From a virus, in IMG/VR virus record IMGVR_UViG_3300017971_000297, positions 1-63,645 of that record: a stretch of 63,645 nucleotides of DNA, one strand, 5' to 3'. Below are positions 1 through 63,645 of this stretch, piece after piece (positions within the stretch are counted from its first letter, which is position 1; each line of letters opens with the position of its first letter). The notes beneath the pieces are model-generated. The model worked only from the letters and a program-made list of their open reading frames with translations, searched no databases and had not been told where the DNA came from. The position numbers and the translations under genes were made by a program.

Positions 1-201
1 AACCCCTGGGATAAGATCAAATTCAAGTGGGGTAAAGGCCATATGGTTGGTACCCTATCTAAGTATATAGGTGAAGACTACTGGTGGGTGTTATTTACAG
101 ATGGGTGTTTTGACAGGTGTGTAGAGATGAGAGGCTACATGTTCTCCCACGCCAACCCAGTTACCTACATGAGACGGAGCAAAGAATCTCGTGAGCAATA
201 A
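1..201 (+). CDS. Small SH3-like protein, C-terminal part (tail family)
   Basis: The frame is open from base 1 to the TAA at 199-201, so the start lies outside the window. The visible 66 residues contain short beta-strand-like stretches (MVGTLSKYIG, YWWVLFTDG) and end in NPVTYMRRSKESREQ. That ending matches the tails of the following genes, so this is a member of the same small-protein family. The next gene begins inside it, 11 bases before its end, which suggests coupled translation. Function unknown. Confidence 0.7.
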   Translation, partial: NPWDKIKFKWGKGHMVGTLSKYIGEDYWWVLFTDGCFDRCVEMRGYMFSHANPVTYMRRSKESREQ

Positions 202-418
202 TAAGTATAAGTTAGGTGATAGGGTTAGATTTAATAGTCAGAGGCTTAAAGGAGTAGGGGTAGTGGTGGCTATTTCTCAATTTGCTCCAGATTGTTATGT
301 GGTTCAAGGCCCGCCCCGAGCGGGTGGTCGCGGCCTCCGGATAGGCTTACACGAGAAAGAAATGAAATATGACACTATAGACTATATGAAATATATGAGA
401 AGGAAAAGGGAAGAATAG
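191..418 (+). CDS. Small SH3/KOW-like protein with YMK tail
   Basis: 75 residues from a GTG start that overlaps the previous gene. The N-terminus (KYKLGDRVRF) and the pattern of short strands resemble SH3 or KOW-like small barrels; this is fold inference from sequence pattern, not a match to a named family. The end, DTIDYMKYMRRKREE, carries the tail motif shared with its neighbours. The stop TAG overlaps the GTG of the next gene by one base. It belongs to a run of short accessory genes upstream of the packaging genes. Biochemical role unknown. Confidence 0.75.
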   Translation: MSNNKYKLGDRVRFNSQRLKGVGVVVAISQFAPDCYVVQGPPRAGGRGLRIGLHEKEMKYDTIDYMKYMRRKREE

Positions 419-666
419 TGGGTTGGAAACAAAAGTTACACCTATTTCAGTTGGGAGATAGAGTAAACTTTGATTACCTGGGCAGGAAAGTAACGGGGAA
501 GATTACAGGTATAAGGACCACTAAATCTCCCTATTCTGGATTCCCTCTATATCAGGAGTATACGGTAGAATTCTCGGATGGCCGCCGCATGAATATGTGC
601 TGCTGCAAAGAAAGTGACCTTATGCTGGCAGATACTATAGAGTATATGAAAAGGAAGAAACAGTGA
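418..666 (+). CDS. Small SH3/KOW-like protein with YMK tail
   Basis: 82 residues, GTG start overlapping the previous stop (TAGTG). LGDRVNFDYLGRKVTGKI near residue 12 is the typical 'GD-x-V' first strand of the family. A Cys triplet (CCC) near residue 62 is unusual but does not form a clear zinc site. It ends DTIEYMKRKKQ. The next gene begins at the GTG within GTGA at its stop, so expression is likely coupled along the run. Function unknown. Confidence 0.75.
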   Translation: MGWKQKLHLFQLGDRVNFDYLGRKVTGKITGIRTTKSPYSGFPLYQEYTVEFSDGRRMNMCCCKESDLMLADTIEYMKRKKQ

Positions 667-884
667 AATATAAGGTAGGAGACAAGATTAAGCTGTCTAC
701 GGGATATGAGTTTAGCCCGCAGGTGTATATCGGAACAGTAGTAAGAGAGCCTACCAAGAAGAATAATCTCTATTTGATAGAATTCAAGGCAGATGAGAGA
801 GGTACACAAAGAATATACCTAACCGCTGATCAAATTAGGCCTTTAAATGTAATGACTTATATGAAGCGAGGTAAAAAGAAGTGA
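663..884 (+). CDS. Small SH3/KOW-like protein with YMK tail
   Basis: 73 residues from GTG, overlapping the upstream stop by four bases (GTGA). It begins YKVGDKIKL, followed by strand-like segments (YIGTVVREP, LYLIEFKAD), and ends VMTYMKRGKKK. The N-terminal barrel-like region and the C-terminal tail place it in the same family as its neighbours. No enzymatic motif is visible. Role unknown. Confidence 0.75.
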   Translation: MKYKVGDKIKLSTGYEFSPQVYIGTVVREPTKKNNLYLIEFKADERGTQRIYLTADQIRPLNVMTYMKRGKKK

Positions 885-1093
885 AGTTTAAAGAGGGAGA
901 TAGTGCTTTATATACGGACGAGGAGGGTACAGTCCATAGAGTAAAGATCCTAGAAGCTTACCCCGTAACACGATGCTATATAATAACCCCTGTGATCAAC
1001 CAGGATACAGGACATACAACGGTGGCTGTAGCAGAATACTACTTAAAAATAGACTTGTTGAACTATATGGTTGATAGGAAGAGTAAAAAATGA
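881..1093 (+). CDS. Small SH3/KOW-like protein with degenerate YMK tail
   Basis: 70 residues, the fourth consecutive gene here with a GTG start overlapping the previous stop. It begins FKEGDSALY and has alternating hydrophobic strands. The tail reads LLNYMVDRKSKK: Tyr-Met is kept but the usual Lys/Arg after Met is Val, so it is a divergent member. The next gene starts in an ATGA overlap. Function unknown. Confidence 0.7.
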   Translation: MKFKEGDSALYTDEEGTVHRVKILEAYPVTRCYIITPVINQDTGHTTVAVAEYYLKIDLLNYMVDRKSKK

Positions 1094-1362
1094 CAAAATA
1101 TGCGTTAATTCCACTTTTAGCCCTAGTGGTTTTAGGATGTTTTCTACTTAAGGCTACCAGCGAGTTAGACAAGTCAATAGATTCCTTTTCTAAATCTATA
1201 GATAACCTAGAGTGTGTCTATGAAGTTACTGAAGGCTGGCCAGAGAAATTTCCTATGGAAGAGTTCAAGGAACGGATGCCAGATGCTCCCTGGACCAAGG
1301 AGAGTATAAACTCCTTCGTGGACTTATTGGTAGAAGATTGTATGAAAGCTAAAGGCTATTAG
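1090..1362 (+). CDS. Small membrane-anchored or lipoprotein-like protein
   Basis: 90 residues starting in an ATGA overlap. Residues 4-18 form a hydrophobic segment ending VVLGC. This could be a non-canonical lipobox (Leu at -2) or a plain membrane anchor. The rest is a charged, mostly helical domain with two further Cys residues (about 43 and 85). It lacks the YMK tail of its neighbours. It may sit at the inner or outer membrane; family not recognised. Confidence 0.6.
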   Translation: MTKYALIPLLALVVLGCFLLKATSELDKSIDSFSKSIDNLECVYEVTEGWPEKFPMEEFKERMPDAPWTKESINSFVDLLVEDCMKAKGY

Positions 1363-1436
1363 ATATACCCCTGAGATGCACCAGATTGCTCTGTATCGCG
1401 TTTTAATTGCTCAGGCATACCCAGATAGAGGCTAAA

Positions 1437-1673
1437 ATGATTAAGAAAGAGACTAAGATAACAAAAGTAGAACGAATACATACAGTTAGTGTTATTTGCG
1501 ATGTATGTAAGAAAGAGATCACTCCTGACGATACATATGAATGGCAGGAGATCCATTTTGTAGCCTTTACCGGAGGCTTTGGGTCAGTTTTTGGAGATGA
1601 TACTACTGTTCAATGTGAGATTTGCCAACACTGTCTGAAGAAGCTTATAGGACAATATTGCCGCTATGATTAG
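1437..1673 (+). CDS. Small zinc-ribbon protein
   Basis: 78 residues. The ATG at 1437 is chosen because AGAGG lies just upstream; a TTG 30 bases earlier is in frame but has no good ribosome site. Two CxxC pairs, CDVC near residue 22 and CEIC followed by HC near residue 63, suggest a four-Cys zinc ribbon with a long beta insertion. Such proteins often bind nucleic acid or protein, but no specific role can be assigned. The next gene starts inside its last codons. Confidence 0.65.
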   Translation: MIKKETKITKVERIHTVSVICDVCKKEITPDDTYEWQEIHFVAFTGGFGSVFGDDTTVQCEICQHCLKKLIGQYCRYD

Positions 1674-1944
1674 ATATTATAATGGAGATTGCGTGAAAGT
1701 ACAGGTATTCTTTCCGGGCAATCACAAGGGACCCAATACTAAGTGGGTTTCTGGTACAGTTATATCATGTGAGTACGGGAATCCAGAAGGCGTACATATG
1801 CCTGATAGCTATACAGTACTTTTAAAGCCCAGGAACGAGGAACTGTTTTCCTTCGGCTTTGGTGAAGTAGCTCCCATCTTAAGCGTAGGACCTAAATACA
1901 TTAAGAGAGACACTTTGGGGTATATGAGGAAGAATAAAAAATGA
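1666..1944 (+). CDS. Small SH3/KOW-like protein with YMK tail
   Basis: 92 residues, ATG start overlapping the previous gene by eight bases. It begins YYNGDCVKVQVFF, then a predicted beta region with WVSGTVISCEY, and ends DTLGYMRKNKK. The order barrel-like domain then basic tail is that of the genes at 191-1093. Overlaps the next start by four bases (ATGA). Function unknown. Confidence 0.75.
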   Translation: MIRYYNGDCVKVQVFFPGNHKGPNTKWVSGTVISCEYGNPEGVHMPDSYTVLLKPRNEELFSFGFGEVAPILSVGPKYIKRDTLGYMRKNKK

Positions 1945-2246
1945 GCAAAGACGATATCTTAGATGATCTTAAGGGTACTTGTGAGAAGTCTAGGCACCCC
2001 TATCTTAAAAAACCCCGATTCTATCGGGTTGTAAATAGGGGCAAAAAGCGGTGCCCCAACAGTAATAGCGGGCTTCATACTCCTGATAAATTGGAATGGG
2101 GAGTAGATTTAAGAGACGACAACCACATGGTAGACTTATGGTGCGGAGATTGCGGTAAGAAATTCAGGAAGATACCCTTCAGAGACTTACCGGAAGAATT
2201 TCAGGACCATATAAACAAGACGCTGGAGGAGAAAATTAATGTTTAA
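1941..2246 (+). CDS. Small zinc-binding-like protein
   Basis: 101 residues, ATGA start. Cys residues occur as a lone Cys near residue 14, KRCPN near 38 and CGDCG near 70. The last resembles one knuckle of a zinc ribbon, and the first knuckle is incomplete. The region between reads LEWGVDLRDDNHMVDLWCGDCG. It has no YMK tail. The next gene starts eight bases before its stop. Family and function not recognised. Confidence 0.6.
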   Translation: MSKDDILDDLKGTCEKSRHPYLKKPRFYRVVNRGKKRCPNSNSGLHTPDKLEWGVDLRDDNHMVDLWCGDCGKKFRKIPFRDLPEEFQDHINKTLEEKINV

Positions 2247-2490
2247 ATTTGGGGATTTTGTGAGAGTTACCTCCGGCCATCCGGAGTATAACTTCTGGTC
2301 TGAGGCTATAGGTATGGTATTAGATTCCTCTTGGTCTCCTCAGTCGGGTAACCAAGAGTATAGAGTAAGAATGACACATCCTACACTTACAGGCATACAT
2401 TATGATGCTACATTTGAAGGATGGCATTTAAGTTCGGTAGATACTATAGACTATATGAAGTACAGGAAAAGGAAAGAGTGGCAGGTATGA
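2239..2490 (+). CDS. Small SH3/KOW-like protein with YMK tail
   Basis: 83 residues. It begins FKFGDFVRVTSG and contains YRVRMTHP strand-like segments, ending DTIDYMKYRKRKEWQV. The tail core DTIDYMKY is identical to that of the protein at 191-418, good evidence for paralogy or a shared selected peptide. Its TGA overlaps the next ATG. Function unknown. Confidence 0.75.
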   Translation: MFKFGDFVRVTSGHPEYNFWSEAIGMVLDSSWSPQSGNQEYRVRMTHPTLTGIHYDATFEGWHLSSVDTIDYMKYRKRKEWQV

Positions 2491-2813
2491 ATAAGGCTGA
2501 GAGATTACTCAAGAAAAAGAAAAAATTTGAAGATAAAGCAGATCGTATCCATGGACTTATAGAGTATAGAAAGTGGCAAAATGAGGATTCTTTAAAATTC
2601 TCTGGAAGCCCAAACCAAGATAAACCTCTAGTACACATGGCTGCTAAAAGAGATTGGAAAAATGGGTCCCTGATACCTGCCGTTATGCTAGAAAACAACG
2701 TGATAGTCTCAGGAGTTGAGGAAATTCAACAATTTAGGGACTGGTTGACCGAAATGCTATCTGATTCCCTGACTTCAGAAATGCGTGAAATTAAAGAGAA
2801 AAACAATAAGTAA
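2487..2813 (+). CDS. Unrecognised charged small protein
   Basis: 108 residues. The ATG at 2487 overlaps the previous stop as ATGA, so it is preferred over an in-frame ATG 66 bases upstream inside the previous gene. The N-terminus is Lys-rich and helical (KAERLLKKKKKFEDKADRI) and the C-terminus is charged and helical. It is the last gene before a 193-base gap and closes the accessory run. No motif recognised. Confidence 0.6.
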   Translation: MNKAERLLKKKKKFEDKADRIHGLIEYRKWQNEDSLKFSGSPNQDKPLVHMAAKRDWKNGSLIPAVMLENNVIVSGVEEIQQFRDWLTEMLSDSLTSEMREIKEKNNK

Positions 2814-2831
2814 CATTTTTTACAGGAACAA

Positions 2832-2861
2832 TTGTTACTATTTTGTTTAACTATGTATAAG
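2832..2861 (+). promoter_or_regulatory. Possible sigma70-type promoter in the gap before the late genes
   Basis: In the 193-base gap at 2814-3006, TTGTTA (2832-2837) is followed after 18 bases by TATAAG (2856-2861). This is an imperfect match to -35/-10 boxes. The position, between the small accessory genes and the packaging/head genes, suits a promoter, but AT-rich DNA gives many chance matches. The rest of the gap holds a short AGGACA/TGTCCT inverted repeat near 2890-2923. Confidence 0.25.
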
Positions 2862-3006
2862 TATTGCCCTTATTATAGAGGCATCTTTAAGGACATGTGC
2901 CTGGGTGGTTAGCTTGTCCTCCTAGCCTGTTTCTTGCGGCTTTCTGCTGCTCACAGGTAACACTTTATTTGATTCGTATCTATCCCCACCTGAAGACGGA
3001 TTAACA

Positions 3007-3195
3007 ATGAAGCCGATAGTTGACTGCCCAGGCCTAAACCAATTAGCTAGGGCCATAGAACTTTGTGATGAAATACTCTCTAGCCACACCCAGGCCAAAA
3101 TAATTTCCCTTAAAGAGCATAGATTCATAAAGGAACTGAGAGCGGAACTTATAGAAGAATTTCGCCGTCTTAGCAGAAAGATGCTATTTGGATAA
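3007..3195 (+). CDS. Unrecognised small helical protein
   Basis: 62 residues, predicted mostly helical (QLARAIELCDEILSSH, then FIKELRAELIEEFRRL). It is the first gene after the 2814-3006 gap and lies nine bases before the next. Length and amphipathic helices would suit a small regulator or assembly factor, but nothing specific is visible. Confidence 0.5.
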   Translation: MKPIVDCPGLNQLARAIELCDEILSSHTQAKIISLKEHRFIKELRAELIEEFRRLSRKMLFG

Positions 3196-3204
3196 TGGGC
3201 AACT

Positions 3205-3594
3205 ATGGCATTCAAGAAATCCTTGAAAAAAGTCCTTCCTAATCCGGAAGATCAAGTCCAAATCCCCATTAAAGACGCACATTCGCTAGAAATATCCCCT
3301 ATTTGTAAAACGGAGAAAGAGTATACTGACAGGATGGTTCTTAGTATCGGCGGTCTTCACCGCAAGATAGGTATATTAAAAAGACCTGATGTATACGGAC
3401 CTGAAGATATTATAGAGGAAAAACTAGCTCTAGAGTCTGTGGGTGCTGAATTGATCATTCCGAGTATCATTAAGCCCCTAGGATTATCCAATCCTGACTG
3501 GATTACATATCTAGTACTGTTTACGCATGATAAAAAGCTGTTTGTATGCCCTGCGGACTTTGATTCATTTTCCGATATGAGGTACGGGAGGTAG
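3205..3594 (+). CDS. Unrecognised protein, 129 aa
   Basis: 129 residues with a basic N-terminus (FKKSLKKVLP) and a mixed alpha/beta body ending FVCPADFDSFSDMRYGR. It has no recognisable catalytic motif or membrane segment. Its stop codon sits at the edge of the structured intergenic element at 3593-3707. It is placed a few genes upstream of terminase, where phages often carry small DNA-binding or head-related genes. Confidence 0.5.
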   Translation: MAFKKSLKKVLPNPEDQVQIPIKDAHSLEISPICKTEKEYTDRMVLSIGGLHRKIGILKRPDVYGPEDIIEEKLALESVGAELIIPSIIKPLGLSNPDWITYLVLFTHDKKLFVCPADFDSFSDMRYGR

Positions 3595-3707
3595 ACGAGG
3601 GTAACTTCGGTTACTCTCATGTGATTCCTCCCATTACTTAGTAAGCCTAAGTAACTTCCTCCTCGTCTGTTGGGTGGAGGGGCTAGTATTGCTGGTCCCT
3701 CCCCCGA
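3593..3707 (+). other. Structured intergenic element (multi-hairpin RNA candidate)
   Basis: An 8 bp perfect stem, AGACGAGG (3593-3600) with CCTCGTCT (3661-3668), encloses two hairpins. One is GTAAC-TTCG-GTTAC (3601-3614), a cUUCGg tetraloop; the other is CTTAG/CTAAG (3637-3651). Together they would make a three-way junction. A separate GC-rich hairpin follows, with GGAGGG (3676-3681) pairing CCCTCC (3697-3702), extended by GGG/CCC. No reading frame explains this. It could be an RNA processing site, a small RNA, or a terminator-like element lacking a clear U-tract. Confidence 0.55.
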
Positions 3708-3725
3708 CAATTTGTGAGAATTATT

Positions 3726-3935
3726 ATGAAAATTAGGTTAGATCCTTCAAAAAATAGTGATGATTCCCGTATGATAGACGGAGCCCTAAAGATACTAAGT
3801 GCTTTAGGGGGAGGTATCCTAGAGTTAGGCCCTGGAATTTATACATCTAAAGGGATTCGTGTTCCTTCGGGGTGTGTTATTACGGGCAAGGGAATAGGTA
3901 CTCCTATCACCAGTAGTATAACCAAAAAGAAGTAA
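3726..3935 (+). CDS. Beta-helix-like microprotein (N-terminal cap type)
   Basis: 69 residues from the ATG at 3726; a GTG 12 bases earlier is possible. Its middle, GGGILELGPGIYTSKGI, matches the entry motif of pectate-lyase/tailspike beta-helices and resembles GGGIVQLLTGTY and GGGIVQLLEGTY in the two spike genes at 38321 and 41552. Here the protein stops where a helix would continue, and a second strand-rich microprotein follows ten bases later. It may be a relic of a spike or a small two-part protein. Confidence 0.55.
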   Translation: MKIRLDPSKNSDDSRMIDGALKILSALGGGILELGPGIYTSKGIRVPSGCVITGKGIGTPITSSITKKK

Positions 3936-3944
3936 GGAGTCGCC

Positions 3945-4115
3945 ATGACGCTCAATACTAACGCCATTTTAAGACATGTGGTGGTTGCTGGTGATGTCCA
4001 TATCGTAGGAAATAATGTACGTGTGGAAAAGTGTACTATTACCGGCAATATCTTGGTCAAAGATACAGCCAAAAACTCTAAAATACGTAATAATCGGTTT
4101 TTATTAAGGAGGTAG
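3945..4115 (+). CDS. Beta-helix-like microprotein, second part
   Basis: 56 residues, start ATG at 3945 with AAGGAG upstream. The sequence repeats short strand-turn units (HVVVAGDVHIVGNNV, then KCTITGNILV, then KIRNNRF) like successive rungs of a right-handed beta-helix. It lies ten bases downstream of another beta-helix-like microprotein in a different reading frame with its own ribosome site. The pair could be a split gene or two interacting proteins. Function unknown. Confidence 0.55.
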   Translation: MTLNTNAILRHVVVAGDVHIVGNNVRVEKCTITGNILVKDTAKNSKIRNNRFLLRR

Positions 4116-4124
4116 AGAGTCCAG

Positions 4125-4319
4125 ATGGACCCTGCTAGTTTATCAATTGTAGAAGAAGGGGTTTCAGACCCACCTAGAGGAAGCGAATTAGTGGAGTGGT
4201 ATGAATTTTTGGGTGTTATGATCCTTTGGGACCTAGCCCGCTCGGTGTTTACAGCTTGGTTGACTAAATATTGGCTTAGTAAGCGTCCAGCGAAGGAAAG
4301 GAAAGCCCAGGATGCCTAA
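4125..4319 (+). CDS. Small protein with one possible membrane helix
   Basis: 64 residues. Residues about 22-50 are hydrophobic and aromatic (EWYEFLGVMILWDLARSVF) and could be a membrane or membrane-surface helix. The C-terminus is basic (KRPAKERKAQDA). It overlaps the next gene by eight bases and lies two genes before small terminase. No family recognised. Confidence 0.5.
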   Translation: MDPASLSIVEEGVSDPPRGSELVEWYEFLGVMILWDLARSVFTAWLTKYWLSKRPAKERKAQDA

Positions 4320-4638
4320 GATTCGCCACAGAGGGTCTATTAGATACTCGGAACCTACCGATATTGAGAAGCCAGATAAGCTTATCGATACAGACGAATT
4401 ACATATTGAGCGGCAGAAGCCTAATCGTGTAAAATTAGGCATCGAAGAGGGTGAGACCCGCTTTCCACCCGAGTCCGTAGCGCCTAATAAGCGGAAGTAC
4501 GACGAAAAAGGGCGTTATGTCAAGCACCAAAAGAGTGTTCAGAAGAAAAAGGAGGAACGAAAAGTTCCTTCAATGACGGAAATTATGAAAAATTCCTCTC
4601 TTTCTAACCCATACCGGAAGAAAAATGGCGGAAAGTAA
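4312..4638 (+). CDS. Basic low-complexity protein upstream of terminase
   Basis: 108 residues, highly charged and probably disordered (many Lys, Arg, Glu and Pro). It begins PKIRHRGSIRY; the HRG triplet after a basic residue also occurs in the basic proteins at 7266 and 8375. It overlaps the small terminase candidate by 14 bases. It may bind DNA or a virion partner, but this is inference from composition only. Confidence 0.5.
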   Translation: MPKIRHRGSIRYSEPTDIEKPDKLIDTDELHIERQKPNRVKLGIEEGETRFPPESVAPNKRKYDEKGRYVKHQKSVQKKKEERKVPSMTEIMKNSSLSNPYRKKNGGK

Positions 4639-5179
4639 GCAAAAAGATGTAAAATTGGCCGAAATTCCAGTGAATGCTAGTGAAGAGGCAGCTAAAAAGC
4701 GCCTTAGAAACCTATCTAAAGACGGCTGGAGTGTTGTACAGCTATTTTTACAGGAAATTCAAGCCAACGACCTGGTCAAAGAGGTGTTAGGGGGTACTAA
4801 AGTTACTCTCACTAACCAAATTGAGGTATTGAAAGAGAGAATCGAGTTAGAATTCGAAGACGACGAAGAGGTTAAAAAGTTAATTCAGGCAACTTTTCCT
4901 ACATATAACACTATTCGTAGGTGGACTAAGGCCAAAGACTGGCAAGACGCTGTGTATGGTAGCATTAAGTATGCTAATTTATTCGATAACTTCCATAAAG
5001 CGAAAGTTATTGAGGGCGTATATAAGAAAGCTACGGCAGATGGACGCCAGGATATGAAAGCCGCAGAGCTTTACTTTAAGATCGAGGCTGATGTGTTCGG
5101 TAAAAATAAAGATAAAGGGGCTGAAAGTCTGCAAGACGAGTTGACGAGCGTGGTATTAGGGAAAAAGAAGTCTAAGTAA
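4625..5179 (+). CDS. terS: Terminase small subunit (candidate)
   Basis: 184 residues, directly upstream of the large terminase with a nine-base gap, the usual place of the small subunit. Small terminases bind the packaging start site on phage DNA and regulate the large subunit. Near residues 96-110 the segment TYNTIRRWTKAKDW looks like a helix-turn-helix recognition region. The remainder is helical and acidic in the middle (EFEDDEEVKK), with a Lys-rich end. Length suits the family. The call rests on position, size and the helix-turn-helix-like segment, not on a family signature. Confidence 0.6.
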   Translation: MAESKQKDVKLAEIPVNASEEAAKKRLRNLSKDGWSVVQLFLQEIQANDLVKEVLGGTKVTLTNQIEVLKERIELEFEDDEEVKKLIQATFPTYNTIRRWTKAKDWQDAVYGSIKYANLFDNFHKAKVIEGVYKKATADGRQDMKAAELYFKIEADVFGKNKDKGAESLQDELTSVVLGKKKSK

Positions 5180-5188
5180 GGATGAGGA

Positions 5189-6682
5189 ATGGAAGCCTAC
5201 GTTGAGTATGGTGAACCTTTAAAATTACATGAGCTGCACATTGAGGAGTTGGTCAAAACTCTAGAAGCTAAGGGCGTTAAGCTTGTTTCTTCTAAAATTG
5301 GCCCCCTGACTCCTAAGCAGGCACTGATTTGCAATGATGAAGCTCGGTTTAAGGTAGTAGCGTGCGGACGTAGGTTTGGGAAGTCGATGCTATGTACACT
5401 TATCGCCCTGGCAGTACTATTACAGCCGGGACGAAAGGTGTGGGTAGTAGCTAAAGACTACGGACTCACGGATAGGGTCTTTAAAGAACTCTATCATTTG
5501 GTGGTAAATGAACTAAAGCTCGCTAAGAGTAAGTCCATGTATCACCGGTTTGTTACCCTAAACAACGGAAGTGAGTTTAGGGGCAAGTCCTGCACCAACC
5601 GAACCTCTTTAGTTGGTGATGCTGTTGATCTCATAATTTGGGATGAGGCTGCTCTAGAAGAGCAAGGAGAAGATATATGGAACCAGGAGCTTCGGCCCTG
5701 TTTAACTGACCGAAAAGGTTCAGCTATCTTTATTTCTACTCCTAGGGGCCGTAATCACTTTTATGAGTGGTATAAGCTAGGCAAAAAAGGTGAATTTGTA
5801 CGCAATGCTTTAGAAGAAGCAGATTCAGAACTATCGGAAGAAGACATTGCTATCTCTGACTGGTCTTCATACAAGTTTACCTCTTATGCCAACACTACTG
5901 AAGAAGGGGGATATTTAGATAGGGCTGAGATTGATGCGGCTAGACTGACTCTACCGCCGCTGAAGTTTCGTCAGGAGTATCTGGCAGATTTTACGGCTGT
6001 TTCTGATAGAACCTTTCCAGAGTTTAATTTCGACACACAGCTTATAGACGAAGACTTTGGTGGAAATATCATACAGCCCAATAATCCGGAAGTTTACGCC
6101 AGCATGGACTTTAACTATTCTACACCATGTACTACTCTCTACGCCCAAATGGATGGAAACTTAAATATTTTCATTTTCGATGAGTTTGTCCCTCCAGAAG
6201 CTCAAACTACAGTTCATGCCCAAGCGAAGCAATTGTTAGAGATGGATGCTAAATTAGGAGGGGCAATAAAAGTAGTTGTAGCTGATATTGCGGGCAAACA
6301 AAAAGATTTGGCTGGAAGAAGTGCCTGGGATGATTTAAATTCTTGGGGAATCTATCCCACAGGCAGGAAGCAAAGGATAGAGACGGGCTGTGACCTGATC
6401 CGCCTCTGGTGTAAGTACCCTGTCATAGATGAGAAGGGGAAAATACTCTTTGAGGAAGATGGATTAACTCCCATAACATATCCTAAACTATTTGTACATA
6501 AGAGATGTGAAAGTCTTATTTATGCCCTAGAAACTGCCACTGCGCCAGAAACCCAAGGAGGATTGCTGAAAGAGGGATATAAAAAGGACGGTAAAACGGA
6601 CGGACCCTTGGATGCTCTCCGGTATTTATTGGTATATTTGCTCCATGATTCCGGTTATGTAGGAGCAGTTCCAGTAATTTAA
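5189..6682 (+). CDS. terL: Terminase large subunit (packaging ATPase/nuclease)
   Basis: 497 residues. It drives DNA into the prohead by ATP hydrolysis and cuts the concatemer. The ATPase domain shows a Walker A of the terminase type, CGRRFGKSM (59-67), a Walker B LIIWDEAA (148-155) with Asp152-Glu153, and the coupling motif STPRGR (183-188). The C-terminal RNase H-like nuclease has acidic residues in MDFNY (Asp307), VVADIAG (Asp366) and GPLDALRY (Asp474). The length is normal and all key residues are present. It acts with the portal at 8618 and the small subunit just upstream. Confidence 0.95.
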   Translation: MEAYVEYGEPLKLHELHIEELVKTLEAKGVKLVSSKIGPLTPKQALICNDEARFKVVACGRRFGKSMLCTLIALAVLLQPGRKVWVVAKDYGLTDRVFKELYHLVVNELKLAKSKSMYHRFVTLNNGSEFRGKSCTNRTSLVGDAVDLIIWDEAALEEQGEDIWNQELRPCLTDRKGSAIFISTPRGRNHFYEWYKLGKKGEFVRNALEEADSELSEEDIAISDWSSYKFTSYANTTEEGGYLDRAEIDAARLTLPPLKFRQEYLADFTAVSDRTFPEFNFDTQLIDEDFGGNIIQPNNPEVYASMDFNYSTPCTTLYAQMDGNLNIFIFDEFVPPEAQTTVHAQAKQLLEMDAKLGGAIKVVVADIAGKQKDLAGRSAWDDLNSWGIYPTGRKQRIETGCDLIRLWCKYPVIDEKGKILFEEDGLTPITYPKLFVHKRCESLIYALETATAPETQGGLLKEGYKKDGKTDGPLDALRYLLVYLLHDSGYVGAVPVI

Positions 6683-6702
6683 GCCAAGTAAAAGGAAAAA
6701 AC

Positions 6703-7029
6703 ATGACTGACAGTATTATTCAAAATAGACGTATGATACGTCAAAGATTTGACCCGACAGCTTTTCATCAGACAGTAGAACTAGACGCGGTCACTACTTC
6801 CGACAAGGTAAAACTTGATGTCGTAGCGACAAAGATCACTGTTCAGCCCCCAACCGGTATGACTATTACGGTAGATGTATCCTTGGACGGAATTCGGTGG
6901 ACCCAAGTAGTTACAGGCCTCACAGCCCTGTTTACTTATGGAGACGCCATTGGTGATCATCTAGTTAAACATGTGAGAATAACGAGAACTGCTGGTTCTT
7001 CGGGGAAAGTAATAATTGTTGGAGCCTAA
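6703..7029 (+). CDS. Unrecognised beta-rich protein, possible virion component
   Basis: 108 residues, start ATG with AAAGGAAAA upstream. The sequence alternates hydrophobic and polar residues in a strand-rich pattern (KITVQPPTGMTITVDVSL, KHVRITRT) without helices, like small jelly-roll or decoration proteins. It lies between terminase and portal, a position often used by head accessory genes. No family signature is visible, so the structural role is inference. Confidence 0.45.
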   Translation: MTDSIIQNRRMIRQRFDPTAFHQTVELDAVTTSDKVKLDVVATKITVQPPTGMTITVDVSLDGIRWTQVVTGLTALFTYGDAIGDHLVKHVRITRTAGSSGKVIIVGA

Positions 7030-7031
7030 GT

Positions 7032-7262
7032 ATGCCAGATCCCATCCCCAAATTAGTGATATATGTGAACGGAAGGTTTAGGCTTATCAAGTCCAACCTG
7101 CCTAGTTCTGTGCAGGGCGATGCGGATATGCAACGTAAGTTACTATTGCTCATGGCTCACAAATATCGCTTCTTCGATTGGGGAAACAAGCTTCCAGAAG
7201 AAAAATTTGAAGAAATTAACACTTATGTATATAGTTTAGTTCAAGACTTATACGAGGAATAA
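7032..7262 (+). CDS. Unrecognised small protein
   Basis: 76 residues. It starts with a strand pair (KLVIYVNGRFRLI) and continues as an amphipathic helical region with aromatic residues (HKYRFFDWGNKLPEEKF). It is spaced two and three bases from its neighbours, so it is clearly part of the same operon. No domain recognised. Confidence 0.5.
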   Translation: MPDPIPKLVIYVNGRFRLIKSNLPSSVQGDADMQRKLLLLMAHKYRFFDWGNKLPEEKFEEINTYVYSLVQDLYEE

Positions 7263-7265
7263 ACA

Positions 7266-7571
7266 ATGCCCAAACGTGCAGATAAAGCTACAGGAAAGAG
7301 TACGCTGAAACATAGGGGGCAAAGCCGCAAACAACAGGGAAATCCAGGAACTAAGGCTTATAAGGCAGAGACTGAAAAAGTCAAGCCTAAGACTATGAAA
7401 GACCGTGGTCCTGGTTCAGCGTTTGCCAATGCTCTCTATAGGAGCGAAGCTGCTCGTCTTAAGGAAGAGTCAAAGAAACCAGGAAATCTGGGCTATAAAG
7501 AAACACTTCCTGTTGGCCCGCAAGCAAAGAATAAATCTTTGACTAAGTATTTGAAAAAAGGCAAAAAATAA
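7266..7571 (+). CDS. Basic Lys-rich small protein
   Basis: 101 residues, strongly basic (about 25 Lys/Arg), low complexity, ending KYLKKGKK. It contains STLKHRGQSRKQ; the KHRG element also occurs in the 8375 protein and, as RHRG, in the 4312 protein. Composition suggests nucleic-acid binding or an unfolded virion-associated peptide. It sits with two more Lys-rich genes upstream of portal. Function unknown. Confidence 0.5.
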   Translation: MPKRADKATGKSTLKHRGQSRKQQGNPGTKAYKAETEKVKPKTMKDRGPGSAFANALYRSEAARLKEESKKPGNLGYKETLPVGPQAKNKSLTKYLKKGKK

Positions 7572-7829
7572 ATGCTTGAGGATAAGAAGAATTCTCCTAA
7601 AGATAAAACCCCGGATAACTCTACTCAGCAGACTCCAGTAGTTAGGCCAACGAGGACTTCTACTAAGAAGAAAATCCTGACAGCGCTTAAAAACAAGGAT
7701 GCTCTGGAAAGCAGTCTATATGTGGATGCTCATAAACTTGTCAATGTTTATAAAGAGTTATTTAAGAAAAAAGGGCACAATATTATCGAGAATTCTAAAA
7801 ATCTAAAGAAATCAAGGAGTAAAAAATAA
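7572..7829 (+). CDS. Basic Lys-rich small protein
   Basis: 85 residues. The first third is Pro/Thr/Lys-rich and probably disordered, followed by a helical part (DAHKLVNVYKELFKKKG) and a basic end (LKKSRSKK). Starts directly after the previous stop and its TAA overlaps the next ATG by one base. No motif recognised. Confidence 0.5.
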   Translation: MLEDKKNSPKDKTPDNSTQQTPVVRPTRTSTKKKILTALKNKDALESSLYVDAHKLVNVYKELFKKKGHNIIENSKNLKKSRSKK

Positions 7830-8347
7830 TGGGTGTCGGACGTAGACTTGTTCAACTACTCCATAAAATTGTGGATGATGTTAGAGACAATATTCCCCGC
7901 AGAAGGCGTGTGGATCTCCGAGAAGAAACTCTCCAGGATTCTCGCGGCGCATACGGGGCTATCAGAGGACTGCGTCGGAGACAGGAAAGAGATCTGGGTC
8001 AGGATTTTTTCGAGGCCAAGATTCCTAGAGCCTGGGAAGCCGATGTAGATATTGAAAGAGTAGACTTTGGTGGTGGTGACTTTGGTCTCCGCATTACCTT
8101 TAGCGAGTCTATTCAGGCTATCGACAGAGGTTTCATTGCTGGTGACGAACTACAGATCATCGAAGACGATTCAGCTCTTGAGGGCCAACGTTTCGTGGCA
8201 GTTGAAGAGGTGAATACGGGCGATGTCGCCGCTGGTAAGGTTCGCGTTGTTTCCGCAACGGTTCTAAGACTTCCGGATGACGCTGGTTGGGTAGATGAGT
8301 TGGGACCAAGGGTTCAAGCTCGTTTAGCGGCTGGTGCTCGCCAATAA
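7829..8347 (+). CDS. Unrecognised protein, possible head decoration or accessory protein
   Basis: 172 residues. An Arg-rich helical N-terminus (NIPRRRRVDLREE, GLRRRQERD) is followed from about residue 70 by a compact beta domain (DIERVDFGGGDFGLRITF, VRVVSATVLRLP). The second half uses more GC-rich codons (CGC, CGT, GGT, GCT) than its neighbours, like the capsid and sheath genes. This would fit a well-expressed virion protein. Identity is not established; a GTG frame at 7833 inside it is a shadow. Confidence 0.5.
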   Translation: MGVGRRLVQLLHKIVDDVRDNIPRRRRVDLREETLQDSRGAYGAIRGLRRRQERDLGQDFFEAKIPRAWEADVDIERVDFGGGDFGLRITFSESIQAIDRGFIAGDELQIIEDDSALEGQRFVAVEEVNTGDVAAGKVRVVSATVLRLPDDAGWVDELGPRVQARLAAGARQ

Positions 8348-8374
8348 TAGTCAACTTTCGAAAGGAGATAAATA

Positions 8375-8518
8375 ATGGCAGAGAAACGTAAAGTTTCGGA
8401 TAAGGCTTTTGCGCTTAAGCATCGTGGCAAAAAGCTTCATCAAGGTGAGAAGGTCGGTATGCCCGAGCCTCTGGCCAAAGAAGAAGTTGCCAAGAGCCTG
8501 AAAAAGAAAAAGAAATAA
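8375..8518 (+). CDS. Basic Lys-rich microprotein
   Basis: 47 residues, ATG preceded by a strong ribosome site (AAAGGAGATAAATA). It is basic, with FALKHRGKKLHQGEKVG in the middle and ending KSLKKKKK. The strong ribosome site supports real translation despite the short length. It is the last gene before the structured gap and portal. May bind DNA or virion components; function unknown. Confidence 0.6.
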   Translation: MAEKRKVSDKAFALKHRGKKLHQGEKVGMPEPLAKEEVAKSLKKKKK

Positions 8519-8528
8519 CTTTAGGAGA

Positions 8529-8592
8529 AGGGGAGTTAGGTTGTAGTTCGATAGACCTGGTACCGGGCAGAACAAAACAATGCAACTCCCCT
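8529..8592 (+). other. Long-range intergenic stem upstream of portal
   Basis: AGGGGAGTT (8529-8537) is perfectly complementary to AACTCCCCT (8584-8592), enclosing 46 bases that contain GTTC/GAAC and GGTACC inverted elements. It fills most of the gap between 8518 and the portal gene. The flanks (GAGAAGG before, CTTTA then TAGGAGAG after) resemble those of the element at 26196-26270. A tRNA is excluded because no anticodon or T arm can be formed. Possible RNA processing, translation-control or terminator element. Confidence 0.55.
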
Positions 8593-8617
8593 CCCTTTAA
8601 TTTAGGAGAGAGGAAGT

Positions 8618-10486
8618 ATGTCCTTTAATCTCGGTGTTCAAAACTATCCTGGTGGTTATCTAGGGGGATTTGGATTTGGTACAGTAGGTATCTATCTATA
8701 CGAAGATATTTATTATCGCCAGTGGATCACCGAAATTGCTTTAGCCTTTTATGAGGGTCGCCAAGACGAATTCGTGTGGTTGGATCTACTAAAGCAGTTT
8801 AGGAATCCTGAAAAGCAGCAAATTCTGCCCCTTAATCTTACTAAAGAGATTATAGATGAAACTGCTATTTTGTACCGAGAGCCACCTATCTATGCAGTGA
8901 AAAGTCGCAATACTGGTAAGCCTCTGAAAAAAGATCAGAAGCTTTGGGAGAGAATCCAGAGAGATAGCCGGTATCTGCAAACTATGGATAGGGTGGACAG
9001 ATGGTGTAGGCTTTTAGGTACAGTTCTACTGAAAGTATCATTTATTAATGAATCCACCGGGCAGGTAGTAACCAAGAATGAGGGGGGAAAAGTCCAGCTA
9101 GATGTGCTACACGGTGGAGTATATGATATCAAATATATAGATAGCCCTTATTATATTTCAGAATTATTGATCGGATTTGGTCAAGGATTTTTGGGATTTA
9201 ATAGAGGAGCAGGCGGAATGGGCCAGACCCGAAGAGGTCCTTTAGGACAACTTACGGGCGTTGGTGCCGGAGCTGTAGGTAAAGTTGGTGGTTCTAAACA
9301 CGGACAAATAAGTACTATCTACTGGTCACCTACCTCCCATAAAGTAGAGGATGAAGAGGGTAAAACGCTGCATGACGGTGATAATCCTTATGGAATGATC
9401 CCCGCAGTACCATTCTTTAATTCTGATCCAGCTCATTATTATTTTCTACCTATTAATGAGCCTCTTATATATGCAAATCATGCTATAAATATGCGTATTA
9501 CGGATCTGAACCATATTGCTAAGTTCCAATCATTTGGTATTCCAGTTCTTTCGGGAGTTGAAAGAGGCACTTCTATCCGTAGAGGTAGGCCAGTGGATGA
9601 CTTCAATTTCTTTAGGGCTGGCTCCGCTACTCGCAGCCACGTTGGAGCTATAGCCAGATTTGGTCAGGGAGCCCAGTTTCGCACATTCGATAATAGCTTT
9701 GGTTTCTTTGCTGACGGCAATGCAGATGCAAACGCTGTTGGAGCAAGTATCGGACCAGATACAGCCATCGCTGTTGGGGAAAAAGGTGATTTCAAATTTG
9801 CCCACCCCCAGGCAGATATCGTTGGTTTGACCAAAACTATCCAGCAATTTCAAGACTGGGTGCGTGTAAATCATGGTTTAAATCCAAAAGGTGGATCGTT
9901 TGATCAACCTCAAAAAGAGTCTGGTTTCAGCAAGATGCTGGAAAAGATTGGTGTTCTAGAAGAAAACGTTCGCCGTCAGAAACTATTTATGGAAAGGGAG
10001 CAACAGCTCTTTGATACCATTAAAAAGTTGTGGAATACTCACTATTCTTCTGGCTCTGACCGTTTTTCGGAGGATGCTTATCTAGAAATCAACTATGTAG
10101 AACCCCATTTTCCTACTGATCCTCTGACCAAAATCAACCTCCTTGAGGGGGAGAGAAAGATTATTGAGTCGGGAGATCGCAGAGCTATTCATGAGCTATA
10201 TAAGCATAAATCGCCCGATGAGATCGATGAGCTTATTATACAATATCACAAAGATAGAATGGAGCAAATGGATAGGGAGCTGGAGTTGATGAAGAAGCAG
10301 TCCAAGGCTATGGATGCTATGGGCCTACAGTATAACGCTGCTGAGACTCAGACACAGTACAATGCGAGTGTTAAAGCCAAGGGAGCAGACCCTTCTGCGT
10401 CGAGTCAGGACAATCGTACCAAACACTCTGTAGATAGTTCTAAACAGAAAGGTAAGAATCTAGATACTCGTAAAAAGCAGAAGTAA
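8618..10486 (+). CDS. Portal protein
   Basis: 622 residues, ribosome site AGGAGAGAGGAAG. Portal rings of twelve subunits sit at one capsid vertex and dock terminase, then the neck. The call rests on size, place between terminase and scaffold/capsid, and a portal-like layout: an alpha/beta N-terminus with a conserved-looking NLTKEIIDETAILYREPP segment (about 73-90), a central domain with the long helix region (PQADIVGLTKTIQQFQDW), and a charged helical C-terminus rich in Gln/Lys. A Gly-rich stretch at about residues 186-228 (GFGQGFLGFNRGAGG and onward) is an unusual insertion. Confidence 0.85.
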   Translation: MSFNLGVQNYPGGYLGGFGFGTVGIYLYEDIYYRQWITEIALAFYEGRQDEFVWLDLLKQFRNPEKQQILPLNLTKEIIDETAILYREPPIYAVKSRNTGKPLKKDQKLWERIQRDSRYLQTMDRVDRWCRLLGTVLLKVSFINESTGQVVTKNEGGKVQLDVLHGGVYDIKYIDSPYYISELLIGFGQGFLGFNRGAGGMGQTRRGPLGQLTGVGAGAVGKVGGSKHGQISTIYWSPTSHKVEDEEGKTLHDGDNPYGMIPAVPFFNSDPAHYYFLPINEPLIYANHAINMRITDLNHIAKFQSFGIPVLSGVERGTSIRRGRPVDDFNFFRAGSATRSHVGAIARFGQGAQFRTFDNSFGFFADGNADANAVGASIGPDTAIAVGEKGDFKFAHPQADIVGLTKTIQQFQDWVRVNHGLNPKGGSFDQPQKESGFSKMLEKIGVLEENVRRQKLFMEREQQLFDTIKKLWNTHYSSGSDRFSEDAYLEINYVEPHFPTDPLTKINLLEGERKIIESGDRRAIHELYKHKSPDEIDELIIQYHKDRMEQMDRELELMKKQSKAMDAMGLQYNAAETQTQYNASVKAKGADPSASSQDNRTKHSVDSSKQKGKNLDTRKKQK

Positions 10487-10524
10487 GAGGAGAGAGCGGC
10501 AATAGCCGCTAAAGGGAGGATCGC

Positions 10525-10851
10525 ATGTCAGTTACTCATCAATTAGTGTTGGATACTGTTCCAGCTACTTTCGCTATAGACGAAGGCACTGAAGATCAGA
10601 TGATCAAACTCCATAAAAAGTGGAGACAGAAAGTCTTCTATGGAAAAAGTAAGACTATCAGTATCCCAAATCCGGATGATTTGCCTGCCGATGTTCGCCC
10701 AGAGTCCATTATTGGTATCAGGGTGGTCAGGATTCCGGAAGAAGAGCTATTAAGACGGCGGGCACTAAAAGACCCTAGAGCCAGGATGTTCTTAGAAAAG
10801 ACAGGTCAGTTTGAGGAGGGCATCGACTTACTGGACCAGGGTATGAAATAA
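10525..10851 (+). CDS. Unrecognised protein between portal and scaffold
   Basis: 108 residues, preceded by AAAGGGAGGATCGC. It is mixed alpha/beta: a strand-rich start, a basic helix (MIKLHKKWRQKVFYGKSK), then IIGIRVVRIPEEELLRRRAL. The position suggests a head morphogenesis role such as a capsid-associated or protease-like factor, but no catalytic motif is visible. Confidence 0.5.
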   Translation: MSVTHQLVLDTVPATFAIDEGTEDQMIKLHKKWRQKVFYGKSKTISIPNPDDLPADVRPESIIGIRVVRIPEEELLRRRALKDPRARMFLEKTGQFEEGIDLLDQGMK

Positions 10852-10853
10852 AT

Positions 10854-10868
10854 CCGAGTAGACCTCGG
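10854..10868 (+). other. Small intergenic hairpin before scaffold gene
   Basis: CCGAG-TAGAC-CTCGG forms a 5 bp hairpin, followed at about 10888-10898 by a second, weaker GGG-TAGA-CCC hairpin sharing TAGA in its loop. Both lie in the 60-base gap before the strong scaffold ribosome site AAAGGAGG. They may affect mRNA stability; no U-tract supports termination. Confidence 0.35.
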
Positions 10869-10911
10869 TAAGGGTTAATTTTAAACCAGGGTAGACCCCA
10901 AAGGAGGCGAA

Positions 10912-11790
10912 ATGCCAGATCTGCTTGACACCCTCGGAAAAGAAGCTGAAGGCGCTAAGGCTGATGCTAAAGCGGCTAAAGCTGACAACGATATGTTGGA
11001 TGGAGAGCCTAAAAAAGTCGATTTAGAGACTGTAAAGCCTACTCCACCCACGGACGAGGGAAAAGAGAAGAAGACCGCTGAACCAGCAGAGGACAAGGAC
11101 AGTCCTTATAAGGATTGGACGGTCAAAGATTTCGAGAAAGCTCTTAAGGACGCACGCAAGGATGCGGGTAAGTATCGTACCAAAGCTAAAGATCTCGAAG
11201 AGCAAATGGATTCTAAACTGGAGTCTGTTATTCAAGAAATCGATAGTAAATATGCCCCTCTTAAAAAGAAAGCTGCTGAGTTTGACAAAATCAAAGCTGA
11301 GCAGGAAGATAAAAAGAGGGACATGTCGGAAAAGCTGGCTCACCGGGAATCTCTAATTCGTGAATTAGAAGAGCAACTGGAAGCAGCCAAAGACTCTTCT
11401 CATAAGGAGAAGGTCGCATTACAATCAGAGCTAGACAAAGTAAAGGGCTCTCTAGAGGGTCATTTGGCCTACTACAGAGAGCAGCTTGACAAAGAGATGG
11501 AAGCAATTCCAGCTCAATGGAAAGAAGTTGCCGATGCTATGGTAAAAGGCACAAATGATACAAGAGAAGCTCTGGCTCTCATTCGTGATGCCAAAAATAA
11601 GAATTTCTTCGGAGATAAAAAGGTAGAAGTCTATCATGGAACTCCTAATAAAGCCAGTGATGGTGCTAGAATGAGTTCCCAACCAACCGAAGACCAAAAG
11701 AAAGATATGAAGTCAAAAGATAAGATTAAAGCCGGTCTAAAAGGTTTAGTTTCCGAGGTAAAGACAACAAGAGGTAAGTTCGGTATCTAA
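10912..11790 (+). CDS. Capsid scaffolding protein
   Basis: 292 residues, strong ribosome site AAAGGAGG. Scaffolds guide coat-protein assembly inside the prohead and leave or are cleaved before packaging. The protein is very rich in Lys, Glu, Asp and Ala. It has a disordered acidic/Pro start, a long coiled coil at about residues 75-190 (heptad-like DLEEQMDSKLESVIQEI and LIRELEEQLEAA), and a basic C-terminal end (KDKIKAGLKGLVSEVKTTRG) of the kind that contacts coat protein. It is directly upstream of the major capsid gene, the normal place. Confidence 0.8.
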   Translation: MPDLLDTLGKEAEGAKADAKAAKADNDMLDGEPKKVDLETVKPTPPTDEGKEKKTAEPAEDKDSPYKDWTVKDFEKALKDARKDAGKYRTKAKDLEEQMDSKLESVIQEIDSKYAPLKKKAAEFDKIKAEQEDKKRDMSEKLAHRESLIRELEEQLEAAKDSSHKEKVALQSELDKVKGSLEGHLAYYREQLDKEMEAIPAQWKEVADAMVKGTNDTREALALIRDAKNKNFFGDKKVEVYHGTPNKASDGARMSSQPTEDQKKDMKSKDKIKAGLKGLVSEVKTTRGKFGI

Positions 11791-11812
11791 CCTAGACAGA
11801 GGTAATTAATCA

Positions 11813-13180
11813 ATGGCACAAGTTGTGACTCTCACAGAAGCTGCAAAACTCTCTAATAACCTTCTGGTTGAGGGCATTATCGAGGATATCGTTACGGTTG
11901 ATGATTGGTATCAATATCTTCCGTTCGTGGTGTTTGAGGGCTTAGCCTATACTTTCACCCGTGAAGCGACTCTCGCTAAGGCCGATTTTGCGGCTCCCGG
12001 CACTTCCCTAGCTGCGGCTAAATTTCAGGGCGGTGCTACGTTCCAAAATGTGAACGTTAACCTAGCAGCTATTATTGGCGACATCATTCTCGATGGTCAA
12101 ATCGAGGATCAACTCTCTGATCACAATGATCAACTTCAGGTACAGATTTCTTCCAAAGCGAAGCAGATCGCACGTATCTACATGAACGCGATTATCAATG
12201 GTCGTAGGGTTCCAGGTGGCGCTTTAACGCAAGCCAATAGTGGTCCTATCGGCATCGAAGCCAAATTCGACGGCATGAAGAGAATTCTTGAAGCCGAAGC
12301 TGGCAACGTCGATGACGTCAACCATCCTTTCTACAATGCTGGCGCGTCTACTCAGACTTTGGCGCTCGTTGAGGATGATCCTTCATCTTCGCGTAATGGT
12401 CGCCCAGGCCGTGTGTTCGCACTCGAAGATTTGGACAATCTGATTGACCGTATTACGGTTGGTCGTCCTGACTTCTTGATGATGAACGCTCGTGAGATCC
12501 GGACGCTACGTGTTCTCTTGAGGAACACCGGCGGTGGTACGGATGCGTATCAAATTCAACAGCAGGGTCTTGGTAATATGAAGCCTATGCTTTTCTATCA
12601 AGATATTCCTATTTTCCGTAATGACTTTGTTTCTAAAGAAGACGGCGTCAACTTGGTTGATACCGGTGCTGTTGCGGCTGTTGGCGCTACTAGCATTACT
12701 ACAGCTGAAGACTATAGTGGTGGTGTTCCGGCGGCTTTGTCCGACGGTATCACTGCTGGTACGGCTGAAGTCCGTGTTCGTGACGACGACGCTATTCTCC
12801 GGCGCTGGAAAATTACGGCAGCTACTGCGGCTAACCCGTCAGTGTTGACCGTGACGGCGACTGGGCAGTTCTTGGATGTCGAGAACAACCGTGTGGAGAG
12901 CGTGTTGGCTCCTAACAACGCTTCTCTCAGTCTCGTGGCAGAAACGTATGAGATTTTTGAGAGAGCTGACGGCTCTACTGTTTACGCTGGTAAATGGGGT
13001 GAGTACGAAGGCGTTGTGGGCTTTACGTCCGCTCAAAATGCTGGTCTTAAACTTGAGTATGTCGGTCCTCGTGAAGATGAGAACGCCTACCAATATCGTC
13101 TCAAATGGTATTGTGGTTTCGATCTTTACAACCGTCTTGCTCTTGCTAGGGCTAAAGACGTTCTTCCGCTGGAGGCTTAA
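11813..13180 (+). CDS. Major capsid protein
   Basis: 455 residues. Forms the icosahedral shell, expected to have the HK97 fold. Evidence is the position after portal and scaffold, the length, and the pattern typical of coat proteins: an N-terminal helix, an E-loop-like strand region (about 45-90), an A/P-domain segment (FALEDLDNLIDRITVGRPDFLMM, about 203-225) and YQDIPIFRNDF (about 262-272). A beta-rich stretch at about 285-375 looks like an inserted surface domain. Codon use is GC-richer with CGT for Arg, unlike most neighbours, as expected for the most abundant protein. A hairpin follows the gene. Confidence 0.88.
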   Translation: MAQVVTLTEAAKLSNNLLVEGIIEDIVTVDDWYQYLPFVVFEGLAYTFTREATLAKADFAAPGTSLAAAKFQGGATFQNVNVNLAAIIGDIILDGQIEDQLSDHNDQLQVQISSKAKQIARIYMNAIINGRRVPGGALTQANSGPIGIEAKFDGMKRILEAEAGNVDDVNHPFYNAGASTQTLALVEDDPSSSRNGRPGRVFALEDLDNLIDRITVGRPDFLMMNAREIRTLRVLLRNTGGGTDAYQIQQQGLGNMKPMLFYQDIPIFRNDFVSKEDGVNLVDTGAVAAVGATSITTAEDYSGGVPAALSDGITAGTAEVRVRDDDAILRRWKITAATAANPSVLTVTATGQFLDVENNRVESVLAPNNASLSLVAETYEIFERADGSTVYAGKWGEYEGVVGFTSAQNAGLKLEYVGPREDENAYQYRLKWYCGFDLYNRLALARAKDVLPLEA

Positions 13181-13202
13181 TCTAGCGTAGAATTTATAGT
13201 AG

Positions 13203-13236
13203 GGGCGGGGTATTAAGCCCCGTCCTTACTTCGTTT
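13203..13236 (+). terminator. Terminator-like hairpin after the capsid gene
   Basis: GGGCGGGG (13203-13210) pairs with CCCCGTCC (13218-13225), an 8 bp stem with one G-U and a 7-base loop, followed by the T-rich TTACTTCGTTTGTTT. It lies right after the major capsid gene, where partial termination commonly sets high capsid mRNA levels. The T-tract is interrupted, so read-through is likely. Confidence 0.55.
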
Positions 13237-13252
13237 GTTTCGAGGAGGGAAA

Positions 13253-13879
13253 ATGTACTGGAATCGCAAGGTTACCGACAAAGAATATATTGTCGTGAAG
13301 CATCCCTTGCGGGATTCTTCAAATACCTATTATCATGGTATTAAATTTACTAGAGGCTACGCTGTAGTCGCCAAGGGCTCTAAGAGCCATACTTTTATCA
13401 AGAGTGCTCCGTTTCTTAAACATCATAAAGAATTCGATCTATCCTACCTAAAAAATATCTTTAGACTTAAAGAAGTTAAGTTAATCTTTGGCCACGATGT
13501 TTATCATCATTATCTACAGTCTATAGGTCTAGATAATAATGGATTACCTACAGAAACAACGGAGGAAAAACCACAAGAAGAACAAATTGTCCAAGAAGAA
13601 AATTTAGTAACAGAGGCTACCGAAGCAGAAACTGTATCTGAGGTACCTGAGTTGGTGGAGGATGATTCTCCCCAAGACGTCTTAGAAAAAGAGGAAGAGA
13701 CGCTGGATTTCGAGAGTTTGACACCAGATCAGAGAGCAGAAGCTCATAAAACTCTAGGACTTTGTTCCTATATCCGTAAAAAAGACGGTAAAGTATGTGA
13801 CAATAAGGCATTAAATAGCAGTCCATCAGGTTACTGTTTTGCTCACGTAAGATTTGACCCAGAACGAAGGAAGAAATAA
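13253..13879 (+). CDS. Protein with acidic linker and C-terminal Cys3His zinc-like motif
   Basis: 208 residues. The ATG at 13253 follows a strong ribosome site (CGAGGAGGG). Residues 1-100 form a basic alpha/beta domain. Residues about 105-155 are a Glu/Thr/Val-rich disordered linker. The end has CSYIRKKDGKVCDNKAL then GYCFAH, a C-x9-C...C-x2-H pattern like short zinc modules of the form 'C..K.G..C.N.A......C..H'. It lies directly downstream of the capsid gene, so it may be a virion protein, but the function is unknown. Confidence 0.6.
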   Translation: MYWNRKVTDKEYIVVKHPLRDSSNTYYHGIKFTRGYAVVAKGSKSHTFIKSAPFLKHHKEFDLSYLKNIFRLKEVKLIFGHDVYHHYLQSIGLDNNGLPTETTEEKPQEEQIVQEENLVTEATEAETVSEVPELVEDDSPQDVLEKEEETLDFESLTPDQRAEAHKTLGLCSYIRKKDGKVCDNKALNSSPSGYCFAHVRFDPERRKK

Positions 13880-13888
13880 GGAGGAATC

Positions 13889-14230
13889 ATGGGACTTTTA
13901 CGACTTGACAGACAACGTCTGGAAATTAATATGATTTTGGGTGTGCTGGAAGAGTACAAGCCTACTACCCAAGTAAAACGGCTTCAAAAACGCTTAGAAC
14001 TTCTTCGTAAAAGATATACAATTGCGATGGAAGAGTTTCGTAAGGTTACTCAGGAGGAAATTGCTCCTGAATTGACTACTATCGAAGAAGAAATCAATGA
14101 AATCAACAATGCAGCTTATCCTGAACTCGCTAAGATCCAGAATGGCGAAGTAGCAGAGCCTATTAAGCTTAAAAGAGATAAGCCCGAGGACAAACCAGCA
14201 AAGAAAGCTAAAAAGAAAGCCAAGAAATAA
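13889..14230 (+). CDS. Coiled-coil small protein
   Basis: 113 residues, almost wholly helical with heptads (VKRLQKRLELLRKRY, then LTTIEEEINEIN), ending in a Lys/Ala tail (KKAKKKAKK). Ribosome site AAGGAGG. It lies between the zinc-module protein and the first surface-type beta protein. It could be a chaperone or trimerisation partner for neighbouring virion proteins; this is inference. Confidence 0.55.
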   Translation: MGLLRLDRQRLEINMILGVLEEYKPTTQVKRLQKRLELLRKRYTIAMEEFRKVTQEEIAPELTTIEEEINEINNAAYPELAKIQNGEVAEPIKLKRDKPEDKPAKKAKKKAKK

Positions 14231-14241
14231 GAAGGTAAATA

Positions 14242-14979
14242 ATGGGATCTAAGGGTAGCACGGGAGCCGGAGTTCAACATACTTCTAGAGGTCCCACCCA
14301 GGGCGTAGCTCTTGTAGGGCCTAACGGAAGACACGTAGATGTTGTAATCGATGGAGACGGCAAAGTTCGGCTCCTCGTTGACGCGAACGTGACTGTTGAA
14401 AACGCTACCATTAACGTAGATTTAGATTCCGAGTCTGGCGATAATGTTGCTATCGGAAATATTACTAATTCTGATAAGTTATTTGTACATTCCGATGGAA
14501 CAGTTAGTATACGCTTGCTAGATGAGTCCGGAACTGCCTTCTCTACCCTTAATCCGCTACCTACTGAGATAGTTACCTCCCCTGGGGGCCTAGAAGTTAA
14601 AGTTGAGGCTTCATCTGGGGATACTATCGCTATATCAGGCCACCAGACGCAAGTATTTGACGAGAACGAAGTAACTGTTAATACAGGTGGAAGTTATACT
14701 AACGTCCTTACATATGTGGCCCCATTCGATGATACGCATATAACTTTTGCAGAAGTTACAGGTCCAGTAGATTCAGTAGTTCGTATGAGACTAAATGGAA
14801 CCACTATACGAAAAAGACACCTAACCGCAGGTGCTCCTAACGTAGAATTTCCATTTATTGAACCACGACGGCTCACTTCTGGGCAGTCCTTAACAATAGA
14901 TGTAAAACCTGACGCAACTCCTCCAGCCCATTTTTCTGGGGTTGAATTCTTTGCGTCAATTCAAGGATTTATCGGCTAA
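14242..14979 (+). CDS. Beta-rich virion surface protein (head-fibre-like), paralog 1
   Basis: 245 residues. After a Gly/Ser-rich start it has repeats with NVAIGN and LFVHSDGTVSIRLLD, matching DSVAIGDGTD...DGSLTVRL in the 15039 protein. The C-terminal half (about 135-245) is a separate beta-sandwich-like domain ending in SGVEFFASIQGFIG. Repeated short strands plus a terminal globular domain fit a head fibre or decoration protein. It belongs to a group of five beta proteins between capsid and connector genes. Confidence 0.55.
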   Translation: MGSKGSTGAGVQHTSRGPTQGVALVGPNGRHVDVVIDGDGKVRLLVDANVTVENATINVDLDSESGDNVAIGNITNSDKLFVHSDGTVSIRLLDESGTAFSTLNPLPTEIVTSPGGLEVKVEASSGDTIAISGHQTQVFDENEVTVNTGGSYTNVLTYVAPFDDTHITFAEVTGPVDSVVRMRLNGTTIRKRHLTAGAPNVEFPFIEPRRLTSGQSLTIDVKPDATPPAHFSGVEFFASIQGFIG

Positions 14980-15038
14980 ATAGTTGGGAGGATTGGAATC
15001 AAGCACAATGAATATTTATAGTAATTTAGGAGAAATAA

Positions 15039-16100
15039 ATGGCTGATTTCAATCAATTTGGAAACCTTGTAGGTGAGTATAATTCATCTTTACCTACTTT
15101 ATCAGATGGTGATAAGAGATCTCTACAGGTAGACTCTAGTGGTCGCTTAATAGTGGCAGCTAATCTTAATGTAGATCTCGATCATACAGAAGATTCTGTA
15201 GCAATTGGTGATGGTACTGATCTTTTAGATATTAATTCGGACGGTAGTTTAACTGTCCGCCTAAGTGACGGCACAAACTCGGCTGTCATTGATGGTTCTG
15301 GAAATCTGCAAGTTGTTGAAACTAATAGCGCAGATATCTTAACTTCCCTTCAACTTTTAGACGACGCGGTTTTTGCAGTTGATGATGCTGCCGGTGCTAC
15401 GGATGCTGGCTTCCAAATCTTGGCAGTCAGAGATGATGCACTAGCAACACTCACTGAGGTGGATGGGGATTATACCCGTCTACGCACCAATGACCGTGGA
15501 GCTTTGTGGATTAAACCTGATGGTGACATTGCAGTTACCGCAACTGATCTAGACATTCGAGACCTTACACATGTAAGTGATAGTGTATCTATTGGTGATG
15601 GCACCGATACATTAGGAATCGAAGCTGATGGATCTATTTTAACACGTCTTTATGATAGTGGGGGTACTGGATTGACCAGTACTCTGGTAGGTGCTGACCA
15701 GGCTCTAGATGTTAATGTTGTTCAGACAGTTGAAACCCATGGTACAGAGGCTGATACCGCTTCCGATAGTGGTGATGATGGCTTAATCGCTATGACTGGT
15801 GGTGTGGATACTCTAGTGTCTATTGCTGTCGGTGCTGGCGTGACTTACCACATCAAGGCTTTTCATTGGGCTGCTAGTGAACAGGCAGACTTTAGATTAG
15901 AAGTTAGGGATAGTGGTGCTCTTACAGAAACTATACGCAGAAGCCTAAACTCTGGTGCTGTACCTAGCGGAGAGTTCACCTTTCCTACAGATATAGAAGT
16001 GACTGGAGCTGCAAACCGTACTTTGGAAGTTCGGGTGAGAAATGCGGCTGGTGATGCTACCGGCCTAGCTCATGCAGCTATTAATGGTTATACAACTTAA
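15039..16100 (+). CDS. Beta-rich virion surface protein (head-fibre-like), paralog 2
   Basis: 353 residues, ribosome site TTAGGAGAAATAA. Two copies of the repeat VAIGDGTD-x-L-x-I-x-x-DGS (about 50-68 and 185-203) show internal duplication and kinship with the 14242 protein. The segment about 100-150 has AVDDAAGATDAGF and LAVRDDALATL, common in phage fibre proteins. The C-terminal 110 residues form a distinct beta domain (VDTLVSIAVGAGVTYHIKAF...). Probably a fibre or decoration protein on the head; exact location unknown. Confidence 0.6.
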   Translation: MADFNQFGNLVGEYNSSLPTLSDGDKRSLQVDSSGRLIVAANLNVDLDHTEDSVAIGDGTDLLDINSDGSLTVRLSDGTNSAVIDGSGNLQVVETNSADILTSLQLLDDAVFAVDDAAGATDAGFQILAVRDDALATLTEVDGDYTRLRTNDRGALWIKPDGDIAVTATDLDIRDLTHVSDSVSIGDGTDTLGIEADGSILTRLYDSGGTGLTSTLVGADQALDVNVVQTVETHGTEADTASDSGDDGLIAMTGGVDTLVSIAVGAGVTYHIKAFHWAASEQADFRLEVRDSGALTETIRRSLNSGAVPSGEFTFPTDIEVTGAANRTLEVRVRNAAGDATGLAHAAINGYTT

Positions 16101-16112
16101 TAAGTAGTTAAT

Positions 16113-17501
16113 ATGGCGGATTTTGGTCCTACAGAACAAGAGATAAAAAATGTAGTTAATCCTGAAGAGAACTATTTTGTTCTTATTGACGGGACTAACC
16201 CGACCCATAAAGCTGTAGTAGATTCTACTGGGGCTTTGAAAGTTACTGGCGCGGGCGGTGGGGAGCAATACCCCACCGGCCAGGCCGATACCGGAGTCGA
16301 AAAAGGCAATATAGCCCTAGGAAGCGACGGGAGTAACTTTTATTACCTTCTCACTAACAATCTGGGTAGACTTCAGGTAGACGTTATTGGGGGTGGGGGA
16401 ACCTCTGGTCAGCTAGTTCAGGATGGTGACGCGGTCCAAGCAGGCGATGTTGGTCGTATTATAGTAGGTACAGATGGCTCTAATTATCAACATATTGCTG
16501 TAGATTCTGCTGGACAATTGCAAATAGATGTTCTTAGTTCTGCACTGCCTACTGGAGCTTCCACATTAGCAGAACAGCAGACGCAGACTACCGCTCTGCA
16601 AGCTATTCAGACAGCAGTAGAGATACTGGATGACTGGGATCAAAATGATAGAGCTAAAGTTAGTCCTATTCCAGGCCAAAATGGTATTTCTGCTGGTTCT
16701 GGAGTGATTGATGCTTTGACTCCAAGACTTACTCTGGCTACCGATGATCCTGCTGTAGTCTCTTTATCAATACTTGATGATTGGGATGAGACGGACAGGG
16801 CTAAAGTAAATCCAGTTGTTGGACAAGCAGGACTAGCTGCTGGTACAGGTATAGATGTAGCCAACGCATTACGGGTATCTTTAGCCACAGATGTGCCGCT
16901 TCCTGTGGGCACCAATATTCTCGGTAAAATCGGATTAGTAGATCCAGCAGGAGATCCTCTAGCCAAACAAGAAGGGGCATCTGTCGTAGGAACTCCTTAT
17001 GGAATTCCTATGGTAGGTACGGATGATTCTACGGAGTACCATATAATTACGGTAACCGAAGATATTCAGGACTTTAAACATAGATTAGCTATAGAGGGTA
17101 AGGTTTCTGTTAGTGCTCCTACAGCTCCCCCGGCTGCTACTTCTGTTTCTATTCCAGCAGATACACCGCTAGAGGTATCTAATACAGAGACTACAGAATG
17201 GACTATCCCTAACGGAGTTACTTTTACGTTAAGTCAAATAACTTATGGGGCAGAGGGTGATCCCAACGAAAAGGGATCTAAGATTACTGTCTATTATGTA
17301 GATTCAGGTGGTACGCCACATGTCATTGATAGGGCTTATTTTACTGGATTTAGCGGACAAATTTTCCCGGATACCAGTGAAGCTAGAGATGGGACTAGTA
17401 TGACAGGCAATGGCACTTCCACCCTAATTCGTATAGTTAGGGAGAGATTAGGTGGAGCTACTTTAGAAATAGACTGTGTAGCAAGAGGATACTACGCGTA
17501 A
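16113..17501 (+). CDS. Repeat-rich virion surface protein with LDDWD repeats
   Basis: 462 residues. Repeats of one type (LIDGTNPTHKAVVDSTG; LGSDGSNFYYLLTNNLGRLQ; VGTDGSNYQHIAVDSAGQLQ) fill about 20-145. Two copies of ILDDWD-x2-DRAKV-x-P follow (near 171 and 220), each trailed by GQ-x-G-(L/I)-x-AG-(S/T)-G and a LATD strand, a motif I know from phage structural proteins. The C-terminal 120 residues are a beta-sandwich-like domain. Such build suits a long fibre or decoration protein. Its stop overlaps the next start by one base. Confidence 0.6.
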   Translation: MADFGPTEQEIKNVVNPEENYFVLIDGTNPTHKAVVDSTGALKVTGAGGGEQYPTGQADTGVEKGNIALGSDGSNFYYLLTNNLGRLQVDVIGGGGTSGQLVQDGDAVQAGDVGRIIVGTDGSNYQHIAVDSAGQLQIDVLSSALPTGASTLAEQQTQTTALQAIQTAVEILDDWDQNDRAKVSPIPGQNGISAGSGVIDALTPRLTLATDDPAVVSLSILDDWDETDRAKVNPVVGQAGLAAGTGIDVANALRVSLATDVPLPVGTNILGKIGLVDPAGDPLAKQEGASVVGTPYGIPMVGTDDSTEYHIITVTEDIQDFKHRLAIEGKVSVSAPTAPPAATSVSIPADTPLEVSNTETTEWTIPNGVTFTLSQITYGAEGDPNEKGSKITVYYVDSGGTPHVIDRAYFTGFSGQIFPDTSEARDGTSMTGNGTSTLIRIVRERLGGATLEIDCVARGYYA

Positions 17502-17827
17502 TGGCACAAACACTCCATAAATATTATTATAAAGAGGTTTCAGAAAATACTGAAGATTATGATGCCTATGTAATCCCCAATGGGGAAGTATGGGAGATTG
17601 GTTTTTGGAATGGGTCTGCGAATGCTTACCGTGAAACCCATGTCTGTCTAATTTGGGATTATGATGGTTCATCCCCAGAGATAATTGCTATTACCTATAA
17701 TTCAGAAAAAAGACACATTTTACGTCAATTTACTGGCGATGGAACCAAGAAAATAGCTATTGTGCTAGTCAACGACTCTCCTAATGTAGAGAGGTTGGGA
17801 GCCGAATTTGAATATAAGGTGCTCTAA
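17501..17827 (+). CDS. Small beta-sandwich-like protein, possible virion component
   Basis: 108 residues with alternating strands (YDAYVIPNGEVWEIGFWNG, KKIAIVLVNDSP, AEFEYKVL). Resembles a single copy of the terminal beta domains of the preceding large proteins in layout, though no clear shared motif proves it. One-base overlaps on both sides tie it to the same operon. Confidence 0.45.
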   Translation: MAQTLHKYYYKEVSENTEDYDAYVIPNGEVWEIGFWNGSANAYRETHVCLIWDYDGSSPEIIAITYNSEKRHILRQFTGDGTKKIAIVLVNDSPNVERLGAEFEYKVL

Positions 17828-18429
17828 TGGGAACTAAAGCGAGACCTAGAAAAGCTGATAGAGCCGCAGATGGCAGGCAATTAGTACGTTCAGATAGCCG
17901 TCCTATAGATGCCACAACCTATTTTACTAGCCGGGGAGATACAGCTTCTACTCTCGGTAATGGGGAAATTATACAGTGGGATTTCTCGACTGCCGATGAT
18001 GAAGTTACGGATTCTATTACTACTACAATTCCAAGTGGTTTTAAAAGAAAGAGATTAAAACTTAGTTTTTCAGATGATGTAAGAGTTAAAGAGGGTACTC
18101 TATATTGGTTGAACGCTCCTTTCGGAACTTTTGTAGATTTTTGGGTTGTATGTCCAGACGGCCAATATTATTATGATCGAAGTGGTACTCCTCAGCAGGC
18201 TAGTGGTGATACTCCTATAGTACATTATGTTAATCACCATATGATTATGGGCGATTGTCCTATGGGTGACGAGATGAATACTGAGGCAGCTAATGAGAAT
18301 CCTATTCCCCCAAACTATGAGTTGTGGGTAGAGGTGACTATTGATGAGAATGACACGAGCTGCGTAGGGTCGGGGGAATTAGAGCTATATAGAACGCGTA
18401 CCCACCTCCTTCCTGGAGAATCAGCATAA
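17827..18429 (+). CDS. Unrecognised beta-rich protein, possible virion component
   Basis: 200 residues. A basic start (GTKARPRKADRAADGRQ) precedes a beta-rich domain with aromatic clusters (LYWLNAPFGTFVDFWVV, YYYDRSG) and a His-rich segment (HYVNHHMIMGDCPMGDEM). It follows the small beta protein with a one-base overlap and precedes an integral membrane-like gene. A host-contact or decoration role is plausible only by neighbourhood. Confidence 0.45.
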   Translation: MGTKARPRKADRAADGRQLVRSDSRPIDATTYFTSRGDTASTLGNGEIIQWDFSTADDEVTDSITTTIPSGFKRKRLKLSFSDDVRVKEGTLYWLNAPFGTFVDFWVVCPDGQYYYDRSGTPQQASGDTPIVHYVNHHMIMGDCPMGDEMNTEAANENPIPPNYELWVEVTIDENDTSCVGSGELELYRTRTHLLPGESA

Positions 18430-18809
18430 TGTTACAGCTATGGTCTCTTATAAATACTTTAGCTATGTTCCCTATAATGGCTGCACAACTTATTCTAGGG
18501 GCACTCATACATGTAATTGGAAAACTGTTTAAAAGTCATAAACTTAGAACTCATGGAAAAGATCTAGCTATAGCCGTGGATCAATACATGAATGTAGTTT
18601 GGTTAGGTAATCCGGATGAAACCATTAGCTCTAGGACGGGAAGAGCGATAAGATCTGGAAAACCTAAATGGTATATTAAGTACTTGTTACATCCCTTCGT
18701 AGACAACGCAGCAAAATTCTTTGGCGATGGACCAAACCACTGTATAAACGCCATTGAAGAAGATGAATATGAAGAAGGACAGTACGAAGTTTGGAAGTGG
18801 TATAAATAA
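18429..18809 (+). CDS. Phage protein with hydrophobic N-terminus and PDETxSSR motif
   Basis: 126 residues. Residues 4-35 are hydrophobic (LINTLAMFPIMAAQLILGALIHVIG), one or two membrane-interacting helices. The next part has AVDQYMNVVWLGNPDETISSRTGRA and later GPNHCINAI. I recognise the DQ-x2-N...G-x-PDET-x-SSR plus HC pattern from a small protein common in phages and prophages whose function is not established. All expected residues are present. Confidence 0.6.
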   Translation: MLQLWSLINTLAMFPIMAAQLILGALIHVIGKLFKSHKLRTHGKDLAIAVDQYMNVVWLGNPDETISSRTGRAIRSGKPKWYIKYLLHPFVDNAAKFFGDGPNHCINAIEEDEYEEGQYEVWKWYK

Positions 18810-18832
18810 CCCTTAGATCATTGGGAGAGATC

Positions 18833-19006
18833 ATGAGGAAAATAGAGACTAAAAAGAAACCAAAGTCTCTGGAAACTAAGGGCAAAATACGTATATTGAA
18901 AAATACTCATCATAAATGGATGCAGTTTTCCGTATTTCTGCAACTTATCCAGGTTACTCTCCTAGTATTTATAGCTGGGAAAATTTTTGGATATTTTAGT
19001 TTCTAG
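18833..19006 (+). CDS. Small single-span membrane protein
   Basis: 57 residues from ATG at 18833 (GGGAGA upstream; an in-frame TTG 12 bases earlier is less likely). A Lys-rich N-terminal half is followed by one hydrophobic helix (FLQLIQVTLLVFIAGKIFGYF), giving an inside N-terminus by the positive-inside rule. Could be lysis or membrane related; no family recognised. Confidence 0.55.
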   Translation: MRKIETKKKPKSLETKGKIRILKNTHHKWMQFSVFLQLIQVTLLVFIAGKIFGYFSF

Positions 19007-19014
19007 GAGGGATT

Positions 19015-19365
19015 GTGAAAACTGGGAAACTCATCAAAAAGATGGCAAGTCATAGGGACGTACAGCCCAAACAAATAGGCCAACCACCTACTCCAGGGGA
19101 GCAAGTTCAGGTGAAAACTGATAGTATTAAAGAAGAAGTGATGGCAGAAGTAGAGGAAATGTTGGTGCAAAAAGAAGTGGCTGATGCAGAATATTTCGAA
19201 GGAGAATTCAAAATCCTACGTAATGAAATAAGGTCCCTAAAAGCTAGTTATAGCGCTCTCATATCTGAAAATGCAGAGTATAAGAAAAAGTTAGATACTC
19301 TCTTGGATACTATTGAGAAAGCTAAGGAACAAAAACCTAAAGTTTTTGAAAGGTTATTTAAGTAA
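19015..19365 (+). CDS. Coiled-coil protein
   Basis: 116 residues from GTG with TAGGAGGGATT upstream. After a basic, Pro-containing start it is a long coiled coil (SIKEEVMAEVEEMLVQKE and LRNEIRSLKASYSALISENAEYKKK). Stop and next start overlap by one base. Position before the connector suggests a neck or assembly helper, which is inference. Confidence 0.5.
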   Translation: MKTGKLIKKMASHRDVQPKQIGQPPTPGEQVQVKTDSIKEEVMAEVEEMLVQKEVADAEYFEGEFKILRNEIRSLKASYSALISENAEYKKKLDTLLDTIEKAKEQKPKVFERLFK

Positions 19366-20657
19366 TGTCAGTTATTATTGATTTTACCTCCCCCGGCAAT
19401 CCTCCTAATAATATTGCCAGTTTTCAGGTAGAGAGAAGTGCGAGAGCAGCAGACGGCACTATCGCTAACGCAGGAGACGTAAACAACGTAACTAAAGTTA
19501 TCACAGTTACTTTTAGTGGTACGCCACCTGCTGATAATGTCCTTCGAGGGGATCAAATGGAAATTGGGGGCTTGCTATATAATATTATAGCGAATACCTC
19601 CACTACTATAACTTTCTCTGCTACAACCGACTTATCTACTATTACCACATTTCCTGCTTCTTTTATAGTTTTAAATGATTTAGCAGAATTTAGTACTTTT
19701 GAAGTTATAGGAAGTGTTACTCCAGACGTTCCTTTTACAGGAAGCACCATCCACCAATATACTGATACTGCTGGTACTATTTATGATTTCTATCAGATTA
19801 AAACCGTTGACTCTGGTGGAACTGTAAGCGCCGATCCTCTCACAGATCCTTTTCGTCCAGGGCAGGTTGTAAGCCTAGCTATTGATGAAAAGAGACTCAC
19901 GCCCAAAGACCAACTCGCTGGAATTATAGGAGGAAGTCTTTCTTTTGAGGTTACAGTTATTATTGGAGGTCGTAGACAAGATCCTAAAGATAATAGAGTA
20001 GTTGCTAGCGTATTTTCTCCACCCCATATATCTCCTCTGGGAAGGATGACAGAGATTGCAGAAATAGAAATGACTCGGGTAGGCTTAGGACAATACAGGA
20101 CTACCTGGACGGTACCCACGGAAGCACCGCAAGCTGTTGGTGGATTTACGCTATATCCAGACGATCAGTATATAGTTGCTTATAAGGGCAATTTTACTGG
20201 ACTTATCGGGGGAGCCCCTGATACTTTCAGAGAATTTGATAGTGAATTATTTTCATTGCGTTTCTTGGATGGACCCATTCATGGTCGATTCCCAGCTTAC
20301 GCAACCTTAGAAGATCTAAGACAAACTTTCTTTGAAATTGATGCATATCTTCCTGAATCCCTATCTGAGAAGACGGATGTGGAAGCTAGAAATAAGATAT
20401 TACAATATCACCTGGAAAGAGCTTCTGATAAGCTAAATGAAGAGCTAAATATGCACCAAATTAGAGGCAATTCCCAAGACCGCCGAGAGTATGTGACGTC
20501 TAGGGCTGTATATACTATCCTTATGGCTGCCAGGGGCCAGAACTCTTCTGCCATTTCGGACAAAATGCTGGAGTTTTGGAAGGATAGAGCTGAATACGTC
20601 CTAGCCCAACTCAAACGCGAGGGGATTGCCCAAGGATATCCGCTAGGTAGGGGTTAA
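19365..20657 (+). CDS. Probable head-tail connector (neck) protein with N-terminal beta domains
   Basis: 430 residues. The first 290 residues are beta-rich, including at about 45-108 a copy of the recurrent small beta domain (GDQMEIGGLLYNIIANTSTTITF) and an immunoglobulin-like region ending near 295. The C-terminal 130 residues are helical (YATLEDLRQTFFEIDAYLPE, ILQYHLERASDKLNEEL), resembling connector/adaptor proteins that bind under the portal. It precedes a gp10-like neck protein with a one-base overlap. Role is by layout and context. Confidence 0.5.
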   Translation: MSVIIDFTSPGNPPNNIASFQVERSARAADGTIANAGDVNNVTKVITVTFSGTPPADNVLRGDQMEIGGLLYNIIANTSTTITFSATTDLSTITTFPASFIVLNDLAEFSTFEVIGSVTPDVPFTGSTIHQYTDTAGTIYDFYQIKTVDSGGTVSADPLTDPFRPGQVVSLAIDEKRLTPKDQLAGIIGGSLSFEVTVIIGGRRQDPKDNRVVASVFSPPHISPLGRMTEIAEIEMTRVGLGQYRTTWTVPTEAPQAVGGFTLYPDDQYIVAYKGNFTGLIGGAPDTFREFDSELFSLRFLDGPIHGRFPAYATLEDLRQTFFEIDAYLPESLSEKTDVEARNKILQYHLERASDKLNEELNMHQIRGNSQDRREYVTSRAVYTILMAARGQNSSAISDKMLEFWKDRAEYVLAQLKREGIAQGYPLGRG

Positions 20658-21283
20658 TGGCTAAAAAAGCTTTTGATATAAAATTTGAAGGCCTTGAAAG
20701 CTTGGACGGTTTTATTCAGGCTTTAGAACCAGCCTTAAGGCATAGAATACCTAGAGAGATAAAGAAGTACGTTAGTAGAAATCTAGTTCCTCGTATCAAA
20801 ATGAGACTTTCCCAGGCCACGCAGGCGCGTACATATACGCCCACAGCGAGCGGAGCTGGAGCCCCTACAGGAGGGTACGGAGTACCCAAAAATGCTCCTG
20901 GGTATAAGGAGTGGAAAGATACTCGGGTCAATTTACCCCAAACAGGTGGACTTTCTACTCGTGAATTTGTAGCTACGGGGCATTTCGTAGAATCTATAAG
21001 TCTCATAAAAGTAGAAAAAATACTAGATAAGATAACCTTTGAAGTAGGTGCTGCGCCAGGACCTAGAGCAGCAGCTAAACCTTTTTCTGACGACGGAACG
21101 GGCGGAGCAGATATCAGCCGGGTAATTGAAAATGAAGAATTATCTCAATGGCTTGAAGATTCTGACTATAAGTTCTGGGCAGCAGAGTATGAAGATGTTA
21201 TTAGGGATGTAGGTCCAGTAATTACTCGTATAATTGTACAGACTATAGATAGCCTTGTTAGGGCTTTCTCTAGGAAGAAATAA
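20657..21283 (+). CDS. Probable neck/tail completion protein (gp10-like)
   Basis: 208 residues. The start (FDIKFEGLESLDGFIQAL then IKKYVSRNLVPRIKMRL) resembles HK97 gp10/virion-morphogenesis tail completion proteins, which have this amphipathic helix followed by a Thr/Gly/Pro loop and a strand pair (GHFVESISLIKVEK, KITFEVGAA). One-base overlaps on both sides with the presumed connector and the next neck protein. Family assignment is from pattern and position. Confidence 0.5.
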   Translation: MAKKAFDIKFEGLESLDGFIQALEPALRHRIPREIKKYVSRNLVPRIKMRLSQATQARTYTPTASGAGAPTGGYGVPKNAPGYKEWKDTRVNLPQTGGLSTREFVATGHFVESISLIKVEKILDKITFEVGAAPGPRAAAKPFSDDGTGGADISRVIENEELSQWLEDSDYKFWAAEYEDVIRDVGPVITRIIVQTIDSLVRAFSRKK

Positions 21284-22731
21284 TGGCAAGAAACTTTATA
21301 CGTATTATTGAAGATATAGAAGAGGCTCTATCTAGAGAGGTTCGTCGGATGGTCTTTTTTGAAAGACGCCAGCGGGGGAATCCCGGGGTTACTTTTAGAG
21401 AGATGTTTGACCCCTTTACTGGTGAGTTTGTACGTAAACCTATAGAACCACGATTCTTTGATGATACTGCTGACAGCCTTCTTTCTACTAGTCCTAGATT
21501 TACCCTAGAACTCCTTAAATTATATGAGGATTTAGAGACTAGCAGACTTTTGCCATCTATAGGAAATGAGTGCGTAGAGGCCTTAGAGGGAGGCCCAGCA
21601 GCTTATGCAACTCTTTTTGGAGGGAATGACCTACTAACTACCAATGGTGGTACGTCTAGTACAGTAGCTTTAAATAATCGTAAAATTAGGTCTTTGACTA
21701 CCAGCCATCTAATTAGAATTCTAAGTGGGGAGAATCAGGGTACTTATAGGATAGATTCTATATCCTTAGTGGGTAATGGACCCCATACAGTTACCCTGAG
21801 TAATGACCTAGTCATAGATTTACCCACCTTTAAGTATAACCCTGCGGCTGGAATTCTATCCTTTGATAGTTCTGTGGATTTGACCTCAGTGAAAGCAGGG
21901 GATGTAATCGAAGATGTAGCTGCTAACCTCATCACAATTACCGCCGTAAACGCATCAGATTCGTCTCTAGCGGTCTCTCCGGGCAGTATTATAGTCTCGG
22001 GTTCAGGAGCCAAAATTACGCGCTCTGGGGATGTTTTACAGGGAGATGATGCTGGGGATGCCCAATACTACCTTATTCTAGATCCCAGCCAGCCGGTAGA
22101 GGGAAAAAGTACTACCTATCGTAAAAGAAGTTATCCTATTCCATATACCTTTGTCTATTTTATTAAGATTTCTAGTAGGGAGAGAGATGACCATAACGCC
22201 ATAGCTAACCGCATGATGCAGGTATTTAACCCAGCTAGAGGCACCCTACCAGTATTAGTAAGGTCTGATGAATCGTTCGAATCATCTACTATCAAGGGGG
22301 TATTGGCTGGAGACACTACTATTTTTGTTGAGGATGCTACTCATTTCTACGTTAATGAAAAGGTTCGTCTTTTCGATAACTTAGATTTAGGAGAAGAACT
22401 AACGATAGAAAGTGTCAACGTGGCAAGTAATACGGTGACCTTTACTACCCCAGCTACTAAAAACTATGTGTATGATAACTGTCCTATGCTGGTTAGTAAC
22501 TATCAACTTTGCTACTTTGAGAGAGATTTCAGGAACCATATAACAGAGAATAAACAATCTGAGCAATTCTGGATTCATCGGTTTACCTATAGGGTTGAGG
22601 GTTGGATTGAGTCTCGAATTCCGGATTACTCTACAGAACAAACTTTCGAAGACGTTGGGGACGTTAATTTTGTTGAATATGTAATGGAGGACATGGAGGG
22701 TAATGAAAGAAGTGACCCTCTCATTCCATAA
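21283..22731 (+). CDS. Probable neck/tail terminator protein with inserted beta domains
   Basis: 482 residues. Helical start (FIRIIEDIEEALSREVRRMVFFERR). Residues about 115-180 and 188-245 are two small beta domains of the recurrent type (ILSFDSSVDLTSVKAGDVIE...ITITAV). A third beta region (about 335-385, VLAGDTTIFVEDATHFYVNEKVRLF) resembles the same idea. The end (FWIHRFTYRVEGWIESRIPD) looks like a neck-type terminator strand. Lies last in the neck group, before the sheath operon. Confidence 0.45.
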   Translation: MARNFIRIIEDIEEALSREVRRMVFFERRQRGNPGVTFREMFDPFTGEFVRKPIEPRFFDDTADSLLSTSPRFTLELLKLYEDLETSRLLPSIGNECVEALEGGPAAYATLFGGNDLLTTNGGTSSTVALNNRKIRSLTTSHLIRILSGENQGTYRIDSISLVGNGPHTVTLSNDLVIDLPTFKYNPAAGILSFDSSVDLTSVKAGDVIEDVAANLITITAVNASDSSLAVSPGSIIVSGSGAKITRSGDVLQGDDAGDAQYYLILDPSQPVEGKSTTYRKRSYPIPYTFVYFIKISSRERDDHNAIANRMMQVFNPARGTLPVLVRSDESFESSTIKGVLAGDTTIFVEDATHFYVNEKVRLFDNLDLGEELTIESVNVASNTVTFTTPATKNYVYDNCPMLVSNYQLCYFERDFRNHITENKQSEQFWIHRFTYRVEGWIESRIPDYSTEQTFEDVGDVNFVEYVMEDMEGNERSDPLIP

Positions 22732-22743
22732 TATGGGGGAATC

Positions 22744-23025
22744 ATGAAATTTTATAGAAACATTTCTGGGAGTATGCTTCCTCTAGACTGTCTTAGGCAT
22801 GGCACGAGATATGTAATGCCTGGCGAGATAGTAGCTCTTCCCGACTCACGGGACGTAAGACACAACGCCAGGCAAGGTAAATTGGTCCTTGTCAGGGGCA
22901 TGGTGGAGACTAAACCCAGGAAAAAGAAGAAAAAGTACAGGCCTAGGAAGAAGAAAACTCAGGTACTGGAAAAGAAATCTAAACCCAAAAAAGAGAAACA
23001 ATTAGAAAAAACGGAGAATGAATAA
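22744..23025 (+). CDS. Basic small protein before tail sheath
   Basis: 93 residues. The first 55 residues are a compact domain (LRHGTRYVMPGEIVALPDSRDV, GKLVLVRGMVE), possibly SH3-like. The rest is a Lys-rich tail (about half Lys/Arg). The stop overlaps the sheath start by one base. Function unknown; the layout of small domain plus Lys tail recurs in this genome. Confidence 0.5.
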   Translation: MKFYRNISGSMLPLDCLRHGTRYVMPGEIVALPDSRDVRHNARQGKLVLVRGMVETKPRKKKKKYRPRKKKTQVLEKKSKPKKEKQLEKTENE

Positions 23026-25607
23026 TGGCCATTAATACAAATACTGGTCCAGAAAGAGTTGAAGTCACTCCGGTAGCTACTGGTAGCATTCAGGTCCCTG
23101 GGGCACCTACTGCTATTACTGCTTTCGTCGTTCGATCTACACTTGCCGGTGCTCCTGCTGATACGCCCGTGGAGGCTTTGAGCCTTGAGGCCGTAGTGGA
23201 GCAGTTTGGCGATGTAGAGTTAGGCGATGCTTATTATGCTATTCGAGGCTTTTTCGCTAATGCAGGTACTGGCAATAAGGTCATTATCGTGAACGTTGCT
23301 CCGACTGCTTCCGGCACCACTGTGGATGATCGCGGTGTTGCAGAGGCGGCTGGCGCTGGTTTTGTTGAAGATGAGGGAGAGATTGTCACTAGTTTGGCGG
23401 TTTCTGGCTACACTGCAACTACTGGCGTGTTGGCGTTCAGTGGTAGTCCTGATCTTTCCGAAGTGAAAGTAGGGGATTACTTCAAAGATGATGATGGGCG
23501 TTTGTTCCAAATTACCGCTGTCAGTGATTCTGCTGATACAGTCACCATTGATACTGGTCTTTTTACGGTTGCCGGTGAGGAAGTTTTCTCAACTGGCGGT
23601 CTGAATATTACTTCTACGGCTGGCAAAATCTTGCGGCTATATGAAGTTGACGAGCATAATGGTAAAGCTCTGGTTCAAGAAGGGACTTCTAAGGGAGCAG
23701 TTACGGTTGACAGTTCTGTGTCAACTACAGTTGGTGCTTCTGCTGGTGGGTTCCTAAATATCGGTGCTAAAGTTGGTGATATCCTTGTAGATTCTGCTAG
23801 TGCAGTTTTCTATATTACTGCGGTTGTTGATGATGATCAAGTTACTGTGGATAGGGCTGGAGCGGCTCTGGGCGCAGCTACAATTTATACGGGCGTTGTG
23901 GAAATTATCCAGGACACCCTGAGAGCGGCTGGAAGTAATGCTTCCGTGGCTCCTCAGAATGCAGTTGCTTTCGAGAGTTCTGGTGCTGGTTTCGGTATCC
24001 TCCCGACGACTGTGGGTCCATGGCCTGCGGACGCTCTAGATGGACACTTTGCCCTTATCGGCGGAGAAGAGAAACAAATTCTTACCTCGGCTGTTGTGGC
24101 AAGCGGTACCGTGAATGCAACTTTTGGTACCTCGGCCAATACCCTGGTTTATACGGCTGCTACAGGCGTTATCCAGTTCGGTGGGGCTGAGGATCTTTCA
24201 ACTGTCAACCCTGGCGATGTTTGGAGAGACGCTGGTGGAACAGATTTCGTTATCAGTAAAGTTGATGACGGAGCTGATCAAATTGTTATTGCTCCTAACC
24301 AAACAGTCAATACGGCAGTTGGCTCTACTATCCGAGATGGACAGGTAAGGGTTAATTTCGTAGATACTACGTTTATTCCTGGTACTACGAATGTTCCTAC
24401 CTTCTTTGAGCCTGCCAGTAAGCTGGAAATTCCCTCAGATGCAGTTGGCTTAGCCGACGATTATTTCGTTGCTGACGCTGTGTCTCAGGATTCCGATTAT
24501 CTTGGTGACTCTGCGGATGGTAAAGGACTTCATGCTCTGGATGACGTTGATGATGTAAACCTGGTGACTATTCCAGGCGTTACTTCTCGCGTGGTTCAGA
24601 ACGGTTTGATCGACTATTGTGAGACTTTTAGGGATGACTGCTTTGCTCTGTTGACCGTTCCTCAAGCTGTTCGCTATGCGGCAGTTGATCGGACTTTAGT
24701 CAATGTGGTAATCAGCTCTATTGTAAATGGGGCAGTTTATAGCACAGTTACCCTGTCTGGCAACCCAAGTCTTGCCAGTGTTTCCGAGGGCGATCTGTTA
24801 AGCTTTAATAGTGCTAAGTATCTAATCGTTGATGTGGATGATACTGACAAAAAATTGACAGTGGAATCAACCTCAATTAGTGGTTCTGGTGCGGCTGTAG
24901 TGGTTGCTCCTAGTGCCATTTCTTACAAAGAGACTATTATCAATAATCCCAGTAAGAGAGCTGCTTGGTATTTTAACTATGTTAAGGTTCTGCGTTCGTC
25001 TGATAGCGCAGTCTTGACAGTTGATCCTATCGGCCATGTGGCTGGTGTTATGGCTCGTATCGACGGTCAGATTTCTCTGGGTGGCGTGAGTCATGCTCCT
25101 GCGGGTATTGGTCCGGCTGGATTGGCCGACACAGTTGGTTTGGATCTCAGTATATCTGAGCGTACTGAAGCAGGTCCTCTGCGGCTTAACTTCATTAACC
25201 GGATTACGGAGTTTCCTGGCGCTGGTCGAGTTATCTTTGGACCGTACACGGCGGATAGCGGTACTTCCCCAGCTTTTACGGCGGAGGAACAGCTCATTCA
25301 GGTACAAAGATCAATTCTATTTATTAAAAAATCCTTAGAGCCTGGTCTCAGGTCGTTTATCTTTGAGAACTATTCTCCTCTGACTCGTGTTCAGATTGAG
25401 AATGCTATCCTTTCGTTCTTAAGGAATAATTCGTATCTGTTCCCTGCTGGATTGCCCGAAAGTGCTCAATTTAAAGTGGTTAGTGTTGAGCCAACCGCTA
25501 CGCAGGAAGCCGTTGGGTTAATGAAATTCCGAGTTCAAGTGAATTTCAATACCCCGGTCAGGTTCATTGACATTGATCTGGAATTTCCGATTCCAGAGGC
25601 TGCATAA
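23025..25607 (+). CDS. Contractile tail sheath protein
   Basis: 860 residues. Rings of sheath surround the tube and contract to drive it through the envelope. The C-terminal part has the family hallmarks: SHAPAGIGPAGL (near 690), then a LIQVQRSILFIKKSLEPGLRSFIFE-type segment (about 755-780) and a terminal linking strand (RFIDIDLEF). Residues 30-95 are the N-terminal core. Between them are four copies of a small beta domain (about 130-185, 235-290, 378-435, 570-628), making it much longer than a typical 400-650 residue sheath. GC-rich, CGT-using codons fit high expression. Confidence 0.9.
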   Translation: MAINTNTGPERVEVTPVATGSIQVPGAPTAITAFVVRSTLAGAPADTPVEALSLEAVVEQFGDVELGDAYYAIRGFFANAGTGNKVIIVNVAPTASGTTVDDRGVAEAAGAGFVEDEGEIVTSLAVSGYTATTGVLAFSGSPDLSEVKVGDYFKDDDGRLFQITAVSDSADTVTIDTGLFTVAGEEVFSTGGLNITSTAGKILRLYEVDEHNGKALVQEGTSKGAVTVDSSVSTTVGASAGGFLNIGAKVGDILVDSASAVFYITAVVDDDQVTVDRAGAALGAATIYTGVVEIIQDTLRAAGSNASVAPQNAVAFESSGAGFGILPTTVGPWPADALDGHFALIGGEEKQILTSAVVASGTVNATFGTSANTLVYTAATGVIQFGGAEDLSTVNPGDVWRDAGGTDFVISKVDDGADQIVIAPNQTVNTAVGSTIRDGQVRVNFVDTTFIPGTTNVPTFFEPASKLEIPSDAVGLADDYFVADAVSQDSDYLGDSADGKGLHALDDVDDVNLVTIPGVTSRVVQNGLIDYCETFRDDCFALLTVPQAVRYAAVDRTLVNVVISSIVNGAVYSTVTLSGNPSLASVSEGDLLSFNSAKYLIVDVDDTDKKLTVESTSISGSGAAVVVAPSAISYKETIINNPSKRAAWYFNYVKVLRSSDSAVLTVDPIGHVAGVMARIDGQISLGGVSHAPAGIGPAGLADTVGLDLSISERTEAGPLRLNFINRITEFPGAGRVIFGPYTADSGTSPAFTAEEQLIQVQRSILFIKKSLEPGLRSFIFENYSPLTRVQIENAILSFLRNNSYLFPAGLPESAQFKVVSVEPTATQEAVGLMKFRVQVNFNTPVRFIDIDLEFPIPEAA

Positions 25608-25621
25608 GGAGATAGAAGACT

Positions 25622-26182
25622 ATGGCTAGAAGTTGTAAAGTAGACGCAATTGAAAAATTTCGCTTTACGGTTTCCTTTGATGGGCTAACCAGAGCGGGTT
25701 TTCATGAAGTCTCTGTCCCTAAGCAGACCACAACCAAAGGTGAATACAGAGAAGGCAATGCTCCGGAGAATATGCAGTTGTTCGCTGGTTTGCATCGGAT
25801 GGAAGACGTTGTGATGTCTCGTGGCGTCACGACTAATAAGAATTTCTATGACTGGGTAAAACTTGTTTTTGACCCTGAGAAAGTTCCTGAAGGTCAACCG
25901 AACGTGCAAGGTCCGGACGTTGTTCCTCTTGGTAATTCAGAGCTTTATCGCAGAGATATTACCATTACACTTTGGCAACGTAAAGGTGTTCCCGCCAAGC
26001 AGTGGATTCTCTATAATGCTTTTCCAGTAGCGTTTCAACCGGGTTCGGATATGAACGCTTCTGAGGACGGCGAGAAATCCATGGAGCAATTAACTGTGGG
26101 CTACGAGTCCTTTGTGGAACTTAGTGGTTCGGAGATTAAGGCTCCAGAGGCTGGTGAAGATCAGGATTCGCCTGTTACGTAA
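25622..26182 (+). CDS. Major tail tube protein (T4 gp19-like)
   Basis: 186 residues, ribosome site TAAGGAGATAG. Hexamers stack to make the inner tube. The start MARS-x3-DAIEKFRFTVSF, the strand GFHEVSVPKQTT, the segment RRDITITLWQRKG and the end LTVGYESFVELSG are typical of the gp19/CIS tube fold. Two paralogs follow at 27047 and 27742. This copy sits directly after sheath and shares its GC-rich, highly expressed codon use, so it is the main tube subunit. Confidence 0.88.
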   Translation: MARSCKVDAIEKFRFTVSFDGLTRAGFHEVSVPKQTTTKGEYREGNAPENMQLFAGLHRMEDVVMSRGVTTNKNFYDWVKLVFDPEKVPEGQPNVQGPDVVPLGNSELYRRDITITLWQRKGVPAKQWILYNAFPVAFQPGSDMNASEDGEKSMEQLTVGYESFVELSGSEIKAPEAGEDQDSPVT

Positions 26183-26195
26183 TATTTCTAGAGAA

Positions 26196-26270
26196 GGAGA
26201 GGACGGTTTTATTGGCGGCCTATTTGGTTAAGACCTCATAGAGATGATTCATCCCGTCGCTGTCCTCTCC
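26196..26270 (+). other. Long-range intergenic stem after the tube gene
   Basis: GGAGAGGAC (26196-26204) pairs perfectly with GTCCTCTCC (26262-26270) around 57 bases that include smaller hairpins GGT-TAAG-ACC and GATG-ATT-CATC. It fills the gap between the tube gene and the Lys-rich cluster. Flanks (AGAGAAGG before; TCTTTA then TAGGAGAG after) resemble the 8529 element. Could be an RNA processing or partial termination element that lowers expression of downstream genes. Confidence 0.55.
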
Positions 26271-26289
26271 TCTTTACTAGGAGAGTGGT

Positions 26290-26475
26290 ATGGCTAAGAA
26301 GTGTACAGGACAGAAAAAAGTAAAAAAAGTTATGAAAGAGTGGAAAAAAGGTAAACTTCACTCTGGTTCGAAAAAAGGGCCAAAAGTGAATAGTCAAAAA
26401 CAGGCTATTGCTATAGCTCTAAGTGAGGCTGGATTATCTAAATCTAGTAAAAAAGGAAGAAAAAATAATGGCTAA
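26290..26475 (+). CDS. DUF6496-like Lys-rich microprotein
   Basis: 61 residues. The core GKLHSGSKKGPKV-x3-KQAIAIALSEAGLSK matches what I know as the DUF6496 family, small basic proteins common in phages and some bacteria, of unknown function. A helix (KQAIAIALSEAG) is flanked by basic segments, as in a nucleic-acid-binding peptide. First of four Lys-rich genes placed between tube paralogs. Its last codons overlap the next start. Confidence 0.7.
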   Translation: MAKKCTGQKKVKKVMKEWKKGKLHSGSKKGPKVNSQKQAIAIALSEAGLSKSSKKGRKNNG

Positions 26476-26662
26476 AAAGAAAAAGGGTAAATACATAGGA
26501 TTTGCTAAATTAGCCAAAAAAATTGGAGCAAAGGGAGATGTTAAAGATCCCAAGGCTGTTGCTGCTGCTATTGGGCGCAAAAAGTATGGTAAAAAAACTA
26601 TGCAAAAAGCTGCCGCAAAAGGAATTAAAGTTCCAAACTTAAAGAAAAAAAAGAAGAAATAA
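26468..26662 (+). CDS. Lys-rich microprotein
   Basis: 64 residues. Start ATG at 26468 overlaps the previous gene by eight bases; an upstream in-frame start would sit inside it. Sequence KYIGFAKLAKKIGAKGDVKD then AVAAAIGRKKYGKKTMQKAAAKG, about 40% Lys. The motif DPKAVAAAIGRKKYGK is seen in small phage/bacterial proteins of unknown role. Helix-turn-helix-like but very basic; could coat DNA. Confidence 0.65.
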   Translation: MAKKKKGKYIGFAKLAKKIGAKGDVKDPKAVAAAIGRKKYGKKTMQKAAAKGIKVPNLKKKKKK

Positions 26663-26664
26663 CT

Positions 26665-26898
26665 ATGGCTACTGCTTCGAAAAAGTATAAAGATCGTCTT
26701 AAGGGGGGCCTAGCGGATAAAAGTAAGCCCTCGGATTTTAATAGGAAACAACTATCTAAAGGTATCAAAGTAGAGTTAGAGCATACTAATGATAAAAAGA
26801 TTGCCAGAGAGATAGCTATGGATCACTTAAAGGAAGATTCTAAGTATTATACTAAGTTAGCAAAAATGGAAAAAAAGAAATCAGGGAGAAAGAAATAA
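26665..26898 (+). CDS. DUF5661-like microprotein
   Basis: 77 residues. GGLADKSKPSDF then QLSKGIKVELEHTND and REIAMDHLKEDSKYY match the pattern I know as DUF5661, a small family of unknown function found in phages and bacteria. It is helical with conserved Glu-His (ELEH) and Asp-His (MDHL) pairs. Ends in a basic tail (KKKSGRKK). Its stop overlaps the next ATG. Confidence 0.7.
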   Translation: MATASKKYKDRLKGGLADKSKPSDFNRKQLSKGIKVELEHTNDKKIAREIAMDHLKEDSKYYTKLAKMEKKKSGRKK

Positions 26899-27038
26899 TG
26901 GCTTTCAAACGTAGAACCAAACAAGAGATGGAAGAACGTAAGCAAAAAGCTAAAAAGTCTCTTAAAAAAATTGAGAAAAAAGAGGAAAAGTTAGAGAAGG
27001 TTGTAGAGGAAAAACCTAAAAAGAAAAAAAAGAAGTAG
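26898..27038 (+). CDS. Lys/Glu-rich microprotein
   Basis: 46 residues, ATG overlapping the previous stop (TAATG). Composition is almost only Lys, Glu, Arg and Val, forming a single charged helix (KQEMEERKQKAKKSLKKIEKK read in order) and ending in six Lys. An eight-base gap separates it from the second tube paralog. Fourth member of the basic microprotein cluster; function unknown. Confidence 0.55.
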   Translation: MAFKRRTKQEMEERKQKAKKSLKKIEKKEEKLEKVVEEKPKKKKKK

Positions 27039-27046
27039 GAGTTTAA

Positions 27047-27742
27047 ATGGCTCGCTCATCTAGTGTAGATGCCGTTGAAAGATTCAGATTCAACGTATAT
27101 GTGTTTAATATTGGGTTTGATCTGTCCAATATAGCTAAAAATTTCACGGGGTTCCTACGGGCAGGTTTTACAGAGGTTACTCTTCCCAGACAAACCACTG
27201 GGGTAATGGAGTACCGCGAGAATGTAGACCAAGCACATCCACAGTTAATCCCAGGTATAACTAGATTTGAGCCTATAGTTTTGAGGAGAGGAGTTACCTC
27301 TAGTTCCGATTTTTTTAGATGGGCTAAAGATACCCATAATCCCTCTAGCATAGTTTCTACTGCCATCCAACGGCTCAATGGAGATGCTTCCGCAGCTCCT
27401 CCCGCCCAAACAGCAGATTTTCGCAGAGACGTTCTTATTATAGTATATGGTAGAGGTGGTGGAGTACAGACTGAAGATCCAACAGGTATTAGTCAAAGAA
27501 TTACTGGAGTTGCTGGAGCAGCTTCATCCGCTTTTGGACTTAATGCGCTGGGAGACGTAAAAAAGGCATGGCTCCTTAGAGATGCGTGGGTATCCTCATA
27601 TAAACCTGGGGATGATTTATCTGCTACGGAAGATACAACTAAGCTTGTAGAAGAAATCGAGCTACGTTATGAATCTTTTGAAGAAATCTCTCTTGAAGCC
27701 CTTACTAGTCAAGCCCTATCACTTGGTACAGGTATCCTTTAA
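27047..27742 (+). CDS. Tail tube-fold protein, paralog 2
   Basis: 231 residues. MARS-x3-DAVERFRFNVYV, then GFTEVTLPRQTT and the ending IELRYESFEEISL match the 25622 tube protein across its length, with two insertions: one near residues 22-36 and one near 140-170. AT-rich codons (AGA for Arg) suggest low copy number. In T4-like and eCIS tails, extra tube-fold proteins start the tube on the baseplate or cap it; such a role is inferred here. Confidence 0.7.
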   Translation: MARSSSVDAVERFRFNVYVFNIGFDLSNIAKNFTGFLRAGFTEVTLPRQTTGVMEYRENVDQAHPQLIPGITRFEPIVLRRGVTSSSDFFRWAKDTHNPSSIVSTAIQRLNGDASAAPPAQTADFRRDVLIIVYGRGGGVQTEDPTGISQRITGVAGAASSAFGLNALGDVKKAWLLRDAWVSSYKPGDDLSATEDTTKLVEEIELRYESFEEISLEALTSQALSLGTGIL

Positions 27743-28284
27743 TGGCTAGAAGTAATAATGCAGATCCATTAGATAGATTTAGGTGGAAGGTATACATTGT
27801 GGCACCGGCTGGAACTCAGTTTGCCCGAGCAGGATTTACTACCTGTTCTAGCCCGGGGATAACCCTAGATTTCGCAGCTTATGCTGAAGGGGGAAGCCAC
27901 ATGGTCCCTAGAATGATCCACAATGGTGCTACCTTTAAGCCCATAACTCTTACTAGAGGAGTTATATCCCAAACTGGAGTAGATGATTTCTCTAAATGGT
28001 TAGAGGATGCGTTTAAGGCCCTAAATCCGGAACCGGGCTCTGCCCCAGTACAAAACTACCGACGAGATATAGTTTTAGAACATTTAGATAGGGATGGAGA
28101 TGTAGTTAAACGGTACACTATGAGAAATTGTGTTCCCACGGCTTACGAACCAGCCTCAGATTTCGGAGCAGACGACGAATCTGCTCTGAGTGTCGAGACT
28201 CTAACCTTCAATTATGAGGGATTTGAAGAAGAAACAGGGGGCGATTTAACCTCAGTTTTAGATAATCTTAGAGGCCTATTCTAA
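27742..28284 (+). CDS. Tail tube-fold protein, paralog 3
   Basis: 180 residues. MARS-x3-DPLDRFRWKVYI, RRDIVLEHLDRDG and the ending LTFNYEGFEEETG match the other two tube-fold proteins. More divergent in the middle (GFTTCSSPGITLDFAAYAEGG). Likely a minor tube adaptor at the baseplate or terminator end. One-base overlap with paralog 2, and followed by the assembly chaperone. Confidence 0.7.
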   Translation: MARSNNADPLDRFRWKVYIVAPAGTQFARAGFTTCSSPGITLDFAAYAEGGSHMVPRMIHNGATFKPITLTRGVISQTGVDDFSKWLEDAFKALNPEPGSAPVQNYRRDIVLEHLDRDGDVVKRYTMRNCVPTAYEPASDFGADDESALSVETLTFNYEGFEEETGGDLTSVLDNLRGLF

Positions 28285-28299
28285 TATCAAGGAGGAATT

Positions 28300-29040
28300 A
28301 TGATTATTGAATTACCCTGCGGCATCGTAAAAGATGGCGTGGTATACGACCATGTTCGGATTAAGGAACTTACCGGCAAACAGCAAAACTACTTAATGGA
28401 CTTTGATCTAGTGAGTGATACTCTGGGGCATATCCCCAAACTACTTACAGACCTTGCTGTTGAATACCAAACTAAAGATGGTAAAGTAGCCGATATTAAA
28501 CCAGAAGAGACTGTATGGCTGATTAGCACGGATGATATAGAAGTTATCCTTGTCAAGATTCGTCAGGCTACTTTTGGAAAAATGTTGGCCATGCAAGTCA
28601 CCTGCCCCCGTTGTGGGAAACAACAAACCGTTAGTTTGGATCTTTCTAAACTTAAAATTAAGAATCTGAAGGATAAAAAGAAAAGGTCTGTATCGCTTAC
28701 TCTTAAAAAGTCTAAGAAGAAAGTAGTCGTGAGGTTGTTGGGATTGCAGCAACTCTTTGATTTGAATGCTGCCATTAGAGAAGCCAATAAAGAGTTCTAT
28801 ACTACTACGGTGGCGCTCTCTTTGGAAGAGATAGACGGCAAAAGTCCAGTTAAACCAGAGGATATTGAAGATATTCCGTTAACCGACTTACAGCAAATTG
28901 ATAAGGCCTTTGATAAAATTAGAGGATCAATCGATAATAAAATAGAGCATGAATGTGATGCTTGTAAGTCTGAGTTTGATACCCCGCTCCCAGTTGTGGA
29001 ACCGGGTTTTTTCGCCCCGTCGCAGACCCTTTCAATATAA
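28300..29040 (+). CDS. Tail assembly chaperone, short form (zinc-binding, baseplate-type)
   Basis: 246 residues, ribosome site CAAGGAGGAATT. It has four cysteines in two CxxC pairs (Cys102/105 in CPRC, Cys219/222 in CDAC), like T4 baseplate/chaperone proteins (gp26/gp51-like family). It is directly upstream of the tape measure. Codons 237-238 form a U UUU UUC slippery heptamer, and a 68-codon open frame follows in the -1 frame. Thus this is very probably the short product of a lambda G/GT-type gene. The normal-frame end is APSQTLSI. Confidence 0.75.
   Translation: MIIELPCGIVKDGVVYDHVRIKELTGKQQNYLMDFDLVSDTLGHIPKLLTDLAVEYQTKDGKVADIKPEETVWLISTDDIEVILVKIRQATFGKMLAMQVTCPRCGKQQTVSLDLSKLKIKNLKDKKKRSVSLTLKKSKKKVVVRLLGLQQLFDLNAAIREANKEFYTTTVALSLEEIDGKSPVKPEDIEDIPLTDLQQIDKAFDKIRGSIDNKIEHECDACKSEFDTPLPVVEPGFFAPSQTLSI
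29007..29013 (+). promoter_or_regulatory. Programmed -1 ribosomal frameshift site (T TTT TTC)
   Basis: The heptamer T TTT TTC lies with TTT and TTC as zero-frame codons 237 and 238 of the chaperone. Both tRNAs can re-pair one base back (TTT and TTT), the standard X XXY YYZ rule. The -1 frame is then open to 29219, whereas the zero frame ends after eight more codons. I did not establish a downstream pseudoknot. Confidence 0.8.
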
Positions 29041-29219
29041 TACCCACCGAATATATAGATCATCGATCTGATTTGCTATGTGATTATGGGTATTTAGGTG
29101 AAACCTACAAATGGGGTCCGGATCAGATAGATGTACTTCCGTGGAGTTTTCGGAAGGAATTAATAGAAATAGATAAAACTGCTAGACAGGAAATGACACG
29201 AGATGGCAGGAGCGCATAG
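29013..29219 (+). CDS. Tail assembly chaperone, -1 frameshift extension
   Basis: After slipping at 29007-29013, 68 further codons (RPVADPFNIIPTEYIDH..., ...YKWGPDQIDVLPWSFRKEL...) are read to TAG 29217-29219, giving a 306-residue fusion. The extension has no good start of its own and ends 17 bases inside the tape measure gene, as lambda-type GT extensions do. The peptide is hydrophobic/aromatic and acidic, like domains that hold the tape measure during tail assembly. Confidence 0.75.
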   Translation, partial: RPVADPFNIIPTEYIDHRSDLLCDYGYLGETYKWGPDQIDVLPWSFRKELIEIDKTARQEMTRDGRSA

Positions 29220-31203
29220 CGTAACTATAGTTATTAGCGCCCACAATAGGGCCTCTAAACCAATTAGAGCTGTCCACAAGGACTTGAATAGGTTTCGTAC
29301 TGAAGTTGTACGTTTCAACCGAAATCTATTTACAGCTAGTGCTATTATAGCCACTTTTGCGGCTGGATTTAGGAGAGCCTTCAACCTTACGGGTGTGGGA
29401 GCCCAATTTGAGTTTGTACGACAACAGTTTTTACAAACATTTGGAGAAGGGTATTTGATGACTCTTAAGAAGGCTTCTAGATATACCATGGACGCAATGA
29501 CTACCATGCAATTAGCCGTTAAGAATCATGCTAGAGGTCTTAAGAAGTGGGAAACTGAGAAGATATTTACTCTATCTGTAGGTGCTGCAAAGATTCTAGG
29601 TACCTCCACTGCGAATGCAGCCAAGCAGATGTCTGCCGCTTTTACTAACCTAAGTGTCAAGGGCTTACAGACCTTCCTTGTTGCTCTAAATACCAATAAC
29701 CAGTTCTCTAACATGAATGTATTAATTCAGAAACTTACCAAGGGCTTAAATGCGGCTGGTAGGATGACGGAGAACTTTCGTAGAGTAGCCTTAGCAGAAC
29801 TATCCAAGACTCTCATGAGATTTGTAGATACTGGAGACAATGCTCTTCAAGTGATAATGATGACTAAGGCTAGTTTTCAAGATCTTAAATCGGTTATTGG
29901 TTCCTTTCTTGGCAGAGCCATAGCTCCTCTGGCTAAACAGATGGCTATGCTAAACTTTAGTATTTTTGCTAAGTTACTGCCTATTTTAGATGGTACAGAC
30001 TCTAAGATGCGTAGTCTTAGGAGTGGTATAGTAGCTCTAACGCAATCTATAGGAGGTTTAGTAGCCACTATTGGTGGTGTTGTGGGAGGTTGGTCCCTAC
30101 TTCGTCTCCTATCTGCTACTCTGGGTTTCAGATTATCCACATTCGCCGGTATTGTGGGTCTCCTAGCTGGAGCTTTTATGTCAGCCAAGGATAGTTCTAA
30201 AGGATGGATGGAGACTCTGGCTGATATAGGCGCTGAAATGAAGTTTTATTTTCAAGCCTTTATGACTTATAAGGACGGAGTATCTACCTTTTCTAGGGAC
30301 GTAGCAACCCGTATTGGGGGTATGAGCCAGGAGTCCCAAGAACGAATTCTGATGATAGCTAAGGCTCTAGTTCAGGCTAAAGAAATTATGTTAGGTTTCT
30401 TTCAAGGCCTAAAAGCAGTTATGACCTGGGTAGGTAAGGCAGCCACTACAGTAGTTGATTGGACTCTGAAAGTAGCCAAGTTTTTTGGTCTGATTGATGC
30501 CAAGCAATTTTCTGCTGGAAGAGGCAAGCTTCTACGTGGTGTGGGGATGGTAGCTGGAGGAGCTTTGGGCGTAGGTCTTTTGGGTAATCTAGTAGCTAAA
30601 GCCTTTGGACGGAATTTAAACGTATTTAAAGGAGGTCTTTTTGGAAAAAGAGGAAGTAGCCCTACAAGGCCGTTATTTGTAATCGATGTCGGGGGCAAAG
30701 GAGCTGGAGTTGCTGGCGGACTACTAGGTAAAATACCTGGAGCTGGTGGAAGTGTTCTTAAAGGATTAGGTATTGTGGGGGTTCTAGGAGCCCTAGGAGT
30801 AGCGGTCTATAAGCTTACTAGCTGGTTAGATAAAAAGTGGGGAATGAGTACCGCCATCGGAGAAGGATTGGCTAAAATAACCCATCGACCACAGCTAGAA
30901 GGACATGTAGGAGCTAAAAAACTAGAAAATATTCTCTCTGGAAAAGCTACCGTTAGTGGAAAAAGATTAGATATTTCTCAACTTACTGAGCAAACTAGAA
31001 AATCTTTAGAACTGAGAAGCCAGCAAATGAGTAAGGGGTTAGGTTCTATAGATATGAACTTACTTTATAAAATTATGGAAGATGGAGTAATTACTCAAAA
31101 AGAGGCTAATAGGCTTTTAGATAGTATTGATCATAAAATTAGACTAGACGCTTTTGAAGCAGCAAATACCAAACCTACCGCCGCAAACTTCTTAGGTAAA
31201 TAA
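29203..31203 (+). CDS. Tail tape measure protein
   Basis: 666 residues. It sets tail length and is ejected with DNA. The N-terminus is helical and basic, with hydrophobic segments rich in Gly/Ala/Leu at about 280-325 (GGLVATIGGVVGGWSLLRLL...) and about 440-545 (GVGMVAGGALGVGLLGNLVAKAF...), typical of tape measures. Position after the frameshifted chaperone and before the baseplate hub confirms the role. At about 1.5 angstrom per residue the tail would be near 100 nm (inference). It starts inside the -1 extension. Confidence 0.85.
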   Translation: MAGAHSVTIVISAHNRASKPIRAVHKDLNRFRTEVVRFNRNLFTASAIIATFAAGFRRAFNLTGVGAQFEFVRQQFLQTFGEGYLMTLKKASRYTMDAMTTMQLAVKNHARGLKKWETEKIFTLSVGAAKILGTSTANAAKQMSAAFTNLSVKGLQTFLVALNTNNQFSNMNVLIQKLTKGLNAAGRMTENFRRVALAELSKTLMRFVDTGDNALQVIMMTKASFQDLKSVIGSFLGRAIAPLAKQMAMLNFSIFAKLLPILDGTDSKMRSLRSGIVALTQSIGGLVATIGGVVGGWSLLRLLSATLGFRLSTFAGIVGLLAGAFMSAKDSSKGWMETLADIGAEMKFYFQAFMTYKDGVSTFSRDVATRIGGMSQESQERILMIAKALVQAKEIMLGFFQGLKAVMTWVGKAATTVVDWTLKVAKFFGLIDAKQFSAGRGKLLRGVGMVAGGALGVGLLGNLVAKAFGRNLNVFKGGLFGKRGSSPTRPLFVIDVGGKGAGVAGGLLGKIPGAGGSVLKGLGIVGVLGALGVAVYKLTSWLDKKWGMSTAIGEGLAKITHRPQLEGHVGAKKLENILSGKATVSGKRLDISQLTEQTRKSLELRSQQMSKGLGSIDMNLLYKIMEDGVITQKEANRLLDSIDHKIRLDAFEAANTKPTAANFLGK

Positions 31204-31205
31204 TT

Positions 31206-31928
31206 ATGAGAAAGTTCTTATCCTATACTTCTAAGCCCTCTTTACTAAAGGCATTTTTAATTCCAGTAGAAGAGAGAAATAATAGAATTCCAGTCTCTCA
31301 ACAGGACCAGAATATTCTAGAACTAGGTCAGTTTTATCTTAATCCCAATACTTGGAACGACAGTAAAGAAACTAAGTGGGTTAAGCATCTGGTTCCTGGC
31401 ATGAGCGATCCTCATCAGCAGTGGGTTGCTGGTGGTCCTAGAACTATTACTTTTGAGGCTCTCATTACAAGAGATCTATCCTTTAGTGAGGCAAAGAGTA
31501 AAAAAAATAAGACATCTATTGTAAATACCAGTAAAAAAAACTCTGTAGTAGCAGGTATAGCTTCTCTAGTACAAAAAATAGGTGGTCTTAGTGATTCTGA
31601 GTCTATTTTACAGCAAGGACAAAGAGAGGGCACATTTCTCAACTTAGATATTACCGAAAAGTTGAATTATTATAGAAGTTTACTCTATCCTAATATTTCT
31701 TCTTCTGCTAATCGTATATCCTCTCCTCCTAACTTAGTACGTCTAGTAGTTGGTAGTACGCTTGGAAAACGAGCCCAAACAGCTAGATTTGTAGTAGATA
31801 AGATAGAAATTAGAATAACTAAGCAATTTCCAGATCTAAGACCTATGGAAGCAGTCGTAGCTTTCACACTTACAGAATTCGTAGATAGGCCCCTATCTTC
31901 TAAAAATGATATCTTGACGGATGTGTAA
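31206..31928 (+). CDS. CIS tube/LysM-type baseplate protein (tube initiator-like)
   Basis: 240 residues. The pattern RTITFEALITRDLSF (about 78-92) plus a late region NLVRLVVGSTLGKRAQTARFVVDKIEIRI then MEAVVAFTLTEF fits proteins I know as contractile-injection-system tube proteins (Afp7/T4 gp54-48-like). These link the baseplate hub to the tube. A Ser/Lys-rich helical insertion lies at about 100-150. One-base overlap with the gp53-like gene downstream. Confidence 0.6.
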   Translation: MRKFLSYTSKPSLLKAFLIPVEERNNRIPVSQQDQNILELGQFYLNPNTWNDSKETKWVKHLVPGMSDPHQQWVAGGPRTITFEALITRDLSFSEAKSKKNKTSIVNTSKKNSVVAGIASLVQKIGGLSDSESILQQGQREGTFLNLDITEKLNYYRSLLYPNISSSANRISSPPNLVRLVVGSTLGKRAQTARFVVDKIEIRITKQFPDLRPMEAVVAFTLTEFVDRPLSSKNDILTDV

Positions 31929-32245
31929 TGGCTAATTTTAAACCAGGATCTAGATATACTAATGGTACTTTTACTCTTAGTCCGGAAGACAGTGAATTCC
32001 TTATTCTAAGAGAAAAATTAGATATTCCGGAATCTAGCGAAGATATATTTTTTATAGTGGAGGGAGAACATATATACAGACCAGAACTTATTGCTATAGA
32101 AGTATATGATAGGCCCGAACTTTGGTGGGCTATTGCAGATATCAATAATATCAAAGAGCCTATGTTTGACCTAGAGGTAGGGCAAGAACTACGAATTCCT
32201 CCCCTGTCTGCTGTATTACAGGCTCTAGACGTAATCAATAAGTAA
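31928..32245 (+). CDS. Baseplate wedge protein, T4 gp53/LysM-like
   Basis: 105 residues. Contains YRPELIAIEVYDRPELWWAIADINNIKEP and later GQELRIPPLSAV; the W-W-x-IA-D/E-x-N and LRIP pattern is typical of gp53 and the LysM-like domain of tail protein X. These bind the hub-tube junction and join neighbouring wedges. Short length is normal for this family. Confidence 0.75.
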   Translation: MANFKPGSRYTNGTFTLSPEDSEFLILREKLDIPESSEDIFFIVEGEHIYRPELIAIEVYDRPELWWAIADINNIKEPMFDLEVGQELRIPPLSAVLQALDVINK

Positions 32246-32250
32246 AAGAT

Positions 32251-33942
32251 ATGTTAGCCAATTTAAACGAAATGAAAGCCCCCTACTTTGAAGTTAGAGT
32301 AGGTCCTCCATATGCTACAAGTGATCAACTGGTGCTACTACCGCCCCATATCCATAAACTCATTAATGTTTTTGAATATAGGGAGGTTGTAGACGGGGGT
32401 AAGGAATCTGCTAGTCAGGTCCGTATCCTTATCTATGAAGATAAAAATCAGTCTGGTTCTGTATTAGACTTGACTTTTGACAATCAGGCAGGGGTAAAAT
32501 CTCTAACTCCAGAAGAAGTACGACAGGGTAAGGTTTTAGCTGATAAAATTAAAGAAGAAGAGGAAATCCTTGCTAATATCTCCTTAGATGACATTAAAAA
32601 GAAAGAGTCCCAGGCTAAGAGAGTGGTTGCTCTAAGAAAAGAGCAGGAAGAATTGGCTTCTCAAGCTAGGTTTGTATTCCAGGAAAGAAATACTATAGAG
32701 GTTACCTGGGGTTATAAAAATACTGGTAAATATCCAGATTTTAGTCCTAGGACAGCTAGAGGAGAAATTCTTCAGGTTAGGCAGAGATTTCCTAACGCAG
32801 ATATGCCCGCTACGGAAGTTCTAGCCGTGGATCAGGGTTTAGGAGAAATGTCTAAAATCTATCCTCAAGAGGCTATTAATTTTACGGTGGGGAAAGTTAA
32901 ACAGCTCCTGAAAGATAAGGCTATTCCGGAAGGTACAACCGTAGATGAGGATAACCGAAAGAATACAGCTCCAGCTAGAGTAGATCACATACTACAGGCA
33001 CTGACCTATGGTGGTTTTCTTAAAAATGTGAGTTTACGTCTGTATCTGACTCCAGAAGAACTGGCCTTAGATATACAGGATGAACGTAGTGGTAGAATCT
33101 GGGGATTAGGTATGAATCTCCATGAATTTATTAGTGAGATGGCAGAAAAACTCTTTGCTCACTACTATATTACTACAGAGGGTAAGAATAACACGACCGT
33201 TATTAATTTTGTATCTCGACGCAAGTTTGAATCTGAAGCAGCTTTTCATTTCTTATGGAAGGGTGGTATCAAAGATAGGGGTATAGAAACAGACGGCAAG
33301 AATGTTATATATAATACAGTCAAAAGTCTGGATTTAGCTCTGTATCCCAGTGGAGGTTCTGGAGCAAGTTCCTCTGGAATATGTGGGATTACCAAAAAAC
33401 CTACTGGTCATATCGCGGGAGCCTCGGTCATATTTTCTCCCAGGCATGGTGAGTTGGAAAAGTTGAGGGTAGAACTTAACAAAGCGCATAATATTAGGGC
33501 TGTCCAGCCTCAAACTGCTGACCCCAAGAATGCGGAGCAGAATAATTCTACTGGACTATCTACCTACAAAGAGAACTGTGGATCTAATGACCATGTCGCT
33601 TCGGTGGATAGGTTAGCCGGTAGAATGGAAAGAAGTTTAAAACTATCCTTTCAAACTATTGGAATTCCTCTACTTACTCCGGGTACCATAAAGATGTCCA
33701 ATATAGGACTGAGGTATTCTGGTATTTATTATATGTTGTCGGTTCATCATCGGATTACCCCAGAAGAAGGATATACTTGCACTTGTGTGGGTGAATCTAA
33801 CTCCGTAGCTACCGGGGGAACTTCTATAGAAGGACCTCCAGTACGTACTGATTTGGCTGGGAATCTGAAAATACAAATAAGAGCAGACGTAGGCAAAGAG
33901 AGAAAAGATCTAGCGATATTTAAAAAAGCTCTAGGAAAGTAA
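32251..33942 (+). CDS. Baseplate hub protein (T4 gp27/VgrG N-terminal-like)
   Basis: 563 residues. Lies between the gp53-like and spike genes, as hub genes do. Beginning YFEVRVGPPYATSD...LINVFEYREVVDGG matches the D1 barrel of hub proteins. A charged helical insertion (about 95-135) and a central barrel region (LRLYLTPEELALDIQDERSG) follow, then a C-terminal beta domain ending near 540 (MLSVHHRITPEEGYTCTCVG). The His-Asp-rich CSSGICGITKKPTG region may bind metal. Trimers would form the tube adaptor on which the spike sits. Confidence 0.65.
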   Translation: MLANLNEMKAPYFEVRVGPPYATSDQLVLLPPHIHKLINVFEYREVVDGGKESASQVRILIYEDKNQSGSVLDLTFDNQAGVKSLTPEEVRQGKVLADKIKEEEEILANISLDDIKKKESQAKRVVALRKEQEELASQARFVFQERNTIEVTWGYKNTGKYPDFSPRTARGEILQVRQRFPNADMPATEVLAVDQGLGEMSKIYPQEAINFTVGKVKQLLKDKAIPEGTTVDEDNRKNTAPARVDHILQALTYGGFLKNVSLRLYLTPEELALDIQDERSGRIWGLGMNLHEFISEMAEKLFAHYYITTEGKNNTTVINFVSRRKFESEAAFHFLWKGGIKDRGIETDGKNVIYNTVKSLDLALYPSGGSGASSSGICGITKKPTGHIAGASVIFSPRHGELEKLRVELNKAHNIRAVQPQTADPKNAEQNNSTGLSTYKENCGSNDHVASVDRLAGRMERSLKLSFQTIGIPLLTPGTIKMSNIGLRYSGIYYMLSVHHRITPEEGYTCTCVGESNSVATGGTSIEGPPVRTDLAGNLKIQIRADVGKERKDLAIFKKALGK

Positions 33943-33943
33943 T

Positions 33944-34801
33944 ATGTCAGTAAAACTACATGACTGGACAGGAGATACGGCTTATCTTGGTAAGTCTAAA
34001 GCTATCGTTGTAGATAATAAAGATCCAGACTACAAGGGTAGAATTAGGGTTCAGAGTCCAGTTTTTGGTATAACTGGTTGGATTCCTTTTCTAGTTCCAG
34101 ATGATGGATTTTATTCTGTACCTGATATAGGAAATGTGGTCTATGTGGAACCTGCGGGTGGAGATCTGCGTTATCCCATAGCCACGGCTCTTATAAATGG
34201 GGGAGAACTGGGAAGTAGGGATATTCCCCCAGCTTTTCAAAGAGAAGTTCCTACCAACAGAGGTTGGTTCAGTCCTGGAGTGCTTGGATCTACGGGCAGA
34301 CCAGAAGAGCTGAATAGTGGGCATTCTCTAGAACTAGATGACGGACTTGCTGTATTGGATGATGGATCAGTAACCCATACCGCAGAAGATAGGGGAGTCA
34401 GAGTAACCACTTCTGGTGGACACACCATTCGGATGCTAGAAGAGGCTTCGGACGGCGAACAACAGAATAGGGTAGATATTAAGACTTCGAAAGGCCTGAC
34501 CATAGAACTAATCGATGATAATGATGGCTCAGAGCCTAACAGGATTAGGATTAAAAATAGTACAGGCACTATTTATATAGATATCGATATGGAAAATGAT
34601 ATCATAGAGATAGATGCAGAAAATGTAAAACTAGGGACTAATGCGGCTGAGGCTATTGTAAGGGGAGACACTTTTAGGGACCTGTTTAATAGCCACCGGC
34701 ATGTATCTTCTGCTCCAGGCGTACCTACCGGGAAGCCTATTCAGCAGATGGACCCGTCTTCAGCAAATACTCACCTCTCAAGTAAACATACGGTAGAATA
34801 A
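33944..34801 (+). CDS. Central spike / baseplate assembly protein V (gp5-like)
   Basis: 285 residues. Starts with an OB-like domain (AIVVDNKDPDYKGRIRVQSP; VYVEPAGGDLRYPIATAL), the family signature of gpV/gp5 spike proteins. The middle has repeating strands of a triple beta-helix (VTTSGGHTIRMLEE; IKTSKGLTIELIDD; RIKNSTGTIYIDIDM; EIDAENVKLG). The end NSHRHVSSAPGVPTG carries the His-x-His element found near metal-binding spike tips. It pierces the outer membrane. Follows the hub gene by one base. Confidence 0.85.
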   Translation: MSVKLHDWTGDTAYLGKSKAIVVDNKDPDYKGRIRVQSPVFGITGWIPFLVPDDGFYSVPDIGNVVYVEPAGGDLRYPIATALINGGELGSRDIPPAFQREVPTNRGWFSPGVLGSTGRPEELNSGHSLELDDGLAVLDDGSVTHTAEDRGVRVTTSGGHTIRMLEEASDGEQQNRVDIKTSKGLTIELIDDNDGSEPNRIRIKNSTGTIYIDIDMENDIIEIDAENVKLGTNAAEAIVRGDTFRDLFNSHRHVSSAPGVPTGKPIQQMDPSSANTHLSSKHTVE

Positions 34802-34811
34802 GGAGTAATCT

Positions 34812-35036
34812 ATGGCACTGTCAGCTTCCAGCATGAAAGATAAAATTAAGGCTAGACTCACAGCTCTGGGCGTTACGGATACAGATTTTGGAGAGACTGC
34901 TGACGGAAGCGTGACTATGGAACAGATTCTCGAAGCTTTCTGTCAAGGTGTAATCGATGAAATAACTACTAACGCCGTTGTTAATCAACCTAATGATGGT
35001 GGCGGTGATGCTGAAGCCCCAGGAACTATCGTATAA
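34812..35036 (+). CDS. Small baseplate-linked protein of unknown function
   Basis: 74 residues, ribosome site AAGGAGTAAT. Mostly helical (MKDKIKARLTALGVTDTDFG, MEQILEAFCQGVIDEITTNAVV) with a Gly/Asp-rich end. Similar short genes ending NA-V followed by a Gly/Thr tail are commonly placed by spike genes in contractile phages. It sits where eCIS clusters may carry a PAAR tip, but has no PAAR motif. Confidence 0.55.
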   Translation: MALSASSMKDKIKARLTALGVTDTDFGETADGSVTMEQILEAFCQGVIDEITTNAVVNQPNDGGGDAEAPGTIV

Positions 35037-35425
35037 TGGCTATTAAAAAGTATTTAGGAAAAGCTTTAAAATTTCCCATAGATACAAAGTTTGTACCAGA
35101 GGATGGTATTGATTTGGTATTGCAAGATGTGCAGCTTTTGCTACTAACCCGCCCTGGAGAAAGAGTCATGAGACCTACCTTTGGGTGTGGTATAAATACT
35201 CGTTTATTCGACAACATAGATACCGTAGCTAGTGTAGGAGCTGTAGATATAGCCGAAGCTATTAGGGATTTTGAACCTAGAGTAGATCTGTTAGAGGTTG
35301 TCCCTGTTATTCGAAGATCACAGGGGATAGTACTATTTACTATAAGAATGTTAATTAAAGACGCGAATGTAGAGAGGAACCTAGTCTTTCCTTTCAAGCC
35401 TGCATCTGAACTTAGTAACAGATAA
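35036..35425 (+). CDS. Baseplate wedge protein, T4 gp25-like
   Basis: 129 residues. VLQDVQLLLLTRPGERVMRPTFG is the hallmark of the gp25/GPW family (LL-x-T-x-(P/R)-GE-R-x-M-x-P-x-FG). gp25 plugs into the wedge core with gp6 and gp53 and starts sheath polymerisation. The length and motifs are complete. One-base overlap with the gene upstream. Confidence 0.93.
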   Translation: MAIKKYLGKALKFPIDTKFVPEDGIDLVLQDVQLLLLTRPGERVMRPTFGCGINTRLFDNIDTVASVGAVDIAEAIRDFEPRVDLLEVVPVIRRSQGIVLFTIRMLIKDANVERNLVFPFKPASELSNR

Positions 35426-35435
35426 GGAATAAGAC

Positions 35436-38321
35436 ATGGCTAATTCTTCAATAGACTATATCGCCAAAGATTTTGACTCCATTGTGGATGCGTTAATTAC
35501 TTTCGCAACAGTCAACTATGGGGAAGATACGGCTGGGAACCGCCAATGGACTAACTTCAATGAAGATGATTTTAGTCGTACTTGGTTAGAAATCGTAGCC
35601 TATGTTGGTGATCTTATTTTCTATTATTTGGATGTTCAAGCTACTCAGAGTAACCTAGAAACGGCAACCATTAGATCGGCTGTGTTGGATATAGCCAAAC
35701 AGTTTGGGTATGTGGTTCCTACCGCTTCTTCTGCTTCTGGTCTAGCCACTTTTACTCTAAACACCAGTGAAACAGTCCCTGTAGGATTTAGAGTCTCCGC
35801 AGATAATGGGGCTGAATTTTTTACTACTAGCAGTTCCCCGCAGGCTGGGTCTACTGCCCTGAGCGTTATTTTACCCGTTATTCAAGGTGAACAAAGAGAT
35901 GAGACTTTTTCTGCCAAGGGAGTCCAAAATGAGGAAGTAGTGTTGGGATTTACTCCTTTAGTAGTTGATACTAGCAACTCAGTCACTACTCTCAGATCGC
36001 CTAGAGTCACGGTTAATGGTAATTCCTATAGTCTAGTGAATACTTTTATAGATAGTTTACCTTCTGATAAACACTATCAAGTGGTAACTAATACTGATGG
36101 ACAAACTGTTATTCGTTTTGGAGATGGTATTTTTGGTGAATCCTTGGCTCCGAATGATACGATTGTTGTCAATTATAGGACTGGGGGCGGTACTTCTGGA
36201 AATATACCGGCCAGCACCTTGACTACACTAGAGGATGACGCCACCTTTATTGATTCGGTGATAAATACATCGTCTTTCAGTGGAGGATCTGATGAGCCCA
36301 CCATTGATCGGCTTCGCGAACTTATTCCTGCCTCACTACAAACACTAGAAAGAGCTGTTGCAGTAGATGATTATGGTGATATTATCGTAGCGAACTTTAG
36401 CAATGTTCTTAAAGCAGCCGCTGAGGAAAATATCACAGACAGTGGTGTAGATGTGGACATCTATGTAGTTCCTTCTGGAACTTCGATAACTCCTATTACC
36501 ACGAATTTATCCCTTTTTAACAGTATTACTGATTACATAGATAAACGGAAAACAGTCACTACTACCTTCCGACTGTTGGATGCTAATGGTATAGATGTGG
36601 ATTTTAAAATAACCGCATTTCTCCTAGAGGGAGCTTCACGGACTGAGATTTCTCAAGATATTACCACAGCACTAGAGACATTTTTTGATCTCTCCGAGGG
36701 GGATACAGACGGAGCCGGGACTAAATTTGGTCAGCGGGTTCTCTTAAATGATCTGTATGCTTTATTGGATGATATTGAAGGTATAGATAGATTTGAAATC
36801 ATAAGATTCAATTATATTCCTAGAATTGAGCCTACCACAGCGTCTGGAACTAATTATCTAACCAGCACTATTGAGGTTATGCCTGAATCTGAACCATCCG
36901 AGTGGCTCGTGGCATCTGAGTATAATGCGGGATCTCCGGATTATAACCCATTTACAGTGTATAAACGACTTACTGGATCGGTATCTAACCTTAGCGCTGA
37001 CAGCCTAGCTGATGATAGTTTAAATCTAGCGGTGGTAGAAAGTGAAACCTCAGCTATTAATGTGGATGGTTCAAACAACGTAGTGTTCGATAAAAACAGG
37101 ACTTTTGTAGCAGATGAGTTTGTGGGAGGAGGATTCCTATTAGTAGACTCCTCCGGGAATATATGGAATATTACCGACAATGACGCTCACTCTATTATCC
37201 TAGGTCCTAATGCAATTAATAATACTGTGGTTTCGGATGTATCTGCTGGCAGTTATAAGATTGTCAGAAGCTTGATTGGACAGAATCTTATTTTTAGAAA
37301 TCTGGTCTTTTCCAACATCGACTATAATACTCATAATACTATTTATAGGATTGGATCGAGTTTCAATCTAGTCGGAACTATTGGAGATTCCTTTGATATT
37401 TCTATTCCCCAAACCAATACGGGCAATTTTGGTGTACCCGTAACCATCGTTGGATTTACTTCAAGTACACCTACTGCCGGTACTGGTAGAGTTTCCTTTG
37501 CCGGTAGTCCAGATCTATCCAGCGTAACTACTGGACCGGGTAGTGATTACTTGCTCATAGACAGTAATGAACAAGTCTTTGAAGTAATCACGGTGGATGA
37601 TACTAACAAAACCGTAGATATTATTCACCAAGCAGGGGTGACTACAGCTCCTGTGGTATCAGGTGGCCAGCCAGGATCTCTAGCACCAAGGTATTATAGT
37701 GATGATGGTGAAGTGAGTTTTGTTATTGGTCAAGCAAATCAAGCAGTTGGTATTGGATTTCAAGCCCAAGGTAATATACAGACTGTAGATCCCGCCAATA
37801 TCAGTGATGCGGAAACCTTTATACTTAATGATGGAATTAATCCTGCGGTTACATTTGAATTTGAAAAGACTGGTGGAGTAGCAGGAGGCAATGTAGCGGT
37901 AGACATTTCAGCCGCTGCTGATGCCGAAGATGTAAGAGATGCTATTGTTTCAGCAATCAATGGAGCAGCTTCTCTAGCTATTACAGCAACTCCAGGTACT
38001 CCCACAAATATGGTACTTTTACAAAATGATAATGTAGGTACACAGGGAAATCAAACTATTATCAATGGTGTAGCTGATACTGGATTTATCACTACCGGCC
38101 TAACTGGTGGTCTTAGTGTAGGAAGTATTCCTACCCCAGTAATTCCGGCTGTAGGTAAATCTTCCACAGATACCGGATTAGACACTGACGGAAATGTTAT
38201 AGATATCTTTGTTTTTAAGGTATCTGGTTATGTAGATGATATTGTGAATTTAAGAAAGAGCGAAATTCCTGAATTCTCAGAAGATAATTTAGAATTAGAC
38301 CTTAGAGGGGGCGTAGCCTAA
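35436..38321 (+). CDS. Baseplate wedge protein, T4 gp6/J-like, with inserted domains
   Basis: 961 residues. Begins IDYIAKDFDSIVDALI then WLEIVAYVGDLIFYYLDVQATQSNLETA, as in gp6/baseplate J proteins, which form the iris ring of the wedge. The core extends to about residue 470. Then come extra beta-rich parts: about 535-615 and 680-735 are copies of the small recurrent beta domain (VSFAGSPDLSSV..YLLIDSNEQVFEVITVDD). The C-terminal region (about 770-900) resembles cadherin/fibre-type repeats. The extensions make it longer than a standard gp6 (about 660). Confidence 0.85.
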   Translation: MANSSIDYIAKDFDSIVDALITFATVNYGEDTAGNRQWTNFNEDDFSRTWLEIVAYVGDLIFYYLDVQATQSNLETATIRSAVLDIAKQFGYVVPTASSASGLATFTLNTSETVPVGFRVSADNGAEFFTTSSSPQAGSTALSVILPVIQGEQRDETFSAKGVQNEEVVLGFTPLVVDTSNSVTTLRSPRVTVNGNSYSLVNTFIDSLPSDKHYQVVTNTDGQTVIRFGDGIFGESLAPNDTIVVNYRTGGGTSGNIPASTLTTLEDDATFIDSVINTSSFSGGSDEPTIDRLRELIPASLQTLERAVAVDDYGDIIVANFSNVLKAAAEENITDSGVDVDIYVVPSGTSITPITTNLSLFNSITDYIDKRKTVTTTFRLLDANGIDVDFKITAFLLEGASRTEISQDITTALETFFDLSEGDTDGAGTKFGQRVLLNDLYALLDDIEGIDRFEIIRFNYIPRIEPTTASGTNYLTSTIEVMPESEPSEWLVASEYNAGSPDYNPFTVYKRLTGSVSNLSADSLADDSLNLAVVESETSAINVDGSNNVVFDKNRTFVADEFVGGGFLLVDSSGNIWNITDNDAHSIILGPNAINNTVVSDVSAGSYKIVRSLIGQNLIFRNLVFSNIDYNTHNTIYRIGSSFNLVGTIGDSFDISIPQTNTGNFGVPVTIVGFTSSTPTAGTGRVSFAGSPDLSSVTTGPGSDYLLIDSNEQVFEVITVDDTNKTVDIIHQAGVTTAPVVSGGQPGSLAPRYYSDDGEVSFVIGQANQAVGIGFQAQGNIQTVDPANISDAETFILNDGINPAVTFEFEKTGGVAGGNVAVDISAAADAEDVRDAIVSAINGAASLAITATPGTPTNMVLLQNDNVGTQGNQTIINGVADTGFITTGLTGGLSVGSIPTPVIPAVGKSSTDTGLDTDGNVIDIFVFKVSGYVDDIVNLRKSEIPEFSEDNLELDLRGGVA

Positions 38322-41300
38322 TGTCTACTTTGACTATTACTAGACCACCCCAATTTCTAGATCCTTGGTTCGTAGAGATCGAACAGGTTTGGGACGAGAT
38401 TGAGGCGGCTACTAACGACCAAGAGACGAGGATAGGAAACTTAGAAACTGCTATTGTTTCAAGTGTAGTAACTTCCTTGTCTGCTCAAGGGGAACCTGCT
38501 CTCACAGGCCCCGTGGTCTTAGATAAAACAGACGATATTACCCTTACCCAAGTAGGTAATACTATTACTATTGGCGGGGGTATTACCGACCACGGTGGTT
38601 TAGCCGGACTCCTAGACGACGATCATACTATCTATCTATTGGCAGATGGTACGAGATCTCTCACTGGAGATATGAGTCATGGTCTTACCCAAGCCCTAAA
38701 TTTTAGGGTAGAGGGCTTTGCTACTCCTCCAGCGGCGGGAAATCAGGGCAGATTAATTTTTAATCAGACCACTGGCAGGTTAATGGTAGACAATGGTTCT
38801 GCCTTTATAGACTCCGGTATTACCGTACATGCGGATCTGGGTGGTTTAACTGCTGATGATCATTTACAGTATGCTAGAACAAATGGTACTAGAGATATCA
38901 CAGGAGATCAGACATTTCTTCAAGATATTATAGTGACTGGTCAGTTCCAAGCTCCTTTGAATGAGACTTGGGAAGCCTATTCTCAAGAAGATGATGGTGC
39001 TTCTTCGTTAGCTTTCCTGTTTGATACCGCCAATCTTATGGATACTGCTGGATCAAAGGTACTAGCAGTTAGAAACGCTACCAACGAAGTTTTTGCTATT
39101 CTTAGAGATTCTGATCCTAGCCCCCTGGGAACCTTCTCTGATGAGCATGTGATTAAGTTGACTGAGAAAACAGGTAGTGATGTTGGTTATATAGCTATGA
39201 CCACTGATCCCGCCCTAGTCCTACTCGGAGCAGATGGAGTAGCGGTTAATGCTCTTTCTACTGATACTGCGGGTGACTACTTAGGTGCAATGCAGTTGGA
39301 TGGAGATGGTCCTACTCATGCAGCCCTTTTAGCCCAAGACCTAGCTGGTACTGGTTCTCCCAAAGCCGAAGTTTCCGCAGAGGATACTGTGGGTGGAGGA
39401 GAAAAAGCGGAATTTACAGCTAGTTTAGCTGCTGGTGTAGATCCTTTAGGTAGAGTACGAGCTGCCAACGGAGCTATAACCTCGTATGCTGATCATGTAG
39501 CCCAGCTCAATGGAATTAATCCCGAAGCCTGGTTAAAAAGTACTTCTGGATCGGAAACTGCCACAGTTGAAGGTAGTTTCGACGGATCGACCGTGCCTTT
39601 TGTAGAACTAGAGGTGGCAGCCACAGCAGGGACTGATAAGTTACTGTTAAAGAATGCAGAATTTGATTTTCAAATTAATTCTAACTCTGAGTTGCAGGTT
39701 AGAGCTGGCGAAGTTGAGGTTTTAGGTACTTTAATTGGTGGATCTTCTCCTTTTATTCTAGAATCAAAAGAAACTGATGGAGCTTCTGCAATAGGGTTTA
39801 CTCTAGATACCCAAAATGATTTAGCAGATGCGGGAGCAAAAATCCTCAGTCTACAAAATAATTCTATAGAGAAAGCCTACATTGGAGAAGATGGTAAGGC
39901 TTGGCTTCCAGCAGTTATACTAGATAGGCAAACAACTACGCCTATAGGTACATCTGAGGGAGAAGGCCTATTTGCCGATACCAATGGGGATCTTCAGTAC
40001 TATGGACCTAATAATAATTTAATTCAAATAACTGATGGAGATATTCTTTCTGGTAGCTTTGTTAAAATTGTGCCCCCTTCTGCTGGCGGTGCGGGCATTG
40101 AAGCAGCTATATTGGAAGTTATCTCAGCCGGTGGGGGTATAGTTCAGCTTCTAACCGGGACTTATGCAATCACATCTGAATTAAAAGTAGACGGTACGGA
40201 TGCCTTAAATAATGTAACTATTCGTGGTATAGGTGATGAAACAATTCTAGATATTCAAACTACTGGAGTAAATTATCCTATTGCTTTAGGTGGCAGACTT
40301 AATACTTATGATGATCTATTGAATGATGTAACTAAAGGAGATACATCAATCTACACAACAACTCCAGGCGATGCCTCTGCGGTACTGGAGGGAGATCTTA
40401 TTTATATTGTATTTACAGATGATGATGGTTATATACGAACAGCTCTGTTAAAGGCCGCTGGAGATGGAGTAGCCTTAACCGGTGAAATTCCAATTGTTGA
40501 TCCAATTACAAAAAATGGGACATCTGCAAGAATTTTAAGATGCACGAGATATGGTAACAATATAAAACTTCAAAATTTTAAAATTACTAAAAATGCCAGC
40601 TCAACTGATGCCTATGCTGGAATATATATTACATATCTCAATAGTTTTATTATTGAAGGCGTTAATGTATTTGATATTGATGCGGGTGATGCTTTTGACA
40701 CTGGTACTGGGATTTATGCAATTAACTGTTATTTTGGCACTATAAGAGATTGTCGTACTCGTGGCTGCGTAGAAAGCGGAATAACATTATATGGTACTTA
40801 TGATGTTGTTATGGAAAGATGCGCGGCTATAGAATGTGCTTTGAAAACAAATGCCCACAGAAATGGATTAAGAATTAGAAATTTTGCTTCTAAAACTACC
40901 ATTAAATATAGTTATGTAAAAAATTGTGGCCACAGAGGAATTTATTTGCATCCGCAATCCAGCACAGTCTGTTCTGAAATATCTCTTATAAATAATAGAA
41001 TTGAAGATATTGATGGCTATGGAATTTATGCTACTGGGTGTGTAGATGTAGAAATTGCAAGCAACGTCATTTCAGTAGTTGAAGAAGACGGAATTTATAC
41101 TGGAGATACAGACCACATTAGATGCTCGAATAACTTGATTTCTGATGCAGGAAGATCTGGTATTTACAATCAAACTAACGGTAACTATGGAACTTATACT
41201 GGAAATGTAGTTAGAAATGTTGTATCTACCGGAATTACTATTACCAGTGGAGAAGGAAACGTAGTAGCAAATAATAGTGTATATGATTGTGTAGCGTATG

Positions 41301-41548
41301 GATATAGTTTAAACTCAACTCAAGGATCAACTCTTACTGGAAATTTTGCTAAAGATTGTGGTCGTGGGGCATTTATTCATAATGCAACAGATTGTATTAT
41401 CAATGGAAATGTATTTTTTGGTTGTACTTACGGAATTTATCTTTCGGATTCATCCACATATTGTATGATAGCCAACAACAACTCTAGAGGACAAACCCTA
41501 TGGACTGGCGCTGGTGTTGGCAATGATTTTGTTAACAATAAGGAGTAA
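38321..41548 (+). CDS. Tailspike/tail fibre with C-terminal beta-helix
   Basis: 1075 residues. The N-terminus (about 1-60) would bind the baseplate. Fibre repeats follow: DHGGLAGLLDDDHTIYLLADGTRSLTGDM and the related VHADLGGLTADDHLQYARTNGTRDITGD (near 88 and 168). Then SKVLAVRNATNEVFAIL and AKILSLQNNSIEKAYIGEDG units. From about 590 there is a right-handed beta-helix (GGGIVQLLTGTY, then many N-x-(V/I)-x-(G/D)-type rungs to the end). The beta-helix part is visibly more AT-rich than the N-terminus. Probably a receptor-binding or polysaccharide-degrading spike; catalytic residues not identified. Confidence 0.75.
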   Translation: MSTLTITRPPQFLDPWFVEIEQVWDEIEAATNDQETRIGNLETAIVSSVVTSLSAQGEPALTGPVVLDKTDDITLTQVGNTITIGGGITDHGGLAGLLDDDHTIYLLADGTRSLTGDMSHGLTQALNFRVEGFATPPAAGNQGRLIFNQTTGRLMVDNGSAFIDSGITVHADLGGLTADDHLQYARTNGTRDITGDQTFLQDIIVTGQFQAPLNETWEAYSQEDDGASSLAFLFDTANLMDTAGSKVLAVRNATNEVFAILRDSDPSPLGTFSDEHVIKLTEKTGSDVGYIAMTTDPALVLLGADGVAVNALSTDTAGDYLGAMQLDGDGPTHAALLAQDLAGTGSPKAEVSAEDTVGGGEKAEFTASLAAGVDPLGRVRAANGAITSYADHVAQLNGINPEAWLKSTSGSETATVEGSFDGSTVPFVELEVAATAGTDKLLLKNAEFDFQINSNSELQVRAGEVEVLGTLIGGSSPFILESKETDGASAIGFTLDTQNDLADAGAKILSLQNNSIEKAYIGEDGKAWLPAVILDRQTTTPIGTSEGEGLFADTNGDLQYYGPNNNLIQITDGDILSGSFVKIVPPSAGGAGIEAAILEVISAGGGIVQLLTGTYAITSELKVDGTDALNNVTIRGIGDETILDIQTTGVNYPIALGGRLNTYDDLLNDVTKGDTSIYTTTPGDASAVLEGDLIYIVFTDDDGYIRTALLKAAGDGVALTGEIPIVDPITKNGTSARILRCTRYGNNIKLQNFKITKNASSTDAYAGIYITYLNSFIIEGVNVFDIDAGDAFDTGTGIYAINCYFGTIRDCRTRGCVESGITLYGTYDVVMERCAAIECALKTNAHRNGLRIRNFASKTTIKYSYVKNCGHRGIYLHPQSSTVCSEISLINNRIEDIDGYGIYATGCVDVEIASNVISVVEEDGIYTGDTDHIRCSNNLISDAGRSGIYNQTNGNYGTYTGNVVRNVVSTGITITSGEGNVVANNSVYDCVAYGYSLNSTQGSTLTGNFAKDCGRGAFIHNATDCIINGNVFFGCTYGIYLSDSSTYCMIANNNSRGQTLWTGAGVGNDFVNNKE

Positions 41549-41551
41549 TGG

Positions 41552-43495
41552 ATGTCTATTAATTTAAAAAGTGGTAATCCTGATGGTGTTGGTGCTGAAG
41601 GCGTAGTTGTCGATACTAATGAAACGTATGCAGATGATGGCTCTAAAATACTAGTAATTAACAATAATGGTAATGAAGTTGCCCACATAAAAAAAGATGG
41701 ATCGTATTCTAATAGTTCCATCATACCCGTACTACCTAGTGAGGGTGGAGCAGGTATAACAGCAGCTATTAATGCTTTACATACTTTGGGAGGCGGGATA
41801 GTCCAACTATTGGAGGGAACTTATAATGTTACTTCTAATATTACTCCCACTCTAGGGGCCAGCAATATTGACATTCGTGGTATGGGCGATTCTACTATTC
41901 TTAAAGTATTTGGTACTAATGTCAGTTGTTTTAATTTTTCCGCATCAAATGGTGGGAATTGGCCCCTAAATAATCCGACTGCTGGAGATACCAGTATTTA
42001 CACCACTACTGCTTCTCATGCAGGGTCTACTTTAGAGGGAGAATGGATTATCCTATTCGGAACAGATTCTAGTGGAAATCCTGTACGGGAATGGAACTTT
42101 GCTGCTGCGGACGGTAATGGGACTACTGGAGAAATACAATTAGTAAATCCAGTAGTTACTACTATGACCTCCGTGACTTTGTATAGTGGTACAGGCAATA
42201 TTAACAATTCCTTTAGAGATATGAGAATTGAAGCAGATTCAGCCACTTATTCATCCGCCATTACTAATATCAACCCCATTCGTCATAGATATGAAAATCT
42301 AAATCTTGTTGGTAAGTTTGAACACGGACTTCGTTTAACTGGGCCAGGTTTTAGCAATACTATTTCTCGATGTTTAATGAATGATATTGATAAAAATCCC
42401 ATACAACTAAGTAATCAATTTCAAGTAGTTGTAGAAAAATGCTGGCTACGAGATTGTCTAGCGTTAAACTTAGAAGCCTCTCACGACGTAGATGTAGAAA
42501 AATGTTTTATAATCGATAGTAGGTCGTCTGGTATCGACGCCACTGGCGGTAACCGTAGAGCAAAAATTCGTGGTTGTAGTATCATTAATCCTACTGGAAC
42601 TTTAATAGACGCGGGAGATTTAGAATGTACTGTGGCAGATTGTCATTTTGTGGATGGAACTAGTGTTACAGCAGGAGCAGCCAAACATCTTGACGTTGTA
42701 GGGAATATGTTTCTGCGATGTACCGGCATGGTGAGTGGCGGCACTGGAGAATATATAACTGCTGTAGGAAATACCGGAAAAGAAATTGTTGGTTCTGCCT
42801 TTACTGGAGGTACTAATTACTTTGTAATCAAAGGAAATAATGTAGACTTAGGTGGAGATGTTTATGAAGGAAGCTGCGACTACGTTATTTTTGAGGGAAA
42901 TACAGTTCAGGGCGGTTTTCGAGGTGTCCGGCTTCTAGGTGATTACGGTATGGTACAGGGTAATACTTTTATTGGAAATACTCAAGATGTCACAGTTGTA
43001 TCTGGTGTGGGTCACTATATTGGGCCTAATCAGTTTGGTACAACTAGGAATTTTGTCAACCAAGGGCAAGTTGATGCAGCTCAGGTGGTTTCAAAGAGAG
43101 TGACAAAAGAGTTTGATTACGCAGATTTTGCTACCGCAGCCACTACTAATGATATTGAAATTTTCTCCCTTCCGGCTAAAGCAAGTTTAGTAGACATTTA
43201 TGCAGAGGTTACCCAAGTTTTTGCTGGTGGAGGAATCACGGCATATACTATCTCAGTAGGAATAGCTGGAAGTCTCACTAAGTATATGTTGGCAAATGAT
43301 GTTCTTACAGCAACCACCCTACATGAGGATAATACTAAAAAAGGTGCTGCTTTAACTACGGCTGGGAATTCTAACGTAGAGAGTGCTTCAGCTTCTACTA
43401 GTATTAGGGCACAGGCTACCTCTACTACCGCCAATCTAGATCAAGCCGCAACTGGCAGAATAACTTTTTATATAACCTATAGAGATATCGTATAA
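41552..43495 (+). CDS. Second tailspike with beta-helix
   Basis: 647 residues. N-terminal SKILVINNNGNEVAHIKKDG is a unit like those of the 38321 spike. The helix starts near residue 60 (GGAGITAAINALHTLGGGIVQL) and runs to about 510. The C-terminal domain (about 515-647) is a compact beta fold with LPAKASLVDIYAEVTQVF and RITFYITYRDIV, as on caps of fibres that hold host ligands or trimerise. It is three bases downstream of the first spike, so both are co-expressed, and could act on different surface glycans. Confidence 0.72.
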   Translation: MSINLKSGNPDGVGAEGVVVDTNETYADDGSKILVINNNGNEVAHIKKDGSYSNSSIIPVLPSEGGAGITAAINALHTLGGGIVQLLEGTYNVTSNITPTLGASNIDIRGMGDSTILKVFGTNVSCFNFSASNGGNWPLNNPTAGDTSIYTTTASHAGSTLEGEWIILFGTDSSGNPVREWNFAAADGNGTTGEIQLVNPVVTTMTSVTLYSGTGNINNSFRDMRIEADSATYSSAITNINPIRHRYENLNLVGKFEHGLRLTGPGFSNTISRCLMNDIDKNPIQLSNQFQVVVEKCWLRDCLALNLEASHDVDVEKCFIIDSRSSGIDATGGNRRAKIRGCSIINPTGTLIDAGDLECTVADCHFVDGTSVTAGAAKHLDVVGNMFLRCTGMVSGGTGEYITAVGNTGKEIVGSAFTGGTNYFVIKGNNVDLGGDVYEGSCDYVIFEGNTVQGGFRGVRLLGDYGMVQGNTFIGNTQDVTVVSGVGHYIGPNQFGTTRNFVNQGQVDAAQVVSKRVTKEFDYADFATAATTNDIEIFSLPAKASLVDIYAEVTQVFAGGGITAYTISVGIAGSLTKYMLANDVLTATTLHEDNTKKGAALTTAGNSNVESASASTSIRAQATSTTANLDQAATGRITFYITYRDIV

Positions 43496-43506
43496 GGAGA
43501 TTTACG

Positions 43507-43800
43507 ATGGCTTTGGAAAAGATCCTAACTACTCCTGAATCCCAATCTGCTATCGACAAGGTACGCATGTACATTAAAAATGTAGATCCCGACAAGAAGC
43601 TATTAAAAGTAGAGCTTCATAAAGGATTTCTTGATAGTGGAGAATTTAAAAGTGTTAAAATTGTTACTGTATATATTACCAAGGATGAATATGATGCAGT
43701 AATGGATACTGAGGGAACTACAGGTATTACTGTTCGCGAGACTTTGGCAGAAGCCATTTGGACTTGGTTGCAGACAAACGGTCACATCGACGTACAATAA
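43507..43800 (+). CDS. Unrecognised small protein between spike and wedge genes
   Basis: 97 residues, ribosome site AAGGAGATTT. It starts with a helical segment (SQSAIDKVRMYIKN), has a strand pair (KLLKVELHKGFL, KIVTVYITKDEYDAV) and a helical end (RETLAEAIWTWLQTNG). Small ferredoxin-like or chaperone size. It could be a spike chaperone, as small chaperone genes follow spikes in many phages, but this is a guess from position. Confidence 0.5.
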   Translation: MALEKILTTPESQSAIDKVRMYIKNVDPDKKLLKVELHKGFLDSGEFKSVKIVTVYITKDEYDAVMDTEGTTGITVRETLAEAIWTWLQTNGHIDVQ

Positions 43801-43810
43801 GGAGTAATCT

Positions 43811-45835
43811 ATGTCCGGTTTCGGAGGTGGACCATGGGGTTCCGGACCATGGGGTGGAGGAGTATCTGATCTCTATTTAGTTAGAGAATTCTTTGCTAGA
43901 AACTCCAATCCTAATGAAATTTCTCTTACTTGGAAAAAGCCTTTAGGCCTATCCAGCGATCAAGAAATTGTAATTGTAAGGCGCAAAGACGCTTTTCCCA
44001 TGGAACTCTACAATGATGATCCTTTATTTTCTTCTAAAGTAAATGTCTCTGGATTCACGGATGTGGTCCAGGTAGAGATATTTCGAGGATCTCTTATACG
44101 TGGGAGTAATGGAGTAGGGACTACGGGCAAACTAACAGACGCTTTAGCCTCTTTTCCGACTTCTCCCTCCTTAAAAGGAAGGATACTAAGAGATTCTTAT
44201 AGTCGAAATTATAGAATTTCTAGTAATACATCCACAGAGATTTTTATTGAAGGAACAGAAGTTCCCGCTAATGGACAGTATGTTGTACTTATAGATTTCC
44301 CCAACTCTAATGAATCGGCTATTACTGGAACATCCACCTCTGTGGGAGCGGGATTTCTAAGAGATACTAGTCAAAATTTTGAATTAGAGTCTCTGAAAGA
44401 TAGAATCCTAGTCGATCAAGCGGGAAATAGATTTGTCATTATTAATAATACCCTAGACTATATCTCTGTATCTGGCACTCCTTCAGCCGGGGATTATACA
44501 ATTCTACAAGAGTTTGCAGATTTTGTGAGTCCTTCTGATACAGTCAAGGGACAATTTAGTTATGTAGATACATACTTAAATAGTAGTGAGGCCTCTTCAC
44601 GGACTGGGACAGGACTGGAAGATAGTCAATTTTACTATTATACTGCTTTTACTCATAAAACAGGAGAAAATGTCGCACAGTCTGTATTTTCTACCTTTGG
44701 TACGGCTGATTCTACCCAGAGTGCAGCCCTATCTACTTTTGATAGGGAATTTCAGGAAATACTTCTAAGATATTGGCCCAATGTATTTAAGTTGGGTGAT
44801 CAGACTGGAGATTTCGAGGACCTTATGGCTGTATTTGGCTTCGGCTTCAATGAAATCTATGGATTTGTTCATACTTTTAATTTGACTAATCCAGATAGAA
44901 TGTATCATACTGTTTTATCAAGTTTTACTGAACAGTTAGGTATTTCTGTAAGACAGGTGGGGATAGATACTAATCGAAGAATTATACGCGATCTGCTTCC
45001 AACCCTAAAACAAAAGGGATCAAAGGAAGGAATCGTAGACTTTATAAGAATTATTACTACTTGGGATGTAACTAATGGAACTAAAGATGCAGGATCTATT
45101 ATAGATGATGCTCCGAACTTAAATTCACTAAGATTATACAGTGATACTTTGGGTTCTAATAATACTCGTCTATTTGGATTTCAGCGGGCTTTTGGTAATG
45201 ATCCTTTCATCTCGTATACATATACTTCAGGTACAGGCATTATGCAGTGGTCATCTACAGTAGATCTCTCTGATGTGGAGATTGGAGATTTTTTTATAGA
45301 TGGCGCAGGTTCGTTCTTTGATGTTCTGGGAGTAGATAATTCTTCTAACAATATTACTATAGATACAGGACAAACAGTAAATACGTCTTCAGGTGGGGAT
45401 ATATACAAGAAGACGGCTCTAGCAGACGTGGGAACCTTTTTCGATACCCTTCCAGGGATTATTATTCCAGGGTTCTTTACGTTCAGGGAATTCGTGGTAG
45501 AAGCCCAAGATATAGCCCTATTTGTAGGAGAGAGTACTAATATAGAGATCTTTGAAGATAGTACTCGTCTTACAGACTCAGGGGCAAATTTTGGAGGAAC
45601 TAATAATCTTTTAGGTAATTTTTTGATTCCTAAACAGGGTCAAGTTAATGATATCTTTGAGATTATCTCTAATACTTCTACCACAATCACTGTTACAGGA
45701 GTTGTTAGAGATTCAGATCCGGTGGGAGATTATGCAATTCTCTCACCCCTAAATACTGCACGATTTAGACTTATTTTATCTTTAATGACTAATTTTGCAC
45801 CATCAAATTCAAGAATGGGAATTCAATTTACGTAA
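43811..45835 (+). CDS. Baseplate wedge protein, P2 gpI/Afp12-like core with beta insertions
   Basis: 674 residues. Begins with GFGGGPWGSGPWGGG, a Gly/Trp/Pro element. The core, REFQEILLRYWPNVFKLGD (about 310-330) to IIRDLLPTLKQKGSKEGIVDFIRIIT (about 392-418), matches the gpI/gp7 wedge pattern (LP-x-Y...L-x4-G...KG(T/S)-x2-G(L/I)). Around it are four recurrent beta-domain-like units (near 97-160, 170-235, 473-525, 580-650). Follows gp6-like order with spikes between them. Function: wedge component linking gp6-like ring and fibres. Confidence 0.65.
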   Translation: MSGFGGGPWGSGPWGGGVSDLYLVREFFARNSNPNEISLTWKKPLGLSSDQEIVIVRRKDAFPMELYNDDPLFSSKVNVSGFTDVVQVEIFRGSLIRGSNGVGTTGKLTDALASFPTSPSLKGRILRDSYSRNYRISSNTSTEIFIEGTEVPANGQYVVLIDFPNSNESAITGTSTSVGAGFLRDTSQNFELESLKDRILVDQAGNRFVIINNTLDYISVSGTPSAGDYTILQEFADFVSPSDTVKGQFSYVDTYLNSSEASSRTGTGLEDSQFYYYTAFTHKTGENVAQSVFSTFGTADSTQSAALSTFDREFQEILLRYWPNVFKLGDQTGDFEDLMAVFGFGFNEIYGFVHTFNLTNPDRMYHTVLSSFTEQLGISVRQVGIDTNRRIIRDLLPTLKQKGSKEGIVDFIRIITTWDVTNGTKDAGSIIDDAPNLNSLRLYSDTLGSNNTRLFGFQRAFGNDPFISYTYTSGTGIMQWSSTVDLSDVEIGDFFIDGAGSFFDVLGVDNSSNNITIDTGQTVNTSSGGDIYKKTALADVGTFFDTLPGIIIPGFFTFREFVVEAQDIALFVGESTNIEIFEDSTRLTDSGANFGGTNNLLGNFLIPKQGQVNDIFEIISNTSTTITVTGVVRDSDPVGDYAILSPLNTARFRLILSLMTNFAPSNSRMGIQFT

Positions 45836-45850
45836 GTAGGAGATTAATCG

Positions 45851-48800
45851 ATGGCTCTGCCTACCAATACATTTAGACCACTAAGATACTTTAGGAGCAA
45901 ATTCCGAGAAGGTAAATACCTGCTTGCTGCTGAAGCTACTGACATACAACTAGAGTCTTTTGAAGACCTTAGACGTTTTATTTTAAATACTTATGGCAAT
46001 GTAGCTGTGGGTCCGGCGTTTAGGCCAGATCAAATCAGTACTACCGAGATACGACTTCGTCCAGGAGAAGCCTGGGACGGGGGAGTTCCATATCAAATAA
46101 AGTCTGGTACAGATGCCAGGGTAATTGCGGGAACTGTTCCTACTGGAGTCAGTCTAACCGACGTTTCCGCTACTGCTGTGGACGTGGGTGGAAAAAGCCT
46201 TGATCTATCTGGAGGTTTAGCTGATGGAGCATATTCTATAGTCGTAGAAGCCTATGAAGAGATTGTTAAAGAGGCTGGTACAGGAGCTGTAGATAACTTC
46301 TTAGCTGGTACCAATGTTGGAGAGGGTACAGAACATAAATTTAGGCTAGTCTATAAGGTTCATGTGGTCGAAACCTCGGACTTAACTCAAACTCCTACCT
46401 ATCCTCTTTCGGGAGCGGGTATTGATAATCATTTTGTGAATGAGATTTTACTTACCCCTTCCGGGACAGAGAACTTTCTAGTCTCAGCCATCGATATTAC
46501 TCCAGATGTAAATGGAGCTGATAGACGGATAGTTCTTAATAACTCCGCCAGTAATATCCCATTCTCAGTGGACGCCGAAGACTTTATTTTCGGTACCTTA
46601 GAAGATTCTGATGGTAATATATTTACTATTACCAGTATCTCTACTAGTGACGGAGGTGCAACTGTCACTATGCTTCTCGATAGAGAAGTAGACATTAATA
46701 CTAACGTTCCAAAGGCTAATCTACCCGTAATTACTAATGGAGTAGACTATAAACTCAAAAAGAGAGATTTCTTTGTTACTGATGCTACGGGTGCTCCGCA
46801 AGGTAAGCGTTACTTCCGGGTAGCCAATTTTACCTTTGCTACTGGGGCTTTAACTGATTTGGACGATCTCCGGACAGTTACTGAGATTAATAGTTTTGGA
46901 TTTGATCCCAACGTTAGACTCTCTGGTGGGGGCGAGATCTCTTGGAGTCTGGTAACTAACGTCCTTACTCATAGCCAGGACTTTGACATCAGTATTCCAG
47001 GATCAGCCTATCTAGGAAGTGTTCCAACGCCTCCTGGTAGTATTACTCTAACCAATGACGGAGATGTTGCGTATATTCTCTTGGATCGAGAAGCTACGGC
47101 GGACTATAGCTCTACGGCTACTGTGGTACCTAAAGCCGATGTTCCTAGTAATGTGGATGTATATATACTCGCTGAGAGGCGTGGGAGTCGAGTATACTTC
47201 CCACACAATGGTTCTATTGGTGATGGAGAAACTGGTATTTTAGGAGCATTCGGGGCAGCCTTTAATAAGGATCTGTCTCTAGACCTATTAACTGATGCTA
47301 TCACGGAAAACCAAGTAGACGAGGTCTTTGCTGAGACTTTTGACACTCAGCTATATGTAGATGCTGCGGCTACTATTGGTATGAATTTTGAACCATTTCT
47401 CAAGCGGTATGTAGGGACAACCTCAGCCAGATTTGTAGACTATGACGCAGATGTTGTTCCTGCGTCAGATCCTCAAGACCCGTGGACAAAACTTGGTACC
47501 CAAGTAGAAGCCGTGGCCGCAGGTATCCTAACACTTACGGATAGTTCTATTGGTGATCAAATTGCCTATAGACGTACTGAGTCCAGTTTAGTACCTAATT
47601 CTCAGAGTATAGGTAAAATGAAAGCCCGTATTACTGCGGAAGGTGGAACTGGAAATCCCTTTACTTATGAAGTTAGAGATGGAGCTAGTGGAAAACACTT
47701 CGGTTTTGCTTTAAGTACTACTGCGGTAGATCTTATAGATGGTTCTGGAGCTTCTCTAGCTACCTATGCACTTGATGGTACTCTATTTCATACCTATGAG
47801 TTGCAGAAGATCGGACAACTAGCTGTACAACTATGGGTAGATGGTGAATTAGTTGCAGTCCAAGATTATGCTTCTATATCAACTGGTTCTAGTGGAAATA
47901 CAGATATCACCTGGGGAACTTCTGTTACCGCTACAGCTACAGTAGAGGTAGATTGGATTACCTTTAATATCTATCAGTCCATTCTTCAGACTATAGATAT
48001 TTTTAAGAAAGTAAGTGTATTCTTTCCTGGGGATATCGTTCCGTCTTCTGATCCAGACAATCCCTGGACAGTACAAGACGGTGGAGGAGGCATCTCTGAA
48101 GCGGCATCCGGTGGTAGGTTGACTATCACAGATAATGTAGGAACGAATAGAATTGCTTACGAGCGGTCAGAGAGTAAACTTGCTAGACATGGTAGTTTTG
48201 AAGCAGAAATGCGTGTAGAGATCGAAACTGCGGGTCTTTCTAGCTTTGATACTTTCGGCCTGCGTTTTGCGGATGGAGCTAAAGACATAGCCGCCTATCT
48301 AAGAGATGACGCCGGTCAGTTAAAGGTAGGTCTCTATGATGGAGCGAGTGTAGTCTTACGAAGCTCTGAAATTAGTCTTAATAATGATGAAGAATACGTT
48401 ATTAAGATTGTTAAGACTAGAGATGAAGAATGCGCCCTTTATGTGGACGGAGTTTTAAGAGATCAAGTATCATATGATTCCTTTAAAGATATTACTACAG
48501 ATAAAAAGATATACTTTGGTGGATTTACCATTGCATCTCAGTATGTTGCTAATATCGATTGGGTTCAATATGCTCTCCCTGGAGAAGGCAGTCTAGCTAA
48601 GACCCCCGTGGTAGAATTACTTGCCTCGGTGAATGGAGATGATCCAGCATACTCAGTATTTTTGAGTACAGATGGTGGAGTTACTTGGTTTGAAGCTCCA
48701 GAACGAGAGTTCGTTGAAATTGCGGATAAGACTAAGGTGGGTGCAAGTCTTATAGCAAGAATTGCTCTCTCAACTATAAACTCTACCCTCACCGATTTCG

Positions 48801-49135
48801 GTGTATACTATAATCGTACTGACCTTTCCCAGGTTGAAGCCCTAGATGTTGGACAGATTATTTACCGTAAAGTAGTAAGTAACTCTGATCCAATACCTAC
48901 AGGAGCTACTTATATAGAAGTTTCTGGGTCTGGTACCCGTACATTAGATGATGGCACTACTGCTGGCCAATTACTTGTACTGACTGGTGAGGCTGGTGTA
49001 GGAACCGCAGTTTTAATTCAGTCTGCTGGGGCTAATGTTAAGATGCCCTCAGACTTCACTATCAGTGAATTTGACTCTATTGGGTTTATTTGGAATGGAA
49101 CCTATTGGGTCGAACTTCATAGATCAAATAACTAA
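45851..49135 (+). CDS. Large fibre/baseplate protein with two LamG-like domains
   Basis: 1094 residues. N-terminus (RPLRYFRSKFREGKYLLAAE) precedes a beta-rich region (about 65-370) like DUF4815-type tail fibre baseplate proteins. Two lectin-like (LamG/concanavalin) domains lie at about 531-709 and 724-913. Both begin with (D/V)VVPASDPQDPW or DIVPSSDPDNPW and have an IAY(R/E)R(T/S)ES segment and a (V/Y)V-x-W-x-x-F strand, so they are an internal duplication. The end has a beta domain with VEVSGSGTRTLDDGTTAGQ. Likely binds glycans or the fibre tip. Confidence 0.65.
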   Translation: MALPTNTFRPLRYFRSKFREGKYLLAAEATDIQLESFEDLRRFILNTYGNVAVGPAFRPDQISTTEIRLRPGEAWDGGVPYQIKSGTDARVIAGTVPTGVSLTDVSATAVDVGGKSLDLSGGLADGAYSIVVEAYEEIVKEAGTGAVDNFLAGTNVGEGTEHKFRLVYKVHVVETSDLTQTPTYPLSGAGIDNHFVNEILLTPSGTENFLVSAIDITPDVNGADRRIVLNNSASNIPFSVDAEDFIFGTLEDSDGNIFTITSISTSDGGATVTMLLDREVDINTNVPKANLPVITNGVDYKLKKRDFFVTDATGAPQGKRYFRVANFTFATGALTDLDDLRTVTEINSFGFDPNVRLSGGGEISWSLVTNVLTHSQDFDISIPGSAYLGSVPTPPGSITLTNDGDVAYILLDREATADYSSTATVVPKADVPSNVDVYILAERRGSRVYFPHNGSIGDGETGILGAFGAAFNKDLSLDLLTDAITENQVDEVFAETFDTQLYVDAAATIGMNFEPFLKRYVGTTSARFVDYDADVVPASDPQDPWTKLGTQVEAVAAGILTLTDSSIGDQIAYRRTESSLVPNSQSIGKMKARITAEGGTGNPFTYEVRDGASGKHFGFALSTTAVDLIDGSGASLATYALDGTLFHTYELQKIGQLAVQLWVDGELVAVQDYASISTGSSGNTDITWGTSVTATATVEVDWITFNIYQSILQTIDIFKKVSVFFPGDIVPSSDPDNPWTVQDGGGGISEAASGGRLTITDNVGTNRIAYERSESKLARHGSFEAEMRVEIETAGLSSFDTFGLRFADGAKDIAAYLRDDAGQLKVGLYDGASVVLRSSEISLNNDEEYVIKIVKTRDEECALYVDGVLRDQVSYDSFKDITTDKKIYFGGFTIASQYVANIDWVQYALPGEGSLAKTPVVELLASVNGDDPAYSVFLSTDGGVTWFEAPEREFVEIADKTKVGASLIARIALSTINSTLTDFGVYYNRTDLSQVEALDVGQIIYRKVVSNSDPIPTGATYIEVSGSGTRTLDDGTTAGQLLVLTGEAGVGTAVLIQSAGANVKMPSDFTISEFDSIGFIWNGTYWVELHRSNN

Positions 49136-49146
49136 GAGGGCTTAAT

Positions 49147-50040
49147 ATGGCAATTGTTAAAGGTTCGGGGCAAAATTTTAGTAAAAAGCCCACTAATATT
49201 GGGATTCCGGTTGTCACCCAGCCCAGAGAGTTGATTACAGCCCTTGCATTAGTTGGCTGTCAGGATATTGACGAGAATACTCCAGAAGTTTTGTATTTTC
49301 ACGTATTTGGAGGAGTTCCTGGAGATATCCGACTCTTTTTGTATGGGGAGGAATTTAGTCCAATCCATTATTCGGAATTACCAGAACACGATCATGGGCC
49401 AGGTAGTTATCAGACTGGAAACGTAAATGCTGGTTCTACTAGCCATGCCCATGGTCATACATTTTCGATTAATAATACTAATTTAGCTCATATACATTCG
49501 TGGAGTACTACGGGAGGTAGTCATACACATAATCTGATTATTAGTGAGAATAGTACCGCTGGAGATGATGGTGTAGATACTAATAATGAGGGTGTAACTT
49601 CTATTGATTCTCGCTTTGTTCAAAGTTCTTCCCACTCTCACTCAGGAAATACAGGATCTTCATTAGGTAATCATGGTCATGGACTTAGTGGTGGTATAAG
49701 TAGTAATAGTGTAGACTCTCATCAACATGGAGTTACTGGTGGTCTTTCCTCGACCAAAGGGCTAACTGGTAGTGCTGCCTTAAATACATCCTCTGTAAAA
49801 GACTACTTTGATGATCTCCAGATCTCTGTAGATGGAGTAGATCGAACTGCTACCTTGAAAGGTCAAGCAGGAGTAGCTAAGTTTGGTGATGGGACTTCTG
49901 GGGATGGAATCGTAACATCAGGTGTGGAACTTCAACTTGCTCCTTTTATTTCGACTCCAGGGCAACATAAGGTTACCTTTAGTCTTGGTGGATCACAGAA
50001 TGGTGGCAAATTGAGGTATAATCTTTATCTATTAGCGTAA
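49147..50040 (+). CDS. Histidine-rich fibre tip candidate (HxH repeats)
   Basis: 297 residues. Residues about 80-200 contain many His-x-His pairs (PEHDHGPG, SHAHGHTF, HIHSWS, SHTHNL, SHSHSG, NHGHGL, SHQHGV), like T4 gp37-type and other collar/fibre-tip proteins where such pairs bind iron along a trimer axis. The N-terminus looks like an attachment domain; the C-terminal part (VDGVDRTATLKGQAG) is a beta domain. Located after the large fibre protein, so probably the distal receptor-binding component. Confidence 0.7.
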   Translation: MAIVKGSGQNFSKKPTNIGIPVVTQPRELITALALVGCQDIDENTPEVLYFHVFGGVPGDIRLFLYGEEFSPIHYSELPEHDHGPGSYQTGNVNAGSTSHAHGHTFSINNTNLAHIHSWSTTGGSHTHNLIISENSTAGDDGVDTNNEGVTSIDSRFVQSSSHSHSGNTGSSLGNHGHGLSGGISSNSVDSHQHGVTGGLSSTKGLTGSAALNTSSVKDYFDDLQISVDGVDRTATLKGQAGVAKFGDGTSGDGIVTSGVELQLAPFISTPGQHKVTFSLGGSQNGGKLRYNLYLLA

Positions 50041-50044
50041 GACA

Positions 50045-50215
50045 ATGAATAAAGAAAAAGTAAAAGAGCAATTAGAAACTTTAGAAGAGATGGTTGAAGA
50101 GGATCTTTCTAATGGACGTGCAGTCCAAAGAAAACTTCGAGAAAAAATTACTAAAAAGGGTAAAAACCCTTATACTATAGCCCAGGAATTAGAACTTCTA
50201 CGGAAAGAGAGCTAA
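50045..50215 (+). CDS. Small charged helical protein in the lysis group
   Basis: 56 residues, a single charged coiled helix (VKEQLETLEEMVEEDL; RKLREKITKKGK) ending QELELLRKES. Four bases after the fibre gene and three before the membrane protein at 50219. The ATG lacks a clear ribosome site. No family recognised; could be a chaperone or lysis accessory. Confidence 0.5.
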   Translation: MNKEKVKEQLETLEEMVEEDLSNGRAVQRKLREKITKKGKNPYTIAQELELLRKES

Positions 50216-50218
50216 GCT

Positions 50219-50497
50219 ATGGTTGTAACTTGGCCCATTGCGGTAGGCTTTATTGCCTCCGTAGGTACAGTATGTCTAACTGTGCTGAAAATTATCCAAA
50301 TGAGAAAACAAGATCCTGAAGAATCTTCTGCTGCCAAATGTGAAAAGATTCGAGACAGAATTACCTCTTTAGAGAAAAAACAAGCTGTTTTAGAAGCTCA
50401 CATGGAAGAGTGTAGAAAAGATAGAGAAGAACTTGGTAACCATATAGAGAAACTCAGTGATCTATTAATCAAACTCTTGACAGATAATAGGGATTAA
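50219..50497 (+). CDS. Membrane-anchored coiled-coil protein (holin or spanin-like)
   Basis: 92 residues. One hydrophobic helix (PIAVGFIASVGTVCLTVLKII, residues 6-26), then a basic stop (MRKQ) and a long coiled coil (ITSLEKKQAVLEAHMEECRKDREEL). This topology fits a haemolysin-XhlA-type lysis accessory or an inner spanin. It lies one gene before the amidase, supporting a lysis role. It has a single span, so it is not a typical multi-span holin. Confidence 0.55.
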   Translation: MVVTWPIAVGFIASVGTVCLTVLKIIQMRKQDPEESSAAKCEKIRDRITSLEKKQAVLEAHMEECRKDREELGNHIEKLSDLLIKLLTDNRD

Positions 50498-50541
50498 ATT
50501 TTTCCTACGGCGAGGTCCCTTTTTAGTTTTATGGAGGAATC

Positions 50542-51126
50542 ATGAAACTGCTAGATATCCTTATAAAAATTATGAATGCCCTAACCAAAAAAACTATCCC
50601 CGAACCTACTAAACCCGAGATTGTAGAGTTAGGGTATCAAGATAAGGATAGAGAAATTCGATGGGTCAAAAGTCCTAACTATAGTACTAGGCAAAATAGA
50701 GAGATATCAGCTATCATTTTGCACCACACAGCTAGCTGGAACTTCGAGAATACGGTTTCATGGCTAGCTGACCCTGCTGCTAAAGCCTCAGCCCACTATG
50801 TCATTAGTAGGGGAGGGGAGATAGTCCAAATGGTGCTCGACCAGCACAGAGCATGGCACTCTGGTGTCTCAGAACTTGATGGGGAAAAGCACGTAAATAA
50901 TTTCTCTATTGGAATAGAACTGATGGGAAATACGTGTGAGAAACCTCTTACAGAGGCTCAATGGAAAGCTATGGTGTGGTTGGTTAAAAAGTTGATGGAT
51001 GAATATGACATTCCAGCCCACCGAGTAGTAGACCACCGTAAAGTTAGTCCTGGTCGTAAGGTAGACTTAGACCCCGCTAATTTTGATTGGACCCAATTCT
51101 ATAAAGACATAGGGGCCATAGACTAA
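50542..51126 (+). CDS. N-acetylmuramoyl-L-alanine amidase endolysin
   Basis: 194 residues, ribosome site ATGGAGGAATC. The amidase-2 fold is shown by ILHHTAS (His61 as first zinc ligand), SAHYVISRGGEIVQMV, HNN..SIGIELMG and DHRKVSPGRKVDLDP (His165 and Asp175 or Asp177), as in AmpD/T7 lysozyme proteins with PGRK-x-D(P). Cuts the amide bond between muramic acid and peptide to lyse the cell. No export signal is visible, so it should need a holin. Last plus-strand gene before the convergent terminators. Confidence 0.9.
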   Translation: MKLLDILIKIMNALTKKTIPEPTKPEIVELGYQDKDREIRWVKSPNYSTRQNREISAIILHHTASWNFENTVSWLADPAAKASAHYVISRGGEIVQMVLDQHRAWHSGVSELDGEKHVNNFSIGIELMGNTCEKPLTEAQWKAMVWLVKKLMDEYDIPAHRVVDHRKVSPGRKVDLDPANFDWTQFYKDIGAID

Positions 51127-51157
51127 AAAAGGGAGCTAGAGATTAACCCTAGCCCCC
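51125..51157 (-). terminator. Rho-independent terminator for the minus-strand operon
   Basis: GGGAGCTAG (51131-51139) pairs with CTAGCCCCC (51149-51157), one A-C mismatch. Read on the minus strand the hairpin is followed by TTTTTT (plus-strand AAAAAA at 51125-51130). It lies just beyond the last minus-strand gene and just after the amidase stop. On the plus strand no T-run follows. Confidence 0.8.
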
Positions 51158-51165
51158 TAAGTTAT

Positions 51166-51192
51166 GCGGAGATTCCTAATGCTATTCTCCGC
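51166..51192. terminator. Hairpin in the convergent gap
   Basis: GCGGAGA (51166-51172) and TCTCCGC (51186-51192) form a perfect 7 bp stem with a 13-base loop. No T-run follows on either strand. It may help to stop plus-strand transcription from entering the minus-strand genes or protect mRNA ends. Confidence 0.5.
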
Positions 51193-51193
51193 A

Positions 51194-51682
51194 CTACCCT
51201 CCAAACTCCTCTTTCAGAAACTTACGTAAGTCCTCGAAAGACTTAAACACTTCTTCGCAGCACCCCTTTGCCCAAGCTGGCAACGGAGCTGCCTGTATGC
51301 AATATACAGGCTTACCTGCTCTATAAGCGATAGTCATTTCGCTATGGGTACCTGCCCCGCTCTTACATCCCTTATCCCAGTACACTATCACTGCATCGGT
51401 TTTATTTTGCACTAGATCGCAATCGAAGTCTATGACTTTTCTCATATACCTGACTCCGCGTTCTACGTGCAGAGGATCTTCTGAGTCGAGTAGGTCATAC
51501 CAGTGAGTCATTCCTTCTGGAAGTCTCCCTGGGCGCAAGCCCTTTAACTGTAACGGCTCTAATTTATAAGGATTTAGAACCGTGAATCCCAGTTCTTCGA
51601 GGAAAGGAGTAATATCCTCTCTCCACTTAGCATCGTGGGGATTCTTAGACATACGGCCTGCTAAATAGACTTTAGTTTTCAT
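51194..51682 (-). CDS. Nucleoside 2-deoxyribosyltransferase-like protein
   Basis: 162 residues. KVYLAGRMS at the start, then FLEELGFTVLNPYKLEPL, FDCDLVQNKTDAVIVYWDKG and SGAGTHSEMTIAYRAGKPVYCI. The last (G-x-GT-x-x-E) and the first strand are characteristic of the deoxyribosyltransferase fold, which moves a nucleobase between deoxyribosides or hydrolyses nucleotides. The likely use is nucleotide salvage during replication. An insertion (PLQLKGLRPGRLPEGMTHW) near 43-62 is unusual. Last gene of the minus operon before the terminators. Confidence 0.75.
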   Translation of the reverse strand: MKTKVYLAGRMSKNPHDAKWREDITPFLEELGFTVLNPYKLEPLQLKGLRPGRLPEGMTHWYDLLDSEDPLHVERGVRYMRKVIDFDCDLVQNKTDAVIVYWDKGCKSGAGTHSEMTIAYRAGKPVYCIQAAPLPAWAKGCCEEVFKSFEDLRKFLKEEFGG

Positions 51683-51701
51683 TTCCTGTATCTAACCCCG
51701 T

Positions 51702-51845
51702 TTAAAAGGTGAAATAGAGGTACATAAAGCCCATCTGGGCTAACGCACCAAGTAGACTAGCAACCATCCAACCTAATCCGCCGAAAACTCCAAGCACAAA
51801 AGCTGTAACTGCTAGTCCTGCCAATGATTTAATAGTTTTTTTCAT
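51702..51845 (-). CDS. Small membrane protein
   Basis: 47 residues, nearly wholly hydrophobic: MKKTIKSLAG then two likely spans (LAVTAFVLGVFGGLGWM; LLGALAQMGFMYLYF). Its start overlaps the lipoprotein gene stop by four bases. Could be a holin-like or envelope peptide; no family recognised. Distinct from noise because of the coupled start and the membrane-protein-like composition. Confidence 0.55.
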   Translation of the reverse strand: MKKTIKSLAGLAVTAFVLGVFGGLGWMVASLLGALAQMGFMYLYFTF

Positions 51846-52123
51846 TTATCCTCCTCTAATCTAGGCAGACATTGGTATTTTACTCTAGTTGAATCTTCAC
51901 TAGCATTGTGATAAATTTTAACTGACATGACACCAACTCCATGATCTTTCTCGCACTTTTCATCACACTGATTGACAATAAAATCAATAGTTGGTTGTGG
52001 TACCTTATCACCGTAGACAGTTACCGGAACCTTACGTGGTATAATAAGTGTTATAGTGTCTGTCTTAGCGGCACATCCCACAAATGTTAATGCCAATAGT
52101 ATAGAAACTAACAACTTCCTCAT
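51842..52123 (-). CDS. Probable lipoprotein
   Basis: 93 residues. Signal MRKLLVSILLALTFVGCAAK has the positive start, hydrophobic core and a lipobox-like FVGC (Cys17), giving a lipid-anchored periplasmic or outer-membrane protein. The mature part is beta-rich with three further Cys (NQCDEKCEKD; YQCLP). Could be an outer spanin or superinfection-exclusion lipoprotein; the Cys pairs may be disulfides. Overlaps both neighbours by four bases. Confidence 0.7.
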   Translation of the reverse strand: MRKLLVSILLALTFVGCAAKTDTITLIIPRKVPVTVYGDKVPQPTIDFIVNQCDEKCEKDHGVGVMSVKIYHNASEDSTRVKYQCLPRLEEDK

Positions 52124-52281
52124 TCACTTCTCCTCCAAAATTCAAATAGGTAGATATTAAGACCTAATAGACCTACGTCATACACCACTCTAACTGTGTG
52201 TCCTGAGTAGGCATTTAAGCCCGCCGCAATAACTGCTAAGGCAGCTCCAAGTGCGGCAATAAACATCATCGTCTTTCTCAT
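52120..52281 (-). CDS. Small membrane protein
   Basis: 53 residues. A positively charged start (MRKTMMF) and a long Ala-rich hydrophobic segment (IAALGAALAVIAAGLNAYSG), followed by a second hydrophobic stretch (VVYDVGLLGLNIYLFEFW). Two membrane helices are likely. Four-base overlaps to both neighbours suggest coupled translation. Family unknown; envelope cluster member. Confidence 0.55.
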   Translation of the reverse strand: MRKTMMFIAALGAALAVIAAGLNAYSGHTVRVVYDVGLLGLNIYLFEFWRRSE

Positions 52282-52526
52282 TTGCTTTCCTCTAACATTT
52301 TTTTAACTTTCCAGACGTTAACATCGACCTCTACACTATCTCCACCTATTAAGAAAATCTTTGTTTTATGGGTAACCCACAGATCCGTATCCTCATACTT
52401 AGTGGAACCACCAATTCCTTGAATCCTCACAATCTTTGAGGGATCAACGCACGTATGCCAAGGGTCCCCTTCATTGAAGCAAAGTAGGGTTAACCCAAGC
52501 AGTAATAATGACGATAGCTTTCTCAT
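52278..52526 (-). CDS. Small secreted protein
   Basis: 82 residues. The first 18 residues (MRKLSSLLLLGLTLLCFN) form a signal peptide, perhaps lipid-linked at the Cys. The mature part has two CxxxxC-like residues (HTCVD) and a beta pattern (IVRIQGIGG; WVTHKTKIFLIGGDSVEVDV). Exported, function unknown. Overlaps neighbours by four bases on both sides. Confidence 0.6.
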   Translation of the reverse strand: MRKLSSLLLLGLTLLCFNEGDPWHTCVDPSKIVRIQGIGGSTKYEDTDLWVTHKTKIFLIGGDSVEVDVNVWKVKKMLEESK

Positions 52527-52930
52527 TTCTTACTCTTCCTCCACCTCTTTATATGAAAATACTGATTGCTAGCTTTGTATTCTTCCTCCAGCTCATCCAA
52601 CTTTTTATCGTACTCTTCGGAACACCTTTCACAATTATCTACCACTTTTCTAGCTATAACCCCTACATCCGACCACCACATGCTTGTGTTAGTAGCCAGG
52701 GGACACACTCTATTATAGACTCTAAGAAACTCATCGGGATCTTGTTTATCCATAAGATCAAAGACTTCTACGCTAGAATCCTCTGCTTTGAGGGCATTGT
52801 AATAGGCTTCGGCCTCATAGAAGTTTTTAAACTTTACCCCCTCTAGTCCCACCGAAGAATCCTCGGAATCGTATACAATTTCATATGGTTGAATCGCATA
52901 GTTGGGAGTATATATAACTATTACTCTCAT
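52523..52930 (-). CDS. Unrecognised protein with Cys pair
   Basis: 135 residues. An alpha/beta N-terminal part (MRVIVIYTPNYAIQPYEIVYD; NFYEAEAYYNALKAEDSSVEVFDLMD) is followed by CPLATNTSMWW and a NCERCSEEYDKK segment and a coiled, basic C-terminus. The CERC could be half a metal site. It overlaps the dUTPase gene by four bases. No known family recognised. Confidence 0.5.
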   Translation of the reverse strand: MRVIVIYTPNYAIQPYEIVYDSEDSSVGLEGVKFKNFYEAEAYYNALKAEDSSVEVFDLMDKQDPDEFLRVYNRVCPLATNTSMWWSDVGVIARKVVDNCERCSEEYDKKLDELEEEYKASNQYFHIKRWRKSKK

Positions 52931-53385
52931 CTTCCAGTACTCCCGAACCCTCCCGAACCTCTCAAGGTGGGCCTAAGTTCCTTAACTTCCTTAATAGCCA
53001 AGGGCCTAGCAACCTTAGCTAGGACCAACTGGGCAACCCTGGTACCGGGCTTTAGATGCAGGGGCGAGTTATACTCACCAGAAATATACATAGGATTTAT
53101 GGTAGTTAATAAAATCTTAATCTCTCCTCTATAGTCGGAATCAATAGTCCCAGGGGAATTAACAACCATAACGCCGTGGTCTCTAGCCAACCCGGATCGT
53201 GCTCTCACTTGAAGCTCATAGCCTTGGGGTATTTCTACAGCTAGGGCGGTGGAAACTTCTGTTACCTCCCCGTAATGTACCTGGTTATGGTATATGTTAC
53301 AGATGTCCATACCAGCAGCTCCCTTAGATTTGTACTCCGGAATCTGCGCTTTTGGGCTTAACTTCTTGAAGCATAAAATTGCCAT
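52927..53385 (-). CDS. dut: dUTP diphosphatase (dUTPase)
   Basis: 152 residues. It converts dUTP to dUMP and pyrophosphate, keeping uracil out of phage DNA and supplying dUMP. The trimeric dUTPase motifs are all present: AAGMD (23-27), RARSGLARDHG (61-71), VVNSPGTIDSDYRGEI (74-89) with the catalytic Asp at about 82, GTRVAQLVLAKV (114-125) and the C-terminal GSGGFGSTG loop (143-151). Length is typical. It is upstream of the membrane-protein group. Confidence 0.95.
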   Translation of the reverse strand: MAILCFKKLSPKAQIPEYKSKGAAGMDICNIYHNQVHYGEVTEVSTALAVEIPQGYELQVRARSGLARDHGVMVVNSPGTIDSDYRGEIKILLTTINPMYISGEYNSPLHLKPGTRVAQLVLAKVARPLAIKEVKELRPTLRGSGGFGSTGR

Positions 53386-53398
53386 CTAAAACCTCGTT

Positions 53399-53420
53399 AA
53401 AAAGGGGGTTATAGCGCCCC
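53399..53420 (-). terminator. Weak terminator-like hairpin upstream of dUTPase
   Basis: On the minus strand GGGGCGCTATAACCCCC precedes TTTTT. The stem is only four to five pairs. It lies in the 80-base gap before the dUTPase start, so it could limit read-through from the upstream tail-family genes. The call is tentative. Confidence 0.35.
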
Positions 53421-53465
53421 AGATTGGCCTATAAGAGCCTAAGTAAGGTCCAGGTATACCCAGGG

Positions 53466-53672
53466 TTACCCTTTTTTCTTGATTAAAAGCCTACATGCAG
53501 TTAACTCATTGTTTTTCTTGAGTCTTCCGGTCACCATCTTGTGGCCTCCGGGGATGTTTACTGTCTCAAATTCCTCAGGTTTAAAATCCTCTGATTTGAT
53601 GCCAGGAAACGAATAGTGCATATAGTCATCAGTCTCATGGACCTTCTCTAGTTCATCTTTCTTTCTAACCAT
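53466..53672 (-). CDS. Unrecognised small charged protein
   Basis: 68 residues, hydrophilic (MVRKKDELEKVHETDDYMHY; then FKPEEFETVNIPGGHKMVTGRLKK), ending LLIKKKG. The centre has a two-strand feel but no motif. It overlaps the 53665 gene by eight bases and sits in the tail-family cluster without carrying the YMK tail. Confidence 0.5.
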   Translation of the reverse strand: MVRKKDELEKVHETDDYMHYSFPGIKSEDFKPEEFETVNIPGGHKMVTGRLKKNNELTACRLLIKKKG

Positions 53673-53922
53673 TGTTTATCCCTTTAGTGGCTTTCATAGT
53701 TTTTATAGTACATACGAAGAACTCTGGTCCTTCCAGGTAACCTCCAGATATTGTTAATACTCCGCTCAGGTCTCCTCTAGATCCCATAGTCTCAACTATA
53801 TAGCTTGCCTCTTCCTCTAGACAGTCCACTATATGGAAGTACTTATAGGGAGAGGTTTCATCCGCGCACTTAAATTCCAGCACCGTACCCGGTTTATATT
53901 TTAGTTTAAAGCACGTTTTCAT
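53665..53922 (-). CDS. Small SH3/KOW-like protein with IKTMK tail
   Basis: 85 residues. Barrel-like N-terminus (FKLKYKPGTVLEFKCADE) with strands YKYFHIVDCLEEEASYIVET, and a tail CTIKTMKATKGINNG. The tail has Thr instead of Tyr before Met-Lys, as in the next two genes, so a minus-strand sub-group exists. Overlaps both neighbours. Function unknown. Confidence 0.7.
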   Translation of the reverse strand: MKTCFKLKYKPGTVLEFKCADETSPYKYFHIVDCLEEEASYIVETMGSRGDLSGVLTISGGYLEGPEFFVCTIKTMKATKGINNG

Positions 53923-54193
53923 CTTTAATATTCTTCATTGTTTTTATTACATCTACTGAACATCTCTCCTCCAGGAACTCCCTGGGGACTTCTTCTACTT
54001 TCTTCTTTTCTCTCACTTGACCATTGAGAGTTTTTAAGATGTTGACTATATAATTTTCTCCCGCCTCATCGAAAGCCACTATCTCTATTAGGATGCAAAA
54101 ATCAATGACCGGGGTTGTATACCTCTGCCTAGTAACCAAGTTTTCCAAGGGCATCTTAAGTATCTGTCCGGGTAAGTATTTAGGTTCTTTCAT
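53906..54193 (-). CDS. Small SH3/KOW-like protein with IKTMK tail
   Basis: 95 residues. YLPGQILKMP begins the barrel-like domain, with ILIEIVAFDEAGENYIVNIL strands, and the end is DVIKTMKNIKDENVL. It is the middle of three tandem genes of this sub-group and overlaps the flanking genes by 17 and four bases. Role unknown; shares the architecture of the plus-strand genes at 191-2490. Confidence 0.7.
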   Translation of the reverse strand: MKEPKYLPGQILKMPLENLVTRQRYTTPVIDFCILIEIVAFDEAGENYIVNILKTLNGQVREKKKVEEVPREFLEERCSVDVIKTMKNIKDENVL

Positions 54194-54411
54194 TGTTTCC
54201 TATTTTTCATGGTTCTGATTATATTCGGCTTGAATAGCTGGTTGAGAGTTTTCTCATTGTACCCACGCCTAAAGGCCTCTCCAGAGAATTTTCGGCACTT
54301 GCAGAGATAGATTCCTATGGTAGGAAAAATGGACTCTATTCTTACATGCTGTATATCATTATCCCAGCTCTTTTTCTTGGCTACAAAACAGTCACCTACT
54401 TGGTATTGCAT
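54190..54411 (-). CDS. Small SH3/KOW-like protein with IRTMK tail
   Basis: 73 residues. [12 protein letters not shown] is a clear 'GD' barrel start; the second part IGIYLCKCRKFSG has a Cys pair. It ends NIIRTMKNRKQ. The start overlaps the Ref-like gene by 16 bases. First of the tandem trio downstream of recA and the HNH gene. Function unknown. Confidence 0.72.
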   Translation of the reverse strand: MQYQVGDCFVAKKKSWDNDIQHVRIESIFPTIGIYLCKCRKFSGEAFRRGYNEKTLNQLFKPNIIRTMKNRKQ

Positions 54412-54911
54412 TTAAGTATCCGAATATACTTGGTAAGACACTGAGCCTTTACTTCCTCAAAATTTAACTGAAACTCTAGAAAGAATCCTAGAGGCCCTAT
54501 CCTATGGATAGCTTTGTCCCCAAGTGTGTGATGTTCAGGGCACAGCGGAATGGCAGAATAATCTGATCCCTTAGTGCCCATGCCCCCAATTTCCAGATGG
54601 TGCGGGTGGCAGCCATATTTACCACAAGCGCAACAAGGAAGGGATCTAATTAAGTTAAGGTAGTCCTTATCTTGCTCTTTAGCCTTCTGACGTGGCTTGT
54701 AAGACCTGGACTCACCTATATCAACGTCTTTTTGTTTAGGAAGAAACCGTTTAAAATCAAAAGATTGATTATCTTCCTCAGGTTGCTCTATCACCTCATT
54801 TCTATGAGCCGCAAAACAGGAGAAACTACAAAAGTAATTCAACCCATGTCTGAAGACTTTACTGGTCCCTATAGCTTGCCCACACTGTTTACATCTAACT
54901 TTGAGGCCCAT
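54396..54911 (-). CDS. Ref-like RecA-dependent HNH nuclease (candidate)
   Basis: 171 residues. The N-terminus has a zinc-finger-like set (Cys7, Cys10, Cys28, Cys32). The C-terminal half carries [14 protein letters not shown]...[20 protein letters not shown], an HNH-type signature (His104-His105, Cys124, His127-His128) matching P1 Ref/RecA-dependent nuclease family and DUF968-like proteins. Ref needs RecA filaments to cut DNA; here recA is the gene directly upstream, overlapping by 17 bases, which supports the same partnership. Partner action is inferred from context. Confidence 0.75.
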
Positions 54912-57900
54912 TTAACTCCTCCGTCACTTGATGCAACCACTCCTCGTTGTTGGCGAGAGTTTCACAAGCGTTATTTCTACCTTGTCCCAGCTTCTCTCCC
55001 TTGTAGGAATACCAAGCTCCAGCCTTGTCAATAATTTTTTTAGTGACGGCTAAATCAAAAATATCACCTACTATATCTACTCCCTTACCATACAGGAGAT
55101 TAAAGGTGGCCTTCACGCCGGGGGCAGATAATTTATTCTTCTTAACCGTTACTTTCATTTCATGTCCGATGATCTCTTCTCCTTTTTTAAGTTTTTGACC
55201 TGAACGAATATCTAAACGTAAAGAGGCATAATACTTTAAAGCATTACCTCCAGTGGTGGTTTCTGGACTATTGTGTACTAATACCTTATCTACTAAATAG
55301 TTTGAGTTATCTTCCACTTGTAAATCATATTTATAAAGAGATCTTGTCATAGGTTTTTCATACTTATCTAATACATAGGATTCTATCAAAATAGGAGTTT
55401 TGTCTCCTTGGGGTATTTCTGCTAATGTTCCCATAATACTATGTAGCTTAGGATGTATCTTATAGGACATACACTTAGGTAGATAAGGAGCAATATTTCT
55501 CTGAAACTCAAAAGAATCTTTAGATAAGTTATAAAACAAACCCTTTCCTTCTTTAATTGCAGGAATAGGTAGGTTTAATTTTGAAAATATTTGCTGTATT
55601 TTGGCTAAATCTCTCAAAGGCAATAACTTAGCGGAGATAGAACATTTCCCCTTTCCCCACTTTTTATAGTTCCCATTAAATGTTCCATCGTCTGCATACC
55701 AAATGGCAACAGCTCTTTTGGAAAGATTGGAAAGTATCTTGGGGTTAAGATTAATTAGTCCTTTTGACTTTATATTTTTAAGCCACATAAGTTCTGAAGT
55801 GTAGAAGCTTTCAAACCAGAATTGCCCCTTTGCGTTAAATCCGCTGGAAGCTATAAAATTTTCTAATTGCCTTTTCTTCCATTGACAATACTCATTCTGT
55901 TTAATGGAGTGTGTTTCTCTAAATCGTCCAGTTAATTCTTTAAATTTTATAGAGCCATCTCCTAAATAGGAACCCAGTAGAAGTTCTTCTTGAGCTGGAG
56001 ACAAATATTTTGTACTATATACATATACAGAATCTCCTTTATGCAAGGTAGAGGCTTTACGTTCGCCATTAGGAGTAAGAATTACATGATCATCTCCTAT
56101 AGGCAGATTAGATTTCCCTCCATCATGTGGATTTCTTACAACTAATTGAAAAAATTTATTAGCTTTACCATTATTAAAATAATTTATAATTTTTTTTGGA
56201 ACTAACCTATTAGTTTTAGGATCATAAGACATTACTTTTACTGGTAGTTTTTGGTTTACTATTTTGCCTATTTTTTCAGTGGTGCCATTTTCTAATAGCA
56301 CTCTAGCGTTATAATGAAAACAGCCAAACATTACCCCTATTTTCATACGTAGTTGATTAATCCAAATAAGAGAAGTATTAGTTTCCGCTAAAATAGGAGT
56401 AATTTTTCTACAAGCTTGGGACATTAGTCGAGCGGTTAACCCTATATGAGAAGACCCCATGTCCCCATCTACTTCCGCTTGTGGAACCAGAGCAGCAATA
56501 GAATCTAGAACAATCACACTTACTTTACCACTCTTAGCTAAATATTCAATTAGATTTAAGGCTTTTTCAGCGGTGTCAGGCTGAGAAATAAGTAGCTCAT
56601 CTACTTTTACTCCTAAAATTTTAGCTAATCCTAAATCTAAGGAATGTTCTGTGTCAATATAGGCCACAGTTCCCCCCAGTTGTTGGGCTTGAGTAGCCAT
56701 GTATAGTGCCAAAGTGGTTTTGCCGCAGTTGTGGGTAACAAGATAATTGTCTGTAATATACCACTGTGATGGGGAATCCAAAGTAAAACCATATACCATT
56801 TGAGGTTTCGCGGGCTCTATAGTAAATCCTTGATGAGTAACATTTGTTCGCTTGCGTTCTAAAAATAAACATTTTTTCCTTTTTAAGGCAAGAGGAATTT
56901 CTCTATTTAGACTTATATAAAGTCTATAACTAGGAAAAGTTGTGTTTCCTTTATTATAAGAAGTCTGACGTAATGTAATTTTGGCGTATCCTCCCAGACT
57001 GTGTACTATGAACTTTACATCTTCCGCTAATTGGGGAGAGGTTGTAGCATATTCATAGGCATTATTGTTAGATCTACTTCCATCCGTGTCTAGTAATCCC
57101 GCCAACATTTGTAAACGGTAATTAAAGCTGCTATATTTAGCTTGCTTGGGTATATATTTCTCAAAACTATTTTTACGTAGTATTCCCAACTCTTGAAAAT
57201 GATGATGGTACTTACTTTTTTTACTTAGTCTAAGAGTAAGGGCGTTGGCATTTCTCTGATCTACCGTTGCTTCGGAAGTAAATTGGGTTCCAAGTTTAAC
57301 TAATTTATTTACCAAAGAAGGATCTTGAGAATTTGTATGAAAAGTAATATTTCCCCCATCTTTAGGAAATGACCCGTCTCCTAAAAAAGCTCCAAGGACG
57401 TAGCCCGGAATATCTGGGTCTTTACCATATCCCTCGAAGGTCTTAATTACAGGAGAAGTGAAAAGATGACTGTCATTTATAAACTGTTTTGTAGAAAAAG
57501 ATATGTTTTTCGCGGTCATTTCTTTGAGAGTCTTAAAATAAGCAGATTGCTTAGTTTTTGGAATTTTGCGTGCCTCTATATGTGTTAATGGTATTATATG
57601 ACTATGAGAACACTCGTATAATAATTCCCCATTTCGTCTAGATAATAATCTATAGTTTTCTTTACTATAGTAAGAAGTAGTATGGACTACGGTAGAAAAT
57701 AAACTCTCCCCATTCTTTTGTGGGGAGAGTACCCTATCGCCAACTTTAATGTTTTCTACATTTTTCCACGTGCCATTGGACATCATAACTTTTGAACCTG
57801 CTGGTTGACAGGATTCTGGACCAAATAATTCAATCATCCTTCCTCGCGGAATACCTCCAATACCCAAAGCCTTGTCTAATGATAAAATACCTGTGGGAAT

Positions 57901-58002
57901 AACGTCTATATCAGTACGTCCTTCTTCATCATATAAAAGGACAGAACCTTCCCCAAAATGCTTATTGGCAGCCTTCTGTAATTCTTTTAATTCTTTACTC
58001 AT
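54895..58002 (-). CDS. recA: RecA recombinase interrupted by two inteins
   Basis: 1035 residues as translated; 323 after removing inteins at residues 65-425 and 561-911. RecA coats single-stranded DNA and drives strand exchange. The exteins read [14 protein letters not shown] at the Walker A loop and [27 protein letters not shown] at the L2-loop start. They also keep [10 protein letters not shown] (Walker B, 496-505) and KISxK-like features. The first extein residue after intein 1 is Cys instead of the usual Ser, as splicing needs. Both inteins interrupt functional sites, so splicing must occur for activity. Overlaps the Ref-like gene downstream. Confidence 0.95.
55270..56322 (-). mobile_element. 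Intein 2 in RecA (at the L2-loop site), with LAGLIDADG endonuclease
   Basis: Residues 561-911 (351 aa). Starts with Cys ([13 protein letters not shown]) and ends [10 protein letters not shown] before the +1 Ser. Splicing block B-like [11 protein letters not shown] is at about 636-646. The two endonuclease motifs are [11 protein letters not shown] (674-684) and [10 protein letters not shown] (766-775). All splicing residues are intact. The insertion point, after GVMFG, is as I recall the site used by the Mycobacterium leprae RecA intein. Confidence 0.92.
56728..57810 (-). mobile_element. Intein 1 in RecA (in the Walker A loop), with LAGLIDADG endonuclease
   Basis: Residues 65-425 (361 aa). 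Starts [15 protein letters not shown], has block B-like [12 protein letters not shown] (about 128-139), endonuclease motifs LGAFLGDGS (203-211) and [10 protein letters not shown] (300-309), and ends [21 protein letters not shown] before the +1 Cys. A full, apparently active splicing and homing element placed inside the ATP-binding loop. It is AT-rich compared with the extein. Confidence 0.92.
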
Positions 58003-58213
58003 TGTTTTCCTCTGGGTAATTATACAGCATTTTTGCTGCTATCATGACATCCTCTGTTAATCTGCTCTCATACTCCTCATCTGTCTCATTCTCTTCTCTA
58101 GGGGGTGGACCAGCTTTTTCCAGCACAGTTAGAACGCACTTTATGGGTTTAGGGAGAGTGGGGTCATCCCGTATAAATTCTGCTTTACCGCCAATTATTT
58201 TAACAACTTTCAT
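57995..58213 (-). CDS. Unrecognised small protein upstream of recA
   Basis: 72 residues. Small alpha/beta N-terminus ([30 protein letters not shown]), then an acidic helical end ([19 protein letters not shown]...). It overlaps recA by eight bases and the preceding gene by one. No motif recognised; may be a recA-linked regulator only by position. Confidence 0.5.
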
Positions 58214-58572
58214 TATGATCCCTTTGCTACTGTACGTTCTGTTGCCATTATACTTCTACGGGCCTCAAATGCGTTAGACCACGAATCCATATCGTTTTTG
58301 GCTGTTAACATCTTTTCCGTAGCCTGGTTATAATCGTCAATAAAAGTTTTCCAATCTTGGCTGGCGTAGGCAACTTCCTCTAAGTCGTCCCTGGTCCAGT
58401 ATTTCTTACCATTGGGGGGAGTAGTTTTACGCAGAGCTTGTTTGATGCTAGCCAGCTTATGTTTTTCCCCCACCTGAAAGCGGTGGTGGAGGGTCTTAGC
58501 AGCTACCCACTTCTCCCCAGCCTTAAATAGATTCTGTACAATCTCATCAATACCCAAAACCTTGGTTGACAT
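58213..58572 (-). CDS. Unrecognised helical protein
   Basis: 119 residues. The ATG at 58572 follows GGGAG; a TTG 18 bases upstream is less likely. Helical (IVQNLFKAGEKWVAAKTLHHRFQVGEK; DDYNQATEKMLTAKNDMDSWSNAF) with a possible winged-helix-like start (KHKLASIKQALRK). A DNA-binding role is possible. Lies between the membrane protein and the recA region; overlapping starts. Confidence 0.5.
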   Translation of the reverse strand: MSTKVLGIDEIVQNLFKAGEKWVAAKTLHHRFQVGEKHKLASIKQALRKTTPPNGKKYWTRDDLEEVAYASQDWKTFIDDYNQATEKMLTAKNDMDSWSNAFEARRSIMATERTVAKGS

Positions 58573-58978
58573 AATACATAACTCCCGCAAAAATGTTTAA
58601 AATATTCCATAGAACCACTGCTGAAAGCAAGATGGTTGCATATTTTAATATAAAGTAACGTTTCTTCCTTAAAAAATAGATGGTTATAAGGATGCCTAAA
58701 AGAGCCTTAACTACCAAGAACCATATAGGTCCGGTTTCCAACAGAGCTTTCATTAGAGGGTTAACCTCCAACGCCCCCATACGCATGGTGGCCATTACTG
58801 TTAAAAACGCATCAGCGAGGTTAAAGTAGTTTAGTCCTATTACCCATACCCACTTATTTTTTGCTTCTTTTTCGTTTTGGTCCTTTACCTTTGATTCTAA
58901 ACTCTGACCAAAAGACCTTACCCTCTTGAACAAGCCTTTTAATCTTTTTTTGATTGTATGATAGATGGCTTTTACCAC
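58547..58978 (-). CDS. Multi-span membrane protein, DUF5658-like
   Basis: 143 residues. A basic start overlaps the upstream nuclease gene by about 125 bases, so an internal TTG at residue 16 is an alternative start. The core, GLNYFNLADAFLTVMATMRMGALEVNPLM, resembles DUF5658 proteins, whose function is not known. Three to four hydrophobic segments follow (FLVVKALLGILITIYFL; FILKYATILLSAVVLWNIL). Integral to the inner membrane; role unknown. Confidence 0.6.
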   Translation of the reverse strand: MVKAIYHTIKKRLKGLFKRVRSFGQSLESKVKDQNEKEAKNKWVWVIGLNYFNLADAFLTVMATMRMGALEVNPLMKALLETGPIWFLVVKALLGILITIYFLRKKRYFILKYATILLSAVVLWNILNIFAGVMYYVNQGFGY

Positions 58979-59399
58979 TTTTTACCTCTATGAAATAGAC
59001 TCCGTTATCCTCGAAGGAAATGTAATCGATAGGTTGCCCCAGCCATTTCATGTTTCTGGGGGTGTATTCTTCCATCATTAGGGGGGCTAGGTGTTCTACT
59101 ACGTGCCCCGTTCTGATCTCTGAACTCTTTTTTAAACTCAGGATCTTACGATTATTCTCCATCTCTTTGTCTAGAAGGGCCTGTTTTTCCTCTACTTGCC
59201 TGTTACTATTACTTAGCTCCTTCTCTTTACCACCAAGGAGTGTCTGTAATCCCCCGACTGTCTCTCTGAGGGTGCCGACTTCATACCTTAGTTGGCTATT
59301 TTCATCTTCTAGGTGAGATGGGGAAGATCGTCTTAACAGTAAAGTGATAAGAATTCCTAATAGGGCACCGATCACTAAACCAAAAACTATTTCTCCCAT
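58854..59399 (-). CDS. Membrane-anchored PD-(D/E)xK nuclease, Holliday-junction-resolvase-related
   Basis: 181 residues. Residues 4-22 are a membrane helix (IVFGLVIGALLGILITLLL), about 28-90 a coiled coil, and 95-170 a nuclease domain: GHVVEHLAP (Glu102), WLGQPIDYISFEDNG (Asp125) and YFIEVKSGKSHLS (Glu138-Val-Lys140). These match archaeal Holliday-junction-resolvase-related endonucleases (PF10107-like). The catalytic residues are present. Membrane attachment of such a nuclease is odd. Overlaps the next gene by about 125 bases. Confidence 0.75.
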   Translation of the reverse strand: MGEIVFGLVIGALLGILITLLLRRSSPSHLEDENSQLRYEVGTLRETVGGLQTLLGGKEKELSNSNRQVEEKQALLDKEMENNRKILSLKKSSEIRTGHVVEHLAPLMMEEYTPRNMKWLGQPIDYISFEDNGVYFIEVKSGKSHLSYNQKKIKRLVQEGKVFWSEFRIKGKGPKRKRSKK

Positions 59400-59408
59400 A
59401 TATTCTCC

Positions 59409-59798
59409 TTAGTTAGCTGCTCCTAGTGCAAATCCTGCCGCCACGGTTAAGCCTATACCAACAATGGTGTAAAGTAGCTTGTCTCTATTATGAGCTTTTA
59501 TTACCTTTAAAAGATTGTCCTCTGAATCTTCCCAAGCTGTTTTATAACGTTCTTCGGCTAGGATGTGAAATTGAATCTGATCCTTGTAATTCAATATGAG
59601 ATTGTCTTTAAGTAGAACCTGTTGCTCCATATATTTTAGCTTAATAATATCTAACCTTACCTGCTGCTCTTGGTCTACTGTGAATAGATATCCATCATAC
59701 GGAGCTGGTTCTCCTTTCTTTAACTTCACGGGTCCGCCCGCAAAGGCAGACGTAGTGAGCATAAAGAACAAGGCAATAGTAGTAATTAGCTTCTTCAT
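59409..59798 (-). CDS. Exported protein with C-terminal membrane helix (spanin-like)
   Basis: 129 residues. A Sec signal peptide (MKKLITTIALFFMLTTSAFA) ending AFA-GG, then KLKKGEPAPYDGYLFTVDQEQQ, a helical coiled region (KLKYMEQQVLLKDNLILNYKDQ) and a membrane helix at the end (YTIVGIGLTVAAGFALGA). KKG-x-PAPYDGYLF is a start I know from small phage/bacterial spanin-type proteins. It would cross the periplasm, perhaps for lysis. Nine bases from the nuclease gene. Confidence 0.65.
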   Translation of the reverse strand: MKKLITTIALFFMLTTSAFAGGPVKLKKGEPAPYDGYLFTVDQEQQVRLDIIKLKYMEQQVLLKDNLILNYKDQIQFHILAEERYKTAWEDSEDNLLKVIKAHNRDKLLYTIVGIGLTVAAGFALGAAN

Positions 59799-59799
59799 T

Positions 59800-60342
59800 T
59801 TATTTGCCTTTTAGTAAAACTTTTAGCATCTTCTCTGCTTTTTCCAACTTAACTCTATCTTTGTACGAGAGCCTAATAGAGACTTCACTGTAGGGGTGGC
59901 TAATATCGAGCACTTCCCAATCTCCTCGTCGTTTAGGAACGAAACTCAGCCTGCTAACCACACAATCTTCCAGAGTGTAGACATATCTCTTAGGATTTCC
60001 CCCCTCTACTATATGAATGTTTCCTACTTTCTGACCAATTTGTAGCTTTTCAAACCCCTCCACATCTGTTGCCAGGTCTAGGGTTTTCTCAGTTTCAGTT
60101 TCCAGTATAGACATCTCCGAAGGATACACGGTAGGGAAATCATCGGACATTATGTAAAATTCATATCTAGTCATTGTGGAAGTAGACCCAGATAGAGTAT
60201 TCCCAACTGATACGGGAACTGAGTGGGTATGGCCAGCAGCTACACCTGTCATTCCTGTAAGAGGAGACCCCCCGTTTATCTGATTTGGAGGATCTCCCGT
60301 GCTAGAGAAAGATTTACATATATTCTTAAATATGTTACTCAT
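59800..60342 (-). CDS. Unrecognised protein with HTH-type fibre-like segment
   Basis: 180 residues. The start chosen is ATG at 60342, overlapping the next gene; a longer reading from 60432 would run inside it. Near residue 30-45 is GVAAGHTHSVPVSVGNTLSG, like fibre His pairs. The rest is beta-rich (YTLEDCVVSRLSFVPKR; SEVSIRLSYKDR). Only one base separates it from the signal-peptide gene. No family recognised. Confidence 0.5.
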   Translation of the reverse strand: MSNIFKNICKSFSSTGDPPNQINGGSPLTGMTGVAAGHTHSVPVSVGNTLSGSTSTMTRYEFYIMSDDFPTVYPSEMSILETETEKTLDLATDVEGFEKLQIGQKVGNIHIVEGGNPKRYVYTLEDCVVSRLSFVPKRRGDWEVLDISHPYSEVSIRLSYKDRVKLEKAEKMLKVLLKGK

Positions 60343-60634
60343 TAAAATACCCATCCCAGAATTCTTGGATCTCACTCTCTGTAGCTTCCTTTGCTTTTTT
60401 CTCTTCTTCCCGCATTTTTTCAGCAATTTCAATAAGTTGTTCCTCTTTTTCTTTTGCTTCTTCCTCAGAGATTTTTAGCTTAGCCTTAATCTCATTGACA
60501 TCCTCTTCTACTTTTTTGCGCCTTAAGATGGACTTTAGATTGGCAACAGTATTCTGATCTCTTAGGACCATTGCCACAAAGATAACGGCCAGCCCAATGA
60601 CGCCAATCCAGAAATATTCCTTAATTTTGGACAT
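60335..60634 (-). CDS. Membrane-anchored coiled-coil protein (inner-spanin-like)
   Basis: 99 residues. An N-terminal membrane helix (YFWIGVIGLAVIFVAMVL, about 7-24) with a positive flank and a long coiled coil (VEEDVNEIKAKLKISEEEAKEKEEQLIEIAEKM in part), the layout of Rz-type inner spanins. Could pair with the lipoprotein at 51842 or the 59409 protein. Overlaps the protease gene by 14 bases. Confidence 0.6.
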   Translation of the reverse strand: MSKIKEYFWIGVIGLAVIFVAMVLRDQNTVANLKSILRRKKVEEDVNEIKAKLKISEEEAKEKEEQLIEIAEKMREEEKKAKEATESEIQEFWDGYFNE

Positions 60635-61367
60635 TGTATTTCCTTAATGGATTAGTTATTGTATTGCCATCTTTCTCATCTGAGCTGAAGAAAAAGATAC
60701 CCCTAGTTTGGGCCGGGAATGGTTCAGCAGTGTAATACAGCTCATTTATAACACCATCCACTACACCATACTTTGCGGCATCGGTAGCAGTTAACCACCA
60801 ATTTTTCTTAGCCATATACTGATAACTGTGGGTTGAAATACCCATTTGATGCGCCACATCTTTATCTAGATCGCCTAAATATTTAGTAACAAATTGAACC
60901 AACTCAAATATACGTGCTGCTGAGTCATAGGGCACTTGATAGGAAGCTTCATGAAACATTATCGCAGCGTGCTTATGAATCAGAGTTCGATAACAGAATT
61001 GAGAAAGGATAGCAGCCATAGAGTAGGCTTCGCTCTCAATAGCGCAATAGACCCTTGATTCTAATGCTTTAATAGTATCAATAAGCTCTAACCCATCAAC
61101 AACAGAACCACCGGGACTGTTAATAATAATAAATATATCCTGGTGGGTGAGTTCATTCATGCCCTTAATTGCCGAAATAATTGGGGCAACACTGGCAGCA
61201 GTAATAGGACCTTTCAGAACAACCGTGCGATCATTGTTAACTTTCAAAGTATAGTTAATAACCTTTCCGGGCTTGTCCAATGTCACTTTGGTCATATCTG
61301 AAGCATAGCTGTTGGCGGCCCCAAAAAGAATCACCGCAGACAGAATTCCCAATAATTTCTTTACCAT
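60621..61367 (-). CDS. ClpP-like serine protease with signal peptide
   Basis: 248 residues. A Sec signal (MVKKLLGILSAVILFGAANSYAS) precedes a ClpP/SDH-fold domain: INSPGGSVVDGLELIDTI (82-99), ESEAYSMAAIL with nucleophile Ser116, and AAIMFHEAS with His139. The usual catalytic Asp position, in WWLTATDAAKYG, reads Asn189 (KKNWWL). ClpP is normally cytosolic; export is unusual. Possible role: cleaving periplasmic or membrane proteins, or, if catalytically weakened, binding them. A single-base overlap to the next gene. Confidence 0.8.
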   Translation of the reverse strand: MVKKLLGILSAVILFGAANSYASDMTKVTLDKPGKVINYTLKVNNDRTVVLKGPITAASVAPIISAIKGMNELTHQDIFIIINSPGGSVVDGLELIDTIKALESRVYCAIESEAYSMAAILSQFCYRTLIHKHAAIMFHEASYQVPYDSAARIFELVQFVTKYLGDLDKDVAHQMGISTHSYQYMAKKNWWLTATDAAKYGVVDGVINELYYTAEPFPAQTRGIFFFSSDEKDGNTITNPLRKYNVQN

Positions 61368-61606
61368 TACTTACTCTCCTTGCCATTGAGTTTAAGATCC
61401 GAATACTTCCTGGCTGTATAAGACGCCAAAGATGGGGTAAGAATAGCAGCATCAATAGCAGCTAAATGTTGAACAAAGACTGAATTTCCGGTTAACCAGG
61501 CAGCCACAAAACCCGTGACTGTGAGAATACCTGCTAAAACAAAGCCAGCCACGGCCAGGCTTAGCATAGTATCCGGCTTTTTAGTTCTTGGGTGCTTTAA
61601 CCACAT
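61367..61606 (-). CDS. Small membrane protein, holin-like size
   Basis: 79 residues. Two hydrophobic spans (LAVAGFVLAGILTVTGFVAAWL; VFVQHLAAIDAAILTPSLASY) separated by a short loop, with basic ends (KHPRTKKPDT; KYSDLKLNGKESK). Similar in size and layout to holins, but it is not next to the endolysin and has no family signature. It lies directly before the exported protease gene. Confidence 0.5.
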   Translation of the reverse strand: MWLKHPRTKKPDTMLSLAVAGFVLAGILTVTGFVAAWLTGNSVFVQHLAAIDAAILTPSLASYTARKYSDLKLNGKESK

Positions 61607-61862
61607 TTCTTAATTTCCTCCTCAATCTCTTCATATAGGTTATTGGCTCTTCCTCTTCAAGTGTTATAGTGACTTTCATAAGCCTTCTGTCCGTTGAGCA
61701 CACTGTTAAAGCTTCTGTCTTTGTACGAAAGACTCCATAGATATGCCCCGGAAAAAGACCCACTTCCATATTGTGTACATCGTTAGAAGTAAAGTTCGGC
61801 CAGTTAGATTGCTCTGCTACGAACCGGGGTACCCAACCATGCAGTTCTTTCTTCCACGACAT
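61581..61862 (-). CDS. Small protein with YMK tail
   Basis: 93 residues. The ATG at 61862 follows a good ribosome site (GGAGG); an in-frame upstream ATG lies inside the RuvC-like gene. The body has GLFPGHIYGVF and VTITLEEEEPITYMKRLRRKLRNVV at the end. The tail is the YMK type but is extended by about 15 residues. The barrel-like N-terminal region is less clear. Function unknown. Confidence 0.6.
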   Translation of the reverse strand: MSWKKELHGWVPRFVAEQSNWPNFTSNDVHNMEVGLFPGHIYGVFRTKTEALTVCSTDRRLMKVTITLEEEEPITYMKRLRRKLRNVVKAPKN

Positions 61863-62476
61863 TATAACAAAACCTCCGGATCTATCCGAAATAGAGTACA
61901 ATTATTAGGATCTTTGGTGAACCAGGCTAAAGCTATACATATAGCGTCATACAAGTCTGTGGGCGTAGCTCTTTCCTTGCCCGTAATATTTGATACCATC
62001 TTTTTAGGAAAGGTGTCTGGAAAAATCGTGTTTACATACTTTTTTGCTGGATCTTTCCAAGCAGCACTTCCCGCCTTAGTCTTGTCTTTCTTAATTCCCA
62101 AGGCTGCTCGCCAGGTTTGAGGCAATATGGAGTCAAATGTCAGAGGGGGCTCTAGCTCATAACAGCAAGATTTGATAGCCCCGGTAGCCTCCGGAATTAC
62201 CAAAACACCACACATACGTTTTCGGTTAACCATGTAGCCCTCAGCCACAATACCATCCACTTTATATTGAATATAGGCTATATTCTCAATAAATTTGGTA
62301 AGATAGTTATACTTTTCCCCGTGGCTCCATTTAGGGTCAAACCAGATAACTCCAGCTTTGTGGATTGTTGCCTCTTTCCTACCCACATGCTGGGAAGCCA
62401 CAACCCAGCCCGTACAGCTACTAGAGATGTCTAGAAATAGTATCCGGTTATCCCCATAGTTCTTTATGTTACTCAT
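61862..62476 (-). CDS. RuvC-like Holliday junction resolvase
   Basis: 204 residues. RNase H-fold motifs of RuvC: LFLDISSSCTGWVV (Asp16), DGIVAEGYMVNRKR (Glu79), QTWRAALG as helix marker, and ATPTDLYDAICIALAW (Asp174 and Asp177). Two acidic residues are in the last motif, as in RuvC. Such enzymes cut four-way junctions to clear branched DNA before packaging. Works beside RecA and the PD-(D/E)xK nuclease. Overlaps the next start. Confidence 0.82.
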   Translation of the reverse strand: MSNIKNYGDNRILFLDISSSCTGWVVASQHVGRKEATIHKAGVIWFDPKWSHGEKYNYLTKFIENIAYIQYKVDGIVAEGYMVNRKRMCGVLVIPEATGAIKSCCYELEPPLTFDSILPQTWRAALGIKKDKTKAGSAAWKDPAKKYVNTIFPDTFPKKMVSNITGKERATPTDLYDAICIALAWFTKDPNNCTLFRIDPEVLL

Positions 62477-62696
62477 TGGATTCCTTTTTATCTTTCATGT
62501 ATCTAATAGGGTCTCGAACAATTCTAAATTCTCTATGGCGGACCACCCTACCATGAGAGTACAACTGCTCTATCTCTCTTCTCTGAACTTTTAAACCACT
62601 ATCTACCAGCAAGATTCTGATTGCTTCGACCAGTATGCCTACATTTACATCAGAGTCTAGCGGGCAATCTTCCCACCTACTTGGATTCTGCTCCAT
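62469..62696 (-). CDS. Small protein with YMK tail
   Basis: 75 residues. N-terminal half is helical (GILVEAIRILLVDSG; RREIEQLYSHGR), unlike the barrel-type members, but the end is REFRIVRDPIRYMKDKKESNE in which DPIRYMKDKK is the tail motif. It overlaps the ClpP-like gene by 20 bases and the RuvC-like gene by eight. It shows the tail can be attached to different bodies. Confidence 0.65.
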   Translation of the reverse strand: MEQNPSRWEDCPLDSDVNVGILVEAIRILLVDSGLKVQRREIEQLYSHGRVVRHREFRIVRDPIRYMKDKKESNE

Positions 62697-63519
62697 CTTT
62701 TTTATCCTCAGCTTGTCCTAACATTTCTAGCTGCTCTATATCATTCGGTTGTGGAGGTAGTTCTGGTTCAAACTCCTCTTTTCTCACACTAATGACAATT
62801 TCCTTTGGCATCTCCATCTGTATTCGGGTATATAGAGAAGTTACTAATTTCTTAATCTTACTCTCTGAAGGAGGTTTACTAAACGTTTTTCTGCGTACAC
62901 CCTTTCTGAAATTCCCCCTCTTTCTGGGGGAGGTGATTTTATCTGCCAAGCCTAGCTGGATGGTCTCTTCTGCCGTTAAGTATAGATCTCTCTGGCAAAC
63001 CTTAGCCCAGAATTCAGGGGACATAAATGAGTTATCAGCAAAAACCTTACACAGCATGTCTTTGAGTCTCTTATCCTCATCTTGGAGAATAGTCATGTCT
63101 GTACTGGATGCCGTGTTTCCCCACCATCCGTCGTGAACCATAATGACTGTGTTTTCAGCTAAATACCTTTCATCGCATACTGCCATAATCCAGGTAGCCG
63201 CGCTCATAATAAACCCAGAACCTCGGAAGATAAATTTGCAAGGAGCTTGTTGTATCTTATCCATCAAGGCTAACATAGCGTATGGATCTCCCCCATAGGA
63301 CGATACAACTAATTCTATAGGCTCAGTTTCATTGATATCCAGCATCTTATCTATAGCGCGTAGCGCATAGGAGATTGTGCTGAAATCAAACTCATCGCCA
63401 TCCGGGAAAGCAACATCCCCGAAGTATATCCGACGCTTGTAGAGATCTATACCATACCGTAGATAGTTCTCTAATGCATCGTTTTCTTTCTTTATCTTAG
63501 CCTTTTCACCCTTGTTCAT
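62677..63519 (-). CDS. ClpP-like serine protease (cytosolic type)
   Basis: 280 residues. ClpP fold with ELVVSSYGGDPYAMLALMDKI (69-89), GSGFIMSAATWI with Ser106, NTVIMVHDG with His129 and CQRDLYLTAEE with Asp178: the Ser-His-Asp set is complete. The C-terminal 90 residues are an Arg/Lys-rich then acidic tail absent from standard ClpP. Possible roles are phage protein turnover or host protein shut-off. No signal peptide, in contrast to its paralog at 60621. Starts in an ATGA overlap with the upstream partial gene. Confidence 0.82.
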   Translation of the reverse strand: MNKGEKAKIKKENDALENYLRYGIDLYKRRIYFGDVAFPDGDEFDFSTISYALRAIDKMLDINETEPIELVVSSYGGDPYAMLALMDKIQQAPCKFIFRGSGFIMSAATWIMAVCDERYLAENTVIMVHDGWWGNTASSTDMTILQDEDKRLKDMLCKVFADNSFMSPEFWAKVCQRDLYLTAEETIQLGLADKITSPRKRGNFRKGVRRKTFSKPPSESKIKKLVTSLYTRIQMEMPKEIVISVRKEEFEPELPPQPNDIEQLEMLGQAEDKKDGAESK

Positions 63520-63645
63520 AATTCCTCACTTGCCCAAACAGCCAGCCTTGACCGTTCAGATTTTAACAGGTGTATATGCCCAATGAAGTCAGCTTTTTTG
63601 CCAGCTTTAACAGCACCCACCAACCCGTTGTTAGTACCATCCAGC
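63516..63645 (-). CDS. Partial gene at window end
   Basis: A 43-codon C-terminal fragment open to the window edge (NGLVGAVKAGKKADFIGHIH; SERSRLAVWASEEL), ending TGA overlapping the ClpP-like ATG. It looks real because of the coupled ATGA arrangement. Identity not determinable from so little sequence. Confidence 0.55.
   Translation of the reverse strand, partial: LDGTNNGLVGAVKAGKKADFIGHIHLLKSERSRLAVWASEEL

Follow-up and report, generated by a model that had tools for sequence, protein, structure and literature searches.

A probable −1 ribosomal frameshift in the gp26-type tail assembly chaperone gene of an uncultured myophage

In phage lambda, ribosomes that shift by −1 late in the gene lying between those for tube and tape measure produce gpGT, a rare long form of gpG. 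A 2016 review (PMC5009743) describes this G/GT frameshifting as widely conserved among long-tailed phages 'except T4', and cites Xu et al. 2004 for the general case in dsDNA phages. Does a T4-type chaperone gene found at what is presumably the same place in an uncultured myophage also encode two proteins? We studied this question in a stretch of 63,645 nucleotides (hereafter the window), which is the IMG/VR virus record IMGVR_UViG_3300017971_000297, and in relatives retrieved by scans of IMG/VR. The initial annotation had proposed a lambda-like −1 frameshift in a T4-type zinc chaperone. The slippery heptamer, the −1 frame, the selection acting on it, the gene order and the assignment to PF12322 all support this proposal.

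The gene neighbourhood is that of a tail module (table 1). The presence of a tail sheath gene and of gp19-type tube genes implies a contractile tail. The gene that directly follows the chaperone and precedes the baseplate genes presumably encodes the tape measure, a label given only by its position and length: it has no Pfam match over the cut-off, and its PHROG match is sub-threshold. The two PF06841 tube-like genes stand in tandem, and a third gene (25622–26182) looks similar by eye. Three small and very lysine-rich ORFs lie between the tube-like genes (26290–26898).

Table 1. Features of the tail chaperone locus and its neighbourhood in the window.
Feature	Coordinates	Strand	Basis or remark
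Tail sheath protein	23025..25607	+	PHROG 23 'tail sheath', E = 8.3e-18
Tube-like gp19-type gene	27047..27742		PF06841
Tail tube protein, gp19-type, directly upstream of the chaperone	27742..28284	+	PF06841, E = 3.4e-20; PHROG 4542, 1.1e-21
Zero-frame tail assembly chaperone, short form, 246 aa	28300..29040	+	PF12322, PHROG 150
Slippery heptamer T TTT TTC, putative shift site	29007..29013	+	In phase; kept in relatives
−1 frame extension (putative long form, GT-like), 68 codons + TAG	29013..29219	+	Homologous −1 frame in relatives
Presumed tape measure gene, 666 aa, begins inside the extension	29203..31203	+	Position, length

The short form matches the family PF12322 (T4_baseplate) over residues 19–225 (E = 1.9e-14, 54.3 bits for a cut-off of 24.5) and PHROG 150 ('baseplate hub', gp26-type, E 7e-14). 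Its top matches in BFVD are T4-like baseplate hub assembly proteins (E down to 3.7e-16). As annotated initially, it has two CxxC pairs, C102–C105 and C219–C222; the four cysteines are invariant in seven IMG/VR sequences and are also found in the Streptomyces group described below. We assign the protein to the gp26-type (PF12322) zinc chaperones, zinc being predicted from the CxxC pairs. This assignment makes it a tail assembly chaperone (TAC) of the G/GT type. The AlphaFold2 model of the short form has a mean pLDDT of 87.9, and that of the extension shows three helices (H17–32, H36–40 and H44–67; pLDDT 79.8). We found no sequence match to a solved structure. When the fold of the short form was compared with the PDB, HK97 tail assembly chaperone 2ob9 came first, and both chains are in the top five. 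With E 0.69 and 1.3 and TMt 0.47–0.52, the similarity is weak and at most hints at a tail assembly chaperone.

The chaperone gene starts with ATG at 28300 and stops with TAA at 29038–29040. At the shift site its codons read GGT TTT TTC GCC, which confirms that the heptamer is in phase with the zero frame and has the form X XXY YYZ. The −1 frame from 29013 reads RPVADPFNIIPTEYIDHRSDLLCDYGYLGETYKWGPDQIDVLPWSFRKELIEIDKTARQEMTRDGRSA, and the annotated length of 68 codons is exact, with a TAG at 29217–29219. This end had been placed just inside the tape measure gene: the extension does run 17 nt beyond the ATG of the next gene, while the name of that gene has the basis given above. Within the extension there is a single TTG (29073), and the only ATG of the −1 frame lies at 29193; we found no Shine–Dalgarno sequence upstream of the TTG. 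Judging from these letters, the extension lacks a plausible start codon of its own, the ATG coming far too late. We found no conserved stimulatory RNA structure (pseudoknot or stem-loop) downstream of the site: the consensus fold of the alignment is weak, and local folds compared with shuffles gave z from −1.6 to +0.4 in most members, with only L014 reaching −3.5.

We then compared the window with six distinct relatives (L010, L012, L013, L014, L018 and L022), keeping apart L001, which is 100% identical over the chaperone locus. The nearest database relatives of this lineage are uncultured, and a scan of genome contigs found none in bacterial genomes. Identity to the window in the six is 83, 46, 46, 48, 48 and 35% for the zero-frame protein, and 84, 65, 60, 50, 53 and 34% for the amino acids of the extension. 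Hence, the −1 frame is conserved in all of them. The heptamer is in phase and at the same place throughout, as T TTT TTC in five of the six and as T TTT TTA in the most distant one, L022. Leaving L022 aside, the six Ts, the C and the following G are invariant in 6 aligned relatives. The preceding codon varies between GGT, GCT, AGT and CTT (Gly, Ala, Ser and Leu), but its final T is always kept. For the part of the extension that follows the zero-frame stop, the pairs for which dN/dS could be computed give 0.03–0.23 in the −1 frame; in the other two frames, interrupted by 6–11 stops, the ratio is about 0.7–4. For example, the window and L002 differ by 8, 3 and 16 changes at −1-frame codon positions 1, 2 and 3. 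These substitution patterns indicate strong purifying selection on the extension, in the −1 frame alone.

The gene order, the PF12322 assignment, and a heptamer and −1 frame that are both conserved, the latter under selection, lead us to read the gene as a TAC of the G/GT type. It very probably makes two forms of the chaperone by a −1 shift at T TTT TTC, and from the sequence −1 frameshifting is highly likely as the mechanism. Most ribosomes would read the zero frame to its end and so make the 246-aa zinc chaperone of the gp26 type. On TTT TTC, where tRNA-Phe fills both the P and the A site, a minority would slip back one base and continue for 68 codons in the −1 frame; the long form made in this way would have about 306 aa. 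The expected junction peptide of the fusion protein is ..VEPGFFRPVADPFNIIPTEYIDHR. If the two forms act like lambda gpG/gpGT, short forms would coat the tape measure protein. A few long forms would use their C-terminal helical domain to bring in tube subunits, and the tube would polymerise around the tape measure. In this scheme we infer the slippage itself, its rate and the binding partners of each form. By sequence, the window chaperone is a gp26-type zinc protein and not a gpG relative.

The initial annotation did not take a frameshift in such a chaperone to be common, but it is. An in-phase T TTT TTC or T TTT TTT, 0–9 nt before the zero-frame stop and followed by a −1 extension, is present in cyanophages S-SM2, P-HM2, S-PM2, P-SSM2 and C48C1, in Methylophilales phage Melnitz, Sinorhizobium phiN3, Caulobacter Cr30 and Stenotrophomonas YB07, and in Vibrio KVP40, PA5oct-type PAC2 and Agrobacterium Atu_ph07. 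We also collected 77 distinct cyanophage-type loci from IMG/VR without regard to the site, 46 of them below 80% ungapped identity. T TTT TTC stands exactly one codon before the stop in all 77, although codon usage, given Phe-Phe, predicts it in only 8.6% of such loci. The serine before the heptamer is encoded by AGT or TCT about equally. Cyanophage gp26/gp51 (S-SM2, P-SSM2, S-PM2) thus resembles the window in the in-phase heptamer and the −1 extension at the same position. It differs in that the zero-frame stop follows the site after one codon instead of eight, and in that the second CxxC pair, present in the window, is absent from the aligned sequences.

The comparison also bears on T4. The −1 extension of the cyanophages and of KVP40 is the product annotated as gp51 or 'baseplate hub assembly catalyst', and the KVP40 annotator recorded its likeness to the C-terminus of T4 gp51. 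T4 gp26 and gp51 both belong to PF12322, the long form being the short form plus a C-terminal piece. PHROG 634 is matched by the C-terminal half of T4 gp51 and by the −1 frames of KVP40 and S-SM2, and profile comparison supports this link (E = 2.6e-6). The shared PF12322 and PHROG 634 imply that T4 has divided between two genes the pair of products which frameshifting gives other phages. T4 has gp26 without and gp51 with the extension, on opposite strands, whereas the window phage, not a close T4 relative, has one gene and a shift. We did not find the split arrangement (two PF12322 genes, one with an in-frame extension) in the window record, possibly a genome fragment, which has a single PF12322 match and its extension out of frame. 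Direct homology of the window extension to PHROG 634/gp51 is not significant on its own: profile comparison of the window clade with the cyanophage gp51 extension gave E 0.24, and with the Streptomyces extension a weak E of 0.0013. Public annotation of these regions is irregular. Many cyanophage records, as well as loci L027 and L028–L036, carry 'gp51 / baseplate hub assembly catalyst' ORFs that resemble the −1 extension of gp26, often with an arbitrary start (e.g. a TTG start and 34 aa in C48C1). These cases suggest that the chaperone C-terminus is what many ORFs annotated as 'gp51' or 'hypothetical protein' after gene 26 encode.

These annotations bring up the alternative that survives best, namely that the −1 frame is a separate small gp51-like gene with its own or coupled initiation. 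The −1 piece is annotated as a gene of its own in several T4-type relatives, and an ATG in the −1 frame lies right at the zero-frame stop in KVP40 (TAATG), Cr30, YB07 and phiN3 (TGATG). The gp26-type gene of Vibrio phage D528 (L040, 2064–2264) has no canonical heptamer (TCA CTT TTC AAG TAATGG), and there a −1-frame ATG overlaps the stop; coupling may take the place of frameshifting in this phage. However, C48C1 lacks an early ATG as the window does, the in-phase heptamer is kept in the 77 cyanophage-type loci even where an ATG is present, and the T4 counterpart gp51 is a physical fusion. We consider a separate gene improbable, and for the window extension we rejected separate or coupled initiation because of the missing start codon. 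In some T4-type phages, re-initiation may act in addition to frameshifting.

The extension of gp26-type TACs does not always lie in the −1 frame. We observed it in the +1 frame in a large sister group that comprises Bacillus SP-15, Listeria LIS04, Streptococcus GXN1 and about 20 uncultured relatives, and also in Streptomyces BRock and its kin (loci L122–L153, L157–L161, L005–L008, L025, L037, L038 and L041). TTT followed by C occurs within the permitted overlap in 26 of 32 +1 loci, mostly as TTY TTT CGN, for a background of 0.2% of codons. The putative +1 site reads GAA TTT TTT CAC in SP-15 and CTG TTT CGC GAA CTC TAA in Streptomyces BRock. The +1 shift would result if tRNA-Phe in the P site moved from UUU to UUC. 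The Phe position of TTT|C is that of the −1 heptamer, and both groups have the motif TTTTTTCGY(C): the −1 group reads NNT TTT TTC GYC and would move into TTT TTT CGY, while the +1 group reads TTT TTT CGY and would move into TTC GYC. We lean towards the view that the direction of the shift changed during gp26-type evolution at one fixed codon position, the shared T6-CGY letting the zero and shifted frames swap roles. In the chaperone tree, the −1 clade of the window adjoins the Streptomyces +1 clade (SH-aLRT 86), and two direction changes are needed, one of them forced by well-supported branches. We therefore did not retain a single clade of all −1 lineages, although the AU test does not reject one origin of −1 (p = 0.25). 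Among the +1 loci, L141, L144, L146, L150, L153 and LIS04 lack the TTT|C site. The first four have TTA TTT AAT CCC AGT or TTC AAT CCC AGT near the zero-frame stop; perhaps CCC A is their shift site.

The run of six Ts could in principle let RNA polymerase slip, so that the extension would be reached by transcriptional slippage, and the use of the same Phe-Phe site for a +1 change in the sister lineages would be compatible with this. Yet throughout the −1 group the run keeps one codon phase, T TTT TTY. Slippage of tandem tRNAs depends on this phase, that of the polymerase does not, and the run is often broken in the +1 group (TTC TTT CGT). Transcriptional slippage is thus very unlikely. That an open −1 frame lies by chance behind a chance T run has a negligible probability: phage DNA is AT-rich and 24 window ORFs (12,030 codons) contain 42 in-phase X XXY YYZ sites with Y = A or T, four of them T TTT TTN, but only 0.17% of −1-frame positions in these ORFs are open for at least 68 codons, about 0.007 coincidences of site and open frame are expected, and both are kept down to 34% amino acid identity under selection confined to the −1 frame. 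Conservation in relatives is here a stronger argument than the chance estimate.

The window case joins T4-like TACs with poly-T slippery sites that are already known, and adds an uncultured myophage lineage to the phages with a frameshifted G/GT-type tail chaperone. Vladimirov, Gautam and Davidson 2022 (Virology 566:9–15), which we know through papers that cite it, identified T4-like TAC genes (PMC10885494, PMC12846349), and the article on phage Adele attributes to it the poly-T −1 signals of T4-like TAC-N genes (PMC12846349). The same article gives GTTTTT as the site of TAC frameshifting in Vandenendeviridae/Andersonviridae, unlike the T TTT TTC of the window. According to the PRFect article (PMC10885494), some T4-like phages do not frameshift but have two genes, one short and one long and fused. 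Our comparison agrees with the later view that T4 has merely split the two products into gp26 and gp51, and indicates that gp26-type zinc chaperones frameshift as a rule outside T4 proper. We did not find the contrast between −1 and +1 shifts at one site in the literature searched, which includes Vladimirov et al. 2022 as represented by its citing papers, and this contrast in gp26-type TACs is possibly new. It would offer a natural experiment on how readily programmed shifts can change direction.

Away from the tail genes, the window encodes a 1035-aa ORF on the minus strand (54895–58002) that has UvsX/RecA-like recombinase matches in separate pieces and a LAGLIDADG endonuclease profile. From this arrangement, one or more inteins probably interrupt a recombinase here.
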